Below, piece after piece: positions 1-64,000 of a stretch of 64,000 nt of DNA. Position 1 is the stretch's first letter, and each line of letters opens with the position of its first letter. The notes under the pieces were generated by a model that was not told the origin of the DNA, made no database searches, and was given only the letters and a program-made list of their open reading frames with translations. A program made the translations under genes and the position numbers. The DNA comes from Streptomyces sp. NBC_00440 (GTDB lineage Bacteria; Actinomycetota; Actinomycetes; Streptomycetales; Streptomycetaceae), in NCBI RefSeq assembly GCF_036014215.1, contig NZ_CP107921.1, positions 6,021,501 to 6,085,500 of the forward strand. The letters are read 5' to 3'.

Positions 1-2618
1 ACGACAGCCTGGTCGACAAGAGCGCGCAGGGCTGGAACTGGCTGGACCAGAGCTACTACATCGACCAGCGCCACGACATCAACAGCGGCGACCTGACCGA
101 CCGGCTCCAGCAGCTGCGGAACGAGACCGACCCCAACCTCTCGCTGCTCTACCTCGACGTCTACTACACGCACGGCTGGATCGCCGACAAGACCGCCGAG
201 GCCGTCCGCCAGCAGGGCTGGAACCTGGCGTCCGAGTGGGCGGACAAGTTCGAGCGGGACACGCTCTGGTCGCACTGGGCCAATGACCTGGATTACGGCG
301 ACGCCCACAACAAGGGCCTCAACTCGAAGATCATCCGGTTCATCCGGAACGACGAGAAGGACGTCTGGAACAACGATCCGGTCCTCGGCCAGACCGCCAT
401 CCAGGAGTTCGAGGGCTGGACGGGCGAGACCGACTGGACGAAGTTCTACGACACCGTCTGGCAGAAGGACCTCCCCGCCAAATATCTCCAGCACCAGAAG
501 ATCACCCGCTGGGACGGCAACGACATCACCTTCACCGGCGGGGTGACCGGCACCGTCAAGGACGGCAGGCGTGCCGTCTACGACCACGGGCGGCAGGTCA
601 TCGACGGGAACGACTACCTGATCCCGTGGGACGGCGGCAAGAAGCTCTACCACTACAACAAGACGGGTGGCACGACCAGTTGGCAGGTGCCGGGGAGCGG
701 GACGTACACCGTCTACAAGCTCACCGACAACGGCCGCACCAGGGCCGGCACCGTCAAGCCGGTCAAGGGGCGGATCACCCTGACGGCGGCGGCGGGCCAG
801 CCGTACGTGCTCTACCCGGACCACGCCCCGAAGCAGGCCGATCCCCGCTGGGGACAGGACACCGAGGTCGAGGACCCCGGCTTCAACGACGCGAAGCTGA
901 GCGACTGGCAGCGGACCGGCACCGCCGTACGGGACACCGACGGTCAGGGCCGCAACAGCGCAGCGCTCTCCGGAAGCGGCACGGCGGCCGTCTCCCAGCA
1001 GCTCAGGGGCCTCAAGCCCGGGGCCCGCTACTCCGCATCGGCCTGGATCGAGGTGCAGCCCGGCAGGTCGAGACGTACGACGCTCTCGGCGGGCGGCAAG
1101 TCGGTGGTGGTCGAGCGGTCGACCGCGAAGAACATGGTCGCCGCATCCGACTGGCACGGCACCTGGTTCCAACGGGCCGCGGTCAACTTCACCGCACCGG
1201 AGCACGGCGCCACCACGCTCAGGATCGAGGCCGCGAAGGGCTCGGCGGCCACGGTGCGGCTCGATGACATCCGGGTCGTGGCGAACGCTCCGACGGTCAG
1301 GGCGGGGACGGTCGCGTCCGAGGACTTCGAACACGTCGACCAGGGCTGGGGACCCTTCCTCAAGGGCGACGCGGGCGGCGACACCGACCCCCGCACCCAC
1401 ATCGCGCAGAAGCACGCCCCGTACACACAGGCAGGCTGGAACGGGAAGGCCATCGACGACGTCATCGGCAGCGGCCAGTCGCTGAAGTCGCACGAGGAGA
1501 ACACCGGCCTCGTCTACCGGACCGCGCCGTGGACCGTCCCGATGGCCGAAGGCCACGCGTACCAGGTGCGGTTCGACTACCAGTCGAGCGACGCGGGCGC
1601 CTATGCGTGGGTCGACGGCTACGACCGTACGTCGGGCTCCGGCGCCGCATCGGTGGAGACCCGGAGCACCCCCATCGGCAGACAGCGGACCACCGGGCAC
1701 TTCAGCGAGCAGCTCACGGCCGGCTGCGGGGACACCTTCACCGGGCTGCGCAAGTCCGAAGGGGCACCCGACGGCGCCGACTTCGTGCTCGACAACTTCA
1801 CGGTGACCGACCTGGGCCCGGCAACCGGACAGGCCGCCTGCGGCACGCTCTCCGTCGACCCGGCCGACCAGACCCTGGAACCGGGTGCGAAGAACAAGGT
1901 CTCGGCCACCTTCACCAACTACGAGGCGACCGCGGCGACCGGTGTCTCGGTGAGCCTGGACCTTCCCGACGGCTGGCAGGCCGAGCCCGCGGGGCCGGTC
2001 ACCTTCGACAGCGTCGCCCCGGGCGCCGAGGCCACCGGCACCTGGCAGGTCACCCCGCCGGCCGACGCGGCGTACCAGCCCTACGAGCTGCGCTCCACCG
2101 GCTCGTACACGGTCGGCGGCAGCACCCGGAAGCTGACCGCGTCCGCCTCGGTCCGCACGCTCCCGCCGCCGCCCACCGAGGACCGCTACGCCAGCGATCT
2201 CGACTGGACGTCCATGGAGAACGGCTGGGGACCGGCCGAGAAGGACATGGACAACGGCGAGACGGCGGCGGGCGACGGCACACCGCTGACCATCGGCGGC
2301 ACGGTGTACGCCAAGGGGCTCGGCACCGCGTCGCCCGGCACCATCCGCTACTACCTGGGCGGCCGGTGCACGTCCTTCACCGCGCAGGCGGGTCTCGACA
2401 GTTCGCAGGGGACGCGCGGCAGCGTGCAGTTCAGCGTGGTCGCCGACGGCACCGAGAAGGTCAAGTCGCCGGTGCTCAAGGGGGCCGACGGCGCCTGGTC
2501 GCTGACGGCCGATGTGACCGGAGCGAAGTACGTCGACCTCGTCACGGGTGACGGCGGCGACGGGCCCGGCAACGATCACGCGGACTGGGGCGACGCCCGC
2601 TTCCACTGCGGCGGCTGA
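1..2618 (+). CDS. Endo-alpha-N-acetylgalactosaminidase (GH101), 3' part
   Basis: Partial gene: the frame is open from base 3, giving about 871 residues, and the start lies outside the window. GH101 enzymes release the O-linked core-1 disaccharide Gal-beta-1,3-GalNAc from mucin-type glycoproteins and are normally secreted. The fragment opens in the catalytic barrel: LLYLDVYY carries the likely nucleophile Asp (fragment residue 52) and LASEWADKF the likely acid/base Glu (residue 78). Beyond it are a beta-sandwich and two galactose-binding-like modules (about 285-600), a NEW3-type Ig-like domain (CGTLSVDPADQTLEPG onward) and a terminal NPCBM domain (about 730-871; GGTVYAKGLGT). The modules fit binding to insoluble glycans. 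The catalytic pair was assigned by motif, not alignment. It ends at a strong hairpin before the PL8 gene. Confidence 0.88.
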   Translation, partial: DSLVDKSAQGWNWLDQSYYIDQRHDINSGDLTDRLQQLRNETDPNLSLLYLDVYYTHGWIADKTAEAVRQQGWNLASEWADKFERDTLWSHWANDLDYGDAHNKGLNSKIIRFIRNDEKDVWNNDPVLGQTAIQEFEGWTGETDWTKFYDTVWQKDLPAKYLQHQKITRWDGNDITFTGGVTGTVKDGRRAVYDHGRQVIDGNDYLIPWDGGKKLYHYNKTGGTTSWQVPGSGTYTVYKLTDNGRTRAGTVKPVKGRITLTAAAGQPYVLYPDHAPKQADPRWGQDTEVEDPGFNDAKLSDWQRTGTAVRDTDGQGRNSAALSGSGTAAVSQQLRGLKPGARYSASAWIEVQPGRSRRTTLSAGGKSVVVERSTAKNMVAASDWHGTWFQRAAVNFTAPEHGATTLRIEAAKGSAATVRLDDIRVVANAPTVRAGTVASEDFEHVDQGWGPFLKGDAGGDTDPRTHIAQKHAPYTQAGWNGKAIDDVIGSGQSLKSHEENTGLVYRTAPWTVPMAEGHAYQVRFDYQSSDAGAYAWVDGYDRTSGSGAASVETRSTPIGRQRTTGHFSEQLTAGCGDTFTGLRKSEGAPDGADFVLDNFTVTDLGPATGQAACGTLSVDPADQTLEPGAKNKVSATFTNYEATAATGVSVSLDLPDGWQAEPAGPVTFDSVAPGAEATGTWQVTPPADAAYQPYELRSTGSYTVGGSTRKLTASASVRTLPPPPTEDRYASDLDWTSMENGWGPAEKDMDNGETAAGDGTPLTIGGTVYAKGLGTASPGTIRYYLGGRCTSFTAQAGLDSSQGTRGSVQFSVVADGTEKVKSPVLKGADGAWSLTADVTGAKYVDLVTGDGGDGPGNDHADWGDARFHCGG

Positions 2619-2686
2619 CGGGCCGGTCGGGGGGCCGGTCGAGGGAGGTGGGAAGGGCCGGCCGACGGCCGGTGGAAGGCTGACCG

Positions 2687-2735
2687 AGAAAGCGCTTGCT
2701 CCCGGTTCAAGGTGATCCGGGAGCAAGCGCTTTCT
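2687..2735 (+). terminator. Perfect 19-bp hairpin after the GH101 gene
   Basis: Arms 2687-2705 and 2717-2735 are perfectly complementary with an 11-nt loop. The position suits intrinsic termination of the GH101 transcript. Each arm also contains the palindromic core AAGCGCTT, which resembles half of a LacI-family operator, and the structure lies 90 bp before the PL8 start, so it could also be a paired operator for that gene. Confidence 0.7.
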
Positions 2736-2825
2736 GTTCATGTTGTCCAGACCATTGCCCGGCCGTTGAGGCCCTGCTACACCAGCGGCTAGCAGATCCA
2801 CGCCCCCTGTCTCCGGGAGTCTCCT

Positions 2826-5228
2826 GTGCCCTCGCTGCCCCCCTGGTCCCGTCGCGCCTTCCTCGCCACCGCGGGCGCCGGAGCGCTCACGCTGACCGCC
2901 GTGCCGTACGCGAACGCGGCCCCGTCCGCCGCGTCCGCGCCGTCGACTGCCGGAACGGCCACGGCTGCGGACGCGGGCTCCGACGACGAGTTCGCGACGC
3001 TGCGCGGCCGCTGGCTGGATCTGGCGCTCGGTACCGGTTACGACGCGACCGCGGAGCCGTACGCGTCCCAGCTCAAGGCGACCGGCCAACTCGCCACGCA
3101 GTTCCGGGCGTCGATGGCCCCGGCGGACAAGTCCCTCTGGGCGGACTACCCGTTCGACCCGCCGGCCGGCATCACCCAGAGCTACACCCGGCTGTGGACG
3201 ATGGCCGAGGCGTACCTCCAGGACGGCACCGGGCTCACCGGCGACGCCGGGCTGCTCGCCGATGTGATCACCGGCATCGACCACCTCTCCGCGAAGATCT
3301 ACAACCCCACGACGACGGTCTACGGCAACTGGTGGGAGTGGCAGATCGGCAGCCCCCGGCTGCTGATGGACCTGGTGGCCGCCCTCTACGGCCACCTCAC
3401 CGACAGCCAGATCCAGGCCGCCTGCGCGGCCGTCGACCACTTCATCCCCGACTCGGTGCTCGCCGACTACTCCGGCACATCGACCGGCGCCAACCGGGTC
3501 GACCTCTGCCGCTCGGTCACCATGCGCGGCGTGAACGGCCGCTCCCCGGAGAAGATCGCGCTGGCCCGCGACGCGCTCTCGCCCGTCTTCCCGTACGTCA
3601 CCAAGAGCGACGGGCTCTACCCCGACGGCTCGTTCCTCCAGCACACGTCGATCGCCTACTCGGGCACCTACGGCCAGGTCATGCTGGACGGCCTCGGCCG
3701 GCTCTTCACCCTGCTCGCGGGCTCCACCTGGGACGTCACCGACCCCAACCGGCAGATCATCCTGGACAGCGTCGAGCACGCCTACGCGCCCATCATCTAC
3801 AACGGCCTGGCCATGGACAGCGTCAACGGGCGTGCGGTCAGCCGCGGTTACCTCGCCAGCGACGACCAGCACGTGATGCGCAGCGACCACTTCCACGGGA
3901 AGGGGCTGATCGCCGCCATAGCGGTCATGGCGGGCGGTGCGTCCGATGCCGAGCGGCTGCGCTGGCAGGGGATGGTCAAGGGCTGGATCGAGCGGGACAC
4001 CACGACCCCGATCCTCACCGCGACGCAGTTCGGCGTCGCCGACCTCTCCCGGCTGCACGCGGTCGCCGCCGCCCCGGTGGCGGCGGCCCCGGAACCGGTC
4101 GCCCACAACCTCTTCGCCTCCATGGACCGCGCGGTGCACCGCCGCCCCGGCTGGGCGGCGAACATCTCGATGTCCTCCGAGCGGATCTCGTACTACGAGT
4201 GCGGCAACGGCGAGAACCTGCACGGCTGGCACACCGGCGCCGGAATGCTCTACTGGTGGCCGGGCAAGCAGGCGAACGACCACTACACCGACTGGTTCTG
4301 GCCGACCGTCGACCCGTACCGGATGCCCGGAACCACCGTGTCGACCAAGCGGCTTGCCGATGAGGCGGGCGGCGAGTGGGGCGCCGCCAAGCCGGCCGTC
4401 CAGTGGGTGGGCGGAGCGAGCGACGGCGAGTTCGCGGCCGTCGGCCAGCAGGTGAAGGGGCTGCTCTCCACCCTCCAGGCCCACAAGTCCTGGTTCTGCG
4501 TCGCCGACACGGTGATCTGCCTGGGTGCGGGGATCACCGCGACCGACGGCGTCCCGGTCGAGACGGTGGTCGACAACCGCAACCTCGGAGCCGACGGCAA
4601 GGCCGCGTTCACGCTGGACGACCGCGGCCGGCCGCGCTGGGCCCACCTCGCGGGCCACGGCGGATGGGTCTTCCCCGGTGGCACGGACGCGCTGCACACC
4701 CTGCGCGAGGCACGCACCGGGGCGTGGCACGACATCAACACCACCAGCTCGACCGAGCGGCAGACCCGCACCTTCCAGACCCTCTGGCTCGACCACGGCA
4801 CGGACCCGGTGGACGCCTCGTACGCGTATCTGCTGATGCCCGGCGCCTCGCCCCGCACGCTCGCGGCCCGCGCGGCCGACCGCGGCTGGCTGGAGGTACT
4901 GACCAATACGGCGGCACAGCAGGGCGTCGCCGTACGCTCACTCGGGCTGACCGCGGTGAACTTCTGGCAGCCCGGTACGGTGGGGCAGCTCACCGCCGCG
5001 GCTCCGGCGAGCGTGCTGGTGCGGCGCAAGCGGCGCACCGCCACCCTGCACATCAGCGAGCCGCCGCGGACCGGGAAGCCGGTGGAGATCGTCTGGAAGC
5101 AGCCGGTACGCCGGGTGACCAGCGCGGACCCCTCCGTGCAGGTGGTCTCGACCGGCCGGTCGCTGCGGCTGCGGGTCACCCCGGGCACGGCGGGCGCGAC
5201 GCACGCCTGCGAGGTCGTCCTCGGCTGA
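2826..5228 (+). CDS. Tat-exported polysaccharide lyase family 8 (hyaluronate/chondroitin/xanthan lyase type)
   Basis: 800 residues from a GTG start. PL8 enzymes cleave uronic-acid-containing polysaccharides by beta-elimination outside the cell. The N-terminus is a twin-arginine signal (SRRAFLA at residues 8-14, then a hydrophobic Ala/Leu stretch and an Ala-rich cleavage region near 28-33). The catalytic triad is visible: Asn223 in TGANRVDLC, His273 in FLQHTSIAY and Tyr282 in SGTYGQ. This spacing (50 then 9) equals that of the pneumococcal hyaluronate lyase triad. The aromatic patch GNWWEWQIGSPR is at 167-178. The C-terminal half is the beta-sandwich typical of the family. Substrate cannot be told from sequence. 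With the neighbouring GH101 it suggests a glycan-foraging pair. Confidence 0.9.
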   Translation: MPSLPPWSRRAFLATAGAGALTLTAVPYANAAPSAASAPSTAGTATAADAGSDDEFATLRGRWLDLALGTGYDATAEPYASQLKATGQLATQFRASMAPADKSLWADYPFDPPAGITQSYTRLWTMAEAYLQDGTGLTGDAGLLADVITGIDHLSAKIYNPTTTVYGNWWEWQIGSPRLLMDLVAALYGHLTDSQIQAACAAVDHFIPDSVLADYSGTSTGANRVDLCRSVTMRGVNGRSPEKIALARDALSPVFPYVTKSDGLYPDGSFLQHTSIAYSGTYGQVMLDGLGRLFTLLAGSTWDVTDPNRQIILDSVEHAYAPIIYNGLAMDSVNGRAVSRGYLASDDQHVMRSDHFHGKGLIAAIAVMAGGASDAERLRWQGMVKGWIERDTTTPILTATQFGVADLSRLHAVAAAPVAAAPEPVAHNLFASMDRAVHRRPGWAANISMSSERISYYECGNGENLHGWHTGAGMLYWWPGKQANDHYTDWFWPTVDPYRMPGTTVSTKRLADEAGGEWGAAKPAVQWVGGASDGEFAAVGQQVKGLLSTLQAHKSWFCVADTVICLGAGITATDGVPVETVVDNRNLGADGKAAFTLDDRGRPRWAHLAGHGGWVFPGGTDALHTLREARTGAWHDINTTSSTERQTRTFQTLWLDHGTDPVDASYAYLLMPGASPRTLAARAADRGWLEVLTNTAAQQGVAVRSLGLTAVNFWQPGTVGQLTAAAPASVLVRRKRRTATLHISEPPRTGKPVEIVWKQPVRRVTSADPSVQVVSTGRSLRLRVTPGTAGATHACEVVLG

Positions 5229-5298
5229 CCGGGCACCGGACGGCCCGGCCGCGCTCGCGTCCCCGTCCTGGCACCGCTCCCGGAGCTTGTCCGAGCTC

Positions 5299-5315
5299 TT
5301 GTGGGAACTCCACAA
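5299..5315. promoter_or_regulatory. Palindrome upstream of accB, candidate operator
   Basis: TTGTGG-GAACT-CCACAA is a perfect inverted repeat (6-5-6) about 130 bp before the accB start. A second inverted repeat, ACTGCGC-N9-GCGCAGT (5409-5431), lies just before a -10-like TAGGGT (5435-5440) that ends 6 bp before the ATG. The arrangement looks like an operator-controlled promoter, possibly giving a leaderless transcript. The regulator is unknown. Confidence 0.4.
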
Positions 5316-5446
5316 TCCGGAGTGGTCCTGGACTGGCACTTCGCCTGCGCCGCCGGGCTCTTCTGTCCAGGGCGGCCAGGAAACTGGTCCGGAGACTGTG
5401 CGAAGTGCACTGCGCGTTTTCTTGGCGCAGTTCGTAGGGTCGGAAC

Positions 5447-7030
5447 ATGACCGTTTTGGACGAGACCGCGGGCCGGCCCACCGACGCACGTGGCCGGGTG
5501 GCGGAGCTGCTGGCCCTGCGCGAGCAGGCCAGGCGCGGGCCCAGTGAGCGAGCGACCGAGGCCCAGCACACGAAGGGCAAGCTGACCGCGCGCGAGCGCA
5601 TCGAGCTGCTGGTGGACCCGGGATCGTTCAAGGAGGTCGAGCAGCTGCGCCGGCACCGGGCGACCGGCTTCGGCCTGGAGGCGAAGAAGCCGTACACCGA
5701 TGGTGTCATCACCGGGTGGGGCACGGTCGAGGGCCGCACGGTCTTCGTCTACGCGCACGACTTCCGGATCTTCGGCGGGGCGCTGGGCGAGGCCCACGCC
5801 ACGAAGATCCACAAGATCATGGACATGGCCATCTCGGCGGGTGCGCCGCTGGTCTCCCTGAACGACGGCGCCGGCGCCCGTATCCAGGAGGGCGTCAGCG
5901 CTCTCGCGGGGTACGGTGGGATCTTCCAGCGCAACACGCGTGCGTCGGGCGTGATCCCGCAGATCAGTGTGATGCTCGGCCCGTGCGCCGGCGGCGCCGC
6001 CTACAGCCCCGCGCTCACGGACTTCGTGTTCATGGTGCGTGAGACATCGCAGATGTTCATCACAGGACCGGACGTGGTCCGCGCGGTGACGGGCGAGGAG
6101 ATCACCCAGAACGGCCTCGGTGGCGCCGATGTGCACGCCGAGACGTCCGGCGTCGCGCACTTCGCGTACGACGACGAGGAGACCTGCATCGCGGAGGTCC
6201 GCTACCTCATCTCGATGCTGCCGTCGAACAACCGGGAGAACCCGCCCTCGCACCCCAGCGAGGACCCGGCGGACCGCCGATCCGAGAAGCTGCTCGACCT
6301 CGTACCGGCGGACGGCAACCGCCCCTACGACATGCACCAGGTCATCGAGGAGCTGGTCGACGACGGCGACTTCCTGGAGATCCACGAGCGCTGGGCGCGG
6401 AACATCATCTGCGCGCTCGCCCGGATGGACGGCCAGGTCGTGGGCATCGTGGCGAACCAGCCGCAGGCCCTGGCGGGTGTCCTGGACATCGAGGCGTCCG
6501 AGAAGGCGGCCCGTTTCGTCCAGATGTGCGACGCGTTCAACATCCCGATCATCACCCTCCTGGACGTACCCGGCTTCCTGCCCGGCGTGGACCAGGAGCA
6601 CGGCGGGATCATCCGCCACGGCGCGAAGCTGCTGTACGCGTACTGCAACGCCACCGTCCCGCGGATCTCGCTGATCCTGCGCAAGGCGTACGGGGGCGCG
6701 TACATCGTCATGGACTCCCAGTCCATCGGCGCCGACCTCACCTACGCCTGGCCGACGAACGAGATCGCTGTGATGGGTGCCGAGGGCGCCGCCAACGTGA
6801 TCTTCCGCAAGCAGATCGCCGAAGCCGAGGACCCCGACGCCATGCGCGCCCGGATGGTCAAGGAGTACAAGGCCGAGCTGATGCACCCGTACTACGCGGC
6901 CGAGCGCGGGCTCGTGGACGACGTCATCGACCCGGCCGAGACCCGCGAGGTCCTCATCGCGTCGCTCGCGATGCTGCGCACGAAGCACGCCGACCTGCCC
7001 TCGCGCAAGCACGGCAACCCGCCGCAGTAA
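5447..7030 (+). CDS. accB: Acyl-CoA carboxylase beta subunit (carboxyltransferase)
   Basis: 527 residues, the normal length for biotin-dependent propionyl/acetyl-CoA carboxylase beta chains. It transfers carboxyl from carboxybiotin to acyl-CoA, giving malonyl- or methylmalonyl-CoA for fatty acid and polyketide synthesis. The N-terminus carries the family sequence HTKGKLTARERI (about 41-52). Oxyanion-hole glycines are visible in GPCAGGAAYSPALTDF (about 181-196) and in the second half in LRKAYGGAYIVM. Directly downstream is the tiny epsilon subunit gene, the arrangement of S. coelicolor SCO5535-5536. No alpha (biotin carboxylase) gene is in this window; in Streptomyces it is supplied from elsewhere. 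The start is supported by the conserved N-terminus. Confidence 0.95.
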   Translation: MTVLDETAGRPTDARGRVAELLALREQARRGPSERATEAQHTKGKLTARERIELLVDPGSFKEVEQLRRHRATGFGLEAKKPYTDGVITGWGTVEGRTVFVYAHDFRIFGGALGEAHATKIHKIMDMAISAGAPLVSLNDGAGARIQEGVSALAGYGGIFQRNTRASGVIPQISVMLGPCAGGAAYSPALTDFVFMVRETSQMFITGPDVVRAVTGEEITQNGLGGADVHAETSGVAHFAYDDEETCIAEVRYLISMLPSNNRENPPSHPSEDPADRRSEKLLDLVPADGNRPYDMHQVIEELVDDGDFLEIHERWARNIICALARMDGQVVGIVANQPQALAGVLDIEASEKAARFVQMCDAFNIPIITLLDVPGFLPGVDQEHGGIIRHGAKLLYAYCNATVPRISLILRKAYGGAYIVMDSQSIGADLTYAWPTNEIAVMGAEGAANVIFRKQIAEAEDPDAMRARMVKEYKAELMHPYYAAERGLVDDVIDPAETREVLIASLAMLRTKHADLPSRKHGNPPQ

Positions 7031-7085
7031 GCCACCGAGCCACAGCCACAGCCACAGCACGTATGTCCCAGTAAGGGGAAAGACC

Positions 7086-7292
7086 TTGAGTACTCCCACC
7101 GCCGCCGCATCGCTGCTCCGCGTCGAGAAGGGCCACGCGGACCCGGAGGAGCTGGCCGCGATCACCGCGATCCTGCTGGCCCGCGCAGGCAACCGGCCCG
7201 AGGCCCCGGCGCACACGCCCCGCAGCACGGCCGGCTGGCGCCGCCTGGAGCGCACCCCGGGCTTCCGGGCCCCGCACTCCTGGCAGGGCTGA
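7086..7292 (+). CDS. accE: Acyl-CoA carboxylase epsilon subunit
   Basis: 68 residues from a TTG start preceded by the purine-rich AAGGGGAAAG. AccE proteins are small actinobacterial subunits that bind the beta subunit and raise carboxylase activity. Recognisable features are the N-terminal LLRVEKGHADPEELAAITAI helix, the middle SxAGWRRLER segment and the C-terminal SWQG, typical of the family (PF13822). It follows accB by 55 bp and should be cotranscribed with it. A strong terminator follows 38 bp after the stop. Confidence 0.92.
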   Translation: MSTPTAAASLLRVEKGHADPEELAAITAILLARAGNRPEAPAHTPRSTAGWRRLERTPGFRAPHSWQG

Positions 7293-7330
7293 GCCGGGCC
7301 GGTCTCCGGCCCGACCGCACAGACAGCAGA

Positions 7331-7374
7331 CGAAAGGCGCCCGCACCCTCTCCGGAGGGTGCGGGCGCCTTTCG
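7331..7374. terminator. Bidirectional terminator between accE and cvnD2
   Basis: A perfect 20-bp stem (7331-7350 with 7355-7374) around a TCCG tetraloop, A-rich on the left and T-rich on the right. It lies between two convergent transcription units and can terminate both. Confidence 0.88.
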
Positions 7375-7394
7375 CTGTACGGCCTGGGGCCCCG

Positions 7395-7976
7395 CTAACG
7401 CAGGCGTGCCATCAGTGCGTGCTCGACGAGTGTGATCAGCGCGCTCTTTGCATCTGCGCGGTGTCGTGCGTCGGTGGTGAGGATGGGGGTGTCGGGGCCG
7501 ATCTGGAGGGCTTCGCGTACTTCGTCGGGGGTGTAGGGCTGGTGTCCGTCGAAGCCGTTGAGGGCGATGACGAAGGGGAGTCCCGAGTTCTCGAAGTAGT
7601 CCACCGCGGGGAAGCAGTCGGCGAGGCGGCGGGTGTCGACGAGTACGACGGCGCCGATGGCGCCGCGTACGAGGTCGTCCCACATGAACCAGAAGCGGTC
7701 CTGTCCCGGTGTGCCGAACAGGTAGAGGATCAGGTCCTGGTCGAGGGTGATGCGTCCGAAGTCCATGGCCACCGTGGTGGTGGTCTTGTCCCCGGTGTGT
7801 GTGAGGTCGTCGATGCCCGCGGACGCGGACGTCATGACTGCCTCGGTACGCAGCGGGTTGATCTCCGAGACGGCGCCGACGAACGTGGTCTTGCCCACGC
7901 CGAAGCCCCCTGCCACCACGATCTTCGCGGAGGTAGTGGAGCGGGCTGCACCGCCGCTAGAGCTTGCGAAGTCCAC
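7395..7976 (-). CDS. cvnD2: Conservon small GTPase CvnD2
   Basis: 193 residues, ATP/GTP-binding protein of the conservon type (resembling MglA/Ras-like GTPases). P-loop GGFGVGKTTFVG is at about 24-35, followed by the switch region and a G3-like LYLFGTPGQDRFWFM (about 85-99). The G4 position reads ALNGFDG, close to NKxD in place but not in sequence. In S. coelicolor, CvnD partners CvnA-C in membrane-associated assemblies likened to G-protein-coupled receptor systems. It overlaps cvnC2 by 20 bp, suggesting translational coupling. It differs from CvnD1 in this window at only three residues (Ala/Ser in RRLxDCF, Ala/Gly in AKSxLIT, and the final Arg/Lys). Confidence 0.95.
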   Translation of the reverse strand: MDFASSSGGAARSTTSAKIVVAGGFGVGKTTFVGAVSEINPLRTEAVMTSASAGIDDLTHTGDKTTTTVAMDFGRITLDQDLILYLFGTPGQDRFWFMWDDLVRGAIGAVVLVDTRRLADCFPAVDYFENSGLPFVIALNGFDGHQPYTPDEVREALQIGPDTPILTTDARHRADAKSALITLVEHALMARLR

Positions 7977-8520
7977 TGAGCACCCTTTCGAGCAGTGTCA
8001 CGTCTGGCTGGCCGCCGACGGCATCGTCGCCGCCGGGCTGATGGATGGCGACAAGCCCGGCCTCCGCCAGATCGGCGACGAGGATCCGGGCGACGCCGAG
8101 AGGAATCGTAAGAAGTGCCGAGATCTCGGCAACAGACTTGATCTCGACACAGAGCCGGCAGATCCGCTGGTGCTCGGGCAACTGCCCTTGCAGCTGCGAC
8201 GGTTCTGCCGTGGTGCTGACCAGTGCCTCGATGGCGAGCTGGTAACGCGGCCGGGTCCGGCCGCCGGTCATGGCGTACGGGCGCACCAGGGGATTGCGGT
8301 CCTGAGCCGGAGCCGGGTCGGGCTGCTGGTGCGGTGTCCAGTGCGGCTGCACCGGCTGGATGCGCGGCGGCTGGTCGTACGGCGACGGGGGCTCCGGCTG
8401 CTGGTACGGCTGCCTGCCGTGTCTGCCCGGCGTGGAGGGAAAGTCGAAACGGTTCTGGTCGAACTCGCCCGGAACCCGCTGCTCACCGTAGTAAGGGTGA
8501 CCGCCTGGGGGTGTTGCCAC
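7957..8520 (-). CDS. cvnC2: Conservon protein CvnC2 (DUF742)
   Basis: 187 residues, GTG start with a strong GGAGGAGG ribosome site upstream. The first 75 residues are Pro/Gln/Tyr-rich and probably disordered. The rest is the DUF742 domain, with the conserved block LVRPYAMTGGRTRP near residues 77-90, a winged-helix-like middle (SVAEISALLTIPLGVARIL) and the ending LLERVLSGLRKL. DUF742 proteins occur almost only in conservons and their molecular role is unsettled. The N-terminal tail is about 50 residues longer than in CvnC1 of the neighbouring conservon. Confidence 0.93.
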   Translation of the reverse strand: MATPPGGHPYYGEQRVPGEFDQNRFDFPSTPGRHGRQPYQQPEPPSPYDQPPRIQPVQPHWTPHQQPDPAPAQDRNPLVRPYAMTGGRTRPRYQLAIEALVSTTAEPSQLQGQLPEHQRICRLCVEIKSVAEISALLTIPLGVARILVADLAEAGLVAIHQPGGDDAVGGQPDVTLLERVLSGLRKL

Positions 8521-8609
8521 GTTTCCTCCTCCAACTGCCCGTCGCTGTTCCTGTGGGGCTGCGCCACCGCACCTTATGGCGCGGTGGCGAGAAACGCACT
8601 GTCTGTTTG

Positions 8610-9032
8610 CTAGTTGAGAAGACTGCCCTGCAGTTCGGCGCGGAGATCCGGGGTCAGAACACTGCCCGCGCGGTCCACCAGAAGGGCCATCTCGTAACCC
8701 ACCAGGCCGATATCGGCCTCGGGGTGAGCGAGAACGGCCAGTGAGGAACCGTCCGAGACGGACATGATGAAGAGGAAGCCGCGCTCCATCTCCACGACGG
8801 TCTGGTTGACATGACCGCCCTCGAAGATCCGGGACGCCCCCGCGGTGAGCGAGGTCAACCCGGAAGCTACGGCCGCCAACTGGTCGGCACGGTCACGCGG
8901 GAACCCCTCGGACATCGCAAGAAGGAGTCCGTCGGCGGAGACCACCACGGTGTGGGACACCCCGGGGGTGTTGTCCACGAAGTTGGTGATCAACCAGTTC
9001 AGGTTCTGCGCCGCCTGGCTCATCGGGCTCAC
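8610..9032 (-). CDS. cvnB2: Conservon roadblock/LC7 protein CvnB2
   Basis: 140 residues from a GTG (reading MSPMSQAAQNLNW), supported by AGGAG seven bases upstream and by the identical length of CvnB1; an ATG nine bases further in is the alternative. Roadblock/LC7 proteins are small alpha/beta proteins that bind GTPases of the MglA class, so this is the expected partner of CvnD2. Conserved features are VVSADGLLLAMSEG (about 34-47) and VEMERGFLFIMSVSDGSSLAVL (about 85-106). The start lies one base from the cvnA2 stop, which implies translational coupling. Confidence 0.93.
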   Translation of the reverse strand: MSPMSQAAQNLNWLITNFVDNTPGVSHTVVVSADGLLLAMSEGFPRDRADQLAAVASGLTSLTAGASRIFEGGHVNQTVVEMERGFLFIMSVSDGSSLAVLAHPEADIGLVGYEMALLVDRAGSVLTPDLRAELQGSLLN

Positions 9033-9033
9033 A

Positions 9034-12000
9034 CTAACGCTCCTGGTTGTAGGTGCTGTCAGGACCGCCGTGGTGATTCCCGGTGGCCTGACCGTTCGTG
9101 TCACTACCTTCGTTGCGCCCCCGCAGGACCCCGCGGCGCAGGTTGCTCAACCTGCCCCGGACGTCCTCGGGCGCGCGGGAGACCTGGGGGCCGCCCTGTG
9201 GGGTCTCTTCAGCCTTGCCCTCGACCAGGTTGGCCTTGGGCACCCGCCGGGGGAGACCGGAGGGGGTGACCCCTCCCGCCTTCGGCTCGCGCAGCTTGTC
9301 CGCCCGCTGCCAGCGCTCGTCGTTCGACGACCGCCAGCCGTCCGGACGGCTGCTCTCCCCGCTCTCTTCCCCGTCGTTCCGCTCCTCAGGATTCTGCTGA
9401 CCGGCCTGGGGGTGACCGGGGTTCTGCTGACCGGGCTGGTGTGCTCCGGGGTCCGGCTTCGGGGCCTGCTGACCGCCACGGCGGGGAAGGCCGGCGTCGG
9501 TCAGTTCGTGGGAGGTGCTCGGAGACGGTCCCGGACGGTCGAAGCCTACGCGTTCGGGAGCGGCTGCGGGAGCGCCCTGTACAGATTCCGCCTCCGGCTG
9601 GTAAGCCGACCGAAAACCGTCCTGGTACGTGGCCTGACCAGCCCAGTCGTCCTGATGGGCCTGCGGCTCGAACGCGCTGTCGTACGGCTGCTGCCGGCCG
9701 TCGGACACCGGGTGGCCGGAGTCCGGGTATGCCCCGTTCCGGTAGCCGTCGGGAGCCGCGTAACCGCTCTGGTCGTACGGCGCCTGCTGCGGCTCCTGGC
9801 CGTACTGCGCAGAGGAGTTGCCCTGCTGCGCCTGCTGCGCGTAACCGTTGCCGTGCTGCGCGTGCTGCCCGCCCTGCCCGTACTGCTGCTCCGGCTGCGG
9901 AGCCTCGTCGCGGAACAGCGGCCTGCCGGACCCGTCGTGCGTGCCGTCCAGCGCCGCCCGGCGCTCCTCGCGCATCAGCGAGCGGTTGACCGGGTCGAGG
10001 CGGCGCGGTTCGCTGTCGCCGTAACGGGTGTCGTCGAAGCCGAGTTCGGCGGCCGTCCGCTGCGCGGCCTGCGGGAACGACTGCTGCTCCCGCGGCTGCT
10101 GCTCCGGAATGATCGACGAGACGCTGAAGTCGTCCGCGGGCAGCTGCTCGCCGCCACCGCCGTGCGTGATGGCGTCCGGGAGCATGACCAGCGACGTGGT
10201 GCCCGCCTGCTCGCCCGAGGGGCGCAGCTGCACCCGTACACCGTGCCGGTCGGCGAGGCGGCCGACCACGAACAGCCCCATGCGCTGCGAGATCGCCGCG
10301 TCCACGGTCGGCGGGTTGGCCAGCTTGTGGTTGATGTCCGCGAAGTCCTCGGCGGTGAGACCGATGCCCTTGTCGTGGATCTCGATCATCACCCGGCCGT
10401 CCGGCAGCCGGGTCGCCGTGACGCGCACCCTGGTCTGCGGCGAGGAGAAGGTGGTGGCGTTCTCCAGCAGCTCGGCGAGCAGATGCACCAGGTCGGTGAC
10501 GGACTGCCCGTGGATCTCGGTCTCCGGGACCCCGGTCAGCTCGATGCGCTCGTACGACTCGACCTCGGACGAGGCGGCCCTGAGCACATCGACCAGCGGG
10601 ACAGGCTGGTTCCAGCGGCGCCCCGGCTCCTCGCCCGCCAGCACGAGCAGGTTCTCGCCGTTGCGGCGCATCCGGGTCGCGAGGTGGTCGAGCTTGAAGA
10701 GGCTCTCCAGCTGCTCGGGCTCGGCCTCGTTGTTCTCCAGGTCGGTGATCAGCGTCAGCTGGCCCTCGATGAGCGACTGATTGCGGCGCGAGAGGTTGGT
10801 GAAGATCGCGTTGACGTTGCCCCGGAGCATGGCCTGCTCCGACGCGAGCCTCACCGCCTCGCGGTGCACCTGGTCGAAGGCGCGGGCGACCTCGCCGATC
10901 TCGTCCTGGGTGTGGATCGGAATGGGCTCGACCCGGGTGTCCACCCGGCCCGGCTCCGTACGCGAGAGCTGGTCGACGAGCATCGGCAGCCGCTGCTCGG
11001 CCACGCCGAAGGCGGCGGTGCGCAGGCGCCGCATCGCCCTGCTCATCTGGCGCGCCATCATCCCGGCCAGGATGAAGGCGATCAGCAGGGCGACCAGGAC
11101 GACGGCGCCGTTGGTGATGGCGTCGTTCTTCGCGTTGTGCGAGATCGTCGCCGCGTCGCCGACCGCGTTCTCGACCAGGTTCTTCTCGACCGTGCTGTAA
11201 CCGTCGAACCTGGTCCCCGCCGCGATCGCCCAGGACTCGGAGTCGATGCCCTTCGCCTTCAGCGCCGCGGGAGTCCGGCCCTTGCCGATCTCGGACGCGA
11301 TGCCGTCGAACATGGACCCGCCCTTGACCGGCGGGTTCACATAGCGCTTCTTCTCGCTCTTGGCCGCCGCCCTGTCCCGGGAGACGTAGTTCTTGGCACT
11401 GACGGCCTGAGCGGCCATCTCCGACTTCAGCGCGGCGGCATCCTCCTCGGTGCCGCCGGACACGTACTCCTGGAGGGCGATCTGCTCCAGATAGTTGTAC
11501 GAGTTGAAGGCGACGACCTGGGCCTGGAAGGTCGCGGGGTCCTGGCTCGGGCGCACCAGCAGATGCGTACCGATGGAACGCTGAAGCGATTCTGCTGCCT
11601 GGGCCAGCTGGATCGCGTAGACCGTGCGGCCGTAGCTGTTGATGTTGCCGGTGCCGAGGCCGAGTTCATTGGAGAACTCCATCAGCGAGTGCTGGACCTT
11701 GACGTAGCCCTCTTCGGTCTTCACCGGGTCCATCGCCGCGGTGTAAGCGGTCTTGCGCAGCGTGGCGAGGGAGGGCTCCTCGGCGCGGAAGAGCTGGAGG
11801 CGGCGCTGGAGCTCCTTGGTCTTCGGGAGCTTCTTCACCGCGGTGTCGAAGGCCTTGGCGGCCTCGTCGGTGCGGCTGTAGGCGCGCTTGACGTTGAAGT
11901 TGTCGCGTTGGCTGGACAGCAGCGGCTCCGCGCTGTTGTCACGCTCTTCGAGCAGCGCCTCGCTGTACGCAGAAGCGGCCCCCACGACGAGAGCGACCTG

Positions 12001-12273
12001 CTCGGCGTCGCGCGCGCCGTTCCAGGTGGTGATCGAGCTCTTGACCTGGAACCCGCCCATGACGAGGCCCACGATCACGGGAATCAGCAGAATGGCGTTG
12101 AGCTTGGTGGGCACACGCCAGTTGCGCGGCGCCAGCCGGCTGCCGCTCGCGCCGGTGTCACCGCCCCCGGCCGCTGCTCCGGACCGGCCGGCAGGAGACG
12201 TCGCCGACTGCGGCGGCGGTGTGAAGTTCCCCCGCGCCTGCTCCGCCGCGGAGCTCTTCCTGCTTCGCCTCAC
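9034..12273 (-). CDS. cvnA2: Conservon sensor kinase-like membrane protein CvnA2
   Basis: 1079 residues, GTG start. Layout: cytoplasmic N-terminus; membrane helix about 59-78 (NAILLIPVIVGLVMGGF); an extracytoplasmic nitrate/nitrite-sensing-type helical domain about 85-385; second membrane helix about 388-410; HAMP about 411-480; a signalling helix with LDHLATRMRRNGENL holding the candidate phospho-acceptor His; and a HATPase domain with N-box LLAELLENAT, G1 IEIHDKGIGL and G2 GLFVVGRLADRHG. The last 350 residues are a low-complexity Gln/Pro/Gly/Tyr tail ending in the conserved LPRRVPKANLV and RGRLSNLRRGV boxes. First gene of the cvn2 operon. Confidence 0.94.
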   Translation of the reverse strand: MRRSRKSSAAEQARGNFTPPPQSATSPAGRSGAAAGGGDTGASGSRLAPRNWRVPTKLNAILLIPVIVGLVMGGFQVKSSITTWNGARDAEQVALVVGAASAYSEALLEERDNSAEPLLSSQRDNFNVKRAYSRTDEAAKAFDTAVKKLPKTKELQRRLQLFRAEEPSLATLRKTAYTAAMDPVKTEEGYVKVQHSLMEFSNELGLGTGNINSYGRTVYAIQLAQAAESLQRSIGTHLLVRPSQDPATFQAQVVAFNSYNYLEQIALQEYVSGGTEEDAAALKSEMAAQAVSAKNYVSRDRAAAKSEKKRYVNPPVKGGSMFDGIASEIGKGRTPAALKAKGIDSESWAIAAGTRFDGYSTVEKNLVENAVGDAATISHNAKNDAITNGAVVLVALLIAFILAGMMARQMSRAMRRLRTAAFGVAEQRLPMLVDQLSRTEPGRVDTRVEPIPIHTQDEIGEVARAFDQVHREAVRLASEQAMLRGNVNAIFTNLSRRNQSLIEGQLTLITDLENNEAEPEQLESLFKLDHLATRMRRNGENLLVLAGEEPGRRWNQPVPLVDVLRAASSEVESYERIELTGVPETEIHGQSVTDLVHLLAELLENATTFSSPQTRVRVTATRLPDGRVMIEIHDKGIGLTAEDFADINHKLANPPTVDAAISQRMGLFVVGRLADRHGVRVQLRPSGEQAGTTSLVMLPDAITHGGGGEQLPADDFSVSSIIPEQQPREQQSFPQAAQRTAAELGFDDTRYGDSEPRRLDPVNRSLMREERRAALDGTHDGSGRPLFRDEAPQPEQQYGQGGQHAQHGNGYAQQAQQGNSSAQYGQEPQQAPYDQSGYAAPDGYRNGAYPDSGHPVSDGRQQPYDSAFEPQAHQDDWAGQATYQDGFRSAYQPEAESVQGAPAAAPERVGFDRPGPSPSTSHELTDAGLPRRGGQQAPKPDPGAHQPGQQNPGHPQAGQQNPEERNDGEESGESSRPDGWRSSNDERWQRADKLREPKAGGVTPSGLPRRVPKANLVEGKAEETPQGGPQVSRAPEDVRGRLSNLRRGVLRGRNEGSDTNGQATGNHHGGPDSTYNQER

Positions 12274-12636
12274 TCGACCAACAACCTCTCGGCGTCGGCA
12301 CCTGCGCTGTGCCGTCCATCATTCAGTGCCGTGCTCGGACCAGCCGTCGAACGGTGGCCCTACTCGGGAGTTCGCCGAATTCCAGCACGTCGGGCGGCGT
12401 GGCTCCAAACAGCTGGAACCCGCCGCTCCGAGTGGCGTATGCCTCAGATAAAACGGTCAAAAAGAGCGAGCCGCGCCAAAAGCGGGGGCTGATGTGAGCA
12501 GAGCGGCACCATGCGGATGCAACGGGTGTCCGCCGAGAATGAATTCTCTGTCGAAACGTTATGAACATGGGGGCGGATCGTGTCAAAGACCACAGTCCGC
12601 CCCAGGTCGGCTACGACAACTGCCGTAGAAGGACGA
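12274..12636. other. Intergenic region between the two conservons
   Basis: 363 bp with no supportable gene. It must contain the cvn2 promoter (minus strand) and the end of the cvn1 transcript. The part from 12440 to 12590 is clearly richer in A/T than its surroundings. On the minus strand TTGACC (12460 to 12455) is a possible -35 box, but I find no convincing -10 at the right distance. No T-run hairpin is visible after cvnD1. Confidence 0.6.
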
Positions 12637-13218
12637 CTACTTGAGGCGTGCCATCAATGCGTGCTCGACGAGTGTGATGAGTCCGCTCTTTGCATCTGCG
12701 CGGTGTCGTGCGTCGGTGGTGAGGATGGGGGTGTCGGGGCCGATCTGGAGGGCTTCGCGTACTTCGTCGGGGGTGTAGGGCTGGTGTCCGTCGAAGCCGT
12801 TGAGGGCGATGACGAAGGGGAGTCCCGAGTTCTCGAAGTAGTCCACCGCGGGGAAGCAGTCCGAAAGGCGGCGGGTGTCGACGAGTACGACGGCGCCGAT
12901 GGCGCCGCGTACGAGGTCGTCCCACATGAACCAGAAGCGGTCCTGTCCCGGTGTGCCGAACAGGTAGAGGATCAGGTCCTGGTCGAGGGTGATGCGTCCG
13001 AAGTCCATGGCCACCGTGGTGGTGGTCTTGTCCCCGGTGTGTGTGAGGTCGTCGATGCCCGCGGACGCGGACGTCATGACTGCCTCGGTACGCAGCGGGT
13101 TGATCTCCGAGACGGCGCCGACGAACGTGGTCTTGCCCACGCCGAAGCCCCCCGCCACCACGATCTTCGCCGAGGTGGTCGATCTGGCCGCCCCGCCGCT
13201 AGAGCTTGCGAAGTCCAC
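12637..13218 (-). CDS. cvnD1: Conservon small GTPase CvnD1
   Basis: 193 residues, same family and motifs as CvnD2: P-loop GGFGVGKTT near residue 24, and FGTPGQDRFWFMWDD. The coding DNA is almost identical to cvnD2 over most of its length, including synonymous positions, whereas the cvnA, cvnB and cvnC copies have clearly diverged. It overlaps cvnC1 by 20 bp exactly as in cvn2. Expected role: GTPase output or regulatory component of a CvnA-D membrane complex, known in S. coelicolor to affect development and antibiotic production. Confidence 0.95.
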   Translation of the reverse strand: MDFASSSGGAARSTTSAKIVVAGGFGVGKTTFVGAVSEINPLRTEAVMTSASAGIDDLTHTGDKTTTTVAMDFGRITLDQDLILYLFGTPGQDRFWFMWDDLVRGAIGAVVLVDTRRLSDCFPAVDYFENSGLPFVIALNGFDGHQPYTPDEVREALQIGPDTPILTTDARHRADAKSGLITLVEHALMARLK

Positions 13219-13606
13219 TGAGCACCCTTTCGAGCAGTGTCACGTCCGGCGTGCCGCCGGCCTCTCCGTTGCCCGGCTGGTGGATGGCCACCATGCCGGC
13301 CTCCGCCAGGTCGGCCACGAGGATCCGCGCCACCCCAAGAGGCATCGAGAGCAGCGCCGACACCTCGGCCACCGACTTGACCTCACGGCACAGATGGCAG
13401 ATCCGCTGGTGCTCGGGGAGCAGGCCCGCGAGGTGCACCGGGTCGGCCGTGGTGCTGACCAGCGCCTCGATGGCGAGCTGGTAGCGGGGCCGGGTCCGGC
13501 CGCCGGTCATGGCGTACGGACGTACCAGCGGCTGGTCGCCCTCACTGTCGTACGACGCGTCGTGCAGCACGCCGTACGGATCGTGAGAGGCGGGGGGCGG
13601 GGTCAT
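13199..13606 (-). CDS. cvnC1: Conservon protein CvnC1 (DUF742)
   Basis: 135 residues with an ATG start preceded by GGAGG. DUF742 domain with LVRPYAMTGGRTRP near residues 25-38, SVAEVSALLSMPLGVARIL and the shared C-terminal LLERVLSGLRKL. Its N-terminal tail is short (about 24 residues) compared with CvnC2. The gene lies between cvnB1 and cvnD1 in the standard A-B-C-D order, with a 119-bp gap to cvnB1. Confidence 0.93.
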   Translation of the reverse strand: MTPPPASHDPYGVLHDASYDSEGDQPLVRPYAMTGGRTRPRYQLAIEALVSTTADPVHLAGLLPEHQRICHLCREVKSVAEVSALLSMPLGVARILVADLAEAGMVAIHQPGNGEAGGTPDVTLLERVLSGLRKL

Positions 13607-13725
13607 GGATCCTCCGGGCGTGACAGCGATGAGACGGAGTGCCGTCTGACTGGGCCGGTGGGGGGCGGGATGCGGCCGGACGGTAGTTGATGAACGTACG
13701 GGCTGAACCTGTGGGGGGCGTGTCT

Positions 13726-14148
13726 CTAGTGGAGCAGGCTCCCCTGGAGTTCGGCGCGCAGGTCCGGGGTGAGGACGCTGCCCGCACGGTCGACGAGCAG
13801 GGCCATCTCGTACCCGACCAGGCCGATGTCGCAGTCCGGGTGGGAGAGCACGGCGAGCGAGGAGCCGTCCGAGACCGACATGAGGAAAAGGAAGCCGCGC
13901 TCCATCTCCACCACGGTCTGGGCGACTTCGCCGCCTTCGAAGATCCGGGAGGCGCCCGCCGTGAGCGAGGTCAGCCCGGACGCCACCGCGGCCAGCTGGT
14001 CGGCACGGTCACGCGGAAAGCCTTCGGACATGGCCAGCAGAAGTCCGTCGGCGGAGACCACCACTGTGTGGGACACCCCGGGGGTGTTGTCCACGAAGTT
14101 CGTGATCAACCAGTTCAGATTCTGCGCCGCCTGGCTCATCGGACTCAA
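13726..14148 (-). CDS. cvnB1: Conservon roadblock/LC7 protein CvnB1
   Basis: 140 residues starting MSPMSQAAQNLNW, colinear with CvnB2 and differing at only a handful of positions (for example EVAQ for HVNQ, PDCD for PEAD). Roadblock fold, predicted partner of the CvnD GTPase. Its start codon abuts the cvnA1 stop. The DNA of the two cvnB genes differs at many synonymous sites, unlike the two cvnD genes. Confidence 0.94.
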   Translation of the reverse strand: MSPMSQAAQNLNWLITNFVDNTPGVSHTVVVSADGLLLAMSEGFPRDRADQLAAVASGLTSLTAGASRIFEGGEVAQTVVEMERGFLFLMSVSDGSSLAVLSHPDCDIGLVGYEMALLVDRAGSVLTPDLRAELQGSLLH

Positions 14149-17100
14149 CTAGTGCTCCTGCTGGTGAGAGGGGCCGTTTCCGGCCTGGCGACCCTGTTGG
14201 ATGCCGCGCCGGAGATTGGTCAGCCGGCCGCGTACGTCGTCGGGCGCACGCGAAACCTGCGGACCGGCCTGGTGGGCCTGCTGCTGTGCGGTGCCGGGCA
14301 CCAGATTGGCACGCGGTACGCGTCGGGGCAGACCGGATGTGGTGACACCACCGGCAGCGGGCTTCTTCGCCCGCTCGGCCTGCCGTACGAGTTCGTCGTT
14401 GGGCGATGCCCGCCAGTTGCTGCCGGGGGCAGTCTGGGCCATGGGGTCGCGGGGCGGTGCCGCGGGAGCGGCCGGCTCGGGCTGCTGGGGAGCGGCCGGT
14501 TCCTGCGGCTGCGCGGTCCTCGCGGACTGCGCGCCGTGGAACCAGTTGGTCTCCAGGGTGTCGTAGAGCGGGGTACGTCCGTCGCCCGGGTCGGCGGCCG
14601 GCGGCAGCGCGTCGTACTGCGGCTGCGCGGGCAGGCTCTGCGGCGCGGGCGGACGCGGCGCACCGAAGTCGGCCTCGCCACGGTCACGCTGCTGCGGGGC
14701 GCCGCCGGGGCGGCCCTCCGAAGGAGCGGGCGGACGCGGGGAGTTGAAGCCGCCGAAGTCCGACAGTTCGGCCCGCGGGAACTGCGCCGTGGACGCGGGA
14801 TCCTGCGACTGCTGCTGCGGGTCCTGGTACGGGAGGTCCTGTTGCCGGGACTCCGCCGGGTACCGCTCGTCCTGGAACCGGCCGTCCTGGGGACGGTCCT
14901 GCTGGAACAGGTCGTCCTGCGGGCGGTCCTGCTGGAACCGGTCGTTCGGCTGCTGGGCCTGCGGTATCTGCGGCACCTGGGGTATCTGCGGGCGCCGCTG
15001 CGGGCCGCGGACATCCGGGCGCTCGAAGACGTCGGCACGCTCGAACCGTCCGGTGCTCCCGGGGGGCGGACCGTTGAAGTCCGGACGCTGGAACTCGGCG
15101 GTGGAGCCGGGGCCCTGGCGCTCGGCGGAGAGCCGGTCGTCGGCGGGGCGGTCGTTGCCGAACCGGTCGTTGCCGAACCGGTCGTTGCCGAACCGGTCGT
15201 CCGCCGGGGCGCGTTCGCCCGACTGGCGCCGCGGGCGCAACGGCTGGCGGTACTGGGCGCCGGAGCCGGTCGTACCGGAATCGTTCGTACCGGGGCCGAA
15301 CGGGTCGGAACCGAACGCGCCGGTGTCCGGCTCCTCGTGGCCGCGCGGCATGTCCTGAGCCGCCCGCTGCGGCAGTTCATTGCCCCAGCTGGTGGTCTGC
15401 GGGCGCTGCGGCGGCTGCGGACCCTGCGGCTGCTGCGGGTTCTGCTGCGACTGCGGGCCTCGGGCCTGCGGCTGTGACTGCGGGCCGCCGGGGTTGCCGC
15501 CGGGCAGCTCCGCGCGCGGGCCACCGGTGGGCGGCAGCTGCTGCTGACGGCCGGCCGGGGGCTGGAACATGCCCTCACCCGGCTGCTGCGGGCGCTGCGG
15601 GCCGTTGCCGCCGCGTCCCGGGGTCTCGCCCTGACCGCCACGACCGCCCTGGGCGGCCCTGCGCGGCATGGGCGCCCCCGCGCCGAACGCGTTCACCGCC
15701 GGAGCGGGTGCCGAGCCGCCCTGCGGCTGCCCCTGCTGCTGCGGGCCGCCGGGCTGGATCGAACGGTCGCCGTCGCGGGCGGGCAGCGCGGCGCGCGGAC
15801 CCGTACCCGGGACCTGACCGCGCGGTGCACCGGCACCGAGCCCGGCACCGAGACCGGCACCAGAACCCGCACCAGCGCCGAGCCCGGCACCGGCGCGGCC
15901 CGGGGCGCCCGCGCCCTGCTGCGACTGGTTCTGCTGCGACTGGCCCAGCTGCTGCGGCTGCTGGCCACCGGGCATACCCGGCTTGGCCGGAGCCTTCTTG
16001 CCGCCCTGCGCGACATCGACGGGCAGCATGACCAGCGCGGTCGTACCACCGGAGTCGGAGGGGCGGAGCTGGATGCGGATGCCGTGGCGCAGCGAAAGGC
16101 GGCCGACCACGAACAGACCCATGCGGCGGGAGACGGAGACATCCACGGTGGGCGGCGACGCGAGCCGCTCGTTGATCGCGGCGAGGTCCTCGGGGGAGAG
16201 GCCGATGCCGGTGTCGTGGATCTCGACGAGTACGCGTCCGTCGGGCAGTGCGTGACCGGTCACGCGGACCTTGGTCTGCGGCGAGGAGAACGACGTGGCG
16301 TTCTCCAGCAGCTCGGCGAGCAGGTGGACGAGGTCGTTGACGACGCGTCCCGCGACCTCGGTCGCGGGCACCGCCGCCAGCTCGATGCGTTCGTACTGCT
16401 CCACCTCGGACGCGGCGGCGCGGAGCACGTCGACCAGCGGCACGGGGCGGGTCCACCGGCGGCCGGGCTCCTCGCCCGCGAGGACGAGGAGGTTCTCACC
16501 GTTCCGGCGCATACGGGTCGCGAGGTGGTCGAGCTTGAAGAGCGAGGACAGCTGGTCCGGGTCGGCCTCGCGGGACTCCAGTTCGGAGATGAGCGAGAGC
16601 TGGCGCTGGATGAGGCCCTGGCTGCGGCGCGAGAGGTTGGTGAACATCGCGTTGACGTTGCCCCGCAGCATGGCCTGCTCGGAGGCGAGCCGGACGGCCT
16701 CGCGGTGCACGTCGTCGAAGGCCGTCGCGACCTTTCCGATCTCGTCCCGGCTGTGCACACCGACGGACTCCACGGAGGTGTCGACGTCCTGCGGGTCGGT
16801 CTCGGAGAGCTGCTTGACCAGCTCGGGAAGGCGCTCACTCGCGACCTTCGTAGCGGTGTCCTGGAGCCGACGCAGCGAGCGGATCATGGACCGGGCCACG
16901 ACGAAGGCGCCGACCAGCGAGACACCCAGCACGAGCACGATGAGCGCGGCGTTGACGATCGCCTCGCGCTCGGCGTCGTTGCGCAGCTCGCGGGCCTTCT
17001 GCTCCATCTCGCCGAGCAGCGTGGCCTCGATGGTGTTCATGGCCGTGATGCGGTTGCTGTCCGAGTCGTACCAGTCCTTGTACGAACGCGGGGTCTGGCT

Positions 17101-18156
17101 CTCCAGACCGCCCTTGTTCTCCAGGACGTGCTTCGCGTACAGGTTGGCGGCGGTGATCTCCGGGTTACCGGTGTCCAGCGGGGCGGTCAGGGCCGCCGCG
17201 TTGCCCGCGTAGACCAGCTTGAAGGACTTGAGCTCGTCCTCCTCGCTCTGCATGGCGGACTTGGCGAAGAGCCGGTCGCTCTCCTCCAGGTGGCCGTGGC
17301 CCTTGTTGCTCGTCGGCAGTGAGGCCGCGATGACCGCGCGCTGGATCGACGCGTACTCCTTGGCGGACGAGAAGGCCGCCAGGGCGCGGGTCCGCTTGAT
17401 CATCTCGGGGTTGGCGGTCGCCTGGGCCATGTCCTGGGAGAGGCTGAGCAGCGAGTCGATCAGCTCGCTGTACTCGGTGACCGTCTGCGAGGTGGTGGCG
17501 CTGCCCTGGTACGCGTCGGCGCGGATGGCCTTGAGACGGGTCAGCTTGGTGGCGATGCCCCGGAGGCTGCCGCGGATCGACTCGATCGAGCTGTCGCGGT
17601 TCGCGCTGTCGAAGTCCGATGTGCCCTTGAGGAAGGCCTGGTCGGCGAGGTCGGTGCGCTTGCGGGGCTCTTCGACGTTGAAGTCGGTGGCCTTCGCGCC
17701 GTGCGACAGCGGACCCGCGGACCTGTCGCGCTCCTCCTGGAGCGCGGCGGCCAGTTCGGTCGCCTGCTTGGTCATCTGGGTGAGCAGCTGCATGTGATCC
17801 AGCTGCTGCATGTTGTCCAGCGAGTCGTTGATCCGCAGCCCACCCAGGGTGGTCGCGGCGACCACGGGCAGTGCGAGCAGGGAAACGAGCCTGGTGCTGA
17901 TGCGCCAGTTGCGCAGAGCCATGCGTGAGCCCGGGCCGGTCTGGCCCTTGGACTTCGGCGCGGCCGGAGCCGAGGACGGGGCCTTGGACTCACCGCCGCC
18001 GGCCGGGGTCTGGCTGTGTCCTCGGGGGGCCTGGGCGTGCTGGGCCGAGGAGTCGCGGTCGGATCCGCCGCGAGGCTCCTGTTCAGCCTCGGCTTCCCCT
18101 CGACCCTGGCGGGCCTGGGGAGAGCCCGTGCCATCCCTCTTGAAACGTCCCTGCAC
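14149..18156 (-). CDS. cvnA1: Conservon sensor kinase-like membrane protein CvnA1
   Basis: 1335 residues from the GTG at 18156 (VQGRFKRDG). An upstream ATG at 18237 in the same frame is possible but less likely. Domain order equals CvnA2: membrane helix about 85-105, extracytoplasmic NIT-like sensor domain, second membrane helix about 410-430, HAMP, candidate His in LDHLATRMRRNGENL, and a HATPase domain (LLAELLENATSFS, VEIHDTGIGL, GLFVVGRLSLRHG). The C-terminal 550 residues are low-complexity, rich in Gly, Pro, Gln, Arg and Asp, and include three RFGND repeats. They end with the boxes SGLPRRVPRANLVPG and RGRLTNLRRGI shared with CvnA2. Founder gene of the cvn1 operon (S. coelicolor SCO5544 equivalent). 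Confidence 0.93.
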   Translation of the reverse strand: MQGRFKRDGTGSPQARQGRGEAEAEQEPRGGSDRDSSAQHAQAPRGHSQTPAGGGESKAPSSAPAAPKSKGQTGPGSRMALRNWRISTRLVSLLALPVVAATTLGGLRINDSLDNMQQLDHMQLLTQMTKQATELAAALQEERDRSAGPLSHGAKATDFNVEEPRKRTDLADQAFLKGTSDFDSANRDSSIESIRGSLRGIATKLTRLKAIRADAYQGSATTSQTVTEYSELIDSLLSLSQDMAQATANPEMIKRTRALAAFSSAKEYASIQRAVIAASLPTSNKGHGHLEESDRLFAKSAMQSEEDELKSFKLVYAGNAAALTAPLDTGNPEITAANLYAKHVLENKGGLESQTPRSYKDWYDSDSNRITAMNTIEATLLGEMEQKARELRNDAEREAIVNAALIVLVLGVSLVGAFVVARSMIRSLRRLQDTATKVASERLPELVKQLSETDPQDVDTSVESVGVHSRDEIGKVATAFDDVHREAVRLASEQAMLRGNVNAMFTNLSRRSQGLIQRQLSLISELESREADPDQLSSLFKLDHLATRMRRNGENLLVLAGEEPGRRWTRPVPLVDVLRAAASEVEQYERIELAAVPATEVAGRVVNDLVHLLAELLENATSFSSPQTKVRVTGHALPDGRVLVEIHDTGIGLSPEDLAAINERLASPPTVDVSVSRRMGLFVVGRLSLRHGIRIQLRPSDSGGTTALVMLPVDVAQGGKKAPAKPGMPGGQQPQQLGQSQQNQSQQGAGAPGRAGAGLGAGAGSGAGLGAGLGAGAPRGQVPGTGPRAALPARDGDRSIQPGGPQQQGQPQGGSAPAPAVNAFGAGAPMPRRAAQGGRGGQGETPGRGGNGPQRPQQPGEGMFQPPAGRQQQLPPTGGPRAELPGGNPGGPQSQPQARGPQSQQNPQQPQGPQPPQRPQTTSWGNELPQRAAQDMPRGHEEPDTGAFGSDPFGPGTNDSGTTGSGAQYRQPLRPRRQSGERAPADDRFGNDRFGNDRFGNDRPADDRLSAERQGPGSTAEFQRPDFNGPPPGSTGRFERADVFERPDVRGPQRRPQIPQVPQIPQAQQPNDRFQQDRPQDDLFQQDRPQDGRFQDERYPAESRQQDLPYQDPQQQSQDPASTAQFPRAELSDFGGFNSPRPPAPSEGRPGGAPQQRDRGEADFGAPRPPAPQSLPAQPQYDALPPAADPGDGRTPLYDTLETNWFHGAQSARTAQPQEPAAPQQPEPAAPAAPPRDPMAQTAPGSNWRASPNDELVRQAERAKKPAAGGVTTSGLPRRVPRANLVPGTAQQQAHQAGPQVSRAPDDVRGRLTNLRRGIQQGRQAGNGPSHQQEH
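15151..15195. repeat. 15-bp tandem repeat inside cvnA1
   Basis: GTCGTTGCCGAACCG occurs three times without interruption and encodes, on the minus strand, the RFGND repeats of the CvnA1 tail. Probable replication-slippage site, likely to vary in copy number between strains. Confidence 0.9.
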
Positions 18157-18745
18157 TAGCGTCGCAACCTCTGGACCAGGCGTTCCCCCGCACAGGCGGC
18201 GGAACGGTGTCGAGTCGTGGGGCGCGGCGCGCCCCATGGTGGTCGTCAGTGACCGGCGTGTTCTCCCCCTTTACCGCCGCCACTCGGCGCTGCGTCGCGC
18301 CCTTCGTGCGCCGGCCTGCCTGTGTTTTCACAAAGACTGCGCGGCAGTGCGTGGAATTCCAGCACAGCGACGGATCTCCAACAAGGCCCGTGTGCCGGGA
18401 TGTGACCTTATTGACACGGCGTGAGCGGCGCATCACCAGGGGTAGAAATTGTTCCCGGAGAAATCGGACTTTTGTTTACGTACTGCTTACAGGTCAGGGG
18501 TGTCCCAGTCGCCATGATCAGGGGCGGAATGAACGGTTCACATGCGTAATGTCCGCTTGTTGCAGGGCAGTTGAGTGACCGTAATGCCCTAAATATCACT
18601 CAACTCGTGAGCAAACTCACACCTAGATCGTTGTCCTGCCCACGCTTCTGCGGGGAATCAGATGTTTAGCCTGACGCTTTACAGGGATGGCGAATCCGAC
18701 AACCGGCGCCCCGGCGCCGCCCGACCGACAGGGCCTCACAAGCAC
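18157..18745. other. Long divergent intergenic region between cvnA1 and the small repeat-protein gene
   Basis: 589 bp without a convincing gene; codon statistics are not coding-like in any frame. It holds the cvn1 promoter (minus) and the promoter of the small gene (plus). Visible elements are a perfect TTGACA at 18411-18416 (no matching -10 at 16-18 bp), a palindrome TGAACGGTTCA at 18530-18540, and a perfect 10-bp inverted repeat at 18569-18605 described separately. Confidence 0.7.
18569..18605. promoter_or_regulatory. Perfect inverted repeat AGTTGAGTGA-N17-TCACTCAACT
   Basis: Two perfect 10-bp arms (18569-18578 and 18596-18605) with a 17-bp spacer, followed by GTGAG-N4-CTCAC nearby. The inner AGTGA/TCACT pair resembles the BldD consensus AGTGA-Nm-TCACC. 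The site lies upstream of the small repeat-protein gene and also in the far upstream region of cvn1. Binding by BldD is an inference. Confidence 0.4.
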
Positions 18746-18940
18746 ATGAAGACGACGACGTTGTTCCGCACCACTGCCAACCCCCGCCGCACCACGCTCG
18801 CCCACCTCACGGACGCCGAGCAGCTGCAGCGCCCCGAGCAGCCGGAGCACGCCGCGACCCTGCCGGCCGTGACGGCCAACCCGCGCCGCACCATCCTGAT
18901 GGAGGCGCCCGCCCCCGCGCAGGTCACCGCCGCCGAATAA
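18746..18940 (+). CDS. Small protein with duplicated TANPRRT motif, function unknown
   Basis: 64 residues. TANPRRTTL at 10-18 and TANPRRTIL at 43-51 form two copies of one motif; the remainder is rich in Ala, Pro, Glu and Gln, with no membrane segment or cysteine. I chose the ATG at 18746 because third-position G/C bias starts there. An in-frame ATG at 18662 has a better ribosome site (GGGGA) but would add 28 residues with atypical codons. It sits alone between the cvn1 conservon and the FAH-family gene. I do not recognise a named family. A role as precursor peptide, adaptor with two identical docking motifs, or regulatory peptide are all possible; none is shown. Confidence 0.7.
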   Translation: MKTTTLFRTTANPRRTTLAHLTDAEQLQRPEQPEHAATLPAVTANPRRTILMEAPAPAQVTAAE

Positions 18941-19021
18941 CGCGCGGCAGCCCCTCGCCACCCGCGTTAGCCTGGAGCGTCAGAACTCCAGCCAGCCAGT
19001 AAGTGAGGGGCGACAGCACTC

Positions 19022-19807
19022 GTGCGCATCGCCAGATTCTCCATCGACGGCAATGTCGCCTTCGGCGTGGTCGAGGGCGAGGGCTCCGATCCCTCGGGCG
19101 ACCTCGTCCTCGACATCATCAAGGGCATCCCGTACTCGGACTTCGAGCTCTCCGGTGTCAAGGTCCCGCTGAGCAAGGTCCGGCTGCTGCCCCCGGTGCT
19201 CCCCAACAAGGTCGTGGCCTTCGGCCGCAACTACGCGGAGCACGCGGCAGAGCTCGGCAACGCGGTCCCGGACGCACCGTTCGCCTTCTTCAAGCCCACC
19301 ACATCGGTGATCGGCTCGGGCGACGCCATCGAGTACCCCTCCTTCTCCAGCGAACTGCACCACGAAGCCGAACTGGCCGTGGTGATCGGCCGGATGTGCC
19401 GCGAAGTCCCGCACGACCGCGTCAAGGACGTCGTCTTCGGCTACACCTGCGCCAACGACGTCACCGCACGTGATGTCCAGAAGCGCGAGAAGCAGTGGGC
19501 CAGGGCCAAGGGCTTCGACACCTCCTGCCCGCTCGGCCCCTGGGTGGAGACCGACCTCGACCCGTCCGACCTGACCATCCAGGCCACGGTCAACGGCAAC
19601 CAGCGCCAGCTCGGCCGCACCAGCGAGATGATCCACTCCATCGCGGATCTGATCGTCAACATCTCCGACGCCATGACGCTGCTCCCCGGAGACGTCATCC
19701 TGACCGGCACCCCGGCCGGCGTCGGACCGCTCAACGTCGGCGACGAGGTCGCCGTCTCCATCGAAGGCATCGGCACTCTCACCAACAAGGTGATCAAGCG
19801 TGGCTAA
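19022..19807 (+). CDS. Fumarylacetoacetate hydrolase-family protein
   Basis: 261 residues, GTG start, C-terminal FAH domain preceded by a short N-terminal beta domain (RIARFSIDGNVAFG). The domain shows KVVAFGRNYAEHAAE (about 62-76), the metal-ligand region YPSFSSELHHEAELAVVIG (about 100-118, with acidic ligands in ELHHEAE) and TGTPAGVGPL near residue 240. Family members act as acylpyruvate hydrolases, HHDD isomerases/decarboxylases or oxaloacetate decarboxylases on small diketo acids; the substrate cannot be assigned. Its stop overlaps the gltX start by 8 bp, so the two are probably cotranscribed. Confidence 0.88.
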   Translation: MRIARFSIDGNVAFGVVEGEGSDPSGDLVLDIIKGIPYSDFELSGVKVPLSKVRLLPPVLPNKVVAFGRNYAEHAAELGNAVPDAPFAFFKPTTSVIGSGDAIEYPSFSSELHHEAELAVVIGRMCREVPHDRVKDVVFGYTCANDVTARDVQKREKQWARAKGFDTSCPLGPWVETDLDPSDLTIQATVNGNQRQLGRTSEMIHSIADLIVNISDAMTLLPGDVILTGTPAGVGPLNVGDEVAVSIEGIGTLTNKVIKRG

Positions 19808-21323
19808 CGCGACACACTCCCCCAAGCTCTCGGCTTCGCTCGACGGGCAGGGGGTGCCCCCCCGCGTACGTTTCTGTCCCTCCCCGACCGGCAACCCCCA
19901 CGTGGGACTGGTCCGCACCGCCCTGTTCAACTGGGCCTTCGCCCGGCACACCGGCGGCACCATGGTCTTCCGCATCGAGGACACCGACGCGGCCCGCGAC
20001 TCCGAGGAGTCGTACAACCAGCTGCTCGACTCGCTGCGCTGGCTCGGCCTGGACTGGGACGAAGGGCCCGACGAAAAGGGCGGCCCGCACGCGCCGTACC
20101 GCCAGTCGCAGCGGATGGACATCTACGCGGACATCGCGAAGCGGCTCCAGGACGCGGGCCACGCGTACGACTGCTACTGCACCACCGCCGAGCTCGACGA
20201 GCGCCGCGACGCCGCCCGCAAGGCCGGCCGGCCATCGGGGTACGACGGCCACTGCCGTGACCTCAGCGCGGAGCAGATCGAGGAGTACCGGGCGGAGGGC
20301 CGCACCTCCATCGTCCGCTTCCGGATGCCCGACGAGACGATCACCTTCAACGACCTGGTCCGCGGCGAGCTCACCTTCACCCCGGAGAACGTCCCGGACT
20401 ACGGCATCGTCCGGGCCAACGGCGCGCCGCTGTACACGCTCGTCAACCCGGTCGACGACGCGCTGATGGAGATCACGCACGTGCTGCGCGGCGAGGACCT
20501 GCTCTCCTCGACCCCCCGCCAGATCGCGCTGTACAAGGCACTGATCGACATCGGCGCCGCCAAGGACATCCCGCTCTTCGGCCACCTCCCCTACGTGATG
20601 GGGGAGGGCAACAAGAAGCTCTCCAAGCGCGACCCGGAGGCGTCCCTCAACCTCTACCGCGAGCGGGGCTTCCTGCCCGAGGGACTGCTCAACTACCTGT
20701 CCCTGCTGGGCTGGTCGTTCTCGGCGGACCAGGACATCTTCTCGGTCGCCGACCTGGTCGAGAAGTTCGACATCGCGGACGTCAACAGCAACCCGGCCCG
20801 CTTCGACCTGAAGAAGGCCGAGGCGGTCAACGCCGACCACATCCGGCTGCTGGACGTGCCGGCCTTCACCGAGGCCTGCACCCCGTGGCTGCGCGCCCCG
20901 CACGCCAACTGGCCGGAGGAGAACTTCGACCAGGCGGCCTGGGAGGCCATCGCCCCGTACGCGCAGACCCGCCTCACGGTCCTCTCGGACATCACGGCCA
21001 ACGTCGACTTCCTCTTCCTGGACCAGCCGGTCGAGGACGAGGCGTCCTGGACGAAGGCGATGAAGGGCGACCCGGTGGCCCTGCTCACCACGGCCCGCGC
21101 CAAGCTCGCGGACGCCGACTGGACCAGCCCCGAGGCGCTCAAGGCGGCCGTCCTGGCGGCCGGCGAGGAGCACGGCCTGAAGCTCGGCAAGGCCCAGGCT
21201 CCGGTCCGCGTCGCGGTCACCGGCCGTACGGTCGGCCTGCCGCTCTTCGAGTCCCTGCAGATCCTGGGCAAGGAGCGCTCGCTCCAGCGGATCGACGCGG
21301 CACTGGCGAAGCTGGCCGCCTAA
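19800..21323 (+). CDS. gltX: Glutamyl-tRNA synthetase
   Basis: 507 residues. It charges tRNA-Glu, and in actinomycetes also tRNA-Gln for later amidation. The HIGH-type motif is in FCPSPTGNPHVGL (about 26-38), followed by FRIEDTDAARDSEESY; the KMSKS-type motif is KKLSKRDPE (about 275-283); the anticodon-binding C-terminal domain follows from about 330. The GTG start overlaps the preceding stop. The N-terminus is odd: between MANATHSP and RVRFCPSP lies a 13-residue segment (KLSASLDGQGVPP) encoded by a palindromic repeat, whereas homologues I know go almost directly into the V-R-F-C-P-S-P motif. The tRNA-Glu and tRNA-Gln genes lie 0.8 kb downstream. Confidence 0.96.
   Translation: MANATHSPKLSASLDGQGVPPRVRFCPSPTGNPHVGLVRTALFNWAFARHTGGTMVFRIEDTDAARDSEESYNQLLDSLRWLGLDWDEGPDEKGGPHAPYRQSQRMDIYADIAKRLQDAGHAYDCYCTTAELDERRDAARKAGRPSGYDGHCRDLSAEQIEEYRAEGRTSIVRFRMPDETITFNDLVRGELTFTPENVPDYGIVRANGAPLYTLVNPVDDALMEITHVLRGEDLLSSTPRQIALYKALIDIGAAKDIPLFGHLPYVMGEGNKKLSKRDPEASLNLYRERGFLPEGLLNYLSLLGWSFSADQDIFSVADLVEKFDIADVNSNPARFDLKKAEAVNADHIRLLDVPAFTEACTPWLRAPHANWPEENFDQAAWEAIAPYAQTRLTVLSDITANVDFLFLDQPVEDEASWTKAMKGDPVALLTTARAKLADADWTSPEALKAAVLAAGEEHGLKLGKAQAPVRVAVTGRTVGLPLFESLQILGKERSLQRIDAALAKLAA
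19817..19863. repeat. Palindromic Streptomyces repeat inserted in frame in gltX
   Basis: The 47 bp from CTCCCCCAAGCTCTCGGC to GGGGGTGCCCCCCC match, from memory, a small dispersed repeat common in Streptomyces intergenic regions, often read as CTCCCCCAAGCTCTCGG and then AGGGGGTGCCCCC. The right end forms a GGGGG-TG-CCCCC hairpin and the left CCCCC can pair with the central GGGGG. Here it lies inside coding sequence, near residues 6-21 of GltX, without breaking the frame. Confidence 0.75.
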
Positions 21324-21332
21324 GCTGAACAC

Positions 21333-22052
21333 ATGCCCATCCGCGCGGTCCTCTGGGACATCGACGACACGATCTTCGACTACACGACCGCGGACCGTGT
21401 GGGGCTGTCGGAGCATCTGAAGACCGAGGGCCTGCCCGACGGATACACCTCCGTCGAGCAGGCCCTCGGCCGTTGGCGGGAGATCACCGAGCTGCACTGG
21501 GCGAGGTTCGCCGCGGGGGAGACCGACTGGGAGGGCCAGCGCCGCGAGCGGGTCCGGTCCTTCACCGGTACGGAACTGAGCGACCAGGAGGCCGACGCCT
21601 GGTTCGCCCGGCACCTGGCGCACTACGAGGCGGCCTGGTCGCTCTTCCCGGACGCCGTGCCGGCGCTCGACGCCCTCGCGGCCGACTACCGGCACGGGCT
21701 CCTCTCGAACTCGGCCACCCACAACCAGGACCGCAAGCTGCGCACCCTGGGCGTACGGGACCGGTTCGAGGTGCTCGTCTGCGCGGCGGACCTGGGGGTG
21801 GCCAAGCCCGCGCCCGGTGCCTTCCACGCCGCCTGTGACGCCCTGCGGCTCGACCCGCCGGAGGTCCTGTACGTGGGAGATCATCCGGACATCGACGCCG
21901 CCGGGGCGCTCGCGGCCGGACTGCGGGCGGTCTGGCTGGACCGGGCGGACCTCGGCGGACGGCCCGAGCTGGACCGGATCACCGCGCTGGGCCAGCTTCC
22001 CGGGCTGCTGCGGGGCGATACCCGTTTTGGAGCGCCGTCCACCTTCGGGTAA
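21333..22052 (+). CDS. HAD-superfamily hydrolase
   Basis: 239 residues, phosphatase-type HAD fold. Motif I is WDIDDTIFD (nucleophile Asp near residue 8), motif II is LLSNSATH (about 126-133), motif III Lys is in VAKPAPGAF (about 155-163), and motif IV is YVGDHPDIDAAGA (about 178-190). The helical cap lies between motifs I and II (about 20-95), which places it in the phosphoglycolate phosphatase / 2-haloacid dehalogenase subgroup. Substrate unknown. It starts nine bases after gltX, so it probably shares that transcript. Its last codons overlap a good promoter for the downstream tRNA genes. Confidence 0.87.
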   Translation: MPIRAVLWDIDDTIFDYTTADRVGLSEHLKTEGLPDGYTSVEQALGRWREITELHWARFAAGETDWEGQRRERVRSFTGTELSDQEADAWFARHLAHYEAAWSLFPDAVPALDALAADYRHGLLSNSATHNQDRKLRTLGVRDRFEVLVCAADLGVAKPAPGAFHAACDALRLDPPEVLYVGDHPDIDAAGALAAGLRAVWLDRADLGGRPELDRITALGQLPGLLRGDTRFGAPSTFG

Positions 22053-22055
22053 TGT
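22027..22055 (+). promoter_or_regulatory. Promoter of the tRNA cluster
   Basis: TTGGAG (22027-22032), 17-bp spacer, TAATGT (22050-22055): a good vegetative-sigma promoter about 85 bp before the first tRNA. It overlaps the end of the HAD gene. Confidence 0.55.
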
Positions 22056-22137
22056 TCTTCTTGCGCCGCCCGAGTGGGCCGGAAGGCCGGAGCGGACAGC
22101 GCGAGATGAACAAGACCCCCAAGGGGTTGCGTTTCAT

Positions 22138-22209
22138 TGGGCTATGGTGTAATTGGCAACACAACGGTTTCTGGTACCGTCATTCTAGGTTCGAGTCCTG
22201 GTAGCCCAG
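22138..22209 (+). tRNA. tRNA-Gln (anticodon CTG), copy 1
   Basis: 72 nt cloverleaf. Acceptor TGGGCTA pairs with TAGCCCA, discriminator G; anticodon stem ACGGT/ACCGT with loop TTCTGGT (anticodon CTG); T-arm GGTTCGAGTCC. CCA is not encoded. First of the five-tRNA cluster. Confidence 0.96.
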
Positions 22210-22264
22210 CGCAAGGCCAGTAGTAAACCAGCAGTACATCAGCAGTAACCACCTTGCAGTACAA

Positions 22265-22337
22265 GCCCCCGTTGTGTAGCGGCCTAGCACGCTGCCCTCT
22301 CACGGCAGTAGCGCCGGTTCGAATCCGGTCGGGGGTA
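22265..22337 (+). tRNA. tRNA-Glu (anticodon CTC), copy 1
   Basis: 73 nt. Acceptor GCCCCCG pairs with CGGGGGT, discriminator A; anticodon stem CTGCC/GGCAG with loop CTCTCAC (anticodon CTC); T-arm CCGGTTCGAATCCGG. CCA not encoded. Confidence 0.96.
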
Positions 22338-22398
22338 CAGATCCTTCCCGTGAGTTGATCAGGGTCACACCCGATCAACTTGATGCAGGATCGCTAGG

Positions 22399-22471
22399 GC
22401 CCCCGTTGTGTAGCGGCCTAGCACGCTGCCCTCTCACGGCAGTAGCGCCGGTTCGAATCCGGTCGGGGGTA
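22399..22471 (+). tRNA. tRNA-Glu (anticodon CTC), copy 2
   Basis: Sequence identical to the first tRNA-Glu. It follows copy 1 after 61 bp, without a tRNA-Gln between them. Confidence 0.96.
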
Positions 22472-22479
22472 CTCCACCA

Positions 22480-22551
22480 TGGGCTATGGTGTAATTGGCA
22501 ACACAACGGTTTCTGGTACCGTCATTCTAGGTTCGAGTCCTGGTAGCCCAG
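22480..22551 (+). tRNA. tRNA-Gln (anticodon CTG), copy 2
   Basis: Sequence identical to tRNA-Gln copy 1. Only 8 bp separate it from the preceding tRNA-Glu. Confidence 0.96.
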
Positions 22552-22608
22552 CGCAAGATCTTCACGCAAGATCTGCAGTAGATCAGCAGTAACCACCTTG
22601 CAGTACAA

Positions 22609-22681
22609 GCCCCCGTTGTGTAGCGGCCTAGCACGCTGCCCTCTCACGGCAGTAGCGCCGGTTCGAATCCGGTCGGGGGTA
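22609..22681 (+). tRNA. tRNA-Glu (anticodon CTC), copy 3
   Basis: Sequence identical to copies 1 and 2. The spacer before it (GCAGTAACCACCTTGCAGTA region) repeats the spacer between tRNA-Gln copy 1 and tRNA-Glu copy 1, showing duplication of a Gln-spacer-Glu unit. Confidence 0.96.
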
Positions 22682-22689
22682 CAGGACAG

Positions 22690-22721
22690 GAAAGGCCCTT
22701 CACTTCGGTGAAGGGCCTTTC
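22690..22721 (+). terminator. Terminator of the tRNA operon
   Basis: Perfect 14-bp stem (22690-22703 with 22708-22721) closed by a TTCG tetraloop; the right arm ends in a short T-run. It lies 9 bp after the last tRNA and may also end the convergent MerR gene. Confidence 0.88.
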
Positions 22722-22798
22722 TGTATGGGCCGGTTGACGGGTTGCACGGCCTGGCCGCGCCACCGGCGTGGCTGCCCGATGGCCGAACTCCCGCCGGT

Positions 22799-23440
22799 TC
22801 AGAGCCCGTAGCGCCGCGCCGACTCCTCCTCCTGCGCCAGCCTGTGCAGCGAGGTCAGCAGCGGCTCGTAGAGCACGGTGGCCGCGACGGCTGTCTCCAC
22901 CTGCTCCTTCTCCGAGGGGTGCGTCTCCATCATGTCCAGGTCCTGGACGGCCACTTGATACATCAGCTCGGCCTGCTGAACCAGGTAGCCGACCTCGTAC
23001 GGGTAGCCGAGCCGCAGCAGGGTGGCCACCGACGCGACCAGCGAACGGTGGACGGGGGAGAGTTCGCCGATCTCCCGTACGCTCTCCCAGCCCAACTGGT
23101 CCAGCAGCCGGTCGACCTCGGCGCGCGCGGTGGCCGTCTCCGGTGCCTCGTCGTCCGGTTCGGGTCCGTGCGGCAGCGACCAGAGGGCCGCGCCGAGCCG
23201 GATCGTGCGGCCCAGGGACGCGTCGTCGACATGGCCGAGCACCTCACGCACCGTCGCCACCGGGAGCCGGCCGACCTGGATCAGCGCCCGCACCAGACGC
23301 AGCCGGCGCAGATGACTCTCGTCGTAGTCGGCCTGGGTCGCGCTGATCCGGTGCCCGGGCGGCAGGAGCTGCTCCCGCAGGTAGTACTTGATCGTCGCGG
23401 CCGGGATCCCGCTCAGCTCACTCAGTTCCGACAGTCGCAT
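22799..23440 (-). CDS. MerR-family transcriptional regulator
   Basis: 213 residues. The N-terminal winged helix-turn-helix reads MRLSELSELSGIPAATIKYY with the family's YYLREQLLPPG wing (about 19-29) and LRRLRLVRALIQVGRLPVATVREVL (about 44-68), typical of MerR proteins. The C-terminal 130 residues form an effector domain with no cysteine pair for metal sensing. Such proteins twist the promoter between widely spaced -35 and -10 boxes. It is divergent from a DUF4188 gene and three TATCC half-sites lie in the 105-bp gap, so it probably controls itself and that gene. Confidence 0.88.
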   Translation of the reverse strand: MRLSELSELSGIPAATIKYYLREQLLPPGHRISATQADYDESHLRRLRLVRALIQVGRLPVATVREVLGHVDDASLGRTIRLGAALWSLPHGPEPDDEAPETATARAEVDRLLDQLGWESVREIGELSPVHRSLVASVATLLRLGYPYEVGYLVQQAELMYQVAVQDLDMMETHPSEKEQVETAVAATVLYEPLLTSLHRLAQEEESARRYGL

Positions 23441-23477
23441 TCCTGTGCCTTCCCTTGCGCCGCCCCTTGGGCAGTGC

Positions 23478-23508
23478 CACTATCCCACCACTGGATAGTG
23501 ACGCTATC
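23478..23508. promoter_or_regulatory. Candidate MerR operator between the divergent pair
   Basis: CACTATCC-N7-GGATAGTG (23478-23500) is a perfect inverted repeat. It overlaps a second one, GATAG-TGACG-CTATC (23494-23508), so TATCC half-sites are arranged around one centre. The position between the divergent starts fits autoregulation by the MerR protein. Confidence 0.5.
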
Positions 23509-23545
23509 CAATATCTGCCGTCCAGTATGGCGAAGGGGGCACTGC

Positions 23546-24061
23546 ATGTTCGCCAAGCCGATTCCGGGCCGGATGACCGCAGCCGCGGAAGGCGACGTGG
23601 TCATTCTGCTGATCGGGATGCGCATCAACCACTTCTGGGGAGTGCACCACTGGCTGCCGGTTCTGCTGGCGATGCCGCGCATGCTCAGGGAGTTGGGCAG
23701 GGACAAGAGCCGCGGACTCCTCGGGCACACACTGCTGACCGGCTCGCCGCGGACGTACTACGTCGTGCAGTACTGGGAGTCGAAGGAGAAGCTGCTCGCA
23801 TACGCGGCCGCGCCCGACATGTTCCACCGCACGGCGTGGGCCATGGTCAACCGCAAGGAGCGGAAGTCCCGGCAGCATGTGGGGCTGTGGCACGAGACGT
23901 ACATCGTGCCGGAGGGGTCGTACGAGTCCATCTACGCCGATATGCCGGAGTTCGGGCTGGCGGCGGCGACCGGTGTGCTCCCGATCGAGCGCCGGGGCCG
24001 CGCGGCGGCGGACCGTCTCGCGCACCGCTCCGGCGCGCGCTCGGGGCCCGAGGCGGGCTGA
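23546..24061 (+). CDS. DUF4188-family protein
   Basis: 171 residues beginning MFAKPIPGRMTAAAEGDVVI. It shows the DUF4188 features GMRINHFWGVHHWLPVLLAMPRML (about 24-47) and a ferredoxin-like core with YYVVQYWESKEKLLAYA. The family resembles monooxygenase/phenylacetaldoxime-dehydratase-like small proteins and has no agreed biochemical function. Start chosen at the ATG beginning the conserved block. The divergent MerR gene and shared operator suggest induction by a small effector. Confidence 0.8.
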   Translation: MFAKPIPGRMTAAAEGDVVILLIGMRINHFWGVHHWLPVLLAMPRMLRELGRDKSRGLLGHTLLTGSPRTYYVVQYWESKEKLLAYAAAPDMFHRTAWAMVNRKERKSRQHVGLWHETYIVPEGSYESIYADMPEFGLAAATGVLPIERRGRAAADRLAHRSGARSGPEAG

Positions 24062-24199
24062 GCTGACCGGTCCTGGGCCTGTCGCGGTGCTGGGCCGCCA
24101 CGACGCTGGGGCGGGCCGTTGTGCGAGTGGCTGTGGGGGAGGGGGCGGTGCAGTGACTGAGCGGAGTGACTGAAGGGCCCTGTGTGAGCGGGCCCCGCG

Positions 24200-24916
24200 T
24201 CAGCTGGTGCGGCGCAGGGCCTCGGAGAGCCGTCCGGCGGCGTCGATGACCGCCTGGGCGTGCATCCGGCCCGGGTGGCGGGTGAGCCGTTCGATCGGGC
24301 CCGACACCGAGACGGCGGCGACCACCCGGTTCGAGGGCCCGCGTACGGGGGCGGAGACCGATGCCACGCCCGGTTCGCGCTCGCCGATCGACTGGGCCCA
24401 GCCCCTGCGCCGTACGCCGGAGAGGGCGGTCGCGGTGAACCGGGCGCCCTGGAGCCCGCGGTGGAGCCGCTCGGGCTCCTCCCAGCCCATCAGGATCTGC
24501 GCCGACGAACCGGCCTTCATGGTGAGCGTCGAGCCGACCGGGACGGTGTCCCGCAGCCCGGAGAGGCGCTCGGCCGCCGCCACGCAGATCCGCATGTCGC
24601 CCTGCCGGCGGTAGAGCTGGGCGCTCTCGCCCGTGACGTCGCGCAGATGCGTGAGTACGGGGCCGGCCGTGGCGAGCAGGCGGTCCTCGCCCGCCGCCGC
24701 TGCCAGCTCCGAGAGCCGTGGGCCGAGAATGAACCGGCCCTGCATGTCCCTCGCCACCAGCCGGTGGTGTTCCAGGGCCACCGCAAGCCGGTGTGCCGTG
24801 GGTCGTGCCAGCCCTGTCGCCGCGACCAGTCCGGCGAGGGTGGCCGGGCCGGACTCCAGAGCACTCAATACCAGAGCTGCCTTGTCGAGAACGCCGACGC
24901 CGCTAGAGTTGTCCAT
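24200..24916 (-). CDS. ndgR: IclR-family regulator NdgR
   Basis: 238 residues starting [17 protein letters not shown], the conserved N-terminus of NdgR/AreB. An in-frame start seven codons upstream is less likely. The winged HTH lies at about 15-60 ([22 protein letters not shown]). The IclR effector domain follows, with [18 protein letters not shown] (about 140-157). In S. coelicolor NdgR binds upstream of leuC, other amino-acid genes and its own gene, and influences antibiotic production. Here it is divergent from leuCD with a 171-bp gap, as in that species. Confidence 0.93.
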
Positions 24917-24930
24917 GCAACGATACTCGC

Positions 24931-24974
24931 GTCTCACTCTGTGAAACGCAAGTTCAATTTTCCAGGGAACTTGC
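24931..24974. promoter_or_regulatory. Palindromes in the ndgR-leuC gap, candidate NdgR operators
   Basis: GTCTCAC-TCT-GTGAAAC (24931-24947) is a palindrome with one mismatch, and GCAAGTTC-N11-GAACTTGC (24948-24974) is a perfect inverted repeat immediately beside it. Both lie in the shared promoter region, where NdgR is known to bind in S. coelicolor. Which, if either, is the true site is inference. Confidence 0.45.
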
Positions 24975-25055
24975 CAACCTGTAGGGGCGGCCGTACAACG
25001 GCTCGCAGTTGCCGCCCGGTACGGGGGTCCGGACGGGGCGCCCGATTTCTAGTTG

Positions 25056-25075
25056 GGCCGGCGAAGACGCCGGCC
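25056..25075 (+). promoter_or_regulatory. Stem-loop abutting the leuC ribosome-binding site
   Basis: GGCCGGCG-AAGA-CGCCGGCC is a perfect 8-bp hairpin immediately before the GGAGGG Shine-Dalgarno of leuC (25076-25081). It may affect initiation or mRNA stability. I see no leucine-codon leader peptide and no T-box. Confidence 0.35.
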
Positions 25076-25087
25076 GGAGGGAAAGCG

Positions 25088-26512
25088 ATGGGTAGGACAC
25101 TCGCGGAGAAGGTCTGGGACGACCATGTCGTCAGGCGCGCCGAAGGCGAGCCGGACCTTCTCTTCATCGATCTGCACCTGCTGCACGAGGTGACCAGCCC
25201 GCAGGCGTTCGACGGCCTGCGCCAGAACGGCCGGCCGGTGCGGCGACTCGACCTCACCATCGCCACCGAGGACCACAACACCCCGACCCTCGACATCGAC
25301 AAGCCGATCGCGGACCCGGTCTCGCGTGTCCAGCTGGAGACGCTGCGCAAGAACTGCGCGGAGTTCGGCGTACGGCTGCACCCGCTGGGCGACGTCGAGC
25401 AGGGTGTCGTCCATGTCGTCGGACCGCAGCTGGGCCTGACCCAGCCGGGCACCACCGTGGTCTGCGGTGACAGCCACACCTCCACGCACGGCGCCTTCGG
25501 CGCGCTGGCGTTCGGCATCGGCACCTCCCAGGTCGAGCATGTGCTGGCGACCCAGACGCTGCCGATGGCCCGCCCCATGACCATGGCCATCACGGTGGAG
25601 GGCGAACTGCCCGACGAGGTCACGGCCAAGGACCTGATCCTGGCGATCATCGCCCGGATCGGCACCGGCGGCGGACAGGGCTACATCCTGGAGTACCGCG
25701 GCTCCGCCATCGAGAAGCTCTCGATGGAGGCCCGGATGACCATCTGCAACATGTCGATCGAGGCAGGCGCGCGAGCCGGCATGATCGCCCCCGACCAGAC
25801 CACCTTCGACTACCTCAAGGGCCGCGACCACGCCCCGCAGGGCGCGGAGTGGGACGCGGCGGTCGAGTACTGGAAGACGCTGCGCACCGACGACGACGCG
25901 GTCTTCGACGCCGAGGTGTTCATCGACGGCGCCGAACTGGCCCCGTTCGTCACCTGGGGCACCAACCCCGGCCAGGGCGCACCGCTTTCCGCCCGCGTCC
26001 CCGACCCGGCTTCGTACGAAGACGCATCGGAGCGTCTGGCCGCCGAAAAGGCCCTGGAATACATGGGGTTGACCGCGGGCCAGCCGCTGCGCGACATCAA
26101 GGTCGACACCGTCTTCGTGGGCTCCTGCACCAACGGCCGCATCGAGGACCTGCGCAGCGCGGCAGCCCTGCTGAAGGGCCGCAGCGTCGCCGACGGTGTG
26201 CGCATGCTGGTCGTCCCCGGCTCGGTGCGGGTCGCGCTGCAGGCCGTGGAGGAGGGCCTGGACAAGGTCTTCACCGCGGCGGGCGCCGAATGGCGGCACG
26301 CGGGCTGCTCGATGTGCCTGGGCATGAACCCCGACCAGCTCGCACCCGGTGAGCGCTGCGCCTCCACCTCCAACCGCAACTTCGAGGGCAGGCAGGGCAA
26401 GGGCGGCCGTACCCACCTGGTCTCCCCGCAGGTGGCCGCGGCCACCGCGCTGCTGGGTCATCTGGCCTCGCCCGCCGACCTGTCCGACGCCCCGACTCTC
26501 GTGGAGGCCTGA
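25088..26512 (+). CDS. leuC: 3-isopropylmalate dehydratase large subunit
   Basis: 474 residues, start ATG with GGAGGG upstream. Aconitase-family subunit that, with LeuD, isomerises 2- to 3-isopropylmalate in leucine synthesis. The three 4Fe-4S cysteine ligands are visible: Cys347 (GSCTNG) and Cys407 and Cys410 (CSMCLGM). Substrate-binding segments [13 protein letters not shown] (about 134-146) and EDHNTPT are present. leuD starts 5 bp after the stop. The divergent ndgR gene encodes the expected regulator. Confidence 0.97.
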
Positions 26513-26517
26513 TTTCC

Positions 26518-27111
26518 ATGGAAGCTTTCACCAAGCACACCGGCCGGGTCGCCCCGCTGCGCCGCGGCAACGTCGACACCGACCAGATCATCCCGGCCCA
26601 CTGGCTGAAGAAGGTCACCCGCGACGGGTTCGAGGACGGGCTCTTCGAGGCGTGGCGCAAGGACCCCGAGTTCGTGCTCAACCGCCCGGAGCGCGCTGGT
26701 GCCTCGGTGCTGGTGGCGGGCCCCGACTTCGGTACGGGTTCCTCCCGCGAGCACGCGGTGTGGGCCCTGCAGAACTTCGGCTTCAAGGCCGTCATCTCGT
26801 CCCGGTTCGCCGACATCTTCCGCGGCAACTCGCTGAAGAACGGTCTGCTGACCGTGGTTCTCGACCAGAAGGTCGTGGATGCCATCTGGAAGCTGACGGA
26901 GGCCGACCCGGCCGCCGAAATCACCGTTGACCTGGAGGCCCGTCAGGTCCTCGCCGAGGGCATCACGGCCGACTTCGAGCTGGACGAGAACGCCCGCTGG
27001 CGGCTGCTGAACGGCCTGGACGACATCAGCCTCACCCTTCAGAACGAAGCGGACATCACGGCTTACGAGGCGGCCCGACCCGCCTTCAAGCCCCGCACAA
27101 TTGAGGTCTGA
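26518..27111 (+). CDS. leuD: 3-isopropylmalate dehydratase small subunit
   Basis: 197 residues, normal LeuD length. The swivelling domain shows [15 protein letters not shown] (about 17-31) and [14 protein letters not shown] (about 69-82), the loop that contacts the gamma-carboxyl of substrate, and [18 protein letters not shown]. It is translated right after leuC, using GGAGG in the leuC end as ribosome site, and the two subunits form the active heterodimer. Confidence 0.97.
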
Positions 27112-27126
27112 GCAGCACGTTTTCAG

Positions 27127-27162
27127 GACTGCGCCCCTTGCCGACCGGCAGGGGGCGCAGTC
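27127..27162 (+). terminator. Terminator after leuCD
   Basis: 16-bp stem with one G-T wobble (27127-27142 with 27147-27162), loop GACC, 15 bp after the leuD stop. Modest T content follows (CGCTTGTTG). Confidence 0.7.
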
Positions 27163-27215
27163 GCTTGTTGAGCCCCCGCCGGGCGACAACTCGCCCCAGA
27201 TGGCACAATCGGCGC

Positions 27216-27461
27216 ATGGAACGCGACAACCAACTCAAGCTTTACGCGGAAGTCGCCGAACAAATGAAAGAAGCGCACGCAAGGGTGCGTGAACTGCAAG
27301 TCCCGGAGGGCGTAAGGATGGCGCTGTCCCGGAAGCTGTTGGTCATCACGGCCGCGGCGAAGCACGATCTCACCGATGCAGCAACGCGGCTGGATCGGCT
27401 GATGAAGGACCTCGACGAGGGTCGATTCCCCGATGGCAACTCCCTTGGTGGATCTCCGTGA
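27216..27461 (+). CDS. Small conserved protein, function unknown
   Basis: 81 residues starting MERDNQLKLYAEVAEQMKEA. Mostly helical with heptad-like spacing (about 5-70), rich in Lys, Glu and Leu, no membrane segment, no cysteine. It lies between leuD and hupS, a position in which S. coelicolor also has a small hypothetical gene. No purine-rich ribosome site is evident. I cannot assign a function. Confidence 0.65.
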   Translation: MERDNQLKLYAEVAEQMKEAHARVRELQVPEGVRMALSRKLLVITAAAKHDLTDAATRLDRLMKDLDEGRFPDGNSLGGSP

Positions 27462-27506
27462 CGGTTGAGTTCGTTGCGGCACAAGGGTGATTAGACCGTT
27501 TCGTGT

Positions 27507-27535
27507 TTGATTTGCGGTATATATCTGCCTAACGT
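27507..27535 (+). promoter_or_regulatory. Promoter of hupS
   Basis: TTGATT (27507-27512), 17-bp spacer, TAACGT (27530-27535), about 50 bp before the start codon. Surrounding DNA is markedly A/T-rich for this genome, in keeping with a strong promoter. Confidence 0.6.
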
Positions 27536-27586
27536 GCGAAAAAGCCTGGACAGTTTCGTTCAGGCAATGTCTCCGAAGGGGAAGAC

Positions 27587-28246
27587 GTGAACAAGGCGCA
27601 GCTCGTAGAGGCCATTGCCGACAAGGTCGGTGGCCGCCAGCAGGCCGCAGACGCTGTCGATGCCGTACTGGACGCGATCGTCCGCGCAGTTGTCGGCGGC
27701 GACCGCGTGTCGGTCACCGGCTTCGGCTCGTTCGAGAAGGTCGACCGGCCGGCCCGGTACGCCCGCAACCCGCAGACGGGTGAGCGCGTGCGGGTCAAGA
27801 AGACCTCGGTGCCGCGCTTCCGCGCGGGTCAGGGCTTCAAGGACCTCGTCAGCGGCTCGAAGAAGCTCCCGAAGAACGACGTGGCGGTGAAGAAGGCGCC
27901 CAAGGGCAGCCTCTCGGGCGGTGCTTCCACCCGTACGACCGTCAAGAAGGCCGCGGCCAAGAAGGCCACCACCGCCAAGAAGGCGGCGGCGAAGAAGGCC
28001 ACGACGGCGAAGACCGCCGCCAAGAAGACGGTGGCGGCCAAGAAGGCCACCGCGGCGAAGAAGGCCACCACCGCCAAGAAGGCGGCCGCGAAGAAGGCGA
28101 CCCCGGCGAAGAAGGCCGCCACCGGCAAGAAGGCGGCCGCGAAGAAGACGGCGCCGGCGAAGAAGGCCGTGGCGAAGAAGGCCCCGGCCAAGAAGACCAC
28201 GGCGCGCAAGACCACCGCCAAGAAGGCCACCGCCAGGAAGAAGTAA
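27587..28246 (+). CDS. hupS: HU-type nucleoid protein with lysine-rich tail (HupS)
   Basis: 219 residues, GTG start with GGGGAAG upstream. Residues 1-93 are a complete HU domain: MNKAQLVEAIADKVG at the start, VTGFGSFEKVDRPARYARNP (about 43-62) including the DNA-embracing arm, and VPRFRAGQGFKDLV. Residues 105-219 are a Lys/Ala-rich, histone H1-like tail made of KKA, KKAT and AAKK repeats. This dual-domain form is the Streptomyces HupS, which compacts the chromosome in spores. The tail is encoded by repetitive DNA prone to length change. Confidence 0.96.
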   Translation: MNKAQLVEAIADKVGGRQQAADAVDAVLDAIVRAVVGGDRVSVTGFGSFEKVDRPARYARNPQTGERVRVKKTSVPRFRAGQGFKDLVSGSKKLPKNDVAVKKAPKGSLSGGASTRTTVKKAAAKKATTAKKAAAKKATTAKTAAKKTVAAKKATAAKKATTAKKAAAKKATPAKKAATGKKAAAKKTAPAKKAVAKKAPAKKTTARKTTAKKATARKK

Positions 28247-28266
28247 GCGGTAGGCCACCCACGCGT

Positions 28267-28298
28267 CGGGCCGGACTCCCCCTGGGGAGTCCGGCCCG
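28267..28298. terminator. Terminator after hupS
   Basis: Perfect 14-bp stem (28267-28280 with 28285-28298) with a 4-nt loop, 20 bp after the hupS stop and 30 bp before the end of the convergent small gene. Confidence 0.75.
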
Positions 28299-28328
28299 CG
28301 GTGCGTTGAGGCGTCGGTGTTGCGGCTC

Positions 28329-28541
28329 TCAGAGCGTCTGGAGCGTCACCAGCGTGATCCGCGGGGCTTCGCCCGCGCCGCCGTTGTCAGCCGTCTCGAT
28401 CCGTACGCGCTGCCCGGGCCGCAGCAGCAGCAGGCCGCCCGCGTCGAAGGCCGCGGCACCGAAATCCACCGGGGTGCCGTCGTCGAGCAGCACACTGCCG
28501 CTGCGGGTCTCGGAGTCGTACGTGTACGCGGTCGCCTGCAT
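28329..28541 (-). CDS. Small conserved protein resembling a cold-shock-type beta barrel
   Basis: 70 residues. The sequence YDSETRSGSVLLDDGTPVDFG (within residues 8-28) and LLLRPGQRVRIET has the strand pattern of OB-fold cold-shock proteins (a G-x-V strand, a D-D-G turn, an R-P-G-Q-R-V-x-I strand), but it lacks the aromatic RNP1 motif, so nucleic-acid binding is doubtful. It occupies the same place after hupS as a hypothetical gene in S. coelicolor. Third-position bias supports it as real. Confidence 0.65.
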   Translation of the reverse strand: MQATAYTYDSETRSGSVLLDDGTPVDFGAAAFDAGGLLLLRPGQRVRIETADNGGAGEAPRITLVTLQTL

Positions 28542-28579
28542 GAGCGCAGCTTAGACCGATCGGCAATTGCCGGTCGGTC

Positions 28580-29284
28580 CTACGGCGTCCCGTGACGCCC
28601 CTCCCGGCTGCGGGCGGACCCCCGCTCCCCGGCGACCGCCGCGTACCTGCGGGCCGTGTACGGGCCGAGCCCCAGCGCCACCGCGGCCAGCAGATCGTCA
28701 CCGGTGTCCACGTCCTGGCGGACCGAAGCCACGCCCCCGAGCAGTATTTCCACCGCCCCCGACGCGGAATGCCGGGCCCGTGACAGCCCGCCGAATGCCG
28801 GGCTCAATTCCGTTTCCGCCCGTGCGGTCAGCAAAGTCGTGCCGATTCCGGCGGCATCCGTCAGAAATGCACGGGGGAATTCCGCCGCCCGGTCGAGCAC
28901 CCGTCGCAATTCCGCCGGGCGCAGTGCGGGAAGGTCGGCGTTCAGCGCGGCCACGGCGGCCCCGGGGCGCAGCTCGCGGACGGAACGCGCGCCGTGCGCC
29001 AGTGCGGGGTTCAGCCCCGCCGCTGCCGTATCCGGCACAATCCGGGCACCCAGCGCGGCCAGTTCGGCGGCGGCCAGCGCGTCGTTGGTGACGACGGCCA
29101 CATCCCGCACGGCGGAACAGGCCAGCGCCGCCGCCACGGTGTCCTGCGCGAAGGCCAGGGCGAGCCCGGGACGCACCGCGTCGGAGGCCGTCGGCGAGAG
29201 TCTGCTCTTCGCCAGCGACAAGGGCTTCAGAGGTACGACCAGGGACCAGTTGGCGGTCCGATCCGTGTTCGGCATCGGCCCCAT
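28580..29284 (-). CDS. cofC: 2-phospho-L-lactate / phosphoenolpyruvate guanylyltransferase (CofC/FbiD)
   Basis: 234 residues. It activates phospholactate or phosphoenolpyruvate with GTP in the first step of coenzyme F420 side-chain assembly. MobA-like nucleotidyltransferase fold: WSLVVPLKPLSLAKSRLSP (about 13-31) at the nucleotide site, VVTNDALAAAELAALGARIVPD (about 64-85), ALNADLPALRP with a metal-binding Asp (about 112-122) and the C-terminal DVDTGDDL motif (about 190-197). The other F420 genes are not in the window. It is divergent from plsC-gpsA. Confidence 0.88.
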   Translation of the reverse strand: MGPMPNTDRTANWSLVVPLKPLSLAKSRLSPTASDAVRPGLALAFAQDTVAAALACSAVRDVAVVTNDALAAAELAALGARIVPDTAAAGLNPALAHGARSVRELRPGAAVAALNADLPALRPAELRRVLDRAAEFPRAFLTDAAGIGTTLLTARAETELSPAFGGLSRARHSASGAVEILLGGVASVRQDVDTGDDLLAAVALGLGPYTARRYAAVAGERGSARSREGRHGTP

Positions 29285-29423
29285 TGTGGCCCGAGCCCGC
29301 GATACCGGGCGGGCCGGGCCGGGCGTACGGTGTTCTCGACAGAGCAGGGGGCCTGGGGCGACAGGTGACGTCCGGCAGCCAGGCAGCGTTGAGGTTCAAG
29401 AGGAACAAGAGGAAGGTGTCCGA

Positions 29424-30176
29424 GTGTCCGGCCGCAGAATCGGCTTCTGGTACCGCCTGGCGGCGGTGATTGCTAAACCGCCACTGCTGGTTCTGTTCAA
29501 GCGGGACTGGAGCGGAATGGAACACATTCCGGATGACGGCGGATTTATCACCGCTGTCAATCACAACTCATATCTCGACATGTTCTCCTACGGTCACTTC
29601 CAGTACAACACGGGCAAGGTGCCCCGCTTCCTGGCCAAGGCCGCGCTCTTCAAGGTGCCCGTCGTCGGACTGCTGCTGCGCGGCACCGGCCAGATCCCCG
29701 TATACCGCGAGTCCTCCAACGCCTTCGGCGCCTTCCGGGCCGCCGTTGCCGCCGTTGAGAAGGGCCAGTGCGTCGCCTTCTATCCCGAAGGCACCCTCAC
29801 CCGCGACCCGGGGCAGTGGCCGATGACCGCCAAGAGCGGCGTCGCACGGGCGGCTCTCCTCACCAAGGCCCCGGTCATCCCGGTGGCCCAGTGGGGCGCC
29901 AACCTCGCGATGCCGCCGTACGCCACCGGGAAGAAGGTGCACTTCTTCCCGCGCAAGACCCTTCAGGTCAAGGCCGGACCGCCGGTGGACCTGGCGCGGT
30001 TCTACGGCAAGGACCCGACGCCCGAGGTGCTGAGAGAGGCGACCGAGGCCATCATGGCCGCCGTCACCGCCCTGTTGGAGGACCTGCGCGGCGAGCAGGC
30101 CCCCGCCGAACCGTACGACCACCGCAAGGCCCGCGCAGCAGAGCGCCGCAAGGCCGCAGGAGAGGGCACCAAGTGA
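29424..30176 (+). CDS. plsC: 1-acyl-sn-glycerol-3-phosphate acyltransferase
   Basis: 250 residues from a GTG (VSGRRIGFWYRL). Membrane-associated acyltransferase making phosphatidic acid. The catalytic NHxxxxD motif is NHNSYLD (about 45-51) and the substrate-binding FYPEGTLTRD is at about 114-123. The C-terminus is a charged Arg/Ala tail. It overlaps gpsA by 4 bp, pairing acyl transfer with glycerol-3-phosphate supply. The frame stays open far upstream, antisense to cofC; the start is set by homology and by third-position bias. Confidence 0.9.
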   Translation: MSGRRIGFWYRLAAVIAKPPLLVLFKRDWSGMEHIPDDGGFITAVNHNSYLDMFSYGHFQYNTGKVPRFLAKAALFKVPVVGLLLRGTGQIPVYRESSNAFGAFRAAVAAVEKGQCVAFYPEGTLTRDPGQWPMTAKSGVARAALLTKAPVIPVAQWGANLAMPPYATGKKVHFFPRKTLQVKAGPPVDLARFYGKDPTPEVLREATEAIMAAVTALLEDLRGEQAPAEPYDHRKARAAERRKAAGEGTK

Positions 30177-31174
30177 CGCGAGCAGCCGTCTTCGGCAACG
30201 GATCCTGGGGCACGGCGTTCGCCATGGTCCTCGCCGACGCGGGGTGCGAGGTGACCCTCTGGGGCCGCCGCGCCGCTCTCGCCGATGCCATCAACACCAC
30301 CCGTACCAACCCGGACTATCTGCCGGGGATCGAACTCCCCGCGTCGGTGCGGGCCACCGCCGATCCCGCCGAGGCCGCCCGCGACGCTGAGTTCACCGTG
30401 CTCGCCGTTCCGTCGCAGACGCTGCGCGCCAACCTGGCCGACTGGACCGGCCTGCTGCACCCCGGCACCGTCCTGGTCTCGCTGATGAAGGGCGTCGAAC
30501 TCGGCACGGCCAAGCGGATGAGCGAGGTCATCGAGGAGGTCGGCAAGGTCCCCGCCGAGCGCGTCGCCGTACTCACCGGGCCCAACCTCGCCAAGGAGAT
30601 CGCCGGCCGGATGCCCGCGGCCGCCGTCGTCGCCTGCCGGGACGAAGCGGTGGCCCAGCGGCTCCAGGCCGCCTGCCACACCGCGTACTTCCGCCCGTAC
30701 ACCAACACCGACGTCGTCGGCTGCGAACTGGGCGGCGCCGTCAAGAACGTGATCGGCCTCGCCGTCGGGATCGCCGACGGCATGGGCCTCGGCGACAACG
30801 CCAAGGGTTCACTGATCACCCGCGGACTCGCCGAGACCACCCGTCTGGGCCTGGCGATGGGCGCCGATCCGCTGACCTTCTCCGGACTCGCCGGCCTGGG
30901 CGACCTGGTGGCCACCTGCTCGTCGCCGCTCTCCCGCAACCACACCTTCGGCACCAACCTCGGCCGGGGCATGACGCTCCAGGAGACCATCGAGGCCACC
31001 AGCCAGACGGCCGAAGGCGTCAAGTCCTGTGAATCCGTGGCCGATCTGGCCCGCCGGCACGGCGTCGAAATGCCCATCACGGAGACGGTTGTGGACATCG
31101 TCCACAACGGGAAGGCGCCGGTCGTCGCGCTGAAGGAACTGATGTCCCGGAGCGCCAAGGCCGAGCGACGCTGA
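30173..31174 (+). CDS. gpsA: NAD(P)H-dependent glycerol-3-phosphate dehydrogenase
   Basis: 333 residues, GTG start overlapping the plsC stop. It reduces dihydroxyacetone phosphate to sn-glycerol-3-phosphate for phospholipid synthesis. The Rossmann motif is FGNGSWGTAFA (about 6-16). The catalytic Lys is in LGGAVKNVIGLAVG (about 184-197). DLVATCSSPLSRN and MPITE in the C-terminal domain are also typical. Cotranscription with plsC makes a small lipid-precursor operon. Confidence 0.96.
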   Translation: MTRAAVFGNGSWGTAFAMVLADAGCEVTLWGRRAALADAINTTRTNPDYLPGIELPASVRATADPAEAARDAEFTVLAVPSQTLRANLADWTGLLHPGTVLVSLMKGVELGTAKRMSEVIEEVGKVPAERVAVLTGPNLAKEIAGRMPAAAVVACRDEAVAQRLQAACHTAYFRPYTNTDVVGCELGGAVKNVIGLAVGIADGMGLGDNAKGSLITRGLAETTRLGLAMGADPLTFSGLAGLGDLVATCSSPLSRNHTFGTNLGRGMTLQETIEATSQTAEGVKSCESVADLARRHGVEMPITETVVDIVHNGKAPVVALKELMSRSAKAERR

Positions 31175-31208
31175 CTCGATACGTACCAGCAGGTACCCTC
31201 AACGCGAT

Positions 31209-32372
31209 ATGAGCAGCGAGAACTCATCCCAGAGCCCTGAGCAGCAGCGTCGTAAGCCGCGTGTGGCGGTTGTCTTCGGCGGGCGCAGCTCCGAACACGC
31301 CATCTCGGTGGTCACAGCGGGTGCCGTCCTGCGCGCCATCGACCGGACGAAGTACGACGTACTGCCCATCGGCATCACCACGGACGGCCGCTGGGCACTG
31401 ACCGCGGACGATCCCGAGCGGATGGCCATCGCCGACCGCACCATGCCGTCGGTGGAAGCGATCGCCGAGGGTGCCGAGGGCGCCGTGGTGCTCTCCGTCG
31501 ACCCGGGCAACCGCGAAGTCGTCTACAGCGAGCCGGGCTCGGTGCCCAAGGCGCTGGGCGACGTCGACGTGGTCTTCCCGATGCTGCACGGCCCCTACGG
31601 AGAGGACGGCACCCTGCAGGGGCTGCTCGAACTCTCCGGAGTGCCCTACGTCGGCGCGGGTGTCCTCGCGTCCGCCGTCGGCCAGGACAAGGAGTACATG
31701 AAGCGGGTGTTCCTCTCGTACGGGCTGCCGGTCGGCCCGTACGAGGTGATCCGCCCCCGCGAGTGGAACCTGGACCCGGCTGCCGCCCGTAAGAAGATCG
31801 TGGACTTCGCGGGCGAGCACGGCTGGCCGCTCTTCATCAAGCCCGCGCGCGGCGGTTCGTCGATGGGCATCACCAAGGTCGACTCACTGGCCGGTCTCGA
31901 CGACGCCGTCGAAGAGGCCAGGCGCCACGACCCCAAGGTGCTGGTCGAGGCGCTGCTGCGGGGCCGCGAGATCGAGTGCGGGGTGCTGGAGTTCGAGGAC
32001 GGTCCGCGGGCGAGCGTGCCCGCCGAGATCCCGCCGGTCACCTCGCACGACTTCTACGACTTCGAGGCGAAGTACATCCCCGGTGAGTCGGCCGAGGGCA
32101 TGGTGCCCGCACCGCTGACGCCCGAGGAGACCGCCGAGGTGCAGCGGCTCGCGGTGGAGGCGTTCGACGCGGTGTCCTGCGAGGGTCTGGTGCGCGCCGA
32201 CTTCTTCCTCACCGAGGACGGCGGGTTCGTCATCAACGAGATCAACACCATGCCCGGGTTCACGCCCATCTCGATGTACCCGCGCATGTGGCAGGAGAGC
32301 GGCGTCGGCTACCCGGAGCTGGTGGACCGGCTGATCCAGGCCGCACTCAGCCGCTCGACGGGCCTGCGCTGA
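31209..32372 (+). CDS. ddl: D-alanine--D-alanine ligase
   Basis: 387 residues, ATP-grasp enzyme making D-Ala-D-Ala for peptidoglycan. N-terminal domain VVFGGRSSEHAISVVTAG (about 22-39), then PMLHGPYGEDGTLQG (about 124-138), nucleotide-binding PLFIKPARGGSSMGI (about 208-222), and the metal site and glycine-rich loop in VINEINTMPGFTPISMYP (about 340-357). The residue after the acidic pair that discriminates Ala from lactate specificity was not determined. No clear Shine-Dalgarno; the 5' leader may be very short. Confidence 0.95.
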   Translation: MSSENSSQSPEQQRRKPRVAVVFGGRSSEHAISVVTAGAVLRAIDRTKYDVLPIGITTDGRWALTADDPERMAIADRTMPSVEAIAEGAEGAVVLSVDPGNREVVYSEPGSVPKALGDVDVVFPMLHGPYGEDGTLQGLLELSGVPYVGAGVLASAVGQDKEYMKRVFLSYGLPVGPYEVIRPREWNLDPAAARKKIVDFAGEHGWPLFIKPARGGSSMGITKVDSLAGLDDAVEEARRHDPKVLVEALLRGREIECGVLEFEDGPRASVPAEIPPVTSHDFYDFEAKYIPGESAEGMVPAPLTPEETAEVQRLAVEAFDAVSCEGLVRADFFLTEDGGFVINEINTMPGFTPISMYPRMWQESGVGYPELVDRLIQAALSRSTGLR

Positions 32373-32391
32373 GACCGTGCGCCGGCCGGCC

Positions 32392-32862
32392 TCAGAGGCT
32401 GGACGGATCCGTCTTCCTGATGGCGCCCGCGAAGTCGGAGAGCGGGGTGACGTCGTGGGCGTACTTCTGCCCCAGGGTCACCTCCACGTAGGCCTTGCGG
32501 TACGTGGTCGTGAACCGGGGTCCGCTGTCCCGCTGCTCCAGCAGCCAGTTGACCCCGTTCGCGTCCACGGCCTTGGCCTGGGAGTCGTCCATCTCGGCGG
32601 GCCGCGGGACCCCGCAGCGCAGTACGATCGCCGCATCCCCCCAAGCGGCGGTCAGTTCGGACTTCGGCGCCGGATCGCCGCGGGTCAGTCCCGCGACGGT
32701 CTTCGGCAGCGCCTTGTCGAGCGCCCCGCAGAGCTTGATCTGGGCCGCGGGAGGCTCGGGAACCGCGACGGACGTGCTGTCGTCCGTCGAGGAACAGCCC
32801 GCGGCCGCCAGCAGCAGGGCGGCGGCGGAAAGGGACAGGAGCCGGCGGCGATCGGTCTTCAC
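32392..32862 (-). CDS. DUF3515 lipoprotein
   Basis: 156 residues. Signal peptide with RRRLLSLSAAALLLAAAGC; the lipobox LAAAGC places the lipidated Cys at residue 23. The mature protein is DUF3515: LCGALDKALPKTVAGL (about 44-59), then a Cys in VLRCGVPRP that may pair with the first. Actinobacterial family of unknown function, anchored on the outer face of the membrane. It is convergent with ddl and followed in the same direction by no other gene. Confidence 0.88.
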   Translation of the reverse strand: MKTDRRRLLSLSAAALLLAAAGCSSTDDSTSVAVPEPPAAQIKLCGALDKALPKTVAGLTRGDPAPKSELTAAWGDAAIVLRCGVPRPAEMDDSQAKAVDANGVNWLLEQRDSGPRFTTTYRKAYVEVTLGQKYAHDVTPLSDFAGAIRKTDPSSL

Positions 32863-32881
32863 CGGCTCAGCGTAGAGGGGG

Positions 32882-33115
32882 CTACAGATGGACGACCGGG
32901 CAGGTCAGGGTGCGCGTGATGCCGTCCACTTGCTGGACTCTGGCGACCACCATGCGGCCGAGCTCATCGACGGTGTCGGCCTGTGCGCGCACGATCACGT
33001 CGTACGGACCGGTCACGTCCTCTGCCTGGATCACCCCGGGGAGTTTCCCGACGAGCTCGGCGACCGCTGTCGCCTTGCCCACTTCGGTCTGAATGAGGAT
33101 GTACGCCTGTACCAC
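32882..33115 (-). CDS. Lrp/AsnC-type RAM-domain protein (no HTH)
   Basis: 77 residues starting with GTG (VVQAYILIQTEVGKATAVAE); GGAGG seven bases upstream fixes this start over longer ones. It is a stand-alone RAM ligand-binding domain: strand-helix-strand ending GPYDVIVRAQADTVDELGRMV (about 37-57) and the final beta strand TLTCPVVHL. Such small proteins form decamer-like rings, bind amino acids and may modulate full-length Lrp proteins. No DNA-binding domain is present. It lies upstream of the DUF3515 gene on the same strand, so the two may be cotranscribed. Confidence 0.88.
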   Translation of the reverse strand: MVQAYILIQTEVGKATAVAELVGKLPGVIQAEDVTGPYDVIVRAQADTVDELGRMVVARVQQVDGITRTLTCPVVHL

Positions 33116-33230
33116 GGAACCTCCAAGGCGGCCACGAGGATCATGTGGGGGAGAGAAAGGGACGCCACGGTATCGCGTCGTTCCGGGTGGTGGGGAGCCC
33201 CCCGCGCCCGGCAGTCGCACGCGTACGGGG

Positions 33231-33243
33231 TGTATGGGATACA
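33231..33243. promoter_or_regulatory. Palindrome in the RAM gene-thiL divergent region
   Basis: TGTAT-GGG-ATACA is a perfect 5-3-5 palindrome, followed by two TTGACG boxes (33247 and 33260) on the plus strand. Probably part of the thiL promoter region; I find no matching -10 box of good quality. Confidence 0.3.
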
Positions 33244-33398
33244 GAGTTGACGTACCTGATTGACGGTACCTACGGCAGTGGGAGCCCGCGAGCGCTGGCC
33301 GATCGGGGCAGGCAGGGCATATGGGACACCTCCCCTGGCAGGCAGGCCGGCGGACAGCCCGGACATGAGGTCCGGATCACGAGGAGAGGCGACGGGCG

Positions 33399-34364
33399 AT
33401 GAAGGGCACTGTGGGGGAGCTCGGGGAGTTCGGGCTGATCAGAGAGCTCACCTCCCGGCTCACGACGACCCCGGCGGTACGGCTGGGGCCCGGCGACGAC
33501 GCCGCGGTCGTGGCCGCCCCCGACCGGCGGGTCGTGGCGAGCACGGACATCCTGCTGGAGGGGCGGCACTTCCGCCGGGACTGGTCCACCGCGTACGACG
33601 TGGGCCGCAAGGCGGCGGCGCAGAACCTCGCGGACATCGCGGCCATGGGCGCGGTGCCCACCGCGATACTCCTGGGGCTCGTCGTGCCCGCCGAGCTCCC
33701 GGTCACCTGGCCCACCGAACTGATGGACGGCATCCGCGACGAGTGCCAGGTCGCGGGGGCCGCCGTGGTCGGGGGTGATGTCGTACGAGGAGACACGATC
33801 ACCGTCTCCATCACCGCACTCGGCGATCTGCGCAACCACGAACCGGTCACCAGGTCCGGCGCCAGGCCCGGCGACGTCGTTGCCGTCACCGGCTGGCTCG
33901 GCTGGTCCGCCGCCGGGTTCGCGGTGCTCTCCCGCGGATTCCGCTCGCCCCGCGCCTTCGTGGAGGCGCACCGGCGCCCCGAACCCCCGTACCACGCGGG
34001 CCCCGCGGCCGCCGGCCTCGGCGCCACCGCGATGACCGACGTCAGCGACGGACTGGTGGCCGACCTCGGGCACATCGCCGAGGCCAGCAAGGTCCGGATC
34101 GACCTGCGCGCGGGGCTCATCGACATCCCCACGCAGATGAGCGACATCGGCCAGGCCGTCGGTGTGGACCCGCTCCAGTGGGTGCTCACCGGGGGAGAGG
34201 ACCACGCGATCGTGGCGACCTTCCCGCCGGACGTGAAACTGCCCGCGCGCTGGAAGGTGATCGGTGAGGTGGCCAACCCCTCCGCGCTGCCCCATGTGAC
34301 GGTCGACGGGGCGCCGTGGACCAGCAAGGGCGGCTGGGACCACTTCGGGGAGGACCCGTCATGA
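33399..34364 (+). CDS. thiL: Thiamine-monophosphate kinase
   Basis: 321 residues. It phosphorylates thiamine monophosphate to the diphosphate. PurM/AIR synthase-like fold: [12 protein letters not shown] (about 5-16), GPGDDAAVV with metal-binding Asp pair (about 30-38), [11 protein letters not shown] (about 48-58), [28 protein letters not shown] and a C-terminal [13 protein letters not shown] (about 213-225). Start ATG with GAGGAGAGG upstream. The stop overlaps the thiD start by 4 bp. Confidence 0.95.
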
Positions 34365-35152
34365 CGGCGCCACCACTGGTCCTGACCATCGCCGGATCGG
34401 ACTCCGGCGGCGGCGCGGGCATCCAGGCAGACCTGAAGACGATGCTCGCCCTCGGGGTGCACGGCATGAGCGTGCTCACGGCGGTCACCGCCCAGAACTC
34501 CCAGGGCGTGCACGGCGCGTGGGAGCTGCCCGCCGACGCGGTACGCGCCCAGTACCGTGCGGTCGTGGACGACATCGGCGTCGACGCGGTGAAGACCGGG
34601 ATGCTGTCGTCGGCGGAGCTGGTGGAGACGGTGGCCGGGCTGCTTGCCGGGACACGGGCCCCGGTCGTCGTCGACCCGGTGGGGGTCTCCAAGCACGGCG
34701 ACCCGCTGCTCGCGGCATCGGCGCTGGACTCCGTACGGAAGCAGCTGCTGCCGGTGGCCACCGTCGCCACCCCCAACCTGGACGAGGTGGCCCAGCTCAC
34801 CGGCGTACAGGTGGAGGGCGAGGCCGATCTGCCGCGTGCGGCGGCGGCCGTGCTGGCCCACGGGCCGAAGTGGGTGCTGATCAAGGGCGGTCATCTCGCG
34901 GGTGACGCGGTGGACCTGCTCACCGACGGCAGCGAGGAGCACTGGCTGCGGGCGCCCCGGCTCGACAACCGTCATACGCACGGCACCGGATGCACGCTGG
35001 CGTCGGCCGTCGCGGCGCAGCTGGCGCACGGTCTGGCCGTGCCCGACGCGGTGACCGCGGCCAAGGAGTACGTCACGGGCGCGATCGGCGCCGGATTCCC
35101 GCTGGGTTCGGGCATCGGCCCGGTGGACCACGGCTGGCAGTTCCGCCGGTGA
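34361..35152 (+). CDS. thiD: Hydroxymethylpyrimidine/phosphomethylpyrimidine kinase
   Basis: 263 residues from the ATG in the ATGA overlap with thiL. Ribokinase-fold enzyme that makes HMP-pyrophosphate for thiamine synthesis. [16 protein letters not shown] (about 10-25) binds the pyrimidine, and the catalytic [15 protein letters not shown] (about 204-218) holds the GTGC anion hole. An upstream in-frame GTG would overlap thiL by 49 bp and is not needed. With thiL it covers two kinase steps of the thiamine pathway. Confidence 0.95.
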
Positions 35153-35160
35153 CCGGCTGA

Positions 35161-35230
35161 CCGCACCGATGCCGTCCGGCATCGGTGCGGGAATGCGAAA
35201 AAGCCGGTCCACCGAGGTGGACCGGCTTTT
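35161..35230. terminator. Double hairpin terminator between thiD and rpmB
   Basis: First hairpin 35161-35173/35178-35190 (13 bp, loop GTCC). Second 35199-35213/35216-35230, with an A-run on the left and TTTT on the right, so it can stop transcripts from both sides: thiD (plus) and rpmB (minus). Confidence 0.85.
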
Positions 35231-35308
35231 CAAGGCAACCGCAAGGGGCTGCGCTACGACGAAACGTCGGCGGGGTCAGTCCCCGCACAGGCGGGGAACA
35301 ACCACAGA

Positions 35309-35494
35309 TTAGCGCGAGACCTTGCCGGCCTTGATGCACGAGGTGCAGACGTTGAGCCGCTTCGGCGTCCGACCGACCACTGCACGCACGCGCTGGATGT
35401 TGGGATTCCAGCGACGCGGAGTACGGCGGTGCGAGTGCGAAATGTTGTTGCCGAAGCCCGGCCCCTTGCCGCAGACGTCGCAGTTGGCAGCCAC
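35309..35494 (-). CDS. rpmB: 50S ribosomal protein L28 (cysteine-containing form)
   Basis: 61 residues. L28 of the large subunit. It carries two CxxC pairs (CDVCGKGPG at residues 5-13 and CTSC near 52-55), the zinc-ribbon, so-called C+ paralogue. Streptomyces genomes usually also carry cysteine-free forms under Zur control elsewhere. It is convergent with thiD across the double terminator. Confidence 0.96.
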
Positions 35495-35530
35495 GGGTCA
35501 CTCCAAAGACTTCAGGTGCACTTACAGTGA

Positions 35531-35548
35531 ATTCCGGCGCGCCGGAAT
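35531..35548. promoter_or_regulatory. Perfect 18-bp palindrome upstream of rpmB
   Basis: ATTCCGGCG-CGCCGGAAT, a perfect uninterrupted palindrome 37 bp before the rpmB start (minus strand) and about 190 bp before the DAK-like gene (plus). A candidate operator with unknown binding protein; a TTGACT follows at 35551 on the plus strand. Confidence 0.4.
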
Positions 35549-35740
35549 CATTGACTGAAGTGGCGGTACCGGAGGAATGGCCCGATTCTCATCGGGCAAC
35601 CGAAGCAGCATACAACGACTGCGCCGGTGGAACGAAACTACCATGGTTGGCACCGCCCCCTTCCCCGTCCGGGTTCCGCTGCCCGCTTCCCGGCCGAGGG
35701 CTACCCTGCGGTTCAACCCCGCTGCTCAAGGAGGCTCCAG

Positions 35741-37447
35741 GTGCCGCAGCCGCCCGACGATATCGATGCCGTCGTGGTCCGCACCTGGTGCTCACTGGCG
35801 CTGGAGGCACTGGGCAGGGACCGCGAGGAGATCGACGCGATCAACGTCTATCCGGTCGCCGACGGGGATACCGGCACCAACCTCTATCTGACAGTGGAAT
35901 CCGCCGCCCAGGCGGTCGAAGCGGTCTTCGTCGCGCACGGGACGGTGGGAGCCGCCGGACCCGACGCGGGAACCACTGACGGAGCCCCCGGCGGGGAATC
36001 GGCCCCCGCGCTGGCGGACGCGGTACGGGCGATGGCACACGGCGCGCTCATCGGGGCCCGCGGCAACTCGGGCACGATCCTGGCCCAGTTGCTGCGCGGC
36101 ATGGCCGAGGTGCTCGGGGCTCCGGCGGGTGACGATGATCACGCGGAACTGCTGAGCGAGGCGCTTCGCCGGGCGGCGGAATCGGCGTACCAGGCGGTCG
36201 CGCACCCGGTGGAGGGCACTGTTCTGACGGTGGCCACCGCCGCGGCCGAAGCGGCTGCCGCTGCCGCCGCTCGTACCGGCACATCCGCGGCAGCCGGTAC
36301 CGGCGCCGGCTGCACGGCGGTGGCGCGCGCGGCATACAAAGGAGCGTGCGCGGCGCTGGACGCAACCCCCGGACAGCTGGCCGTACTCGGCCGCGCGGGC
36401 GTCGTGGACGCGGGCGGCCGGGGCCTGGTCGACGTGCTCGCCGCGCTGGCCGGGGCGTTCTCCGGTGAGGCTCCGGCCGCCGAGCGGCGGCGGGCTCCCA
36501 CCGTCCTGCCCCCGCACTTCACCGACGACTGCCCGGCCGAAGGCGGCCCGGCCTTCGAGGTGATCTACCTCCTGGAAGCCGACGACGACGCCGTGGCCCG
36601 GCTGCGCGCCCGGCTCGACGGCATCGGCGACTCACTGGTCGTCGTCGGCGGTGACGGCCTGTGGAACGTCCATGTCCATGTGGACGACGCCGGGGCCGCC
36701 GTGGAGGCCGGAGTCGACGCCGGGCGCCCGTACCGGATCCGTATCACCCACTTCGGCGCCACCGGGACCCCGGCGCCCGAGCAGGTCCAGCGCGCGGTGG
36801 TCGCCGTCGTCCCCGGCGAGGGGCTGGCGGCCCTGTGCCGGGAAGCCGGTGCCACCACCGTGCTGGCCCGCCCGGGAGAGCCGCCAGCGAGCGGCGAACT
36901 GGTCGACGCGATCCGGCGCGCGCACGCTCGTGAGGTGGTGCTGCTGCCCAACGACGCCGAACTGCGCCACACGGCAGCTGCGGCGGCCGAACAGGCCAGG
37001 GCGGAGGGCGTACGAGTGGCCCTGGTCCCCACCCGGGCAGCTGTCCAGGGGGTCGCGGCGCTGGCCGTGCACGAGCCCGACCGGCGGTTCGACGAAAACG
37101 TCGTCGCGATGACCGCGGCGGCGGGCGCCACCCGCTACGCCGAACTGGCCGTCGCTGAGCGGCAGTCCTGGACCTCGGCCGGTATCTGTCAGGCCGGCGA
37201 CGTGCTGGGTCTCATCGACGGCGATGTGGCGGTGATCGGGGCGGATCTGGCCACCACGGCGGAGACGGTGCTGCACCGGATGCTCTCCGCGGGCGGCGAA
37301 CTGGTGACGCTGGTCCTGGGCGACGGGGTACCGGTGGCGGTCGCCGACCGGCTCGAAGGGTTCGTACGGGGTGGGCACCTGGCGGTCGACACGGTGGTCT
37401 ACGACGGCGGCCGGCAGCTGGCGCCCCTGCTGATCGGGGTCGAGTGA
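35741..37447 (+). CDS. DAK-domain protein (DhaL/FakA-like, YloV family)
   Basis: 568 residues from a GTG preceded by AAGGAGG. The N-terminal DhaL-type nucleotide-binding domain (about 10-205) contains INVYPVADGDTGTNLYLT (about 37-54), whose Asp residues bind ATP-Mg, and ARGNSGTILAQLLRG (about 106-120). A DAK1-like middle domain and a C-terminal DegV-like region follow. Homologues include the fatty-acid kinase subunit FakA. No FakB (DegV) gene is adjacent. An Ala/Gly-rich insert lies around residues 165-195. It runs with recG, 161 bp downstream. Confidence 0.85.
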   Translation: MPQPPDDIDAVVVRTWCSLALEALGRDREEIDAINVYPVADGDTGTNLYLTVESAAQAVEAVFVAHGTVGAAGPDAGTTDGAPGGESAPALADAVRAMAHGALIGARGNSGTILAQLLRGMAEVLGAPAGDDDHAELLSEALRRAAESAYQAVAHPVEGTVLTVATAAAEAAAAAAARTGTSAAAGTGAGCTAVARAAYKGACAALDATPGQLAVLGRAGVVDAGGRGLVDVLAALAGAFSGEAPAAERRRAPTVLPPHFTDDCPAEGGPAFEVIYLLEADDDAVARLRARLDGIGDSLVVVGGDGLWNVHVHVDDAGAAVEAGVDAGRPYRIRITHFGATGTPAPEQVQRAVVAVVPGEGLAALCREAGATTVLARPGEPPASGELVDAIRRAHAREVVLLPNDAELRHTAAAAAEQARAEGVRVALVPTRAAVQGVAALAVHEPDRRFDENVVAMTAAAGATRYAELAVAERQSWTSAGICQAGDVLGLIDGDVAVIGADLATTAETVLHRMLSAGGELVTLVLGDGVPVAVADRLEGFVRGGHLAVDTVVYDGGRQLAPLLIGVE

Positions 37448-37471
37448 CCGCGGTCGGGTGACCGGGACCGG

Positions 37472-37519
37472 CCGCCGGGCGGGCCGCCGGGCAGGCCACC
37501 GGGCAGGCCACCGGGCGGG
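37472..37519. repeat. 12-bp tandem repeat upstream of recG
   Basis: Four units, CCGCCGGGCGGG, CCGCCGGGCAGG, CCACCGGGCAGG and CCACCGGGCGGG, in direct succession in the gap between the DAK-like gene and recG. Non-coding; likely variable between strains. Confidence 0.85.
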
Positions 37520-37608
37520 CCGGATCCGCCCCGCCCGGGACGGGGCGAGGGCGTGGCCGGGGGCGGCGGGGAGGGGAAATACCCCCGCTGTCGGACCCAT
37601 GGTGTGCA

Positions 37609-39822
37609 ATGGACCGCGTGCCCGCGCTCGATGAACCCCTCAAGAACACGCTCGGCGCCCCCACCGCCAAGGTGATGGCCGAGCACCTCGACCTGCACAC
37701 GGTCGGTGACCTGCTGCACCACTACCCGCGCAGATACGCCGAGCGCGGTGAACTCACCCAGCTCGCCGAGCTGCCCCTGGACGAGCACGTCACCGTCTTC
37801 GCCCAGGTCGCCGACGCCCGGGTGCTCACCTTCAACCAGGGCAGGGGCAGGCGCCTGGAGGTGAACATCACCGACGGCAGCGGCCGACTGCAGCTCGTCT
37901 TCTTCGGCAAGGGCATCCACAAGCCCCACAAGGAGCTGCTCCCCGGCCGCCGTGCGATGTTCGCGGGCAAGGTCTCCAAGTTCAACCAGAAGTTCCAGCT
38001 CGCCCACCCCACGTACGAACTGCTGGACGCCGACACCGACGCGGGCACCGTCGAGGCCTGGGCGAACCAGCTGATCCCCATCTATCCGGCCTGCAAGGGG
38101 CTGGAGTCCTGGAAGATCGCCAAGGCGGTCGACGCCGTACTGCCCGCCGCCCAGGAGGCCGCCGACCCGCTGCCGCCCGCGCTGCGGGACGGACGCGGCC
38201 TCACCACGCTGCCCGACGCACTGCTGAAGGTGCACCGGCCGCAGACGAAGGCCGATGTCGCGGTTGCGCGGGACCGGCTGAAGTGGGACGAGGCCTTCGT
38301 CCTCCAGGTCGCGCTGGCCCGCCGGCGGTACGCCGAGACCCAACTGCCCGCGGTGGCACGGAAACCCGTACCGGGCGGGCTGCTCGACGCCTTCGACGCC
38401 AAGCTGCCGTTCACCCTCACCGAGGGCCAGCAGAAGGTCACCGGGGAGATCTTCGAGGGTCTCGCGACCGAGCACCCGATGCACCGGCTGCTCCAGGGAG
38501 AGGTCGGCTCGGGCAAGACCATGGTCGCGCTGCGCGCGATGCTCACGGTCGTCGACGCGGGCGGCCAGGCCGCGATGCTCGCGCCCACCGAAGTGCTCGC
38601 TCAGCAGCACCACCGCTCCATCACGGAGATGATGGGCGAGCTGGCCGAGGGCGGGATGCTCGGCGGCAGCGAGCAGTCCACGAAGGTCGTGCTGCTGACC
38701 GGCTCCATGGGCGCGGCCGCCCGTCGCAAGGCGCTGCTCGACCTGGTCACCGGTGAGGCCGGGCTCGTCATCGGCACGCACGCGCTGATCGAGGACAAGG
38801 TCCAGTTCCACGACCTCGGCCTGGTCGTGGTCGACGAGCAGCACCGTTTCGGTGTCGAGCAGCGGGACGCGCTGCGGGGCAAGGGGAAGCAGCCGCCCCA
38901 TCTGCTGGTCATGACGGCCACGCCCATTCCCCGTACGGTCGCCATGACCGTCTTCGGGGACCTGGAGACCTCCGTTCTCGACCAGCTCCCCGCGGGCCGT
39001 TCCCCGATCGCCACCCATGTCGTACCGGCCAAGGACAAGCCGCACTTCCTGGCCCGGGCCTGGGAGCGGGTGCGTGAGGAGACGGAGAACGGCCACCAGG
39101 CGTACGTGGTGTGCCCGCGCATCGGGGACGGCGAGGACGAGCCGAAGAAGCGGAAGCCCGGATCCGATGACGCGGCAGCGGCGGAGGCCGGGGCCGACGC
39201 GGACAAGCGGCCCCCGCTCGCCGTGGTCGAGACCGCAGAACAGCTCAGGAACGGCCCGCTCAAGGGGCTGCGCATCGAGCTGCTGCATGGGCGGATGGCA
39301 CCGGACGACAAGGACGACGTCATGCGTCGCTTCGCGGCGGGCGAGGTGGATGTCCTGGTCGCGACGACGGTCATCGAGGTCGGGGTCAACGTGCCCAATG
39401 CCACCGTCATGGTGATCATGGATGCCGACCGGTTCGGCGTATCGCAACTGCACCAGCTGCGCGGACGGGTGGGCCGCGGTTCGGCGCCCGGTCTCTGCCT
39501 CCTGGTGAGCGAGGCGCATGAAGCGGGTCCCGCGCGCGCCAGGCTCGGCGCGGTGGCCGCCACCCTCGACGGCTTCGAGCTGTCCCGTATCGACCTCGAA
39601 CAGCGCCGCGAGGGCGACGTCCTGGGCCAGGCCCAGTCCGGCGTGCGGTCCTCGCTGCGGATGCTCGCCGTCATCGACGACGAGGAGGTCATCGCGGCGG
39701 CCCGCGAGGAGGCCGCCCAAGTCGTCGCGGCGGACCCGGAGCTCACCCGGCTGCCCGCACTGCGCACCGCCCTGGACGCCCTCCTCGACCAGGAGCGCGA
39801 GCGGTACCTCGACAAGGGCTGA
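37609..39822 (+). CDS. recG: ATP-dependent DNA helicase RecG
   Basis: 737 residues. It reverses stalled replication forks and migrates Holliday junctions. The wedge OB-fold domain is at about 60-160 (GRRLEVNITDGSGRLQLVFFG). Walker A is QGEVGSGKTMVALRA (about 298-312), Walker B is VVVDEQHRFGVEQ (about 406-418), and motif III is TATPIPRT. Helicase C domain motifs include ELLHGRMAP and QLHQLRGRVGRG. A Lys/Asp-rich linker (DGEDEPKKRKPGSDD, about 507-521) interrupts the C-terminal helicase lobe, as is common in Streptomyces RecG. Confidence 0.96.
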   Translation: MDRVPALDEPLKNTLGAPTAKVMAEHLDLHTVGDLLHHYPRRYAERGELTQLAELPLDEHVTVFAQVADARVLTFNQGRGRRLEVNITDGSGRLQLVFFGKGIHKPHKELLPGRRAMFAGKVSKFNQKFQLAHPTYELLDADTDAGTVEAWANQLIPIYPACKGLESWKIAKAVDAVLPAAQEAADPLPPALRDGRGLTTLPDALLKVHRPQTKADVAVARDRLKWDEAFVLQVALARRRYAETQLPAVARKPVPGGLLDAFDAKLPFTLTEGQQKVTGEIFEGLATEHPMHRLLQGEVGSGKTMVALRAMLTVVDAGGQAAMLAPTEVLAQQHHRSITEMMGELAEGGMLGGSEQSTKVVLLTGSMGAAARRKALLDLVTGEAGLVIGTHALIEDKVQFHDLGLVVVDEQHRFGVEQRDALRGKGKQPPHLLVMTATPIPRTVAMTVFGDLETSVLDQLPAGRSPIATHVVPAKDKPHFLARAWERVREETENGHQAYVVCPRIGDGEDEPKKRKPGSDDAAAAEAGADADKRPPLAVVETAEQLRNGPLKGLRIELLHGRMAPDDKDDVMRRFAAGEVDVLVATTVIEVGVNVPNATVMVIMDADRFGVSQLHQLRGRVGRGSAPGLCLLVSEAHEAGPARARLGAVAATLDGFELSRIDLEQRREGDVLGQAQSGVRSSLRMLAVIDDEEVIAAAREEAAQVVAADPELTRLPALRTALDALLDQERERYLDKG

Positions 39823-39826
39823 GAGA

Positions 39827-39851
39827 CTGGCCGGGACAGGAGCCCGGCCAG
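39827..39851 (+). terminator. Hairpin after recG
   Basis: Perfect 9-bp stem CTGGCCGGG/CCCGGCCAG with a 7-nt loop, five bases after the recG stop. No T-run follows, so termination is uncertain. A 12-bp direct repeat CCGCCCACCGAG (39860 and 39888) lies between it and rsmD. Confidence 0.4.
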
Positions 39852-39915
39852 GACCGGCTCCGCCCACCGAGTTCCACCTGCTGAGTTCCGCCCACCGAGA
39901 AGGACAAGGACCGAG

Positions 39916-40500
39916 ATGACCCGCGTGATCGCCGGTACGGCCGGCGGGCGCCGCCTCGCCGTACCGCCGGGCAACGGCACCCGCCCCACATCCGACCGTG
40001 CGCGCGAAGGGCTCTTCTCCACCTGGGAAGCGCTGCTCGGCACCCTGGACGGAACCCGGATCGCCGATCTGTACGCAGGGTCGGGCGCCGTCGGCCTGGA
40101 GGCGCTCTCCCGTGGCGCTGCGCATGCGCTGCTCGTCGAGGCGGACGCACGGGCGGTGGCCACGGTCCGCGACAACGTCCGTACGCTCGGTCTCCCCGGT
40201 GCGGAAGTGCGGACCGGCAAAGCCGAGCAGATCGTGACAGGACCGGCGCCGGGCTCCCCGTACGACGTGGTTTTCCTCGATCCGCCGTACGCCGTCACCG
40301 ATGACGATCTTCGCGAGATCCTGCTCACAATCGGTGCTCAGGGCTGGCTCACCGGCGACGCGCTCGTCACGGTGGAACGGAGCACAAGAGGCGGAGAGTT
40401 CAAGTGGCCCAAGGGATTTGAGCCGCTGCGGGCCCGCCGGTACGGCGAGGCCACGCTTTGGTACGGTCGCGCCGCCTCTACGTGCGAAGACGCACGATGA
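39916..40500 (+). CDS. rsmD: 16S rRNA (guanine-N2)-methyltransferase RsmD
   Basis: 194 residues. It methylates G966 of 16S rRNA. N-terminal RVIAGTAGGRRLAVPPG (about 3-19) and RPTSDRAREGLFS; SAM-binding IADLYAGSGAVGLEALSRGA (about 49-68); catalytic DPPY motif in VVFLDPPYA (about 118-126). ATG with AGGACAAGGA upstream. The stop overlaps a possible coaD start, and the rsmD-coaD pairing is widespread in bacteria. Confidence 0.95.
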   Translation: MTRVIAGTAGGRRLAVPPGNGTRPTSDRAREGLFSTWEALLGTLDGTRIADLYAGSGAVGLEALSRGAAHALLVEADARAVATVRDNVRTLGLPGAEVRTGKAEQIVTGPAPGSPYDVVFLDPPYAVTDDDLREILLTIGAQGWLTGDALVTVERSTRGGEFKWPKGFEPLRARRYGEATLWYGRAASTCEDAR

Positions 40501-40526
40501 CCGGACCCGGGAGCGAGGGACTTCAG

Positions 40527-41018
40527 TTGCGCCGCGCCGTCTGTCCGGGGTCATTCGACCCCATCACCAATGGACACCTCGACATCATTGGCCGTGCCTC
40601 CAAGCTGTACGACGTCGTGCATGTGGCTGTGATGATCAACCAGTCGAAGCACGGCCTGTTCTCCGTCGAAGAGCGGATGGACCTGATCCGCCAGGTCACG
40701 GCCGATTTCGGGAACGTCGAGGTCGAGTCGTTCCACGGTCTTCTCGTCGACTTCTGCAAACAGCGCGACATCCCGGCCATCGTGAAGGGCCTCCGCGCGG
40801 TCAGCGACTTCGACTACGAGCTGCAGATGGCCCAGATGAACAACGGTCTCTCGGGGGTCGAGACGCTGTTCGTCCCCACCAACCCGACCTACAGCTTCCT
40901 CTCCTCCAGCCTGGTCAAGGAGGTCGCGACCTGGGGCGGGGACGTCTCGCACCTGCTGCCTCCGCTGGTCTCCGAGGCCCTGACGCAGCGCCTCCGCGAG
41001 AAGCGGGAAGCCGGATAA
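40527..41018 (+). CDS. coaD: Phosphopantetheine adenylyltransferase
   Basis: 163 residues from a TTG whose Shine-Dalgarno is GAGGGA six bases upstream, giving the conserved N-terminus (M)RRAVCPGSFDPITNGH. An in-frame ATG at 40497, overlapping the rsmD stop as ATGA, would add ten residues (MTGPGSEGLQ) and remains possible. Penultimate step of coenzyme A synthesis, a hexameric nucleotidyltransferase. Motifs: GSFDPITNGHLDII (about 8-21) with the TxGH-type site, KGLRAVSDFDYELQM (about 88-102) and TYSFLSSSLVKE (about 119-130). Confidence 0.94.
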   Translation: MRRAVCPGSFDPITNGHLDIIGRASKLYDVVHVAVMINQSKHGLFSVEERMDLIRQVTADFGNVEVESFHGLLVDFCKQRDIPAIVKGLRAVSDFDYELQMAQMNNGLSGVETLFVPTNPTYSFLSSSLVKEVATWGGDVSHLLPPLVSEALTQRLREKREAG

Positions 41019-41137
41019 GGGCCGCATGACGGCGCCGGGTTGAACTGACGGACCGTCACCAGGTGTCGGGCGGGCGCCGACTGGCCGTACAGTCGTCCCC
41101 GTCCGTCTCCAGGCCGGAAGAACAGGTGGCGCCCACG

Positions 41138-42247
41138 GTGGACGTGCAGAAGAAGCTGGACGAGATCGTCGACACGGTCGGCAGTGCCAGGTCCATGCCC
41201 ATGTCGGCCTCCTGCGTGGTCAACCGCGCCGAGCTGCTGGCGATGCTCCAGGAGGTGCGCGAGGCCCTGCCGGGCTCTCTCGCGCAGGCCGAGGAGTTGA
41301 TCGGCGGCCGTGAGCAGCTGGTCGAGCAGGCCCGTGACGAGGCCGAGCGGATCATCGAGGCGGCGCACGCCCAGCGCGGCTCCCTCATCTCCGACACCGA
41401 GGTCGCCCGGCAGTCCCAGGACGAGGCCGACCGGGTGCTCGCCGAGGCCCGGCGGGAGGCCGAGGAGATCCGCGCCGAGGCCGACGACTACGTCGACTCC
41501 AAGCTGGCGAACTTCGAAGTCGTCCTCACCAAGACCATCGGCTCCGTCGACCGGGGCCGCGAGAAGCTGCTCGGCCGCGGTCCTGGCCTGGACGACGAGG
41601 GTTACGAGGACCCGGAGGCGCCGGAGCGCAGCCAGGACCCCGAGACGCTCCGGATGCGCGCCGACGAGTACGTCGACACCAAGCTCGGAGCCTTCGAGGC
41701 CGTGATGGCCAAGACCCTCGAAGCGGTGGGGCGCGGCCGGCAGAAACTGCACGGCCGGGTCGCGTCGGACGAGCTGGGCGTGCACATGGCCGAGCAGGAC
41801 GAGATGGGCCGCAGGCACAGCAGTGACGCCGACTTCCTCTCGGACCTGGCGGAGCCGCAGGCCCCGGCGGCCGTCCAGGTGCCCGTCCAGGCGTCACCTG
41901 CCCCGATGGCCGCCCAGCTGTCGCCGGACGAGCCGCCGCAGCACCTCGCCGACATGCCGGTCCAGGAGCCGGTCCAGCAGATGTACGACCCGTACGGCTA
42001 CCAGCAGCAGCCCCAGGACCCGTACGCGTACCAGCAGCAGCAGTACGCGTACCAGCAGGACCCGTACGCGTACCAGCAGCAGCCCCAGCAGGACGGGTAC
42101 GGCTACCCGGGGCCCGACCAGATGCAGCCGCCCCATCCCCAGCAGCCGCCCCACCCCCAGCAGCAGGGTGCTCTCGACGAGACCAGTCTCTTCGACACCA
42201 GCATGATCAACCTGGATCAGCTGCGCGAGTACGAACAGGGGCGCTGA
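41138..42247 (+). CDS. Coiled-coil cell-division-type protein with Tyr/Gln-rich tail
   Basis: 369 residues from a GTG (VDVQKKLDEIV), chosen by homology; a GTG four codons upstream has a better spaced GGAAG. The N-terminal 175 residues are a long coiled coil with DEAERIIEAAHAQRG and DEADRVLAEARREAEEI repeats, like actinobacterial DivIVA/SepIVA-type and F0-b-like proteins. ADEYVDTKLGAFEAVMAKTLEAV repeats ADDYVDSKLANFEVVLTKTIGSV, an internal duplication. The C-terminal third is low-complexity: PYAYQQQ-type repeats rich in Tyr, Gln and Pro, then a conserved acidic end (SLFDTSMINLDQLREYEQ). Probable role in polar growth or cell envelope; not proven. Confidence 0.82.
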   Translation: MDVQKKLDEIVDTVGSARSMPMSASCVVNRAELLAMLQEVREALPGSLAQAEELIGGREQLVEQARDEAERIIEAAHAQRGSLISDTEVARQSQDEADRVLAEARREAEEIRAEADDYVDSKLANFEVVLTKTIGSVDRGREKLLGRGPGLDDEGYEDPEAPERSQDPETLRMRADEYVDTKLGAFEAVMAKTLEAVGRGRQKLHGRVASDELGVHMAEQDEMGRRHSSDADFLSDLAEPQAPAAVQVPVQASPAPMAAQLSPDEPPQHLADMPVQEPVQQMYDPYGYQQQPQDPYAYQQQQYAYQQDPYAYQQQPQQDGYGYPGPDQMQPPHPQQPPHPQQQGALDETSLFDTSMINLDQLREYEQGR

Positions 42248-42280
42248 GGGCCGGGGGACCCGGAGGCCCGAAGGGGCCGA

Positions 42281-42310
42281 TTGGGTCTACGGCGGCCGGT
42301 CCAGTATCCT
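42281..42310 (+). promoter_or_regulatory. Possible promoter of the DUF177-rpmF-rnc-mutM genes
   Basis: TTGGGT (42281-42286), 18-bp spacer, TATCCT (42305-42310), about 120 bp before the DUF177 start. It lies in the only sizeable gap upstream of this gene run. Confidence 0.4.
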
Positions 42311-42430
42311 GGCTCTTCGGTCGCCCGTACCTCCGCGATCTGCGCTGCCCGTTCCGATGGTCTCCGGACGGTTCCCGACGAGGCGGCGCCTCATTCCCCA
42401 GTCTTCAGCGATCCGAAAGCAGGAAGAGCC

Positions 42431-43075
42431 CTGAACGCCCGCCTCGACCACCGCAACCCCCTCGTGTTCGACACACACGAGCTGGGCCGGCGTCCCGGTG
42501 CGCTCCAGCGGCTTACCCGCTCGGTCGCAGCTCCCAAGGACCTCGGCATCGACGGGGTCATCGGAGTGCCGGAAGGCACTCCCGTAGAACTGCAGCTCCG
42601 CCTTGAGTCGGTCATGGACGGGGTGCTTGTCACAGGCACCGCCCGTTCAGCCGCCAAGGGGGAGTGCGTAAGGTGTCTGGAGCCGCTGGAGCGAGAGCTC
42701 GAAGCGGATTTCCAGGAGATGTTCTCGTACCCCGAAGCCGACGACCGGGGCCGCAGCAAGAAGGCGGACCCGGCTGACAGTGCCGACGACGAGGACGAGG
42801 AAATCACCCCCCTTGAGGACGGCTTGTTCGACCTCGAACCAGTGCTGCGTGATGCGGTGGTGCTCGCACTGCCGATGCAGCCGGTGTGCCGGGAGGATTG
42901 CGCCGGCCTGTGTTCCGAATGCGGAATCAGGCTGGACGACGAACCCGGTCACCACCATGACGCCGTCGACGCACGTTGGGCGGCGCTGCAGGGACTCGTC
43001 GGGACCGGCCAGGTCGGCGAGAAGGACAACGTTGACGGCGCCGAACCTGGCGTCGACGAGAAGCAGGAGAAGTAG
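42431..43075 (+). CDS. DUF177 (YceD-like) protein
   Basis: 214 residues if translation starts at the CTG at 42431 ([23 protein letters not shown]), which follows AGGAAGAG and opens the conserved sequence; GTG at 42464 is the nearest standard alternative. DUF177 proteins sit upstream of rpmF in most bacteria and in plants affect 23S rRNA accumulation. The domain has four Cys in zinc-site arrangement: ECVRCLEP (about 77-84) and [13 protein letters not shown] (about 154-166). The C-terminal tail is acidic. It should be cotranscribed with rpmF, which starts after 2 bp. Confidence 0.85.
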
Positions 43076-43077
43076 CC

Positions 43078-43251
43078 GTGGCTGTTCCGAAGCGGAAGAT
43101 GTCGCGCAGCAACACGCGCCACCGCCGGTCGCAGTGGAAGGCTGCGGTCCCCACCCTGGTTGCGTGCGAGCGCTGCCAGGAGCCGAAGCTCCAGCACATC
43201 GCGTGCCCGAGCTGCGGCACCTACAACAAGCGCCAGGTCCTCGAGGTCTGA
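43078..43251 (+). CDS. rpmF: 50S ribosomal protein L32
   Basis: 57 residues, GTG start, [20 protein letters not shown] at the N-terminus. Zinc-binding form with CERCQ and CPSCG pairs (about residues 30-34 and 43-47). It lies between the DUF177 gene (2-bp gap) and rnc (19-bp gap), the classical bacterial arrangement. Confidence 0.97.
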
Positions 43252-43270
43252 GCGGCTGGTGAGAGGCGCA

Positions 43271-44074
43271 ATGTCTGACGTCAACAAGACGGACAATGCC
43301 TCGTCCCACACGCTTCTGGAAGGGCGGCTCGGGTACACACTCGAGTCCGCCCTTCTGGTGCGTGCGCTGACCCACCGTTCGTACGCGTACGAGAACGGCG
43401 GTCTGCCCACCAACGAGCGGCTGGAGTTCCTCGGGGACTCGGTGCTCGGCCTGGTGGTCACGGACACGCTCTATCGCACCCACCCCGATCTCCCGGAGGG
43501 CCAGCTGGCCAAGCTCCGGGCGGCAGTGGTGAACTCGCGTGCGCTCGCAGGGGTGAGCCGTGGGCTCGAACTCGGTCTCTTCATCCGGCTCGGCCGGGGC
43601 GAAGAAGGCACGGGCGGGCGGGACAAGGCATCCATCCTCGCCGACACCCTCGAAGCGGTGATCGGCGCCGTCTATCTGGATCAGGGCCTCGAAGCGGCGT
43701 CCGAGCTGGTGCACCGGCTCTTCGACCCCCTCATCGAGCTGTCCTCCAACCTCGGTGCGGGCCTGGACTGGAAGACCAGCCTCCAGGAACTCACCGCAAG
43801 CGAAGGCCTCGGGGTCCCGGAGTACCTGGTCAGTGAGACCGGTCCGGACCACGAGAAGACCTTCACCGCTGCCGCTCGCGTCGGTGGTGTCTCGTACGGC
43901 ACCGGCACCGGCCGCAGCAAGAAGGAAGCGGAACAGCAGGCGGCGGAGTCCGCGTGGCGTGCGATCAGCGCCGCGGCGGAAGAGCGCGCGGTGGCGGCCG
44001 AGACCGCCCCCGCCGCCCACGGAGAGGACGCCGACACCTCTTCGGCTCCGGCCGCCGGCACGGCCTCGGCCTGA
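43271..44074 (+). CDS. rnc: Ribonuclease III
   Basis: 267 residues, ATG preceded by GAGAGG. It cleaves double-stranded RNA in rRNA and mRNA processing. The signature [12 protein letters not shown] is at 48-59 with catalytic acidic residues; the second acidic cluster is [13 protein letters not shown] (about 122-134). The dsRNA-binding domain follows from about 165, with the [20 protein letters not shown] helix (about 215-234). The last 35 residues form an Ala/Glu-rich tail. In S. coelicolor this gene is absB, which acts globally on antibiotic synthesis. Confidence 0.97.
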
Positions 44075-44088
44075 CGCCGGTTCTTTCC

Positions 44089-44116
44089 CCGCCCGTCCCC
44101 TCCGGGGGGCGGGCGG
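44089..44116 (+). terminator. Terminator after rnc
   Basis: 12-bp stem with one G-T wobble (44089-44100 with 44105-44116), loop TCCG, followed by TTCTTTTC. The U-rich tail is good for this genome. Confidence 0.65.
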
Positions 44117-44204
44117 TTCTTTTCGTGGTTCTTTTCCATTGTTCTTTTTATGGTCCCTCTCAGCCTCTTCACCGTTCACCGGTGATCCACCCCTGAGGAG
44201 CAGC

Positions 44205-45119
44205 GTGCCCGAGTTGCCCGAGGTCGAAGTCGTACGGCGCGGACTGGAACGCTGGGTCTCCGGCCGTACCGTCGCCGATGTGCAGGTGCTGCACCCCCGA
44301 GCGGTACGCCGTCACACCGCGGGCGGCGATGACTTCGCCACGGCTCTGCGCGGACACCGGTTCGGCGTGGCCCGCCGCCGGGGGAAGTACCTCTGGCTGC
44401 CGCTGGAGGACGTGCCCGCCACGGACACCGCCGCTGCCGACTCCACCGGCGGGGAGCCCGGGGCCGCGTACTCGGTCCTCGGCCATCTCGGGATGAGCGG
44501 GCAGCTCCTGGTCCAGCCCGAAGCGGTGCCCGACGAGAAGCACCTGCGGATCCGGATCAGGTTCGACGACATCGAGGGCACCGAGCTGCGCTTCGTCGAC
44601 CAGCGGACCTTCGGCGGGCTCTCGCTGCACCCGAACACCCCCGACGGGCTGCCCGACGTCATCGCGCACATCGCCCGCGACCCGCTGGACGAGGAGTTCG
44701 ACGACGCCGCGTTCCACTCGGCGCTCCGGCTGCGCCGCACCACCATCAAGCGCGCCCTGCTCGACCAGTCGCTGATCAGCGGGGTCGGCAACATCTACGC
44801 GGACGAGGCGCTCTGGCGTGCGCGGCTGCACTACGAGCGCCCCACCGCCACGCTCACCCGCCCCCGGACCACGGAACTCCTCGGCCATGTGCGGGATGTG
44901 ATGAACCAGGCCCTCGCCGTGGGCGGCACCAGCTTCGACAGCCTCTACGTCAATGTGAACGGCGAATCCGGATACTTCGACCGGTCGCTGGACGCCTACG
45001 GGCGGGAGGACGAGCCGTGCCGCCGCTGCGGCACCCCCATGCGCCGCCGGCCCTGGATGAACCGGTCCAGCTACTTCTGCCCGCGCTGCCAGCGCCCGCC
45101 CGCCGGACCGCGCGGCTGA
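44205..45119 (+). CDS. mutM: Formamidopyrimidine-DNA glycosylase
   Basis: 304 residues, GTG start with TGAGGAG upstream. It excises oxidised purines. After removal of Met the catalytic Pro starts the PELPEVE sequence. The conserved Lys is in [10 protein letters not shown] (about 60-69), and the H2TH region is [20 protein letters not shown] (about 185-204). The C-terminal zinc finger [15 protein letters not shown] closes the protein. A short Thr/Ala insert ([15 protein letters not shown], about 73-87) lies between strands of the N-terminal domain. Confidence 0.95.
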
Positions 45120-45188
45120 CCCGGTGCCCGGGCGAATGCCCGGCCGCGTTGCCCGGCCGGGGTCCGGCCGCTCACCGGCCGGACCGGC

Positions 45189-46076
45189 TCAGTAGCCGAA
45201 GTCCTGGGTCCACCAGGGCCCGCCCGGGCCGAAGTGGACGCCGACGCCGAGCGTCGTGAAGTCGCAGTTGAGTATGTTCGCGCGGTGGCCCGGGCTGTGC
45301 ATCCAGGAGTCCATCACGGCGGCGGCGTCGGCCTGGCCGCGTGCGATGTTCTCGCCGCCCAGGCCCTTCACGCCCGCCTTGTCCGCCCGGTCCCACGGGG
45401 TGGCCCCGTCGGGATCGGTGTGGTCGAAGAAGCCCCGGGACGCCATCTCGGCGCTGAAGGCCCCGGCCAGCGAGGCGAGCCCCGTATCGGCCCGCACCGG
45501 CCGGCAACCGGCCTGGGCCCGCTGCTGATTGACCAGGCTGAGAACCGCCGCGGCGGCGCTGCTCTCGGCACTGGTGGCCGCTTCGGTGTGGGCGGACTCG
45601 GTGCGCCGGGGCGTCGCACCGGGCGCCGCCGTGCGGGCCGGTGCCGTGCTGGGCGACGCGGGGGCGCTCTTCTTCCGCTGCGACGGTACGGCGGGAGCCT
45701 TCGGCTTGTGCGCGGACGGCGAGGCCGACGGGGCGTGTGCGCGGGCGGTTGCCGGACCGGCCGGTGCGGACGGGGTGTCCGATGCGGGTGTGGCCGACGA
45801 TCCGCCCTGGGTCTGGAGGTCGGGTACGCCGTCGGCGCGGACCTGGTCACTGCCGCCCGATCCGCCCACCGTGTAGGTGTCGCCGCCGGGCAGCAGCCCC
45901 GATGCCATCGCCACGGCGCCCACCGCGACGGCCGCCGACACGCCCAGCAGCCCGGTGCGCAGGGGTGTGGAGCCCCGGCCCTTGCCGTGGGCCCGGTTCC
46001 GCCGCCGGTTCCCGGAAGCCGCCGGATCATCAACGGTGGCGGAACCGGCTGCGGCGGAGCGGCTGTGGCGTCCCAT
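45189..46076 (-). CDS. CAP/SCP-domain membrane-anchored or secreted protein
   Basis: 295 residues from ATG 46076 (MGRHSRSAAAGS), chosen because GAGGAAGGG lies upstream; a start 20 codons earlier is possible. A membrane segment follows an Arg-rich cytoplasmic N-terminus (LLGVSAAVAVGAVAMASGLL, about 43-62). A long Ala/Pro/Ser/Thr-rich linker spans about 75-170. The CAP domain is at about 175-295: LVNQQRAQAGCRPV, FFDHTDPDGATPWDR, GGENIARG and the closing MHSPGHRANILNCDFTTLGVG. Bacterial CAP proteins are extracellular with mostly unknown function. Confidence 0.88.
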   Translation of the reverse strand: MGRHSRSAAAGSATVDDPAASGNRRRNRAHGKGRGSTPLRTGLLGVSAAVAVGAVAMASGLLPGGDTYTVGGSGGSDQVRADGVPDLQTQGGSSATPASDTPSAPAGPATARAHAPSASPSAHKPKAPAVPSQRKKSAPASPSTAPARTAAPGATPRRTESAHTEAATSAESSAAAAVLSLVNQQRAQAGCRPVRADTGLASLAGAFSAEMASRGFFDHTDPDGATPWDRADKAGVKGLGGENIARGQADAAAVMDSWMHSPGHRANILNCDFTTLGVGVHFGPGGPWWTQDFGY

Positions 46077-46209
46077 GCGCGGTGCCCTTCCTCGTGCTCG
46101 GCGTCGGCGTGACTCACCCGTACAGGTGAAGCTCAATGGCCAGGGACTGTAGCGGATGGGCCGTGGGGGCGAAGTGCTGCCGGGGTGATTGGCCGGTTAG
46201 CGTGCAGAC

Positions 46210-46491
46210 ATGAACGAAGATGTACGGCTCGCCGCCTGGGTGCGCGGCAAGGTCCAGGGCGTGGGGTTCCGCTGGTTCACCAGGGCGAACGCCCTGCGGA
46301 TCGGTGGGCTCACCGGATTCGCCCTCAATCTGGAGGACGGCAGGGTGCAGGTCGTCGCCGAAGGACCGCGGGAGAAGTGCGACCTCCTCCTGGAGTGGCT
46401 GAGGTCGTCCGACACACCCGGCCGCGTCGACGGTGTCAGTGAGATCTGGGACACTCCGCGGCACATCTACCAGACCTTCGAGATCCGCTGA
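46210..46491 (+). CDS. acyP: Acylphosphatase
   Basis: 93 residues. It hydrolyses carboxyl-phosphate bonds. Active-site Arg and phosphate loop are in [12 protein letters not shown] (about 14-25), the catalytic Asn in [13 protein letters not shown] (about 35-47). There is no clear Shine-Dalgarno; a -10-like TAGCGT ends 6 bp before the ATG, so the mRNA may be leaderless. It lies between the CAP gene (divergent) and the small coiled-coil gene and smc. Confidence 0.94.
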
Positions 46492-46882
46492 CGCGCCCGG
46501 TCCCGGCGGTGGCCGGGGGCCCCGCCGATCTGCCTCTGACATATGTGTGAGGCAGAAAATGCCTGGTGGTTGCCAAGAAGCGCTCTCCGTGCCAGGCTGC
46601 CGCAGTAGGAATGATCTCCACGCCCCCTGGGCCCCGCAGGAGAGCCGCACCGGACATCGTCCGGCGTGTGCCCCCGGGTCTGCCCATCGATACGGGGTGT
46701 GATCGTGTTGACCGTCAAACTTTTTGGTGAGACTCTGGAAGCCCCGCGCACCTCAGCTGCTCGGCAGCGAGAAACGCAGAGAAAACAGCAGAGAAGACAG
46801 AGGCTGCCGAGTTCCGCGGGTGCGATTCCCCCTACGACCCACCACTCTTCGGTCGGTCACTCAGTGTGGAGGACCATCCATC
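46492..46882. other. Structured non-coding region between acyP and the small coiled-coil gene
   Basis: 391 bp without a supportable gene. It holds a 26-bp near-perfect palindrome at 46530-46555 (CTGCCTC, two mismatched pairs, then ACATATGT at the centre, GAGGCAG). TTGACC at 46708 lies within the palindrome TTGACCGTCAA. A 9-bp stem CTCGGCAGC/GCTGCCGAG (46760-46768 with 46803-46811) encloses a 34-nt purine-rich loop, and an outer CGCACC/GGTGCG pairing (46747 and 46819) extends it. This looks like a promoter followed by a folded 5' leader or a small RNA. Confidence 0.55.
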
Positions 46883-47098
46883 ATGGCAAAGGCGCTTCTC
46901 GGTTACGTCGGCGGTTCCGACCCGCGACTTCTCTCCGAGATGCGACGGCTTCAGCAGCGCGTCCAGGACCTCGAATCCGAGCTCGTACGGATTCAGTCCG
47001 AGAACGACGCGCTGGCCGCCGCAGTCCAGCACCACGGAGATTCGTTGCTCGACGGTATCGACATGGACGTACCCCAGGCGGAGCCTGCGCTCACCTGA
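46883..47098 (+). CDS. Small conserved coiled-coil protein
   Basis: 71 residues, MAKALLGYVGGSDPRLLSEM at the start; GGAGG lies ten bases upstream. Residues 18-48 form a coiled coil (RRLQQRVQDLESELVRIQSENDAL spans it), ending in an acidic segment (DSLLDGIDMDVPQAEP). No membrane segment or known catalytic motif. The gene is conserved between acyP and smc in Streptomyces (SCO5576 position). A structural or adaptor role is plausible but not shown. Confidence 0.82.
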   Translation: MAKALLGYVGGSDPRLLSEMRRLQQRVQDLESELVRIQSENDALAAAVQHHGDSLLDGIDMDVPQAEPALT

Positions 47099-47169
47099 CC
47101 CACACCCCACAAGGGTACCGGCCGGGCTGATCCGTACAGCCGCTTGAGATCCAATGCGCAAGGATATGC

Positions 47170-47191
47170 AAGGGACGCTTCGGCGTCCCTT
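47170..47191 (+). terminator. Terminator before smc
   Basis: 9-bp stem AAGGGACGC/GCGTCCCTT closed by a TTCG tetraloop, followed by the T-rich CTTTCTTTCTGCC. It separates the small coiled-coil gene from smc. Confidence 0.85.
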
Positions 47192-47331
47192 CTTTCTTTC
47201 TGCCTTTTCTGTCTCTTTCCCCCCGGTCGCTCCCCGCCCCGTCACGCACTGCCGCGTGTGCTTCCTTTAACGTCTGATGTGCCCTGCACCTTCATGGGTG
47301 AAACCGGCAGTGAAAGGTAGAGTCCGGCGGC

Positions 47332-50300
47332 GTGCACCTCAAGGCCATGACCCTCCGCGGGTTCAAATCCTTCGCCTCGGCCACCACTCTCCGGTTCGAG
47401 CCCGGCATCACCTGTGTCGTGGGGCCCAACGGATCAGGCAAGTCCAACGTGGTCGACGCGCTCTCCTGGGTCATGGGGGAGCAGGGCGCCAAATCGCTGC
47501 GCGGCGGCAAGATGGAGGACGTCATCTTCGCCGGGACGACCGGCCGGCCGCCGCTGGGCCGCGCCGAGGTCTCGCTCACCATCGACAACTCCGACGGTGT
47601 GCTGCCCATCGAGTACGCCGAAGTCACCATTACCCGGATCATGTTCCGCAATGGCGGCAGCGAGTACCAGATCAACGGCGACACCTGCCGGCTGCTGGAC
47701 ATCCAGGAACTGCTGTCGGATTCCGGGATCGGCCGCGAGATGCACGTCATCGTCGGACAGGGACAGCTCGACTCCGTACTGCACGCGGATCCGATGGGGC
47801 GCCGGGCCTTCATCGAGGAGGCCGCAGGCGTACTGAAGCACCGCAAGCGCAAGGAGAAGGCGCTGCGGAAGCTGGACGCGATGCATGCCAACCTCGCGCG
47901 GGTGCAGGACCTCACCGATGAACTGCGCCGCCAGCTCAAGCCGTTGGGCCGGCAGGCCGCGGTCGCCCGGCGCGCCGCCGTCATCCAGGCCGACCTCAGG
48001 GACGCGCGGCTGCGGCTGCTCGCCGACGATCTGGTGACGATGCGCCGGGCGCTGCGGAGCGAGATCGCCGACGAGGCCGCGCTGAAGGAGCGCCGGGAGA
48101 CCGCGGAGACGGCGCTCAAGGCCGCGCTCGCACGCGAGGCCGGCTTGGAGGACGAGGTGCGGCAGCTGGCACCGAGGCTCCAGCGGGCCCAGCAGACCTG
48201 GTACGAGCTGTCGCAGCTGGCCGAGCGGGTGCGCGGTACGGTCTCGCTCGCCGACGCGCGGGTGAAGAGCGCGTCCGCCGCCCCCGATGAGGAGCGGCGG
48301 GGCCGTGATCCCGAGTCCCCCGAGATGATGGAGCGCGAGGCCGCCAGGATCCGGGAGCAGGAGGCCGAGCTGGAGGCCGCGCTGGAGTCCGCGGAGCGCG
48401 CGCTGGAGGACACCTCGGCGCACCGGGCCGAGCTGGAGCGGGAACTCGCCGCCGAGGAGCGCAGGCTCAGGGACGCCGCCCGTGCCATCGCCGACCGGCG
48501 CGAAGGGCTCGCGCGGCTGAACGGGCAGGTCAACGCGGCCCGCAGCAGAGCCGGTTCGGCGCAGGCCGAGATCGACCGGCTCGCCGAGGCGCGGGACGGG
48601 GCGCAGGAGCGCGCCGAAGCGGCCCAGCAGGAGTACGAGCAGCTCAAGGCCGAGGTCGACGGGCTCGAAGCCGGTGACCTGGACCTCGCCGACCGGCACA
48701 GCGCGGCGAAGTCGGCGCTGGCGGAGGCGGAGACCGCGCTCACCGCGTCCCGGGAGGCGGCCACGGCCGCCGAGCGGGAGCGGGCCGCGCTGGCGGCCCG
48801 GCACGAGGCGCTGGCGCTCGGGCTGCGCCGCAAGGACGGCACCGGGGCGCTGCTCGGAGCCGATGACCGCCCGGCCGGTCTGCTGGGCCCGGTCGCGGAG
48901 CTGCTGACGGTGGCCGCCGGGTACGAGGTCCCGGTGGCTGCCGCGCTGGGTGTGGCGGCCGACGCGCTCGCGGTGCGCGACACGGCCACCGCGGTGGACG
49001 CGATCCGCCGGTTGCGCAAGCAGGACGCCGGCCGCGCGACCCTGCTGCCCGGCACGGCCGCGGCACCGGTGCGGGAGTCCGGCGCCGGTGGGCTGCCGGG
49101 CCAGGTCCGTACGGCCGTTCCCGGGCAGCCGGGCGGCGGGGCTCCTGAGGTGCCGGAGGCCCGGCATGGCGACGACGGTGCGGGGGCTGCTTCGGAGGAC
49201 CGGCCCGCGGGTCGGCCCGGAGGGCATTCCGGCGGTCAGGCAGCAGGCCATTCAGTAGGCCGGCCCGCAGGCCACGAGGACAGCGGTGCCGGTTCTGTCC
49301 CGTCCGGCGGGACCGGACCGGGACCGGACCGTGCCGCCCTCGCTCTCGCGGCGCCCTTCGCCGTCGATCTGGTCGGCGGCCCCGCCGAACTGCTGCCCGG
49401 GGTGCGGAGACTGCTGCGCGACATCGTCGTCGTAGGCACCCTCGAAGACGCCGAGGAGCTGATCGCCGAGCGGCCCGGGCTGACCGCCGTGACCGCCGAA
49501 GGCGATGTCCTGGGAGCGCACTTCGCACACGGCGGGTCCGCCGGTGCGCCCAGCCTGCTGGAGGTGCAGGCGTCCGTGGACGAGGCCGCCGCCGGGCTGG
49601 CGGAGCTGGCCGTACGGTGCGACGAGCTGGCCGGCGCGCAGCGCGCCGCGGCAGCCCGGCGCGCGGAGTGCGCGGCGCTCGTCGACGAGCTGGCGGAACT
49701 ACGGCGCGCAGCCGACCGGGAGAAGTCCGGTGTCGCCCAGCAGCTCGGGCGCCTGGCCGGGCAGGCGCGGGGCGCGGCGGGCGAGGCCGAGCGGTCGGCG
49801 GCGGCCGCAGCCAAGGCCCAGGATGCGCTGGAGCGTGCGACCGGCGAGGCCGAGGAACTGGCCGAACGGCTGCTGGTGGCCGAGGAGTCACCGATGGAGG
49901 AGGAGCCGGACACCTCCGTACGGGACCGGCTGGCCGCCGACGGGGCCAATGCCCGGCAGACCGAGATGGAGGCCAGGCTCCAGGCCCGTACCCATGAGGA
50001 GAGGGTCAAGGGGCTCGCGGGGCGGGCCGAAGCACTCGACCGGGGAGCGCGCGCCGAGCGTGAGGCCCGGGCGCGCGCCGAGCAGCGCCGCGCCCGGCTG
50101 CGCCACGAGGCAGCGGTCGCGTCGGCCGTCGGCGACGGGGCGCGCCAGTTGCTCGCCCATGTCGAGGTGTCGCTGGTCCGCGCCGAGCAGGAGAGGGCCG
50201 CCGCCGAGGCCGCCAAGGCCGGGCGCGAGCAGGAGCTGGCCGCCGAGCGGAACCGGGGCCGCGACCTCAAGGCCGAACTCGACCGGCTCACCGACTCGGT

Positions 50301-51150
50301 GCACCGCGGTGAGGTGATCGGAGCCGAGAAGCGGCTGCGGATCGAGCAGCTGGAGACCAGGGCGCTTGAGGAGCTGGGCGTGGAGCCGGCCGGTCTGGTG
50401 GCCGACTACGGCCCGGACCAGCCGGTGCCGCCGTCCCCGGCCGCCGAGGGTGAGGAGCTGCCCGACGATCCCGACCATCCGCGGAACCAGCCGGTGCCGT
50501 TCGACCGGGCCGGACAGGAGAAGCGGCTCAGGTCGGCCGAACGGGCGTACCAGCAACTCGGAAAGGTGAATCCGCTCGCTCTGGAGGAGTTCTCCGCACT
50601 GGAGGAGCGGCACAAGTTCCTCTCCGAGCAGCTGGAGGACCTGAAGAAGACGCGGGCCGACCTGCTGCTGGTGGTCAAGGAGGTCGACGAACGCGTCGAG
50701 CAGGTCTTCACCGAGGCGTACCGCGACACCGCACGCGAGTTCGAAGGGGTCTTCGCGCGGCTCTTCCCCGGCGGCGACGGACGGCTGATCCTGACCGACC
50801 CCGGCAACATGCTCACCACCGGTGTGGACGTCGAGGCCCGGCCGCCGGGCAAGAAGGTCAAGCGCCTGTCGCTGCTCTCCGGCGGGGAGCGGTCGCTGAC
50901 CGCCGTGGCCCTGCTGGTGTCGATCTTCAAGGCCAGGCCCAGTCCGTTCTATGTGATGGACGAGGTGGAGGCCGCGCTCGACGACACCAACCTCCAGCGG
51001 CTGATCCGGATCATGGAGGAGCTCCAGGAGAGTTCCCAGCTCATCGTGATCACTCATCAGAAGCGGACGATGGAGGTGGCCGACGCGCTCTACGGCGTCT
51101 CCATGCAGGGCGACGGGGTCTCCAAGGTCATCAGCCAGCGTCTCCGCTGA
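47332..51150 (+). CDS. smc: Chromosome partition protein SMC
   Basis: 1272 residues, GTG start; about 85 residues longer than the S. coelicolor protein (about 1186 from memory). Condensin ATPase that folds and segregates chromosomes with ScpAB. Walker A is GPNGSGKSNVVDAL (about 31-44); the QGQLDSVL Q-loop is near 143. Coiled coils run about 165-500 and 720-1050. The ABC signature LSLLSGGERSLTAVAL is near 1182-1197 and Walker B VMDEVEAALDD near 1208. The hinge (about 500-740) contains an Ala/Gly/Pro/His-rich insertion around residues 574-670. Start supported by MTLRGFKSFA immediately after it. Confidence 0.96.
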   Translation: MHLKAMTLRGFKSFASATTLRFEPGITCVVGPNGSGKSNVVDALSWVMGEQGAKSLRGGKMEDVIFAGTTGRPPLGRAEVSLTIDNSDGVLPIEYAEVTITRIMFRNGGSEYQINGDTCRLLDIQELLSDSGIGREMHVIVGQGQLDSVLHADPMGRRAFIEEAAGVLKHRKRKEKALRKLDAMHANLARVQDLTDELRRQLKPLGRQAAVARRAAVIQADLRDARLRLLADDLVTMRRALRSEIADEAALKERRETAETALKAALAREAGLEDEVRQLAPRLQRAQQTWYELSQLAERVRGTVSLADARVKSASAAPDEERRGRDPESPEMMEREAARIREQEAELEAALESAERALEDTSAHRAELERELAAEERRLRDAARAIADRREGLARLNGQVNAARSRAGSAQAEIDRLAEARDGAQERAEAAQQEYEQLKAEVDGLEAGDLDLADRHSAAKSALAEAETALTASREAATAAERERAALAARHEALALGLRRKDGTGALLGADDRPAGLLGPVAELLTVAAGYEVPVAAALGVAADALAVRDTATAVDAIRRLRKQDAGRATLLPGTAAAPVRESGAGGLPGQVRTAVPGQPGGGAPEVPEARHGDDGAGAASEDRPAGRPGGHSGGQAAGHSVGRPAGHEDSGAGSVPSGGTGPGPDRAALALAAPFAVDLVGGPAELLPGVRRLLRDIVVVGTLEDAEELIAERPGLTAVTAEGDVLGAHFAHGGSAGAPSLLEVQASVDEAAAGLAELAVRCDELAGAQRAAAARRAECAALVDELAELRRAADREKSGVAQQLGRLAGQARGAAGEAERSAAAAAKAQDALERATGEAEELAERLLVAEESPMEEEPDTSVRDRLAADGANARQTEMEARLQARTHEERVKGLAGRAEALDRGARAEREARARAEQRRARLRHEAAVASAVGDGARQLLAHVEVSLVRAEQERAAAEAAKAGREQELAAERNRGRDLKAELDRLTDSVHRGEVIGAEKRLRIEQLETRALEELGVEPAGLVADYGPDQPVPPSPAAEGEELPDDPDHPRNQPVPFDRAGQEKRLRSAERAYQQLGKVNPLALEEFSALEERHKFLSEQLEDLKKTRADLLLVVKEVDERVEQVFTEAYRDTAREFEGVFARLFPGGDGRLILTDPGNMLTTGVDVEARPPGKKVKRLSLLSGGERSLTAVALLVSIFKARPSPFYVMDEVEAALDDTNLQRLIRIMEELQESSQLIVITHQKRTMEVADALYGVSMQGDGVSKVISQRLR

Positions 51151-51297
51151 ACGGGCCCCGCCGGGCAATCGGTCCCGGCCGGGCTGAGCGGCCCTCAGAT
51201 GCGCCGGTCCTCAAGTGGTGGGCGCCCGGAAGCTGTGCGGAACTGGAGGGGCTCGTACCCCCATGGCCGTCATCGCGGACGGGCCCGAGGAGCTCAT

Positions 51298-52716
51298 GTG
51301 ACAAGCACGGCGAACACACCGCAGGCCGGAGGCGCCCCGGCTGCCCCGGAGCACCTCGCTCACGTCATCTTCATCACGGCGGCGGCCGCGATGGGCGGGT
51401 TCCTGTTCGGCTACGACAGCTCGGTGATCAACGGAGCCGTCGAGGGCATCCGGGACAAGTACAACATCGGTTCGGGGACCCTCGCCCAGGTCATCGCCGT
51501 CGCCCTGATCGGCTGTGCGATCGGCGCGGCGACGGCCGGCCGCATCGCCGACCGCATCGGGCGTATCCGCTGTATGCAGATCGCGTCCGTGCTGTTCACC
51601 ATCAGCGCCGTCGGCTCAGCGCTGCCCTTCGCCCTGTGGGACCTGGCCCTCTGGCGCATCATCGGCGGTTTCGGCATCGGGATGGCATCGGTCATCGGTC
51701 CGGCCTACATCGCCGAGGTCTCCCCGCCCGCGTACCGCGGCCGGCTCGGGTCCTTCCAGCAGGCGGCGATCGTCATCGGCATCGCCGTATCGCAGCTCGT
51801 CAACTACGGCATCCTCCAGACTGCGAACGGCAACCAGCGGGGGAAGCTGCTCGGTGTCGAGGCATGGCAGCTCATGCTCGGTGTCATGGTGATCCCGGCC
51901 GTCATCTACGGACTGCTCTCCTTCGCCATCCCCGAGTCGCCCCGCTATCTGATCGAGGCGGGCAAGCCGGACCGGGCCAGGAAGGTGCTGTCCGAGGTCG
52001 AGGGCTCGCACGTCGATATCGACGCGCGGGTGGCCGAGATCAAGCTGGCCATGAAGCGCGAGCACAAGTCGAAGTTCAGCGACCTGCTGGGCGGGGGATT
52101 CTACTTCAAACGCATCGTCTGGATCGGTATCGGCCTCTCGGCCTTCCAGCAACTGGTCGGCATCAACGTCGCGTTCTACTACTCCGCGACCCTGTGGCAG
52201 TCCGTCGGTATCGACCCTTCGACCTCGTTCCTGTACTCGTTCACCACGTCCATCATCAACATCATCGGCACCGTGGTCGCCATGATCTTCGTGGACCGGA
52301 TCGGCCGCAGGCCCCTCGTGCTGATCGGTTCCGTGGGCATGGTCATCGGGCTCGCCCTGGAGGCCTGGGCCTTCTCGTACCATCTCGTCGGCGGCAAACT
52401 GCCGACCGCCCAGGGCTGGGTCGCGCTCATCGCCGCCCACTGGTTCGTGTTCTTCTTCGCGATGTCGTGGGGTGTCGTCGTCTGGGTCTTCCTCGGCGAG
52501 ATGTTCCCGAACAAGATCCGTGCCGCCGCGCTCGGGGTGGCCGCCTCGGCCCAGTGGATCGCCAACTGGGCGATCACGGCCAGCTTCCCGAGCCTCGCCG
52601 GCTGGAACCTCTCGGCCACGTACGTGATCTACACCGTCTTCGCTGTGCTCTCGATCCCCTTCGTGCTGCTGTTCGTGAAGGAGACCAAGGGCAAGACGCT
52701 GGAACAGATGGGCTGA
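51298..52716 (+). CDS. glcP: Glucose permease (MFS sugar:proton symporter)
   Basis: 472 residues, GTG start with GAGGAG five bases upstream; length equals S. coelicolor GlcP. Twelve membrane helices. Sugar-porter signatures: GGFLFGYDSSVINGA (about 36-50), GRIADRIGRIRCM between helices 2 and 3, PESPRYLIEAGK (about 216-227), the QQLVGINVAFYYS sugar-binding segment (about 286-298) and DRIGRRPLVLIGS. PETKGK at the C-terminus is replaced here by KETKGKTLEQ. GlcP is the main glucose uptake system of S. coelicolor and central to glucose kinase-dependent catabolite control. It follows smc in the same order as in that species. Confidence 0.93.
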   Translation: MTSTANTPQAGGAPAAPEHLAHVIFITAAAAMGGFLFGYDSSVINGAVEGIRDKYNIGSGTLAQVIAVALIGCAIGAATAGRIADRIGRIRCMQIASVLFTISAVGSALPFALWDLALWRIIGGFGIGMASVIGPAYIAEVSPPAYRGRLGSFQQAAIVIGIAVSQLVNYGILQTANGNQRGKLLGVEAWQLMLGVMVIPAVIYGLLSFAIPESPRYLIEAGKPDRARKVLSEVEGSHVDIDARVAEIKLAMKREHKSKFSDLLGGGFYFKRIVWIGIGLSAFQQLVGINVAFYYSATLWQSVGIDPSTSFLYSFTTSIINIIGTVVAMIFVDRIGRRPLVLIGSVGMVIGLALEAWAFSYHLVGGKLPTAQGWVALIAAHWFVFFFAMSWGVVVWVFLGEMFPNKIRAAALGVAASAQWIANWAITASFPSLAGWNLSATYVIYTVFAVLSIPFVLLFVKETKGKTLEQMG

Positions 52717-52768
52717 GGCCGGGTCTGCCCTGCTCCCGCCCTCGTGCCCCGCTCCCGCCCGCCCCGGT

Positions 52769-53749
52769 TCAGCTCTTGAGCCGGGGCAGCACGCGCTCGG
52801 CGAAGAGGTGCAGACTGCGCCAGCCCTCGTCCACCGGTATCCCGCCGCACAGCGGATGCAGTACGAGGCTCCCGGCGCCGCCCTCGGCCAGGGCCACGCA
52901 CTCGTCCGGGGTGACGATCCGGTAGACGCCCTCCGCGCGCAGCCCGTCCACCGTCTCCGCCGCCGAACGGACCGCGGAGTGGATGTCCTTGGACTGCCAG
53001 GAGGAGTAGGTGCGCGCCTCGTGCAGGAAGTACTCGCCGTACTCGGCCCAGGTCCGGTCGGGATCCTCCGCGATGTGCAGCAGCGGGGTCTCGGCCTCCG
53101 GCATCATGCAGAAGCCCTCGGTCCCGTACTCCGCGCGCTGCTGGTGGTAGTAGGCCTCAAGCTCCGGCAGATACGCGCTCGGGAACAGCGGCAGCCCCAG
53201 CCGCGCCGCCCGGCGGGCGGCCGCCCGGGACGATCCGCCGACGAGCAGCAGCGGGTGCGGGGTGGTGTACGGGCGCGGGGTGACCCGGACCGTACGCCCG
53301 CGGTACGCGAACGGCTCCCCGGTCCACGCGGCCAGCAGGGTATCGAGCAGCTCGTCCTGGAGCCGGCCGCGCCGGGTCCACTCGACGCCCTGCTGCGCGT
53401 ACTCGTCGGGCCGGTAGCCGATGCCCGCCACCGTGACCAGCCGGCCGGCGCTGATCAGGTCGAGGACGGCGATGTCCTCCGCGAGGCGCAGCGGGTCGTA
53501 GAGCGGGCCGATGATCGCGGAGACGGTGACCGCGATCCGGCGGGTGGCCCCGAAGACGGAGCCCGCGAAGACGAACGGGGAGGGCAGCCAGTTGTTGCCG
53601 ACGCCGTGGTGCTCCTCGGTCTGGACGGTGTCGACGCCACGGTCGTCCGCGTACGCGGCCATCTCCAGGGCGGCGCGATAGCGGGCGGAGAGTGACTCGG
53701 GGGTCGCCCGCGGATCGACGAGATTGAACCTGACGACTGTGAAGGCCAT
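52769..53749 (-). CDS. LLM-class flavin-dependent oxidoreductase (luciferase-like)
   Basis: 326 residues from ATG 53749 (MAFTVVRFNLVDP), chosen over longer starts because GGGGGA lies upstream. TIM-barrel monooxygenase of the bacterial luciferase superfamily, using FMN or F420. TEEHHGVGNNWLPSP (about 43-57), GPLYDPLRLAEDIAVLDLIS (about 80-99) and GRLVTVAGIGYRPDEY are typical; LLLVGGSSRAAARRAARLG (about 166-184) binds the cofactor phosphate. Cofactor and substrate are not assigned. Its leader holds a hairpin covering the ribosome site and a palindrome that overlaps the stop of the upstream permease gene. Confidence 0.88.
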   Translation of the reverse strand: MAFTVVRFNLVDPRATPESLSARYRAALEMAAYADDRGVDTVQTEEHHGVGNNWLPSPFVFAGSVFGATRRIAVTVSAIIGPLYDPLRLAEDIAVLDLISAGRLVTVAGIGYRPDEYAQQGVEWTRRGRLQDELLDTLLAAWTGEPFAYRGRTVRVTPRPYTTPHPLLLVGGSSRAAARRAARLGLPLFPSAYLPELEAYYHQQRAEYGTEGFCMMPEAETPLLHIAEDPDRTWAEYGEYFLHEARTYSSWQSKDIHSAVRSAAETVDGLRAEGVYRIVTPDECVALAEGGAGSLVLHPLCGGIPVDEGWRSLHLFAERVLPRLKS

Positions 53750-53759
53750 GACGGGAAAT

Positions 53760-53792
53760 CCCCCTTCGCCGGGTGGGAGCTGGCGAAGGGGG
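53760..53792 (-). promoter_or_regulatory. Leader hairpin covering the LLM gene ribosome-binding site
   Basis: CCCCCTTCGCC/GGCGAAGGGGG, perfect 11-bp arms with an 11-nt loop, just upstream of the LLM start. On the mRNA the GGGGGA Shine-Dalgarno lies in the arm nearer the start codon, so folding would hide it. Confidence 0.5.
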
Positions 53793-53799
53793 ACGGTAG

Positions 53800-53814
53800 C
53801 TGACGCAGCGTCAG
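53800..53814. promoter_or_regulatory. Palindrome CTGACGC-A-GCGTCAG, TetR-type operator candidate
   Basis: Perfect 7-bp half-sites about one central base, in the 61-bp gap before the LLM gene and overlapping the permease stop codon. The spacing and symmetry are like TetR-family operators. No TetR gene is in the immediate neighbourhood. Confidence 0.45.
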
Positions 53815-55280
53815 ATAGGTAGACTCGCGGGCTCACGGTCGGCGTCGGGACCCTGGCCCGTCGCGCCGCCCTGCGCCTTCGGCTTCGGGAGTACGGCGTA
53901 AAGCACGCCCGAGACGAGGATGGTGACCACCCAGCCGAGGCCGTTGCGGCCCAGCCAGGTGTCCGCGAACGGTCCGCTGAACCAGGCCGAGCCCGCGGTG
54001 CCCGCCGTGGTGAACAGCATCCCGGTGATGAGCGCGGCGAGCCAGGCGCCGACGGCGGCGGGGCTGAAGCCGCCCCGGTACCAGTAGGCGCTGGTCCGGG
54101 TGGTGTCCATCAGGGCCACCGGGTCGTACTTCCGGCCGAGCAGCATGTCCGCGCCGAAGACCCCTATCCAGGCCGAGAAGGCCACCGCGAGCAGCGACAG
54201 GAACGCGACGAAGGAGCCGAGGAAGCTCGTCGCCGCCAGCATCAGGACCAGCCCGAGCACCACGCTGATCACGGCGTTCACGGAGACCGCCCAGGCGCGC
54301 GGCACCTTGATGCCCAGCGTCAGCGCGGTGAAGCCGGCCGAGTACATCGACATCGCGTTGATCAGGACCATGCCGACCACGGCGATCAGCAGGTACGGCA
54401 CCGCGATCCACATCGGCAGGACCTTGCCCAGGAAGGAGACCGGGTCGGACGCGTTCGCGAGGTCCGGGGTGGAGACCGCCATCACGGCGCCCATCAGCAC
54501 CATCGGCAGCACGACGATGCCCGCGCCGCCGATCGACGCGCCGACCATGCCTCCGCCGGAGGCACGCCGCGGCAGGTACCGGGCGAAGTCAGGACCGGAC
54601 GGGACCCAGCTGAGGCCGCCCGCGGCAATCAGCCCTATGCCCGCGACCAGTGAAGCGGTGGTACCGGCGGGCTTGGCGAACACGGCGGACCAGTCGGTGT
54701 CGGCGATCAGATAGACCAGCACCAGGACGGAGAAGATCCCGAAGAGATACGTGGACCACTTGTTGCACAGGTGCAGGGCGTTGATGCCGAGGCCCGAGAT
54801 CAGGAACGTGGCAGCGACGAAGAGCAGCAGGGTCACGACGATCAGCGGGGTGCTGCTGTGGATGCCGAAGCAGATGTCCAGCACGGTGAGCAGCGCGTAC
54901 GCACCGGTCACCGCGTTGATCGTCTCCCAGCCCCAGCGGGCGATCCAGATCAGCGAGCCGGGCAGCAGATTGCCGCGCTGGCCGAACACCGAACGGGACA
55001 GGGCCATGCCGGGGGCGCCGCCGCGCTTGCCGGCGATGCTGATGAAGCCGACCAGACCGTAACTGATGACCGGGGCCACGAAGGCGGCGATCAGTGCCTG
55101 CCAGAAGTTCAGCTTGTCGGCGACGACCAGACTCGCGCCCATCGCGAGGAGCAGCACACTGATATTGGCGGCGACCCAGGTCGGGATCAGGTCGCGGACA
55201 CGGCCCTTGCGTTCGGTGTCCGGGACTGGTTCGAGACCGCGGGTTTCCACCGCGCCTTCGACGTCGGAGGCGTGGGGCAT
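53811..55280 (-). CDS. Nucleobase:cation symporter-1 (cytosine/purine permease family)
   Basis: 489 residues from ATG 55280 (MPHASDVEGAVETRG); an upstream in-frame start would add 34 residues without membrane or family features. Twelve predicted helices. Family landmarks: IPTWVAANISVLLLAMGASL (about 30-49), GGAPGMALSRSVFGQRGNLLP (about 84-104), IARWGWETINAVTGAYA, and SWVPSGPDFARYLPR (about 224-238). NCS1 transporters import cytosine, purines, allantoin or thiamine precursors; the substrate is not determined here. Divergent from ftsY; the LLM gene follows it on the same strand. Confidence 0.88.
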   Translation of the reverse strand: MPHASDVEGAVETRGLEPVPDTERKGRVRDLIPTWVAANISVLLLAMGASLVVADKLNFWQALIAAFVAPVISYGLVGFISIAGKRGGAPGMALSRSVFGQRGNLLPGSLIWIARWGWETINAVTGAYALLTVLDICFGIHSSTPLIVVTLLLFVAATFLISGLGINALHLCNKWSTYLFGIFSVLVLVYLIADTDWSAVFAKPAGTTASLVAGIGLIAAGGLSWVPSGPDFARYLPRRASGGGMVGASIGGAGIVVLPMVLMGAVMAVSTPDLANASDPVSFLGKVLPMWIAVPYLLIAVVGMVLINAMSMYSAGFTALTLGIKVPRAWAVSVNAVISVVLGLVLMLAATSFLGSFVAFLSLLAVAFSAWIGVFGADMLLGRKYDPVALMDTTRTSAYWYRGGFSPAAVGAWLAALITGMLFTTAGTAGSAWFSGPFADTWLGRNGLGWVVTILVSGVLYAVLPKPKAQGGATGQGPDADREPASLPI

Positions 55281-55473
55281 GAAGTTACTCCGTGCACGTG
55301 TGAGGGGAGTTGGGGACGGGGGAAAGACGATGTGACGCGCGTAGATAGCGACATCATGGTAGGGCCGCCGGGAAAATTTCAAATAGAGGATTTAGTCCCT
55401 TGTGTGTTCCCACGAAGGGACCTACGGCCGGGCCGTGACCGAACGCTGAGCCGTGACTGATACTGGGTGGGTT

Positions 55474-56694
55474 ATGGAAATCGTGATCCTTGCTGTAGTC
55501 ATCGCCCTGGTCGCTGTCGGCGCGATCAGCGGGCTCGTGGTCAGCAGCCGCAAGAAGAAGCAGCTGCCCACGGCACCGCCGAGCGCGCCGACCATCACAG
55601 CGCCTCCCGCCGAACCCCAGGTCGGCGAGGACGCTGCCCCACCGCGCGACGAGTCGCGCCGCACCATCGAGGAGGTGGACCTCCCACCGGCCGACGAGGC
55701 CGCGGGCGCCCCCGCCGCGGTCGAGGACCCGGTCGTCGCGGAGCCCGTCGCCCCGCGGATCGAGATCCCGGAACCGACCGAGGGCCGTCTCGTACGGCTG
55801 CGCGCCCGGCTCGCCCGCTCGCAGAACTCGCTCGGCAAGGGACTGCTCACCCTGCTCTCCCGCGACAACCTCGACGAGGACACCTGGGAGGAGATCGAGG
55901 ACACCCTGCTCACGGCCGACGTCGGTGTCGCGCCGACCCAGGAGCTGGTCGAGCGGCTGCGTGAGCGGGTCAGGGTGCTCGGCACCCGTACGCCGCAGGA
56001 TCTGCGCGCCCTGCTGCGCGAGGAGCTGCTGAACCTGCTCGGTACGGACTTCGACCGCGAGGTCAAGACCGAGGGCGGTCTGGAGACCCCGGGCGTCGTC
56101 ATGGTCGTCGGGGTCAACGGCACCGGCAAGACCACCACCACCGGCAAGCTCGCCCGGGTCCTGGTGGCCGATGGCCGCAGCGTGGTGCTCGGCGCGGCCG
56201 ACACTTTCCGGGCCGCCGCCGCCGACCAGCTCCAGACCTGGGGCGAACGGGTCGGCGCCCGCACGGTGCGTGGCCCCGAGGGCGGCGACCCCGCGTCGAT
56301 CGCCTTCGACGCGGTGAAGGAGGGCATCAAGGAGGGCGCCGATGTCGTCCTCATCGACACCGCCGGGCGGCTGCACACCAAGACCGGCCTGATGGACGAG
56401 CTCGGCAAGGTCAAGCGGGTCGTGGAGAAGCACGGACCGCTGGACGAGGTGCTGCTCGTACTGGACGCGACGACCGGGCAGAACGGCCTGGTGCAGGCGC
56501 GGGTGTTCGCCGAGGTGGTGGACATCACCGGCATCGTGCTGACCAAGCTGGACGGTACGGCCAAGGGCGGCATCGTGATCGCCGTCCAGCGCGAACTGGG
56601 CGTACCGGTCAAGCTGGTCGGCCTCGGCGAGGGCCCGGACGACCTGGCCCCGTTCGAGCCCGAGGCATTCGTGGACGCGCTGGTCGGGGAGTGA
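55474..56694 (+). CDS. ftsY: Signal recognition particle receptor FtsY
   Basis: 406 residues from ATG 55474 (MEIVILAVVIALVAVG). The start with a hydrophobic anchor at residues 2-22 and GGGTGGG upstream is preferred over a GTG 21 bp earlier. An acidic Pro/Glu-rich linker spans about 30-105. The NG domain follows: four-helix N domain about 110-205, G1 VVGVNGTGKTTTTGKLA (about 210-226), G2/DTFRAAA region, G3 LIDTAGRLHTK and G4 TKLDGTAKGG. It docks the signal recognition particle to the translocon. The actinobacterial membrane-anchored N-terminus is present. Confidence 0.95.
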   Translation: MEIVILAVVIALVAVGAISGLVVSSRKKKQLPTAPPSAPTITAPPAEPQVGEDAAPPRDESRRTIEEVDLPPADEAAGAPAAVEDPVVAEPVAPRIEIPEPTEGRLVRLRARLARSQNSLGKGLLTLLSRDNLDEDTWEEIEDTLLTADVGVAPTQELVERLRERVRVLGTRTPQDLRALLREELLNLLGTDFDREVKTEGGLETPGVVMVVGVNGTGKTTTTGKLARVLVADGRSVVLGAADTFRAAAADQLQTWGERVGARTVRGPEGGDPASIAFDAVKEGIKEGADVVLIDTAGRLHTKTGLMDELGKVKRVVEKHGPLDEVLLVLDATTGQNGLVQARVFAEVVDITGIVLTKLDGTAKGGIVIAVQRELGVPVKLVGLGEGPDDLAPFEPEAFVDALVGE

Positions 56695-56826
56695 ACCGGG
56701 CCGCCTGAAGCCCCGGCTGTCCGAAGGCACGGTGGCCGACGACACAGAGTCCGAAGCCGCAGCGTCCGAAGACCCGGCCGTACGACGCCACTGCGTCCCA
56801 GGACCCGGCGTCCGAAGCAGGAAGAA

Positions 56827-56873
56827 CCGCGAAGGGCCCCGCCACACGGTGCAGATGTGGCGGGGCCCTTCGC
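56827..56873. terminator. Bidirectional terminator after ftsY
   Basis: Perfect 19-bp stem (56827-56845 with 56855-56873) with a 9-nt loop, between ftsY and a convergent gene. The stem is very G/C-rich with AAG/CTT near the outer ends. Confidence 0.85.
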
Positions 56874-56911
56874 GCTGTCCCGCGCCGGCGCCGGCCGGCA
56901 CGGGAGGCGTG

Positions 56912-57568
56912 TCAGGCGGGGACGTGGCGGTGGCAGACGTACGCGAGGGTGCCGAGCAGCAGCCGGGCCTGGGGCGGTCCGCTCGCCGTCTCCAGGGGCG
57001 GGGGGCGCAGCCAGCGGGCCGGGCCCAGGCCCGCGTGGTTCGAGGGCGGGGCGGTGATGTGCTCGCCGGGACCCAGGCCGTGCAGATCCAGGTCCGCATC
57101 GTCCCAGCCCATCCGGTAGAGCAGTTCGGGGAGTTCGCGGGCGGCGCCCGGGGCGACGAAGAACTGGGCCCGGCCGTCCGGGGTCGCGCTCACGGGGCCC
57201 AGCGGGAGCCCCATGCGCTCCATCCGGATCAGGGCCGTGCGCCCCGCGGGCTCGGCAACGTCGATGATGTCGAAGCAGCGGCCGACAGGCAGCAGCACCG
57301 CGGCGCCCGGCGTCAGGGACCAGGCTCTCGTCGCTTCACCGAGGGTGGCCCCCGCGGGCACCTCGGGCGCGAACCCGAGGGGATGGGCGCCCGGTGACGC
57401 GCATCCGGCCTCTCCGCAGGAGCAGTTGCCCGCAGCGGCGCGCGCGCCGGGAACCACGTCCCAGCCCCAGAGTCCGGTGAACTCGGCCACCGCCGTGCTC
57501 TGCGGTGTGCGGCCGCGACGCCGGGTGCCGGAGCGGATGTCCCGGATGCCGCCGATAGTGAAGCCCAT
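56912..57568 (-). CDS. Bifunctional DNA primase/polymerase-like (Prim-Pol N-terminal) protein
   Basis: 218 residues from ATG 57568 with GGAGAGG seven bases upstream; a further 57 in-frame residues upstream lack coding character. It resembles the N-terminal Prim-Pol domain: WGWDVVPGARA (about 33-43), a Cys-rich turn CSCGEAGCASPGAHPLGF (about 48-65) typical of the family's zinc/loop region, LPVGRCFDIIDV with acidic residues (about 92-103), and PPSNHAGLGPARWL (about 172-185). No helicase domain is attached, and catalytic competence is uncertain. The gene is divergent from nsdA as in S. coelicolor. Confidence 0.82.
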   Translation of the reverse strand: MGFTIGGIRDIRSGTRRRGRTPQSTAVAEFTGLWGWDVVPGARAAAGNCSCGEAGCASPGAHPLGFAPEVPAGATLGEATRAWSLTPGAAVLLPVGRCFDIIDVAEPAGRTALIRMERMGLPLGPVSATPDGRAQFFVAPGAARELPELLYRMGWDDADLDLHGLGPGEHITAPPSNHAGLGPARWLRPPPLETASGPPQARLLLGTLAYVCHRHVPA

Positions 57569-57996
57569 GCCCTCTCCAACGGGTCGTGCGCGCCGGTGGT
57601 TACGACCTGGAGCCTCTCCGTCACCCTGCGTTGCAAACACCCTGATCGGGGAGGTGCGGGGTGACGTTGGGGGTGGTGCGGAACGATTCACGCGCCCCGG
57701 CGTGCACCGCTCCACCCGATCCTGATCGTCGAGTGTCAAGTCAATCGCGCCTGGCGGCAGGCGCGTTCATTCGAAGGGGTGGCGAATGGTGGCGTTTCCG
57801 GGATCGCCCTCGCCGGGTGCGTGATCGTAGGATTACTTTCAGTGCACGAACCCTCGGGTCGGATGCACTCACGGGTATGCCGGGGGCAAGCCGGTTTTCT
57901 GTTCGAAGGGGCGCAAGCGCCGGACAGCGAACCTCAACTCGCGGCATTCTGATATGGGTTGGCGTAATGAGGCTTCAGCGGGATGGGGGCGTTCCA
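57569..57996. other. Divergent intergenic region upstream of nsdA
   Basis: 428 bp between the primase-like gene and nsdA, with no convincing gene. It contains a perfect hairpin CGCGCCTG-GCGG-CAGGCGCG (57746-57765) and a consensus -10 hexamer TAGGAT at 57828-57833 on the plus strand, about 165 bp before nsdA, without a TTGACA-type -35, which suggests an activator-dependent promoter or an alternative sigma factor. Confidence 0.5.
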
Positions 57997-59472
57997 GTGG
58001 GCGGCAGTGGCGACGGCGAGACGGGTGCCGGCAAACGCCCGAACGAGCGGCTCGGATCGTGGTTCGTGCGCAGCGGCTGGTCGAAGGGCGAGCTGGCGCG
58101 CCAGGTGAACCGCAGGGCGCGGCAGATGGGCGCGCACCACATCAGCACCGACACCTCGCGGGTGCGGCGCTGGCTCGACGGCGAGCAGCCGCGTGAGCCC
58201 ATTCCGCGCATCCTCTCGGAGCTGTTCTCCGAACGCTTCGGCAGCGTGGTCGCCATCGAGGACCTGGGGCTGCGCGCGGCGCACCAGTCACCCTCGGTGT
58301 CCGGAGTCGACATGCCCTGGGCGGGCCCGCAGACGGTCTCGCTGCTCAGTGAGTTCTCCCGCAGCGACCTGATGCTCGCGCGGCGCGGCTTCCTCGGCGC
58401 CTCGCTCGCACTGGCCGCGGGCCCGACGCTCATCGAGCCGATGCAGCGCTGGCTGGTGCCCACGCCCGCGGGCGAGCCCACCGCGGAACTGCCCGCCGAC
58501 CACGCACGGCGACCGTCCAGGCTCTCGCGGCCCGAGCTCGAACTGCTGGAGTCCACCACGGCGATGTTCCGCCAGTGGGACGCCCAGTGCGGTGGCGGGC
58601 TGCGCCGCAAGGCGGTCGTCGGTCAGCTGCACGAGGTGACCGACCTGTTGCAGGAGCCCCAGCCGGGAGCCACATCGAAGCGGCTGTTCCGGTGCGCGGC
58701 CGAACTGGCCGAGCTGGCCGGGTGGATGAGTTACGACGTCGGTCTCCAGCCCACCGCCCAGAAGTACTTCGTGCTCGCGCTGCACGCGGCCAAGGAGGCC
58801 GGGGACAAGCCACTCGGCTCGTACATCCTGTCCTCGATGAGCCGGCAGATGATCCATCTCGGCCGCCCCGACGACGCCCTGGAACTCGTCCATCTCGCCC
58901 AGTACGGCAGTCGCGAGTGCGCCACCCCCCGCACCCAGGCGATGCTGTATGCGATGGAGGCCCGCGCCTACGCCAACATGGGCCAGCCGAGCAAGTGCAA
59001 ACGGGCCGTGCGGATGGCCGAGGACACCTTCTCCGACGCGGGCTTCGACGGCGAGCCGGAGCCCGACTGGATCCGCTTCTTCTCGGAGGCCGAACTGAAC
59101 GGCGAGAACGGCCACTCGTACCGGGATCTCGCCTATGTGGCCGGCCGCAGCCCCACCTACGCCTCGCTCGCGGAGCCGGTCATCGACAACGCGGTCGCGC
59201 TCTTCGAGAAGGACGACGAACACCAGCGTTCCTACGCGCTGAACCTCGTCGGGATGGCCACCGTCCATCTGCTGAAGCGGGAACCCGAGCAGTCCACCTG
59301 CTTCGCCACCAAGGCCCTGCACATCGCCAAACGCGTCCGCTCCGAGCGCGTCAACACCAGGCTCCGCAAGACCGTCCACACGGCGGTCAGGGACTTCGGC
59401 GACATCCCCGCGGTCACCGACCTCACCGAACGTCTCGCCGAGCAGCTGCCCGAGACGGCCGAAGCGGTCTGA
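57997..59472 (+). CDS. nsdA: NsdA, negative regulator of antibiotic production and development
   Basis: 491 residues from the GTG at 57997 (VGGSGDGETGAGKRPNE); the ATG ten codons upstream is an alternative. The N-terminal part holds an HTH-like region, LGSWFVRSGWSKGELARQVNRRARQMG (within about 19-45) followed by STDTSRVRRWLDGEQPREP. A hydrophobic stretch near 128-142 (RRGFLGASLALAAGP) looks Tat-like but is internal. The rest is TPR-like helical repeats (about 190-480). In S. coelicolor (SCO5582) its loss raises actinorhodin and methylenomycin output and sporulation. It lies between the primase-like gene and amtB as there. Confidence 0.92.
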   Translation: MGGSGDGETGAGKRPNERLGSWFVRSGWSKGELARQVNRRARQMGAHHISTDTSRVRRWLDGEQPREPIPRILSELFSERFGSVVAIEDLGLRAAHQSPSVSGVDMPWAGPQTVSLLSEFSRSDLMLARRGFLGASLALAAGPTLIEPMQRWLVPTPAGEPTAELPADHARRPSRLSRPELELLESTTAMFRQWDAQCGGGLRRKAVVGQLHEVTDLLQEPQPGATSKRLFRCAAELAELAGWMSYDVGLQPTAQKYFVLALHAAKEAGDKPLGSYILSSMSRQMIHLGRPDDALELVHLAQYGSRECATPRTQAMLYAMEARAYANMGQPSKCKRAVRMAEDTFSDAGFDGEPEPDWIRFFSEAELNGENGHSYRDLAYVAGRSPTYASLAEPVIDNAVALFEKDDEHQRSYALNLVGMATVHLLKREPEQSTCFATKALHIAKRVRSERVNTRLRKTVHTAVRDFGDIPAVTDLTERLAEQLPETAEAV

Positions 59473-59506
59473 GGCCCCAGCCGCTCCGCTCACAGATACA
59501 CAGCGC

Positions 59507-59562
59507 CAGTGAACAGACAGCAGTAGACAGACAGCAGTGAACAGACAGCAGTAAACAAAGGC
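59507..59562. repeat. 14-bp tandem repeat after nsdA
   Basis: CAGTGAACAGACAG-type units at 59507, 59521 and 59535 (one with A-G for G-A), then a decayed fourth copy. Non-coding and unusually A-rich for this genome. Confidence 0.85.
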
Positions 59563-59563
59563 C

Positions 59564-59644
59564 CCGGCCACGACAGTCACCCCGTGATGCCCGACTCGGC
59601 TCCCCCACGCCAGGTCAACAGGGTGACCGTCGTGGCCGGTTTTC
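59564..59644 (+). terminator. Long-stem terminator after nsdA
   Basis: Arms 59564-59582 and 59621-59639 pair over 19 bp with one mismatch, loop 38 nt, followed by TTTTCG. It separates nsdA from the amtB promoter. Confidence 0.65.
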
Positions 59645-59730
59645 GACCCGCCCGGTGGTGTGCGCGGGGGCGGAGCCGGACCCCGGGCCCGCCCTCCACG
59701 TCATCCGGGCGTAACACGCACCACCTCTTC

Positions 59731-59768
59731 GTCACTGCGGTGAAACATCACGCGGCATCGGCGGAAAC
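59731..59768 (+). promoter_or_regulatory. GlnR box upstream of amtB
   Basis: GTCAC-N6-GAAAC (59731-59746) exactly fits the a-site/b-site form of the GlnR consensus gTnAc-n6-GaAAc, and a second GAAAC (59764-59768) is exactly 22 bp after the first, the expected phase for a second box whose a-site is degenerate. GTAAC at 59711 may be a further half-site. GlnR controls amtB-glnK-glnD in S. coelicolor. Confidence 0.75.
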
Positions 59769-59795
59769 GGCGCGGCGCCAGTCTCTGACGCATGA

Positions 59796-61589
<1,794 letters not shown>

Positions 61590-61613
61590 ACGACGAGAGA
61601 CGGGAACTGCCGG

Positions 61614-64000
61614 GTGACGAGTGCCGACGAGATGACCGGTCAGACCGACGACCCCGGACCCAGCGGTTATGCGGCGGCCCGGCTGTCCCTCCTCCAGGAG
61701 AAGACGGACCCCGGGCCGCCGCGCCGTTCGGCCCTGGCCCGGCTGACCGACGCGTGGATGAGCGCGCTCTTCACCTCGGCCGCCGAGGCCACGGGGGTGC
61801 ACGGCGCGGCCCTGGTGGCCGTCGGGGGATACGGGCGCGGCGAGCTGTCACCGCGCAGCGACCTGGACCTGCTCCTGCTGCACGACGGCAAGGCGGACCA
61901 GGGCGCCATCGCCTCGCTCGCCGACCGGGTCTGGTACCCGGTGTGGGACCTGGGGCTCGACCTCGACCACTCGGTACGGACACCGGGTGAGGCGCGCAGG
62001 ACGGCGGGCGACGACCTCAAGGTCCAGCTCGGGCTGCTGGACGCCCGGCACGTCGCCGGTGACCAGGGGCTGATCACCGGGCTGCGGACGGCGGTACTCG
62101 CCGACTGGCGCAACCAGGCGCCGAAGCGGCTGCCCGAGCTGTACGAGCTGTGCCAGGAGCGCGCCGAGCGCCAGGGCGAGCTGCAGTTCCTCCTCGAACC
62201 CGACATCAAGGAGGCCAGGGGCGGGCTGCGGGACGCCACCGCGCTGCGCGCCGTCGCCGCGTCCTGGCTGGCCGACGCACCCCGCGAAGGGCTGGACGGC
62301 GCCCGCAGGCGGCTCCTCGACGTACGGGACGCGCTGCACCTGGTGACCGGGCGCGCCGGCGAACGGCTCGCGCTCCAGGAACAGGACCAGGTCGCCGCCG
62401 AACTCGGACTCCTGGACGCCGACGTGCTGCTGCGCGAGGTGTACGAAGCCGCGCGCACCATCTCGTACGCCGGCGACGTCACCTGGCGCGAGGTCAACCG
62501 GGTGCTGCGCGCGCGCTCCGCACGCCCCCGGCTGCGCTCCCTGCTCGGCGGTGGCGGCGGCAGGACAGCCGCGGCGGAACGGACCCCGCTCGCGGAAGGC
62601 GTGGTGGAGCAGGAGGGCGAGGTGGTGCTGGCCCGCACGGCCCGGCCCGAGCGCGACCCCGTACTGCCGCTGCGGGCGGCAGCCGCGGCGGCGCAGGCCG
62701 GGCTGCCGGTCTCCCTGCATGCCGTGCGCCGGCTGGCGGCCGGCGCACGCCCGCTCCCGGTGCCCTGGCCCGCCGAGGCCCGCGAACAGCTGGTCACCCT
62801 GCTCGGCGCGGGCGAGTCCACGGTGCCGGTCTGGGAGGCGCTGGAGGCGGAGGGGCTGATCAGCGGGCTGCTGCCGGACTGGGAGCGGGTGCGGTGCAGG
62901 CCGCAGCGGAACGCCGTGCACACCTGGACCGTCGACCGGCATCTCGTCGAGACCGCCGTACGGGCGTCCTCGCTGACCCGCCGGGTGGGCCGGCCCGACC
63001 TGCTGCTCGTCGCGGCCCTGCTGCACGACATCGGCAAGGGCTGGCCGGGCGACCACTCGGTGGCCGGCGAAGTCATCGCCCGGGACGTGGCCACCCGGAT
63101 CGGCTTCGACCAGGCGGACGCCGAGGTGCTCGCCGTCCTCGTACGCCACCATCTGCTGCTCGTGGAGACGGCGACCCGGCGCGACCTGGACGACCCGGCG
63201 ACCGTGACCTCGGTCGCCGGAGCGGTGAAATCCGCCGCCACGCTGGAGCTGCTGCACGCGCTGACCGAGGCCGACGCGCTGGCGACCGGGCCCGCGGCCT
63301 GGTCCTCCTGGCGGGCGTCGCTCGTGGACGACCTGGTCGGCCGGGTCGCCGCGGTACTGGCGGGCGAGGTGCCCGAGGAGCCGGAGGCGGGCGCGCCTGG
63401 CGCCGAGCACGAGCGGCTGGCCGTCGAGGCGGTGCGCACCGGCGGCCCGGTCCTGGCCCTGCATGCCAGGACCGGGGAACCGCAGGAGGACGGCGCCCCG
63501 GAACCGGTGGGCGTGGAACTGCTCATCGCGCTCCGCGACCGGCCCGGCGTCCTGCCCGCCGTCACCGGGGTGCTGGCGCTGCACCGGCTGACCGTGCGCG
63601 CGGCCGACCTGCGCGCCGTCGAGCTGCCCACCGAACTGGGCCCGGAGGTGGCGGTGCTGCTGCTGACCTGGCGGGTGGCGGCCGAGTACGGATCGCTCCC
63701 GCAGGCCACGAGGCTGCGCGCCGATCTCGTACGGGCGCTGGACGGATCGCTGGACGTCCGCGCCAGACTGGCCGAACGGGAGGCGGCCTACCCGCGCCGA
63801 CGCGGGGTCAAGGCGCCGCCGCCCCGGGTGAAGGTGGCCCCCGCCGGCTCCCGGCTGGCCACCGTGATCGAGGTCCGCGCGCAGGACGCACCGGGGCTGC
63901 TGTACCGGATCGGCCTGGCGCTGGAGACGGCCGGGGTGGCGGTACGCAGCGCTCACGTCTCCACGCTCGGGGCCAACGCGGTGGACGCGTTCTATGTGAC
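61614..64000 (+). CDS. glnD: PII adenylyl/uridylyltransferase GlnD (3' end outside the window)
   Basis: 795 codons present; the gene runs off the window. Start GTG 61614 (VTSADEMTGQTDDPG); ATG at 61632 is an alternative. Domain order: nucleotidyltransferase about 50-180 with GGYGRGELSPRSDLDLLL (about 66-83) supplying the metal-binding Asp pair; PII-uridylyltransferase helical domain; HD phosphohydrolase domain with LLHDIGKG (about 470-477); then two ACT domains, the first at about 630-690 (LIALRDRPGVLPAVTGVL) and the second beginning near 745 (VRAQDAPGLLYRIGLALE), cut at the window end. In Streptomyces GlnD adenylylates GlnK on Tyr51 and does not uridylylate it. Confidence 0.95.
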   Translation, partial: MTSADEMTGQTDDPGPSGYAAARLSLLQEKTDPGPPRRSALARLTDAWMSALFTSAAEATGVHGAALVAVGGYGRGELSPRSDLDLLLLHDGKADQGAIASLADRVWYPVWDLGLDLDHSVRTPGEARRTAGDDLKVQLGLLDARHVAGDQGLITGLRTAVLADWRNQAPKRLPELYELCQERAERQGELQFLLEPDIKEARGGLRDATALRAVAASWLADAPREGLDGARRRLLDVRDALHLVTGRAGERLALQEQDQVAAELGLLDADVLLREVYEAARTISYAGDVTWREVNRVLRARSARPRLRSLLGGGGGRTAAAERTPLAEGVVEQEGEVVLARTARPERDPVLPLRAAAAAAQAGLPVSLHAVRRLAAGARPLPVPWPAEAREQLVTLLGAGESTVPVWEALEAEGLISGLLPDWERVRCRPQRNAVHTWTVDRHLVETAVRASSLTRRVGRPDLLLVAALLHDIGKGWPGDHSVAGEVIARDVATRIGFDQADAEVLAVLVRHHLLLVETATRRDLDDPATVTSVAGAVKSAATLELLHALTEADALATGPAAWSSWRASLVDDLVGRVAAVLAGEVPEEPEAGAPGAEHERLAVEAVRTGGPVLALHARTGEPQEDGAPEPVGVELLIALRDRPGVLPAVTGVLALHRLTVRAADLRAVELPTELGPEVAVLLLTWRVAAEYGSLPQATRLRADLVRALDGSLDVRARLAEREAAYPRRRGVKAPPPRVKVAPAGSRLATVIEVRAQDAPGLLYRIGLALETAGVAVRSAHVSTLGANAVDAFYV

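Follow-up and report, generated by a model that had tools for sequence, protein, structure and literature searches.

A dispersed palindromic repeat of Streptomyces, probably tolerated in frame within glutamyl-tRNA synthetase and other conserved proteins

The window, i.e. the whole stretch of 64,000 nucleotides analysed here, carries on its forward strand, as do all features listed below for it, a gene of the FAA-hydrolase family (19022..19807; Pfam PF01557, E 5.9e-72, and PF10370, E 5.1e-12) followed by gltX (19800..21323), whose open reading frame encodes a glutamyl-tRNA synthetase of 507 amino acids including an insert (Pfam tRNA-synt_1c and Anticodon_2). The GTG start of gltX at 19800 overlaps the stop of the upstream gene, and the sequence AAGGTG at 19787..19792 is its likely ribosome-binding sequence. 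After six gltX codons, CTCCCCCAAGCTCTCGGCTTCGCTCGACGGGCAGGGGGTGCCCCC occupies positions 19817-19861; it is free of stops, stays in frame, encodes SPKLSASLDGQGVPP and is directly followed by RVRFCPSPTG. The covariance model of a palindromic repeat matches this element with 61.8 bits (E 1.4e-14). Its outer stem is predicted, from RNA folding and from pair counts in 15 copies, to be formed by the 5' arm CCCCC (19819..19823) and the 3' arm GGGGG (19850..19854), and an in-frame GTG within the element (19854..19856) represents a rival downstream start. The sequence, coordinates and frame agree with the original prediction, which had placed a repeat without stop codons six codons into gltX with the frame kept.

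Up to E 1 the model found only one second match in the window, of 12.1 bits. A search of positions 19600-20100 against Rfam (E up to 1) gave no match at gathering score on the element; the sole match, at 19660-19722, lay off the element and reached 15.7 of 37 bits, which is below gathering. The best-matching PDB synthetase chains begin to align at residue 21-22 of the window GltX, and a weak alignment from residue 9-10 was obtained for 4gri, 9ymm and 4g6z. Since the alignments mostly start at residue 21-22, the inserted segment precedes the conserved GltX fold.

The gltX 5' ends were taken from 148 of 150 Streptomyces genomes, and their length was measured relative to an anchor fixed within the upstream gene. 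According to this comparison 135 of the 148 alleles lack the repeat and measure 37-61 nt from the anchor, and 12 contain it in frame (82-91 nt). The remaining allele (L116, in genome G082) measures 78 nt, holds an off-frame palindrome-like stretch and has a gltX frame of just 329 amino acids. The segment is therefore not common to all homologues, a possibility that would have spoken against an insertion. A second scan yielded 45 Streptomyces records whose gltX contains the repeat, 43 of them in frame. The two sets make up 57 carrier alleles, of which 51 are distinct as six genomes are common to both, and the frame is kept in 55 of the 57. Both exceptions (L193 and L226) miss bases in the C/G runs of the repeat; their frame breaks and that of L116 may well be sequencing errors.

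Filled and empty alleles can be compared directly in closely related pairs. The flanks of L235 and L119 are 1.5% apart, those of L232 and L030 1.9% apart and those of L208 and L099 within the same range of 1.5-1.9%, and in each pair the filled allele is longer by 39 nt net. The allele of the window is longer by 42 nt than its nearest empty relative (L022) and by 45 nt than the commonest empty form, and L018 likewise gains 42 nt. The gltX insert of Streptomyces sp. NBC_01306 (L213) is the same as that of the window. The predicted addition of about 13 residues hence applies to most carriers, which gain 39 nt, and falls short of the window allele itself. Among 120 database GltX proteins listed, a loose motif picked out 33 with the segment and the upstream start, all within the first 39; it missed two further ones recognised by eye (P0029, P0034) and the query held the insert, so that these figures are no measure of frequency. 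On these comparisons of aligned alleles, the gltX repeat is an insertion.

The exact 18-mer of the window repeat occurs once in its own 8.7-Mb genome, and three further places match it with one or two mismatches (reversed control 0). The first nine bases, TCCCCCAAG, are not enriched there (34 occurrences vs 46 in the reversed control), and among 14 genomes they clearly exceed the control solely in G101 (99 vs 63) and G026 (55 vs 25). As simple strings are uninformative in most of the 14 genomes, they were dismissed as a census and a covariance model (R1) was used instead, which was built from 12 gltX copies and three other copies of the own genome with L116 excluded. At E<=0.1, and with up to 150 candidates scored per genome, the model recovered 9 copies in the own genome, 6 in G034, 112 in G101 and 49 in G026. 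The claim of a common Streptomyces repeat consequently holds for the family, with nine members here and an abundance of copies in some relatives, and fails for the exact string; uniqueness in the genome, which would have counted against a repeat, likewise applies to the string and not to the family.

At E<=1e-4 the model matched in 126 of 150 Streptomyces genomes, where up to 43 candidates were scored per genome and high counts are therefore lower bounds. In a sample of the phylum it matched in 4 of 149 genomes, all of them Streptomyces and thus one genus of 118, and in none of the 117 other genera. The copy number varied between Streptomyces species from none found to more than 100, the copy-rich genomes including G040, G073, G101, G124, G128 and G144. 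Carriage of the repeat in gltX was rejected as a mark of a copy-rich genome: copy numbers in the 12 carriers span 1-43, with fewer than 15 in 10 of them, and the remaining genomes have a median of 4.5.

Of 89 fetched loci, 51 copies could be parsed together with their flanks and 38 could not. The parsed copies indicate a unit of about 44 nt with a CCCCCAT end, and from them we read the consensus CTCCCCCAAGCTCTCGGCTYCGCTCGAGCAGGGGGGACCCCCAT, which would form a CCCCC/GGGGG hairpin. No clear target-site motif was detected in the 51 copies beyond the element's own ends. The consensus is free of stops in all six frames; a special adaptation is not indicated by this openness, as 37% of the 44-mers drawn at random from the window are open as well.

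The 89 copies, which do not include L190, were furthermore classed by a simple codon-based gene finder of our own: 35 are internal to a predicted gene, 53 are intergenic and one is overlapping, although the finder trims the gltX start and so counts two gltX copies as intergenic. The listing of copies inside coding regions that the original prediction had called for gave 23 of 48 examined in G101, 7 of 28 in G026 and 3 of 7 in the own genome. When the DNA on either side was scored in six frames over up to 40 codons, both flanks scored best in the same frame for 22, 6 and 3 of these internal copies, respectively. Since the same finder classes 87-89% of the flanking DNA as coding, the repeat is depleted in genes yet common there. 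When 20 of the 35 internal open reading frames were scanned, 18 matched a Pfam family at E<=0.001, 17 of them above the curated cut-off, including phenylalanyl-tRNA synthetase beta, glycine cleavage T protein, pyruvate dehydrogenase E1 and a response regulator. Each of the six frames of the element is represented among the peptides, with L179 giving a sense one.

In pheT the repeat is present in G101 and G144 and absent from the DNA of six close relatives (matches of 897 vs 858 nt), and in G101, which gives a single pheT match, it sits where the Pfam B3/4 match breaks; pheT varies in length among distant genomes, and G090 at 76% identity also gives 897 nt. Among the best matches listed for gcvT, those of G101, G090 and G093 measure 399 nt and the others 354-363 nt; the element is visible in the DNA of G101 and G090, and the model matches there in G093. 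Database GcvT proteins have 13 or more extra amino acids at the same place.

A third case is a gene of the own genome (L009/L296, G000:C1:2105838-2106950, outside the window) which we take to encode an MBL-fold-like hydrolase. One loop of this protein contains three tandem 12-codon units, in-frame copies of a related repeat reading PLSAPFEQGDP and then twice PLSASFERGDP, and in G101, G026 and G073 copies are likewise present in this loop. Antisense copies are found at the same spot of this junction in G101 and G026 (71 vs 32 nt). Among the best 30 loci for the loop, L302 clearly contains a copy, though in a different frame (+51 nt), L297-L301 have other inserts and 23 (L303-L325) have none. 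The inserts of L298, L299 and L300 are 13 codons long and resemble, by eye, decayed antisense in-frame copies; such decay is a possible route from a repeat to ordinary protein sequence. Together with gltX, the genes for PheT, GcvT and the MBL hydrolase provide in-frame copies in unrelated conserved genes.

The net gain is 39 nt in most single-copy filled alleles of gltX, pheT, gcvT and the MBL hydrolase gene, the exceptions being L018 (+42), the window allele (+42/+45), L302 (+51) and the MBL gene of the own genome with its three copies. No target-site duplication was observed in the gltX, pheT, gcvT and MBL pairs; about 2-6 target nucleotides are replaced, depending on how the ends are aligned. 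At the one intergenic site examined, upstream of sucB, a query of 551 bases is matched in the nearest relative by a stretch with 39 nt fewer overall, and the junction itself differs by about +40/41 with other indels around it. The usual gain of 39 nt may be set by the insertion mechanism or by selection for the frame. The copy at this site (L364, G000:C1:1922495-1922536) lies just before the presumed sucB start, and diverged copies with the palindrome kept were seen by eye at the same spot in L367-L370 and L373.

As to an enzyme that could move the repeat, a candidate is the Y1/HUH transposase family PF01797, in view of the REP-associated tyrosine transposases of GTAG-type REPs. It was detected in 47 of 150 genomes and, among the 17 genomes in which the copies number at least 30, in 14 (p 6e-6 by Fisher's test, uncorrected for kinship or genome size), and the median copy number is 16 with and 4 without it. 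No R1 match was found at the eight best Y1-transposase loci, and PF01797 is absent from the copy-rich genomes G026 (49 copies), G090 and G144. The repeat is probably mobile.

Starting from what the sequences themselves establish for insertion, frame, family, residency in coding regions and spread, we consider it very probable that the window segment represents one copy of a dispersed Streptomyces palindromic repeat which is tolerated in proteins and behaves like the Rickettsia palindromic elements (RPE). A copy, moved by a putative enzyme, would insert between or inside genes; in replacing a few target bases it would add 39 nt net, so that the frame would be kept and about 13 residues gained. 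With a consensus free of stops in six frames, a copy could be read in either orientation. In gltX it would lengthen the N-terminus in front of the first stretch of strong conservation, and this extension is probably near-neutral because the length of gltX already varies at this position.

How the gltX copies came about may be considered separately. They may go back to a few old insertions followed by many losses or by recombination between species, rather than to many fresh insertions; this history is compatible with the explanation given above, and we judge it to be a serious candidate, if somewhat short of an even chance. The gltX copy of G101 has two features that are rare in the pool of its own genome: of the 34 parsed pool copies (out of 48), 3 show TA and 2 the GGAC stem. 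The TA dinucleotide occurs in 29 of the 57 gltX copies, a set that includes nine unparsed ones, vs 3 of those 34. As the gltX copies are unlike the G101 pool in these features, many of them may be inherited or exchanged. In the same direction, five alleles with a TAG flank have a GTCC/GGAC stem in common, and in 350,432 bases around gltX of 45 carriers the model matched once per locus, namely the gltX copy, and nowhere else.

On the other hand, the insertion lies in an upstream register in L194, L197, L223, L227, L229 and L230, and two registers imply at least two insertions. Upon loss, the conserved valine codon would also need to be restored exactly. A quick maximum-likelihood tree, computed from 187 rows (51 of them carriers) of linked flanks from which the insert was excluded, rejects a single carrier clade (AU p 1.8e-7). 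The fewest state changes on this tree are 41 (shuffled mean 44.4, least 39), and at least 23 remain if only branches with SH-aLRT >=95 are kept; the flanks are short, carriers and non-carriers were sampled differently, and such counts are blind to gain as opposed to loss. Distances between elements are only weakly related to those between flanks (Spearman 0.117, p 0.077). Taking these observations together, we read the history of the gltX copies as a mix of repeated insertion, loss and exchange.

A more far-reaching version assumes a frame-safe insertion system, in which a dedicated, site-preferring mechanism with a fixed gain of 39 nt would repeatedly write the same 13-codon cassettes into housekeeping proteins throughout the genus, at spots that it prefers and in whichever of the six frames. 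We regard this as an unlikely, though conceivable, extension.

The repeat might instead be kept for a function: as a hairpin between the two operon genes it could tune the coupling of their translation or the stability of the mRNA, or it could supply an N-terminal tail with a role of its own. Its presence at the same gltX site in many lineages would fit such a role, as would the pairing of the stem: in the alignment of 15 copies pairing extends to 97.0% of the stem cells, changes on both sides are seen in 10 cells, and none of 500 shuffles attained either of these values or the covariation score. However, the number of pairs with changes on both sides (3) and that of further pair types (4) stayed within the shuffles, so that three of five measures exceed all shuffles and two do not, and insertion of different family variants can also produce covariation. 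Folded alone, the window copy gave no evidence of a hairpin (z -0.43 as DNA, -0.29 as RNA), and single copies in general (z -0.3 to -1.8) did not fold clearly better than shuffled sequences. The family can accordingly be described as a dispersed repeat whose palindrome can fold into a hairpin, for which the folds of single copies are weak evidence when taken alone. Considering furthermore that 135 of the sampled alleles do without the repeat, at varying lengths, maintenance for a function appears improbable, and a tolerated insertion remains the preferred reading.

It could also be argued that the KLSASLDGQGVPP segment is untranslated, with GltX starting at GTG 19854 and the repeat acting as an intergenic hairpin between two genes of an operon. 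This start would give VPPRVRFCPSP, the element begins 7-16 nt past the upstream stop in the carriers, and REPs in NH2-terminal coding regions have been suggested to be extragenic as a result of misannotation (a passage of PMC3733652). The window allele, however, is one of only six carriers with an internal in-frame start; in the other 51 of 57 the interval from the upstream GTG to RFCPSP is free of in-frame ATG, GTG and TTG, from which it follows that GTG 19854 is not the general start. The upstream GTG is present in all 193 gltX alleles (148 plus 45, with six genomes in both sets) and preceded by AAGGT in 191 of them, and the frame is kept in nearly all carriers as stated above. In our reading the G run abutting GTG 19854 is too near for a usual ribosome-binding site, and a downstream gltX start would leave the mid-gene copies in pheT, gcvT and the MBL gene unexplained. 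The downstream start named in the original prediction is thus possible in the window and absent from most carriers, and we hold it to be very improbable as an account of the segment; because 51 of the 57 carriers offer no other start before the catalytic motif, the inserted segment should be translated. An artefact of assembly or contamination, for which one might cite the three off-frame alleles as a sign of base errors in some assemblies, is practically out of the question given 57 carrier alleles, 51 of them distinct, with flanks matching those of their relatives.

The predicted parallel to Rickettsia, with RPE set beside the Streptomyces repeat by description, holds for its behaviour in gltX as well as in pheT, gcvT and the MBL hydrolase gene. 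In passages of PMC2229807 and PMC3733652, RPE are palindromic repeats located between genes and in frame within conserved protein genes, and the Streptomyces repeat likewise combines intergenic copies with in-frame copies in such genes. RPE are described there as specific to Rickettsia and 105-146 bp long, whereas the Streptomyces repeat comprises about 44 nt, is G+C-rich and, in the samples covered here, occurs in Streptomyces alone. The same article of 2013 (PMC3733652, in part) describes GTAG and CGTC REPs as hairpins of 20-40 bp, mostly intergenic and some of them intragenic, including in tRNA synthetase genes. The Streptomyces repeat resembles these as a hairpin repeat found between and inside genes, tRNA synthetase genes included; unlike them it ends with CTCCCCC and CCCCCAT in the 51 parsed copies and bears neither tag. 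The main text of PMC3733652 has no occurrence of "Streptomyces".

The Cod-2 repeat (PMC2267715, 2008, in part) belongs to Corynebacterium diphtheriae and is set apart, by description, by its different genus; "Streptomyces" does not occur in the main text of that paper, and no genus other than Streptomyces in the phylum sample had an R1 match. MITEs such as Correia/NEMIS, ERIC and RUP are likewise small repeats and non-autonomous; in several of them open frames are fused to genes in frame, and most have terminal inverted repeats and target-site duplications (passages of PMC2229807). Unlike most of these, the filled and empty pairs of the Streptomyces repeat show a few replaced target bases and no duplication. 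Within the same passages Wolbachia appears just in a cited title. Passages of PMC4681348 and PMC1590033 contain no mention of the Streptomyces family, no description of it was found among the listings and abstract beginnings of the open-licence literature, and six 16-mers of the repeat core have no occurrence in the open-licence literature.

In the literature passages covered here, in-frame palindromes have been described for Rickettsia, for several REP-bearing genera and for one Corynebacterium; here they are found in a free-living and much-sequenced genus. Filled and empty alleles of one gene exist side by side, which makes insertion, loss and the effect on the protein directly testable. That the repeat recurs at identical sites, usually with 39 nt gained net, prompts the question of how it is moved and by what. 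For annotation it follows that such segments in Streptomyces proteins can derive from a DNA repeat.
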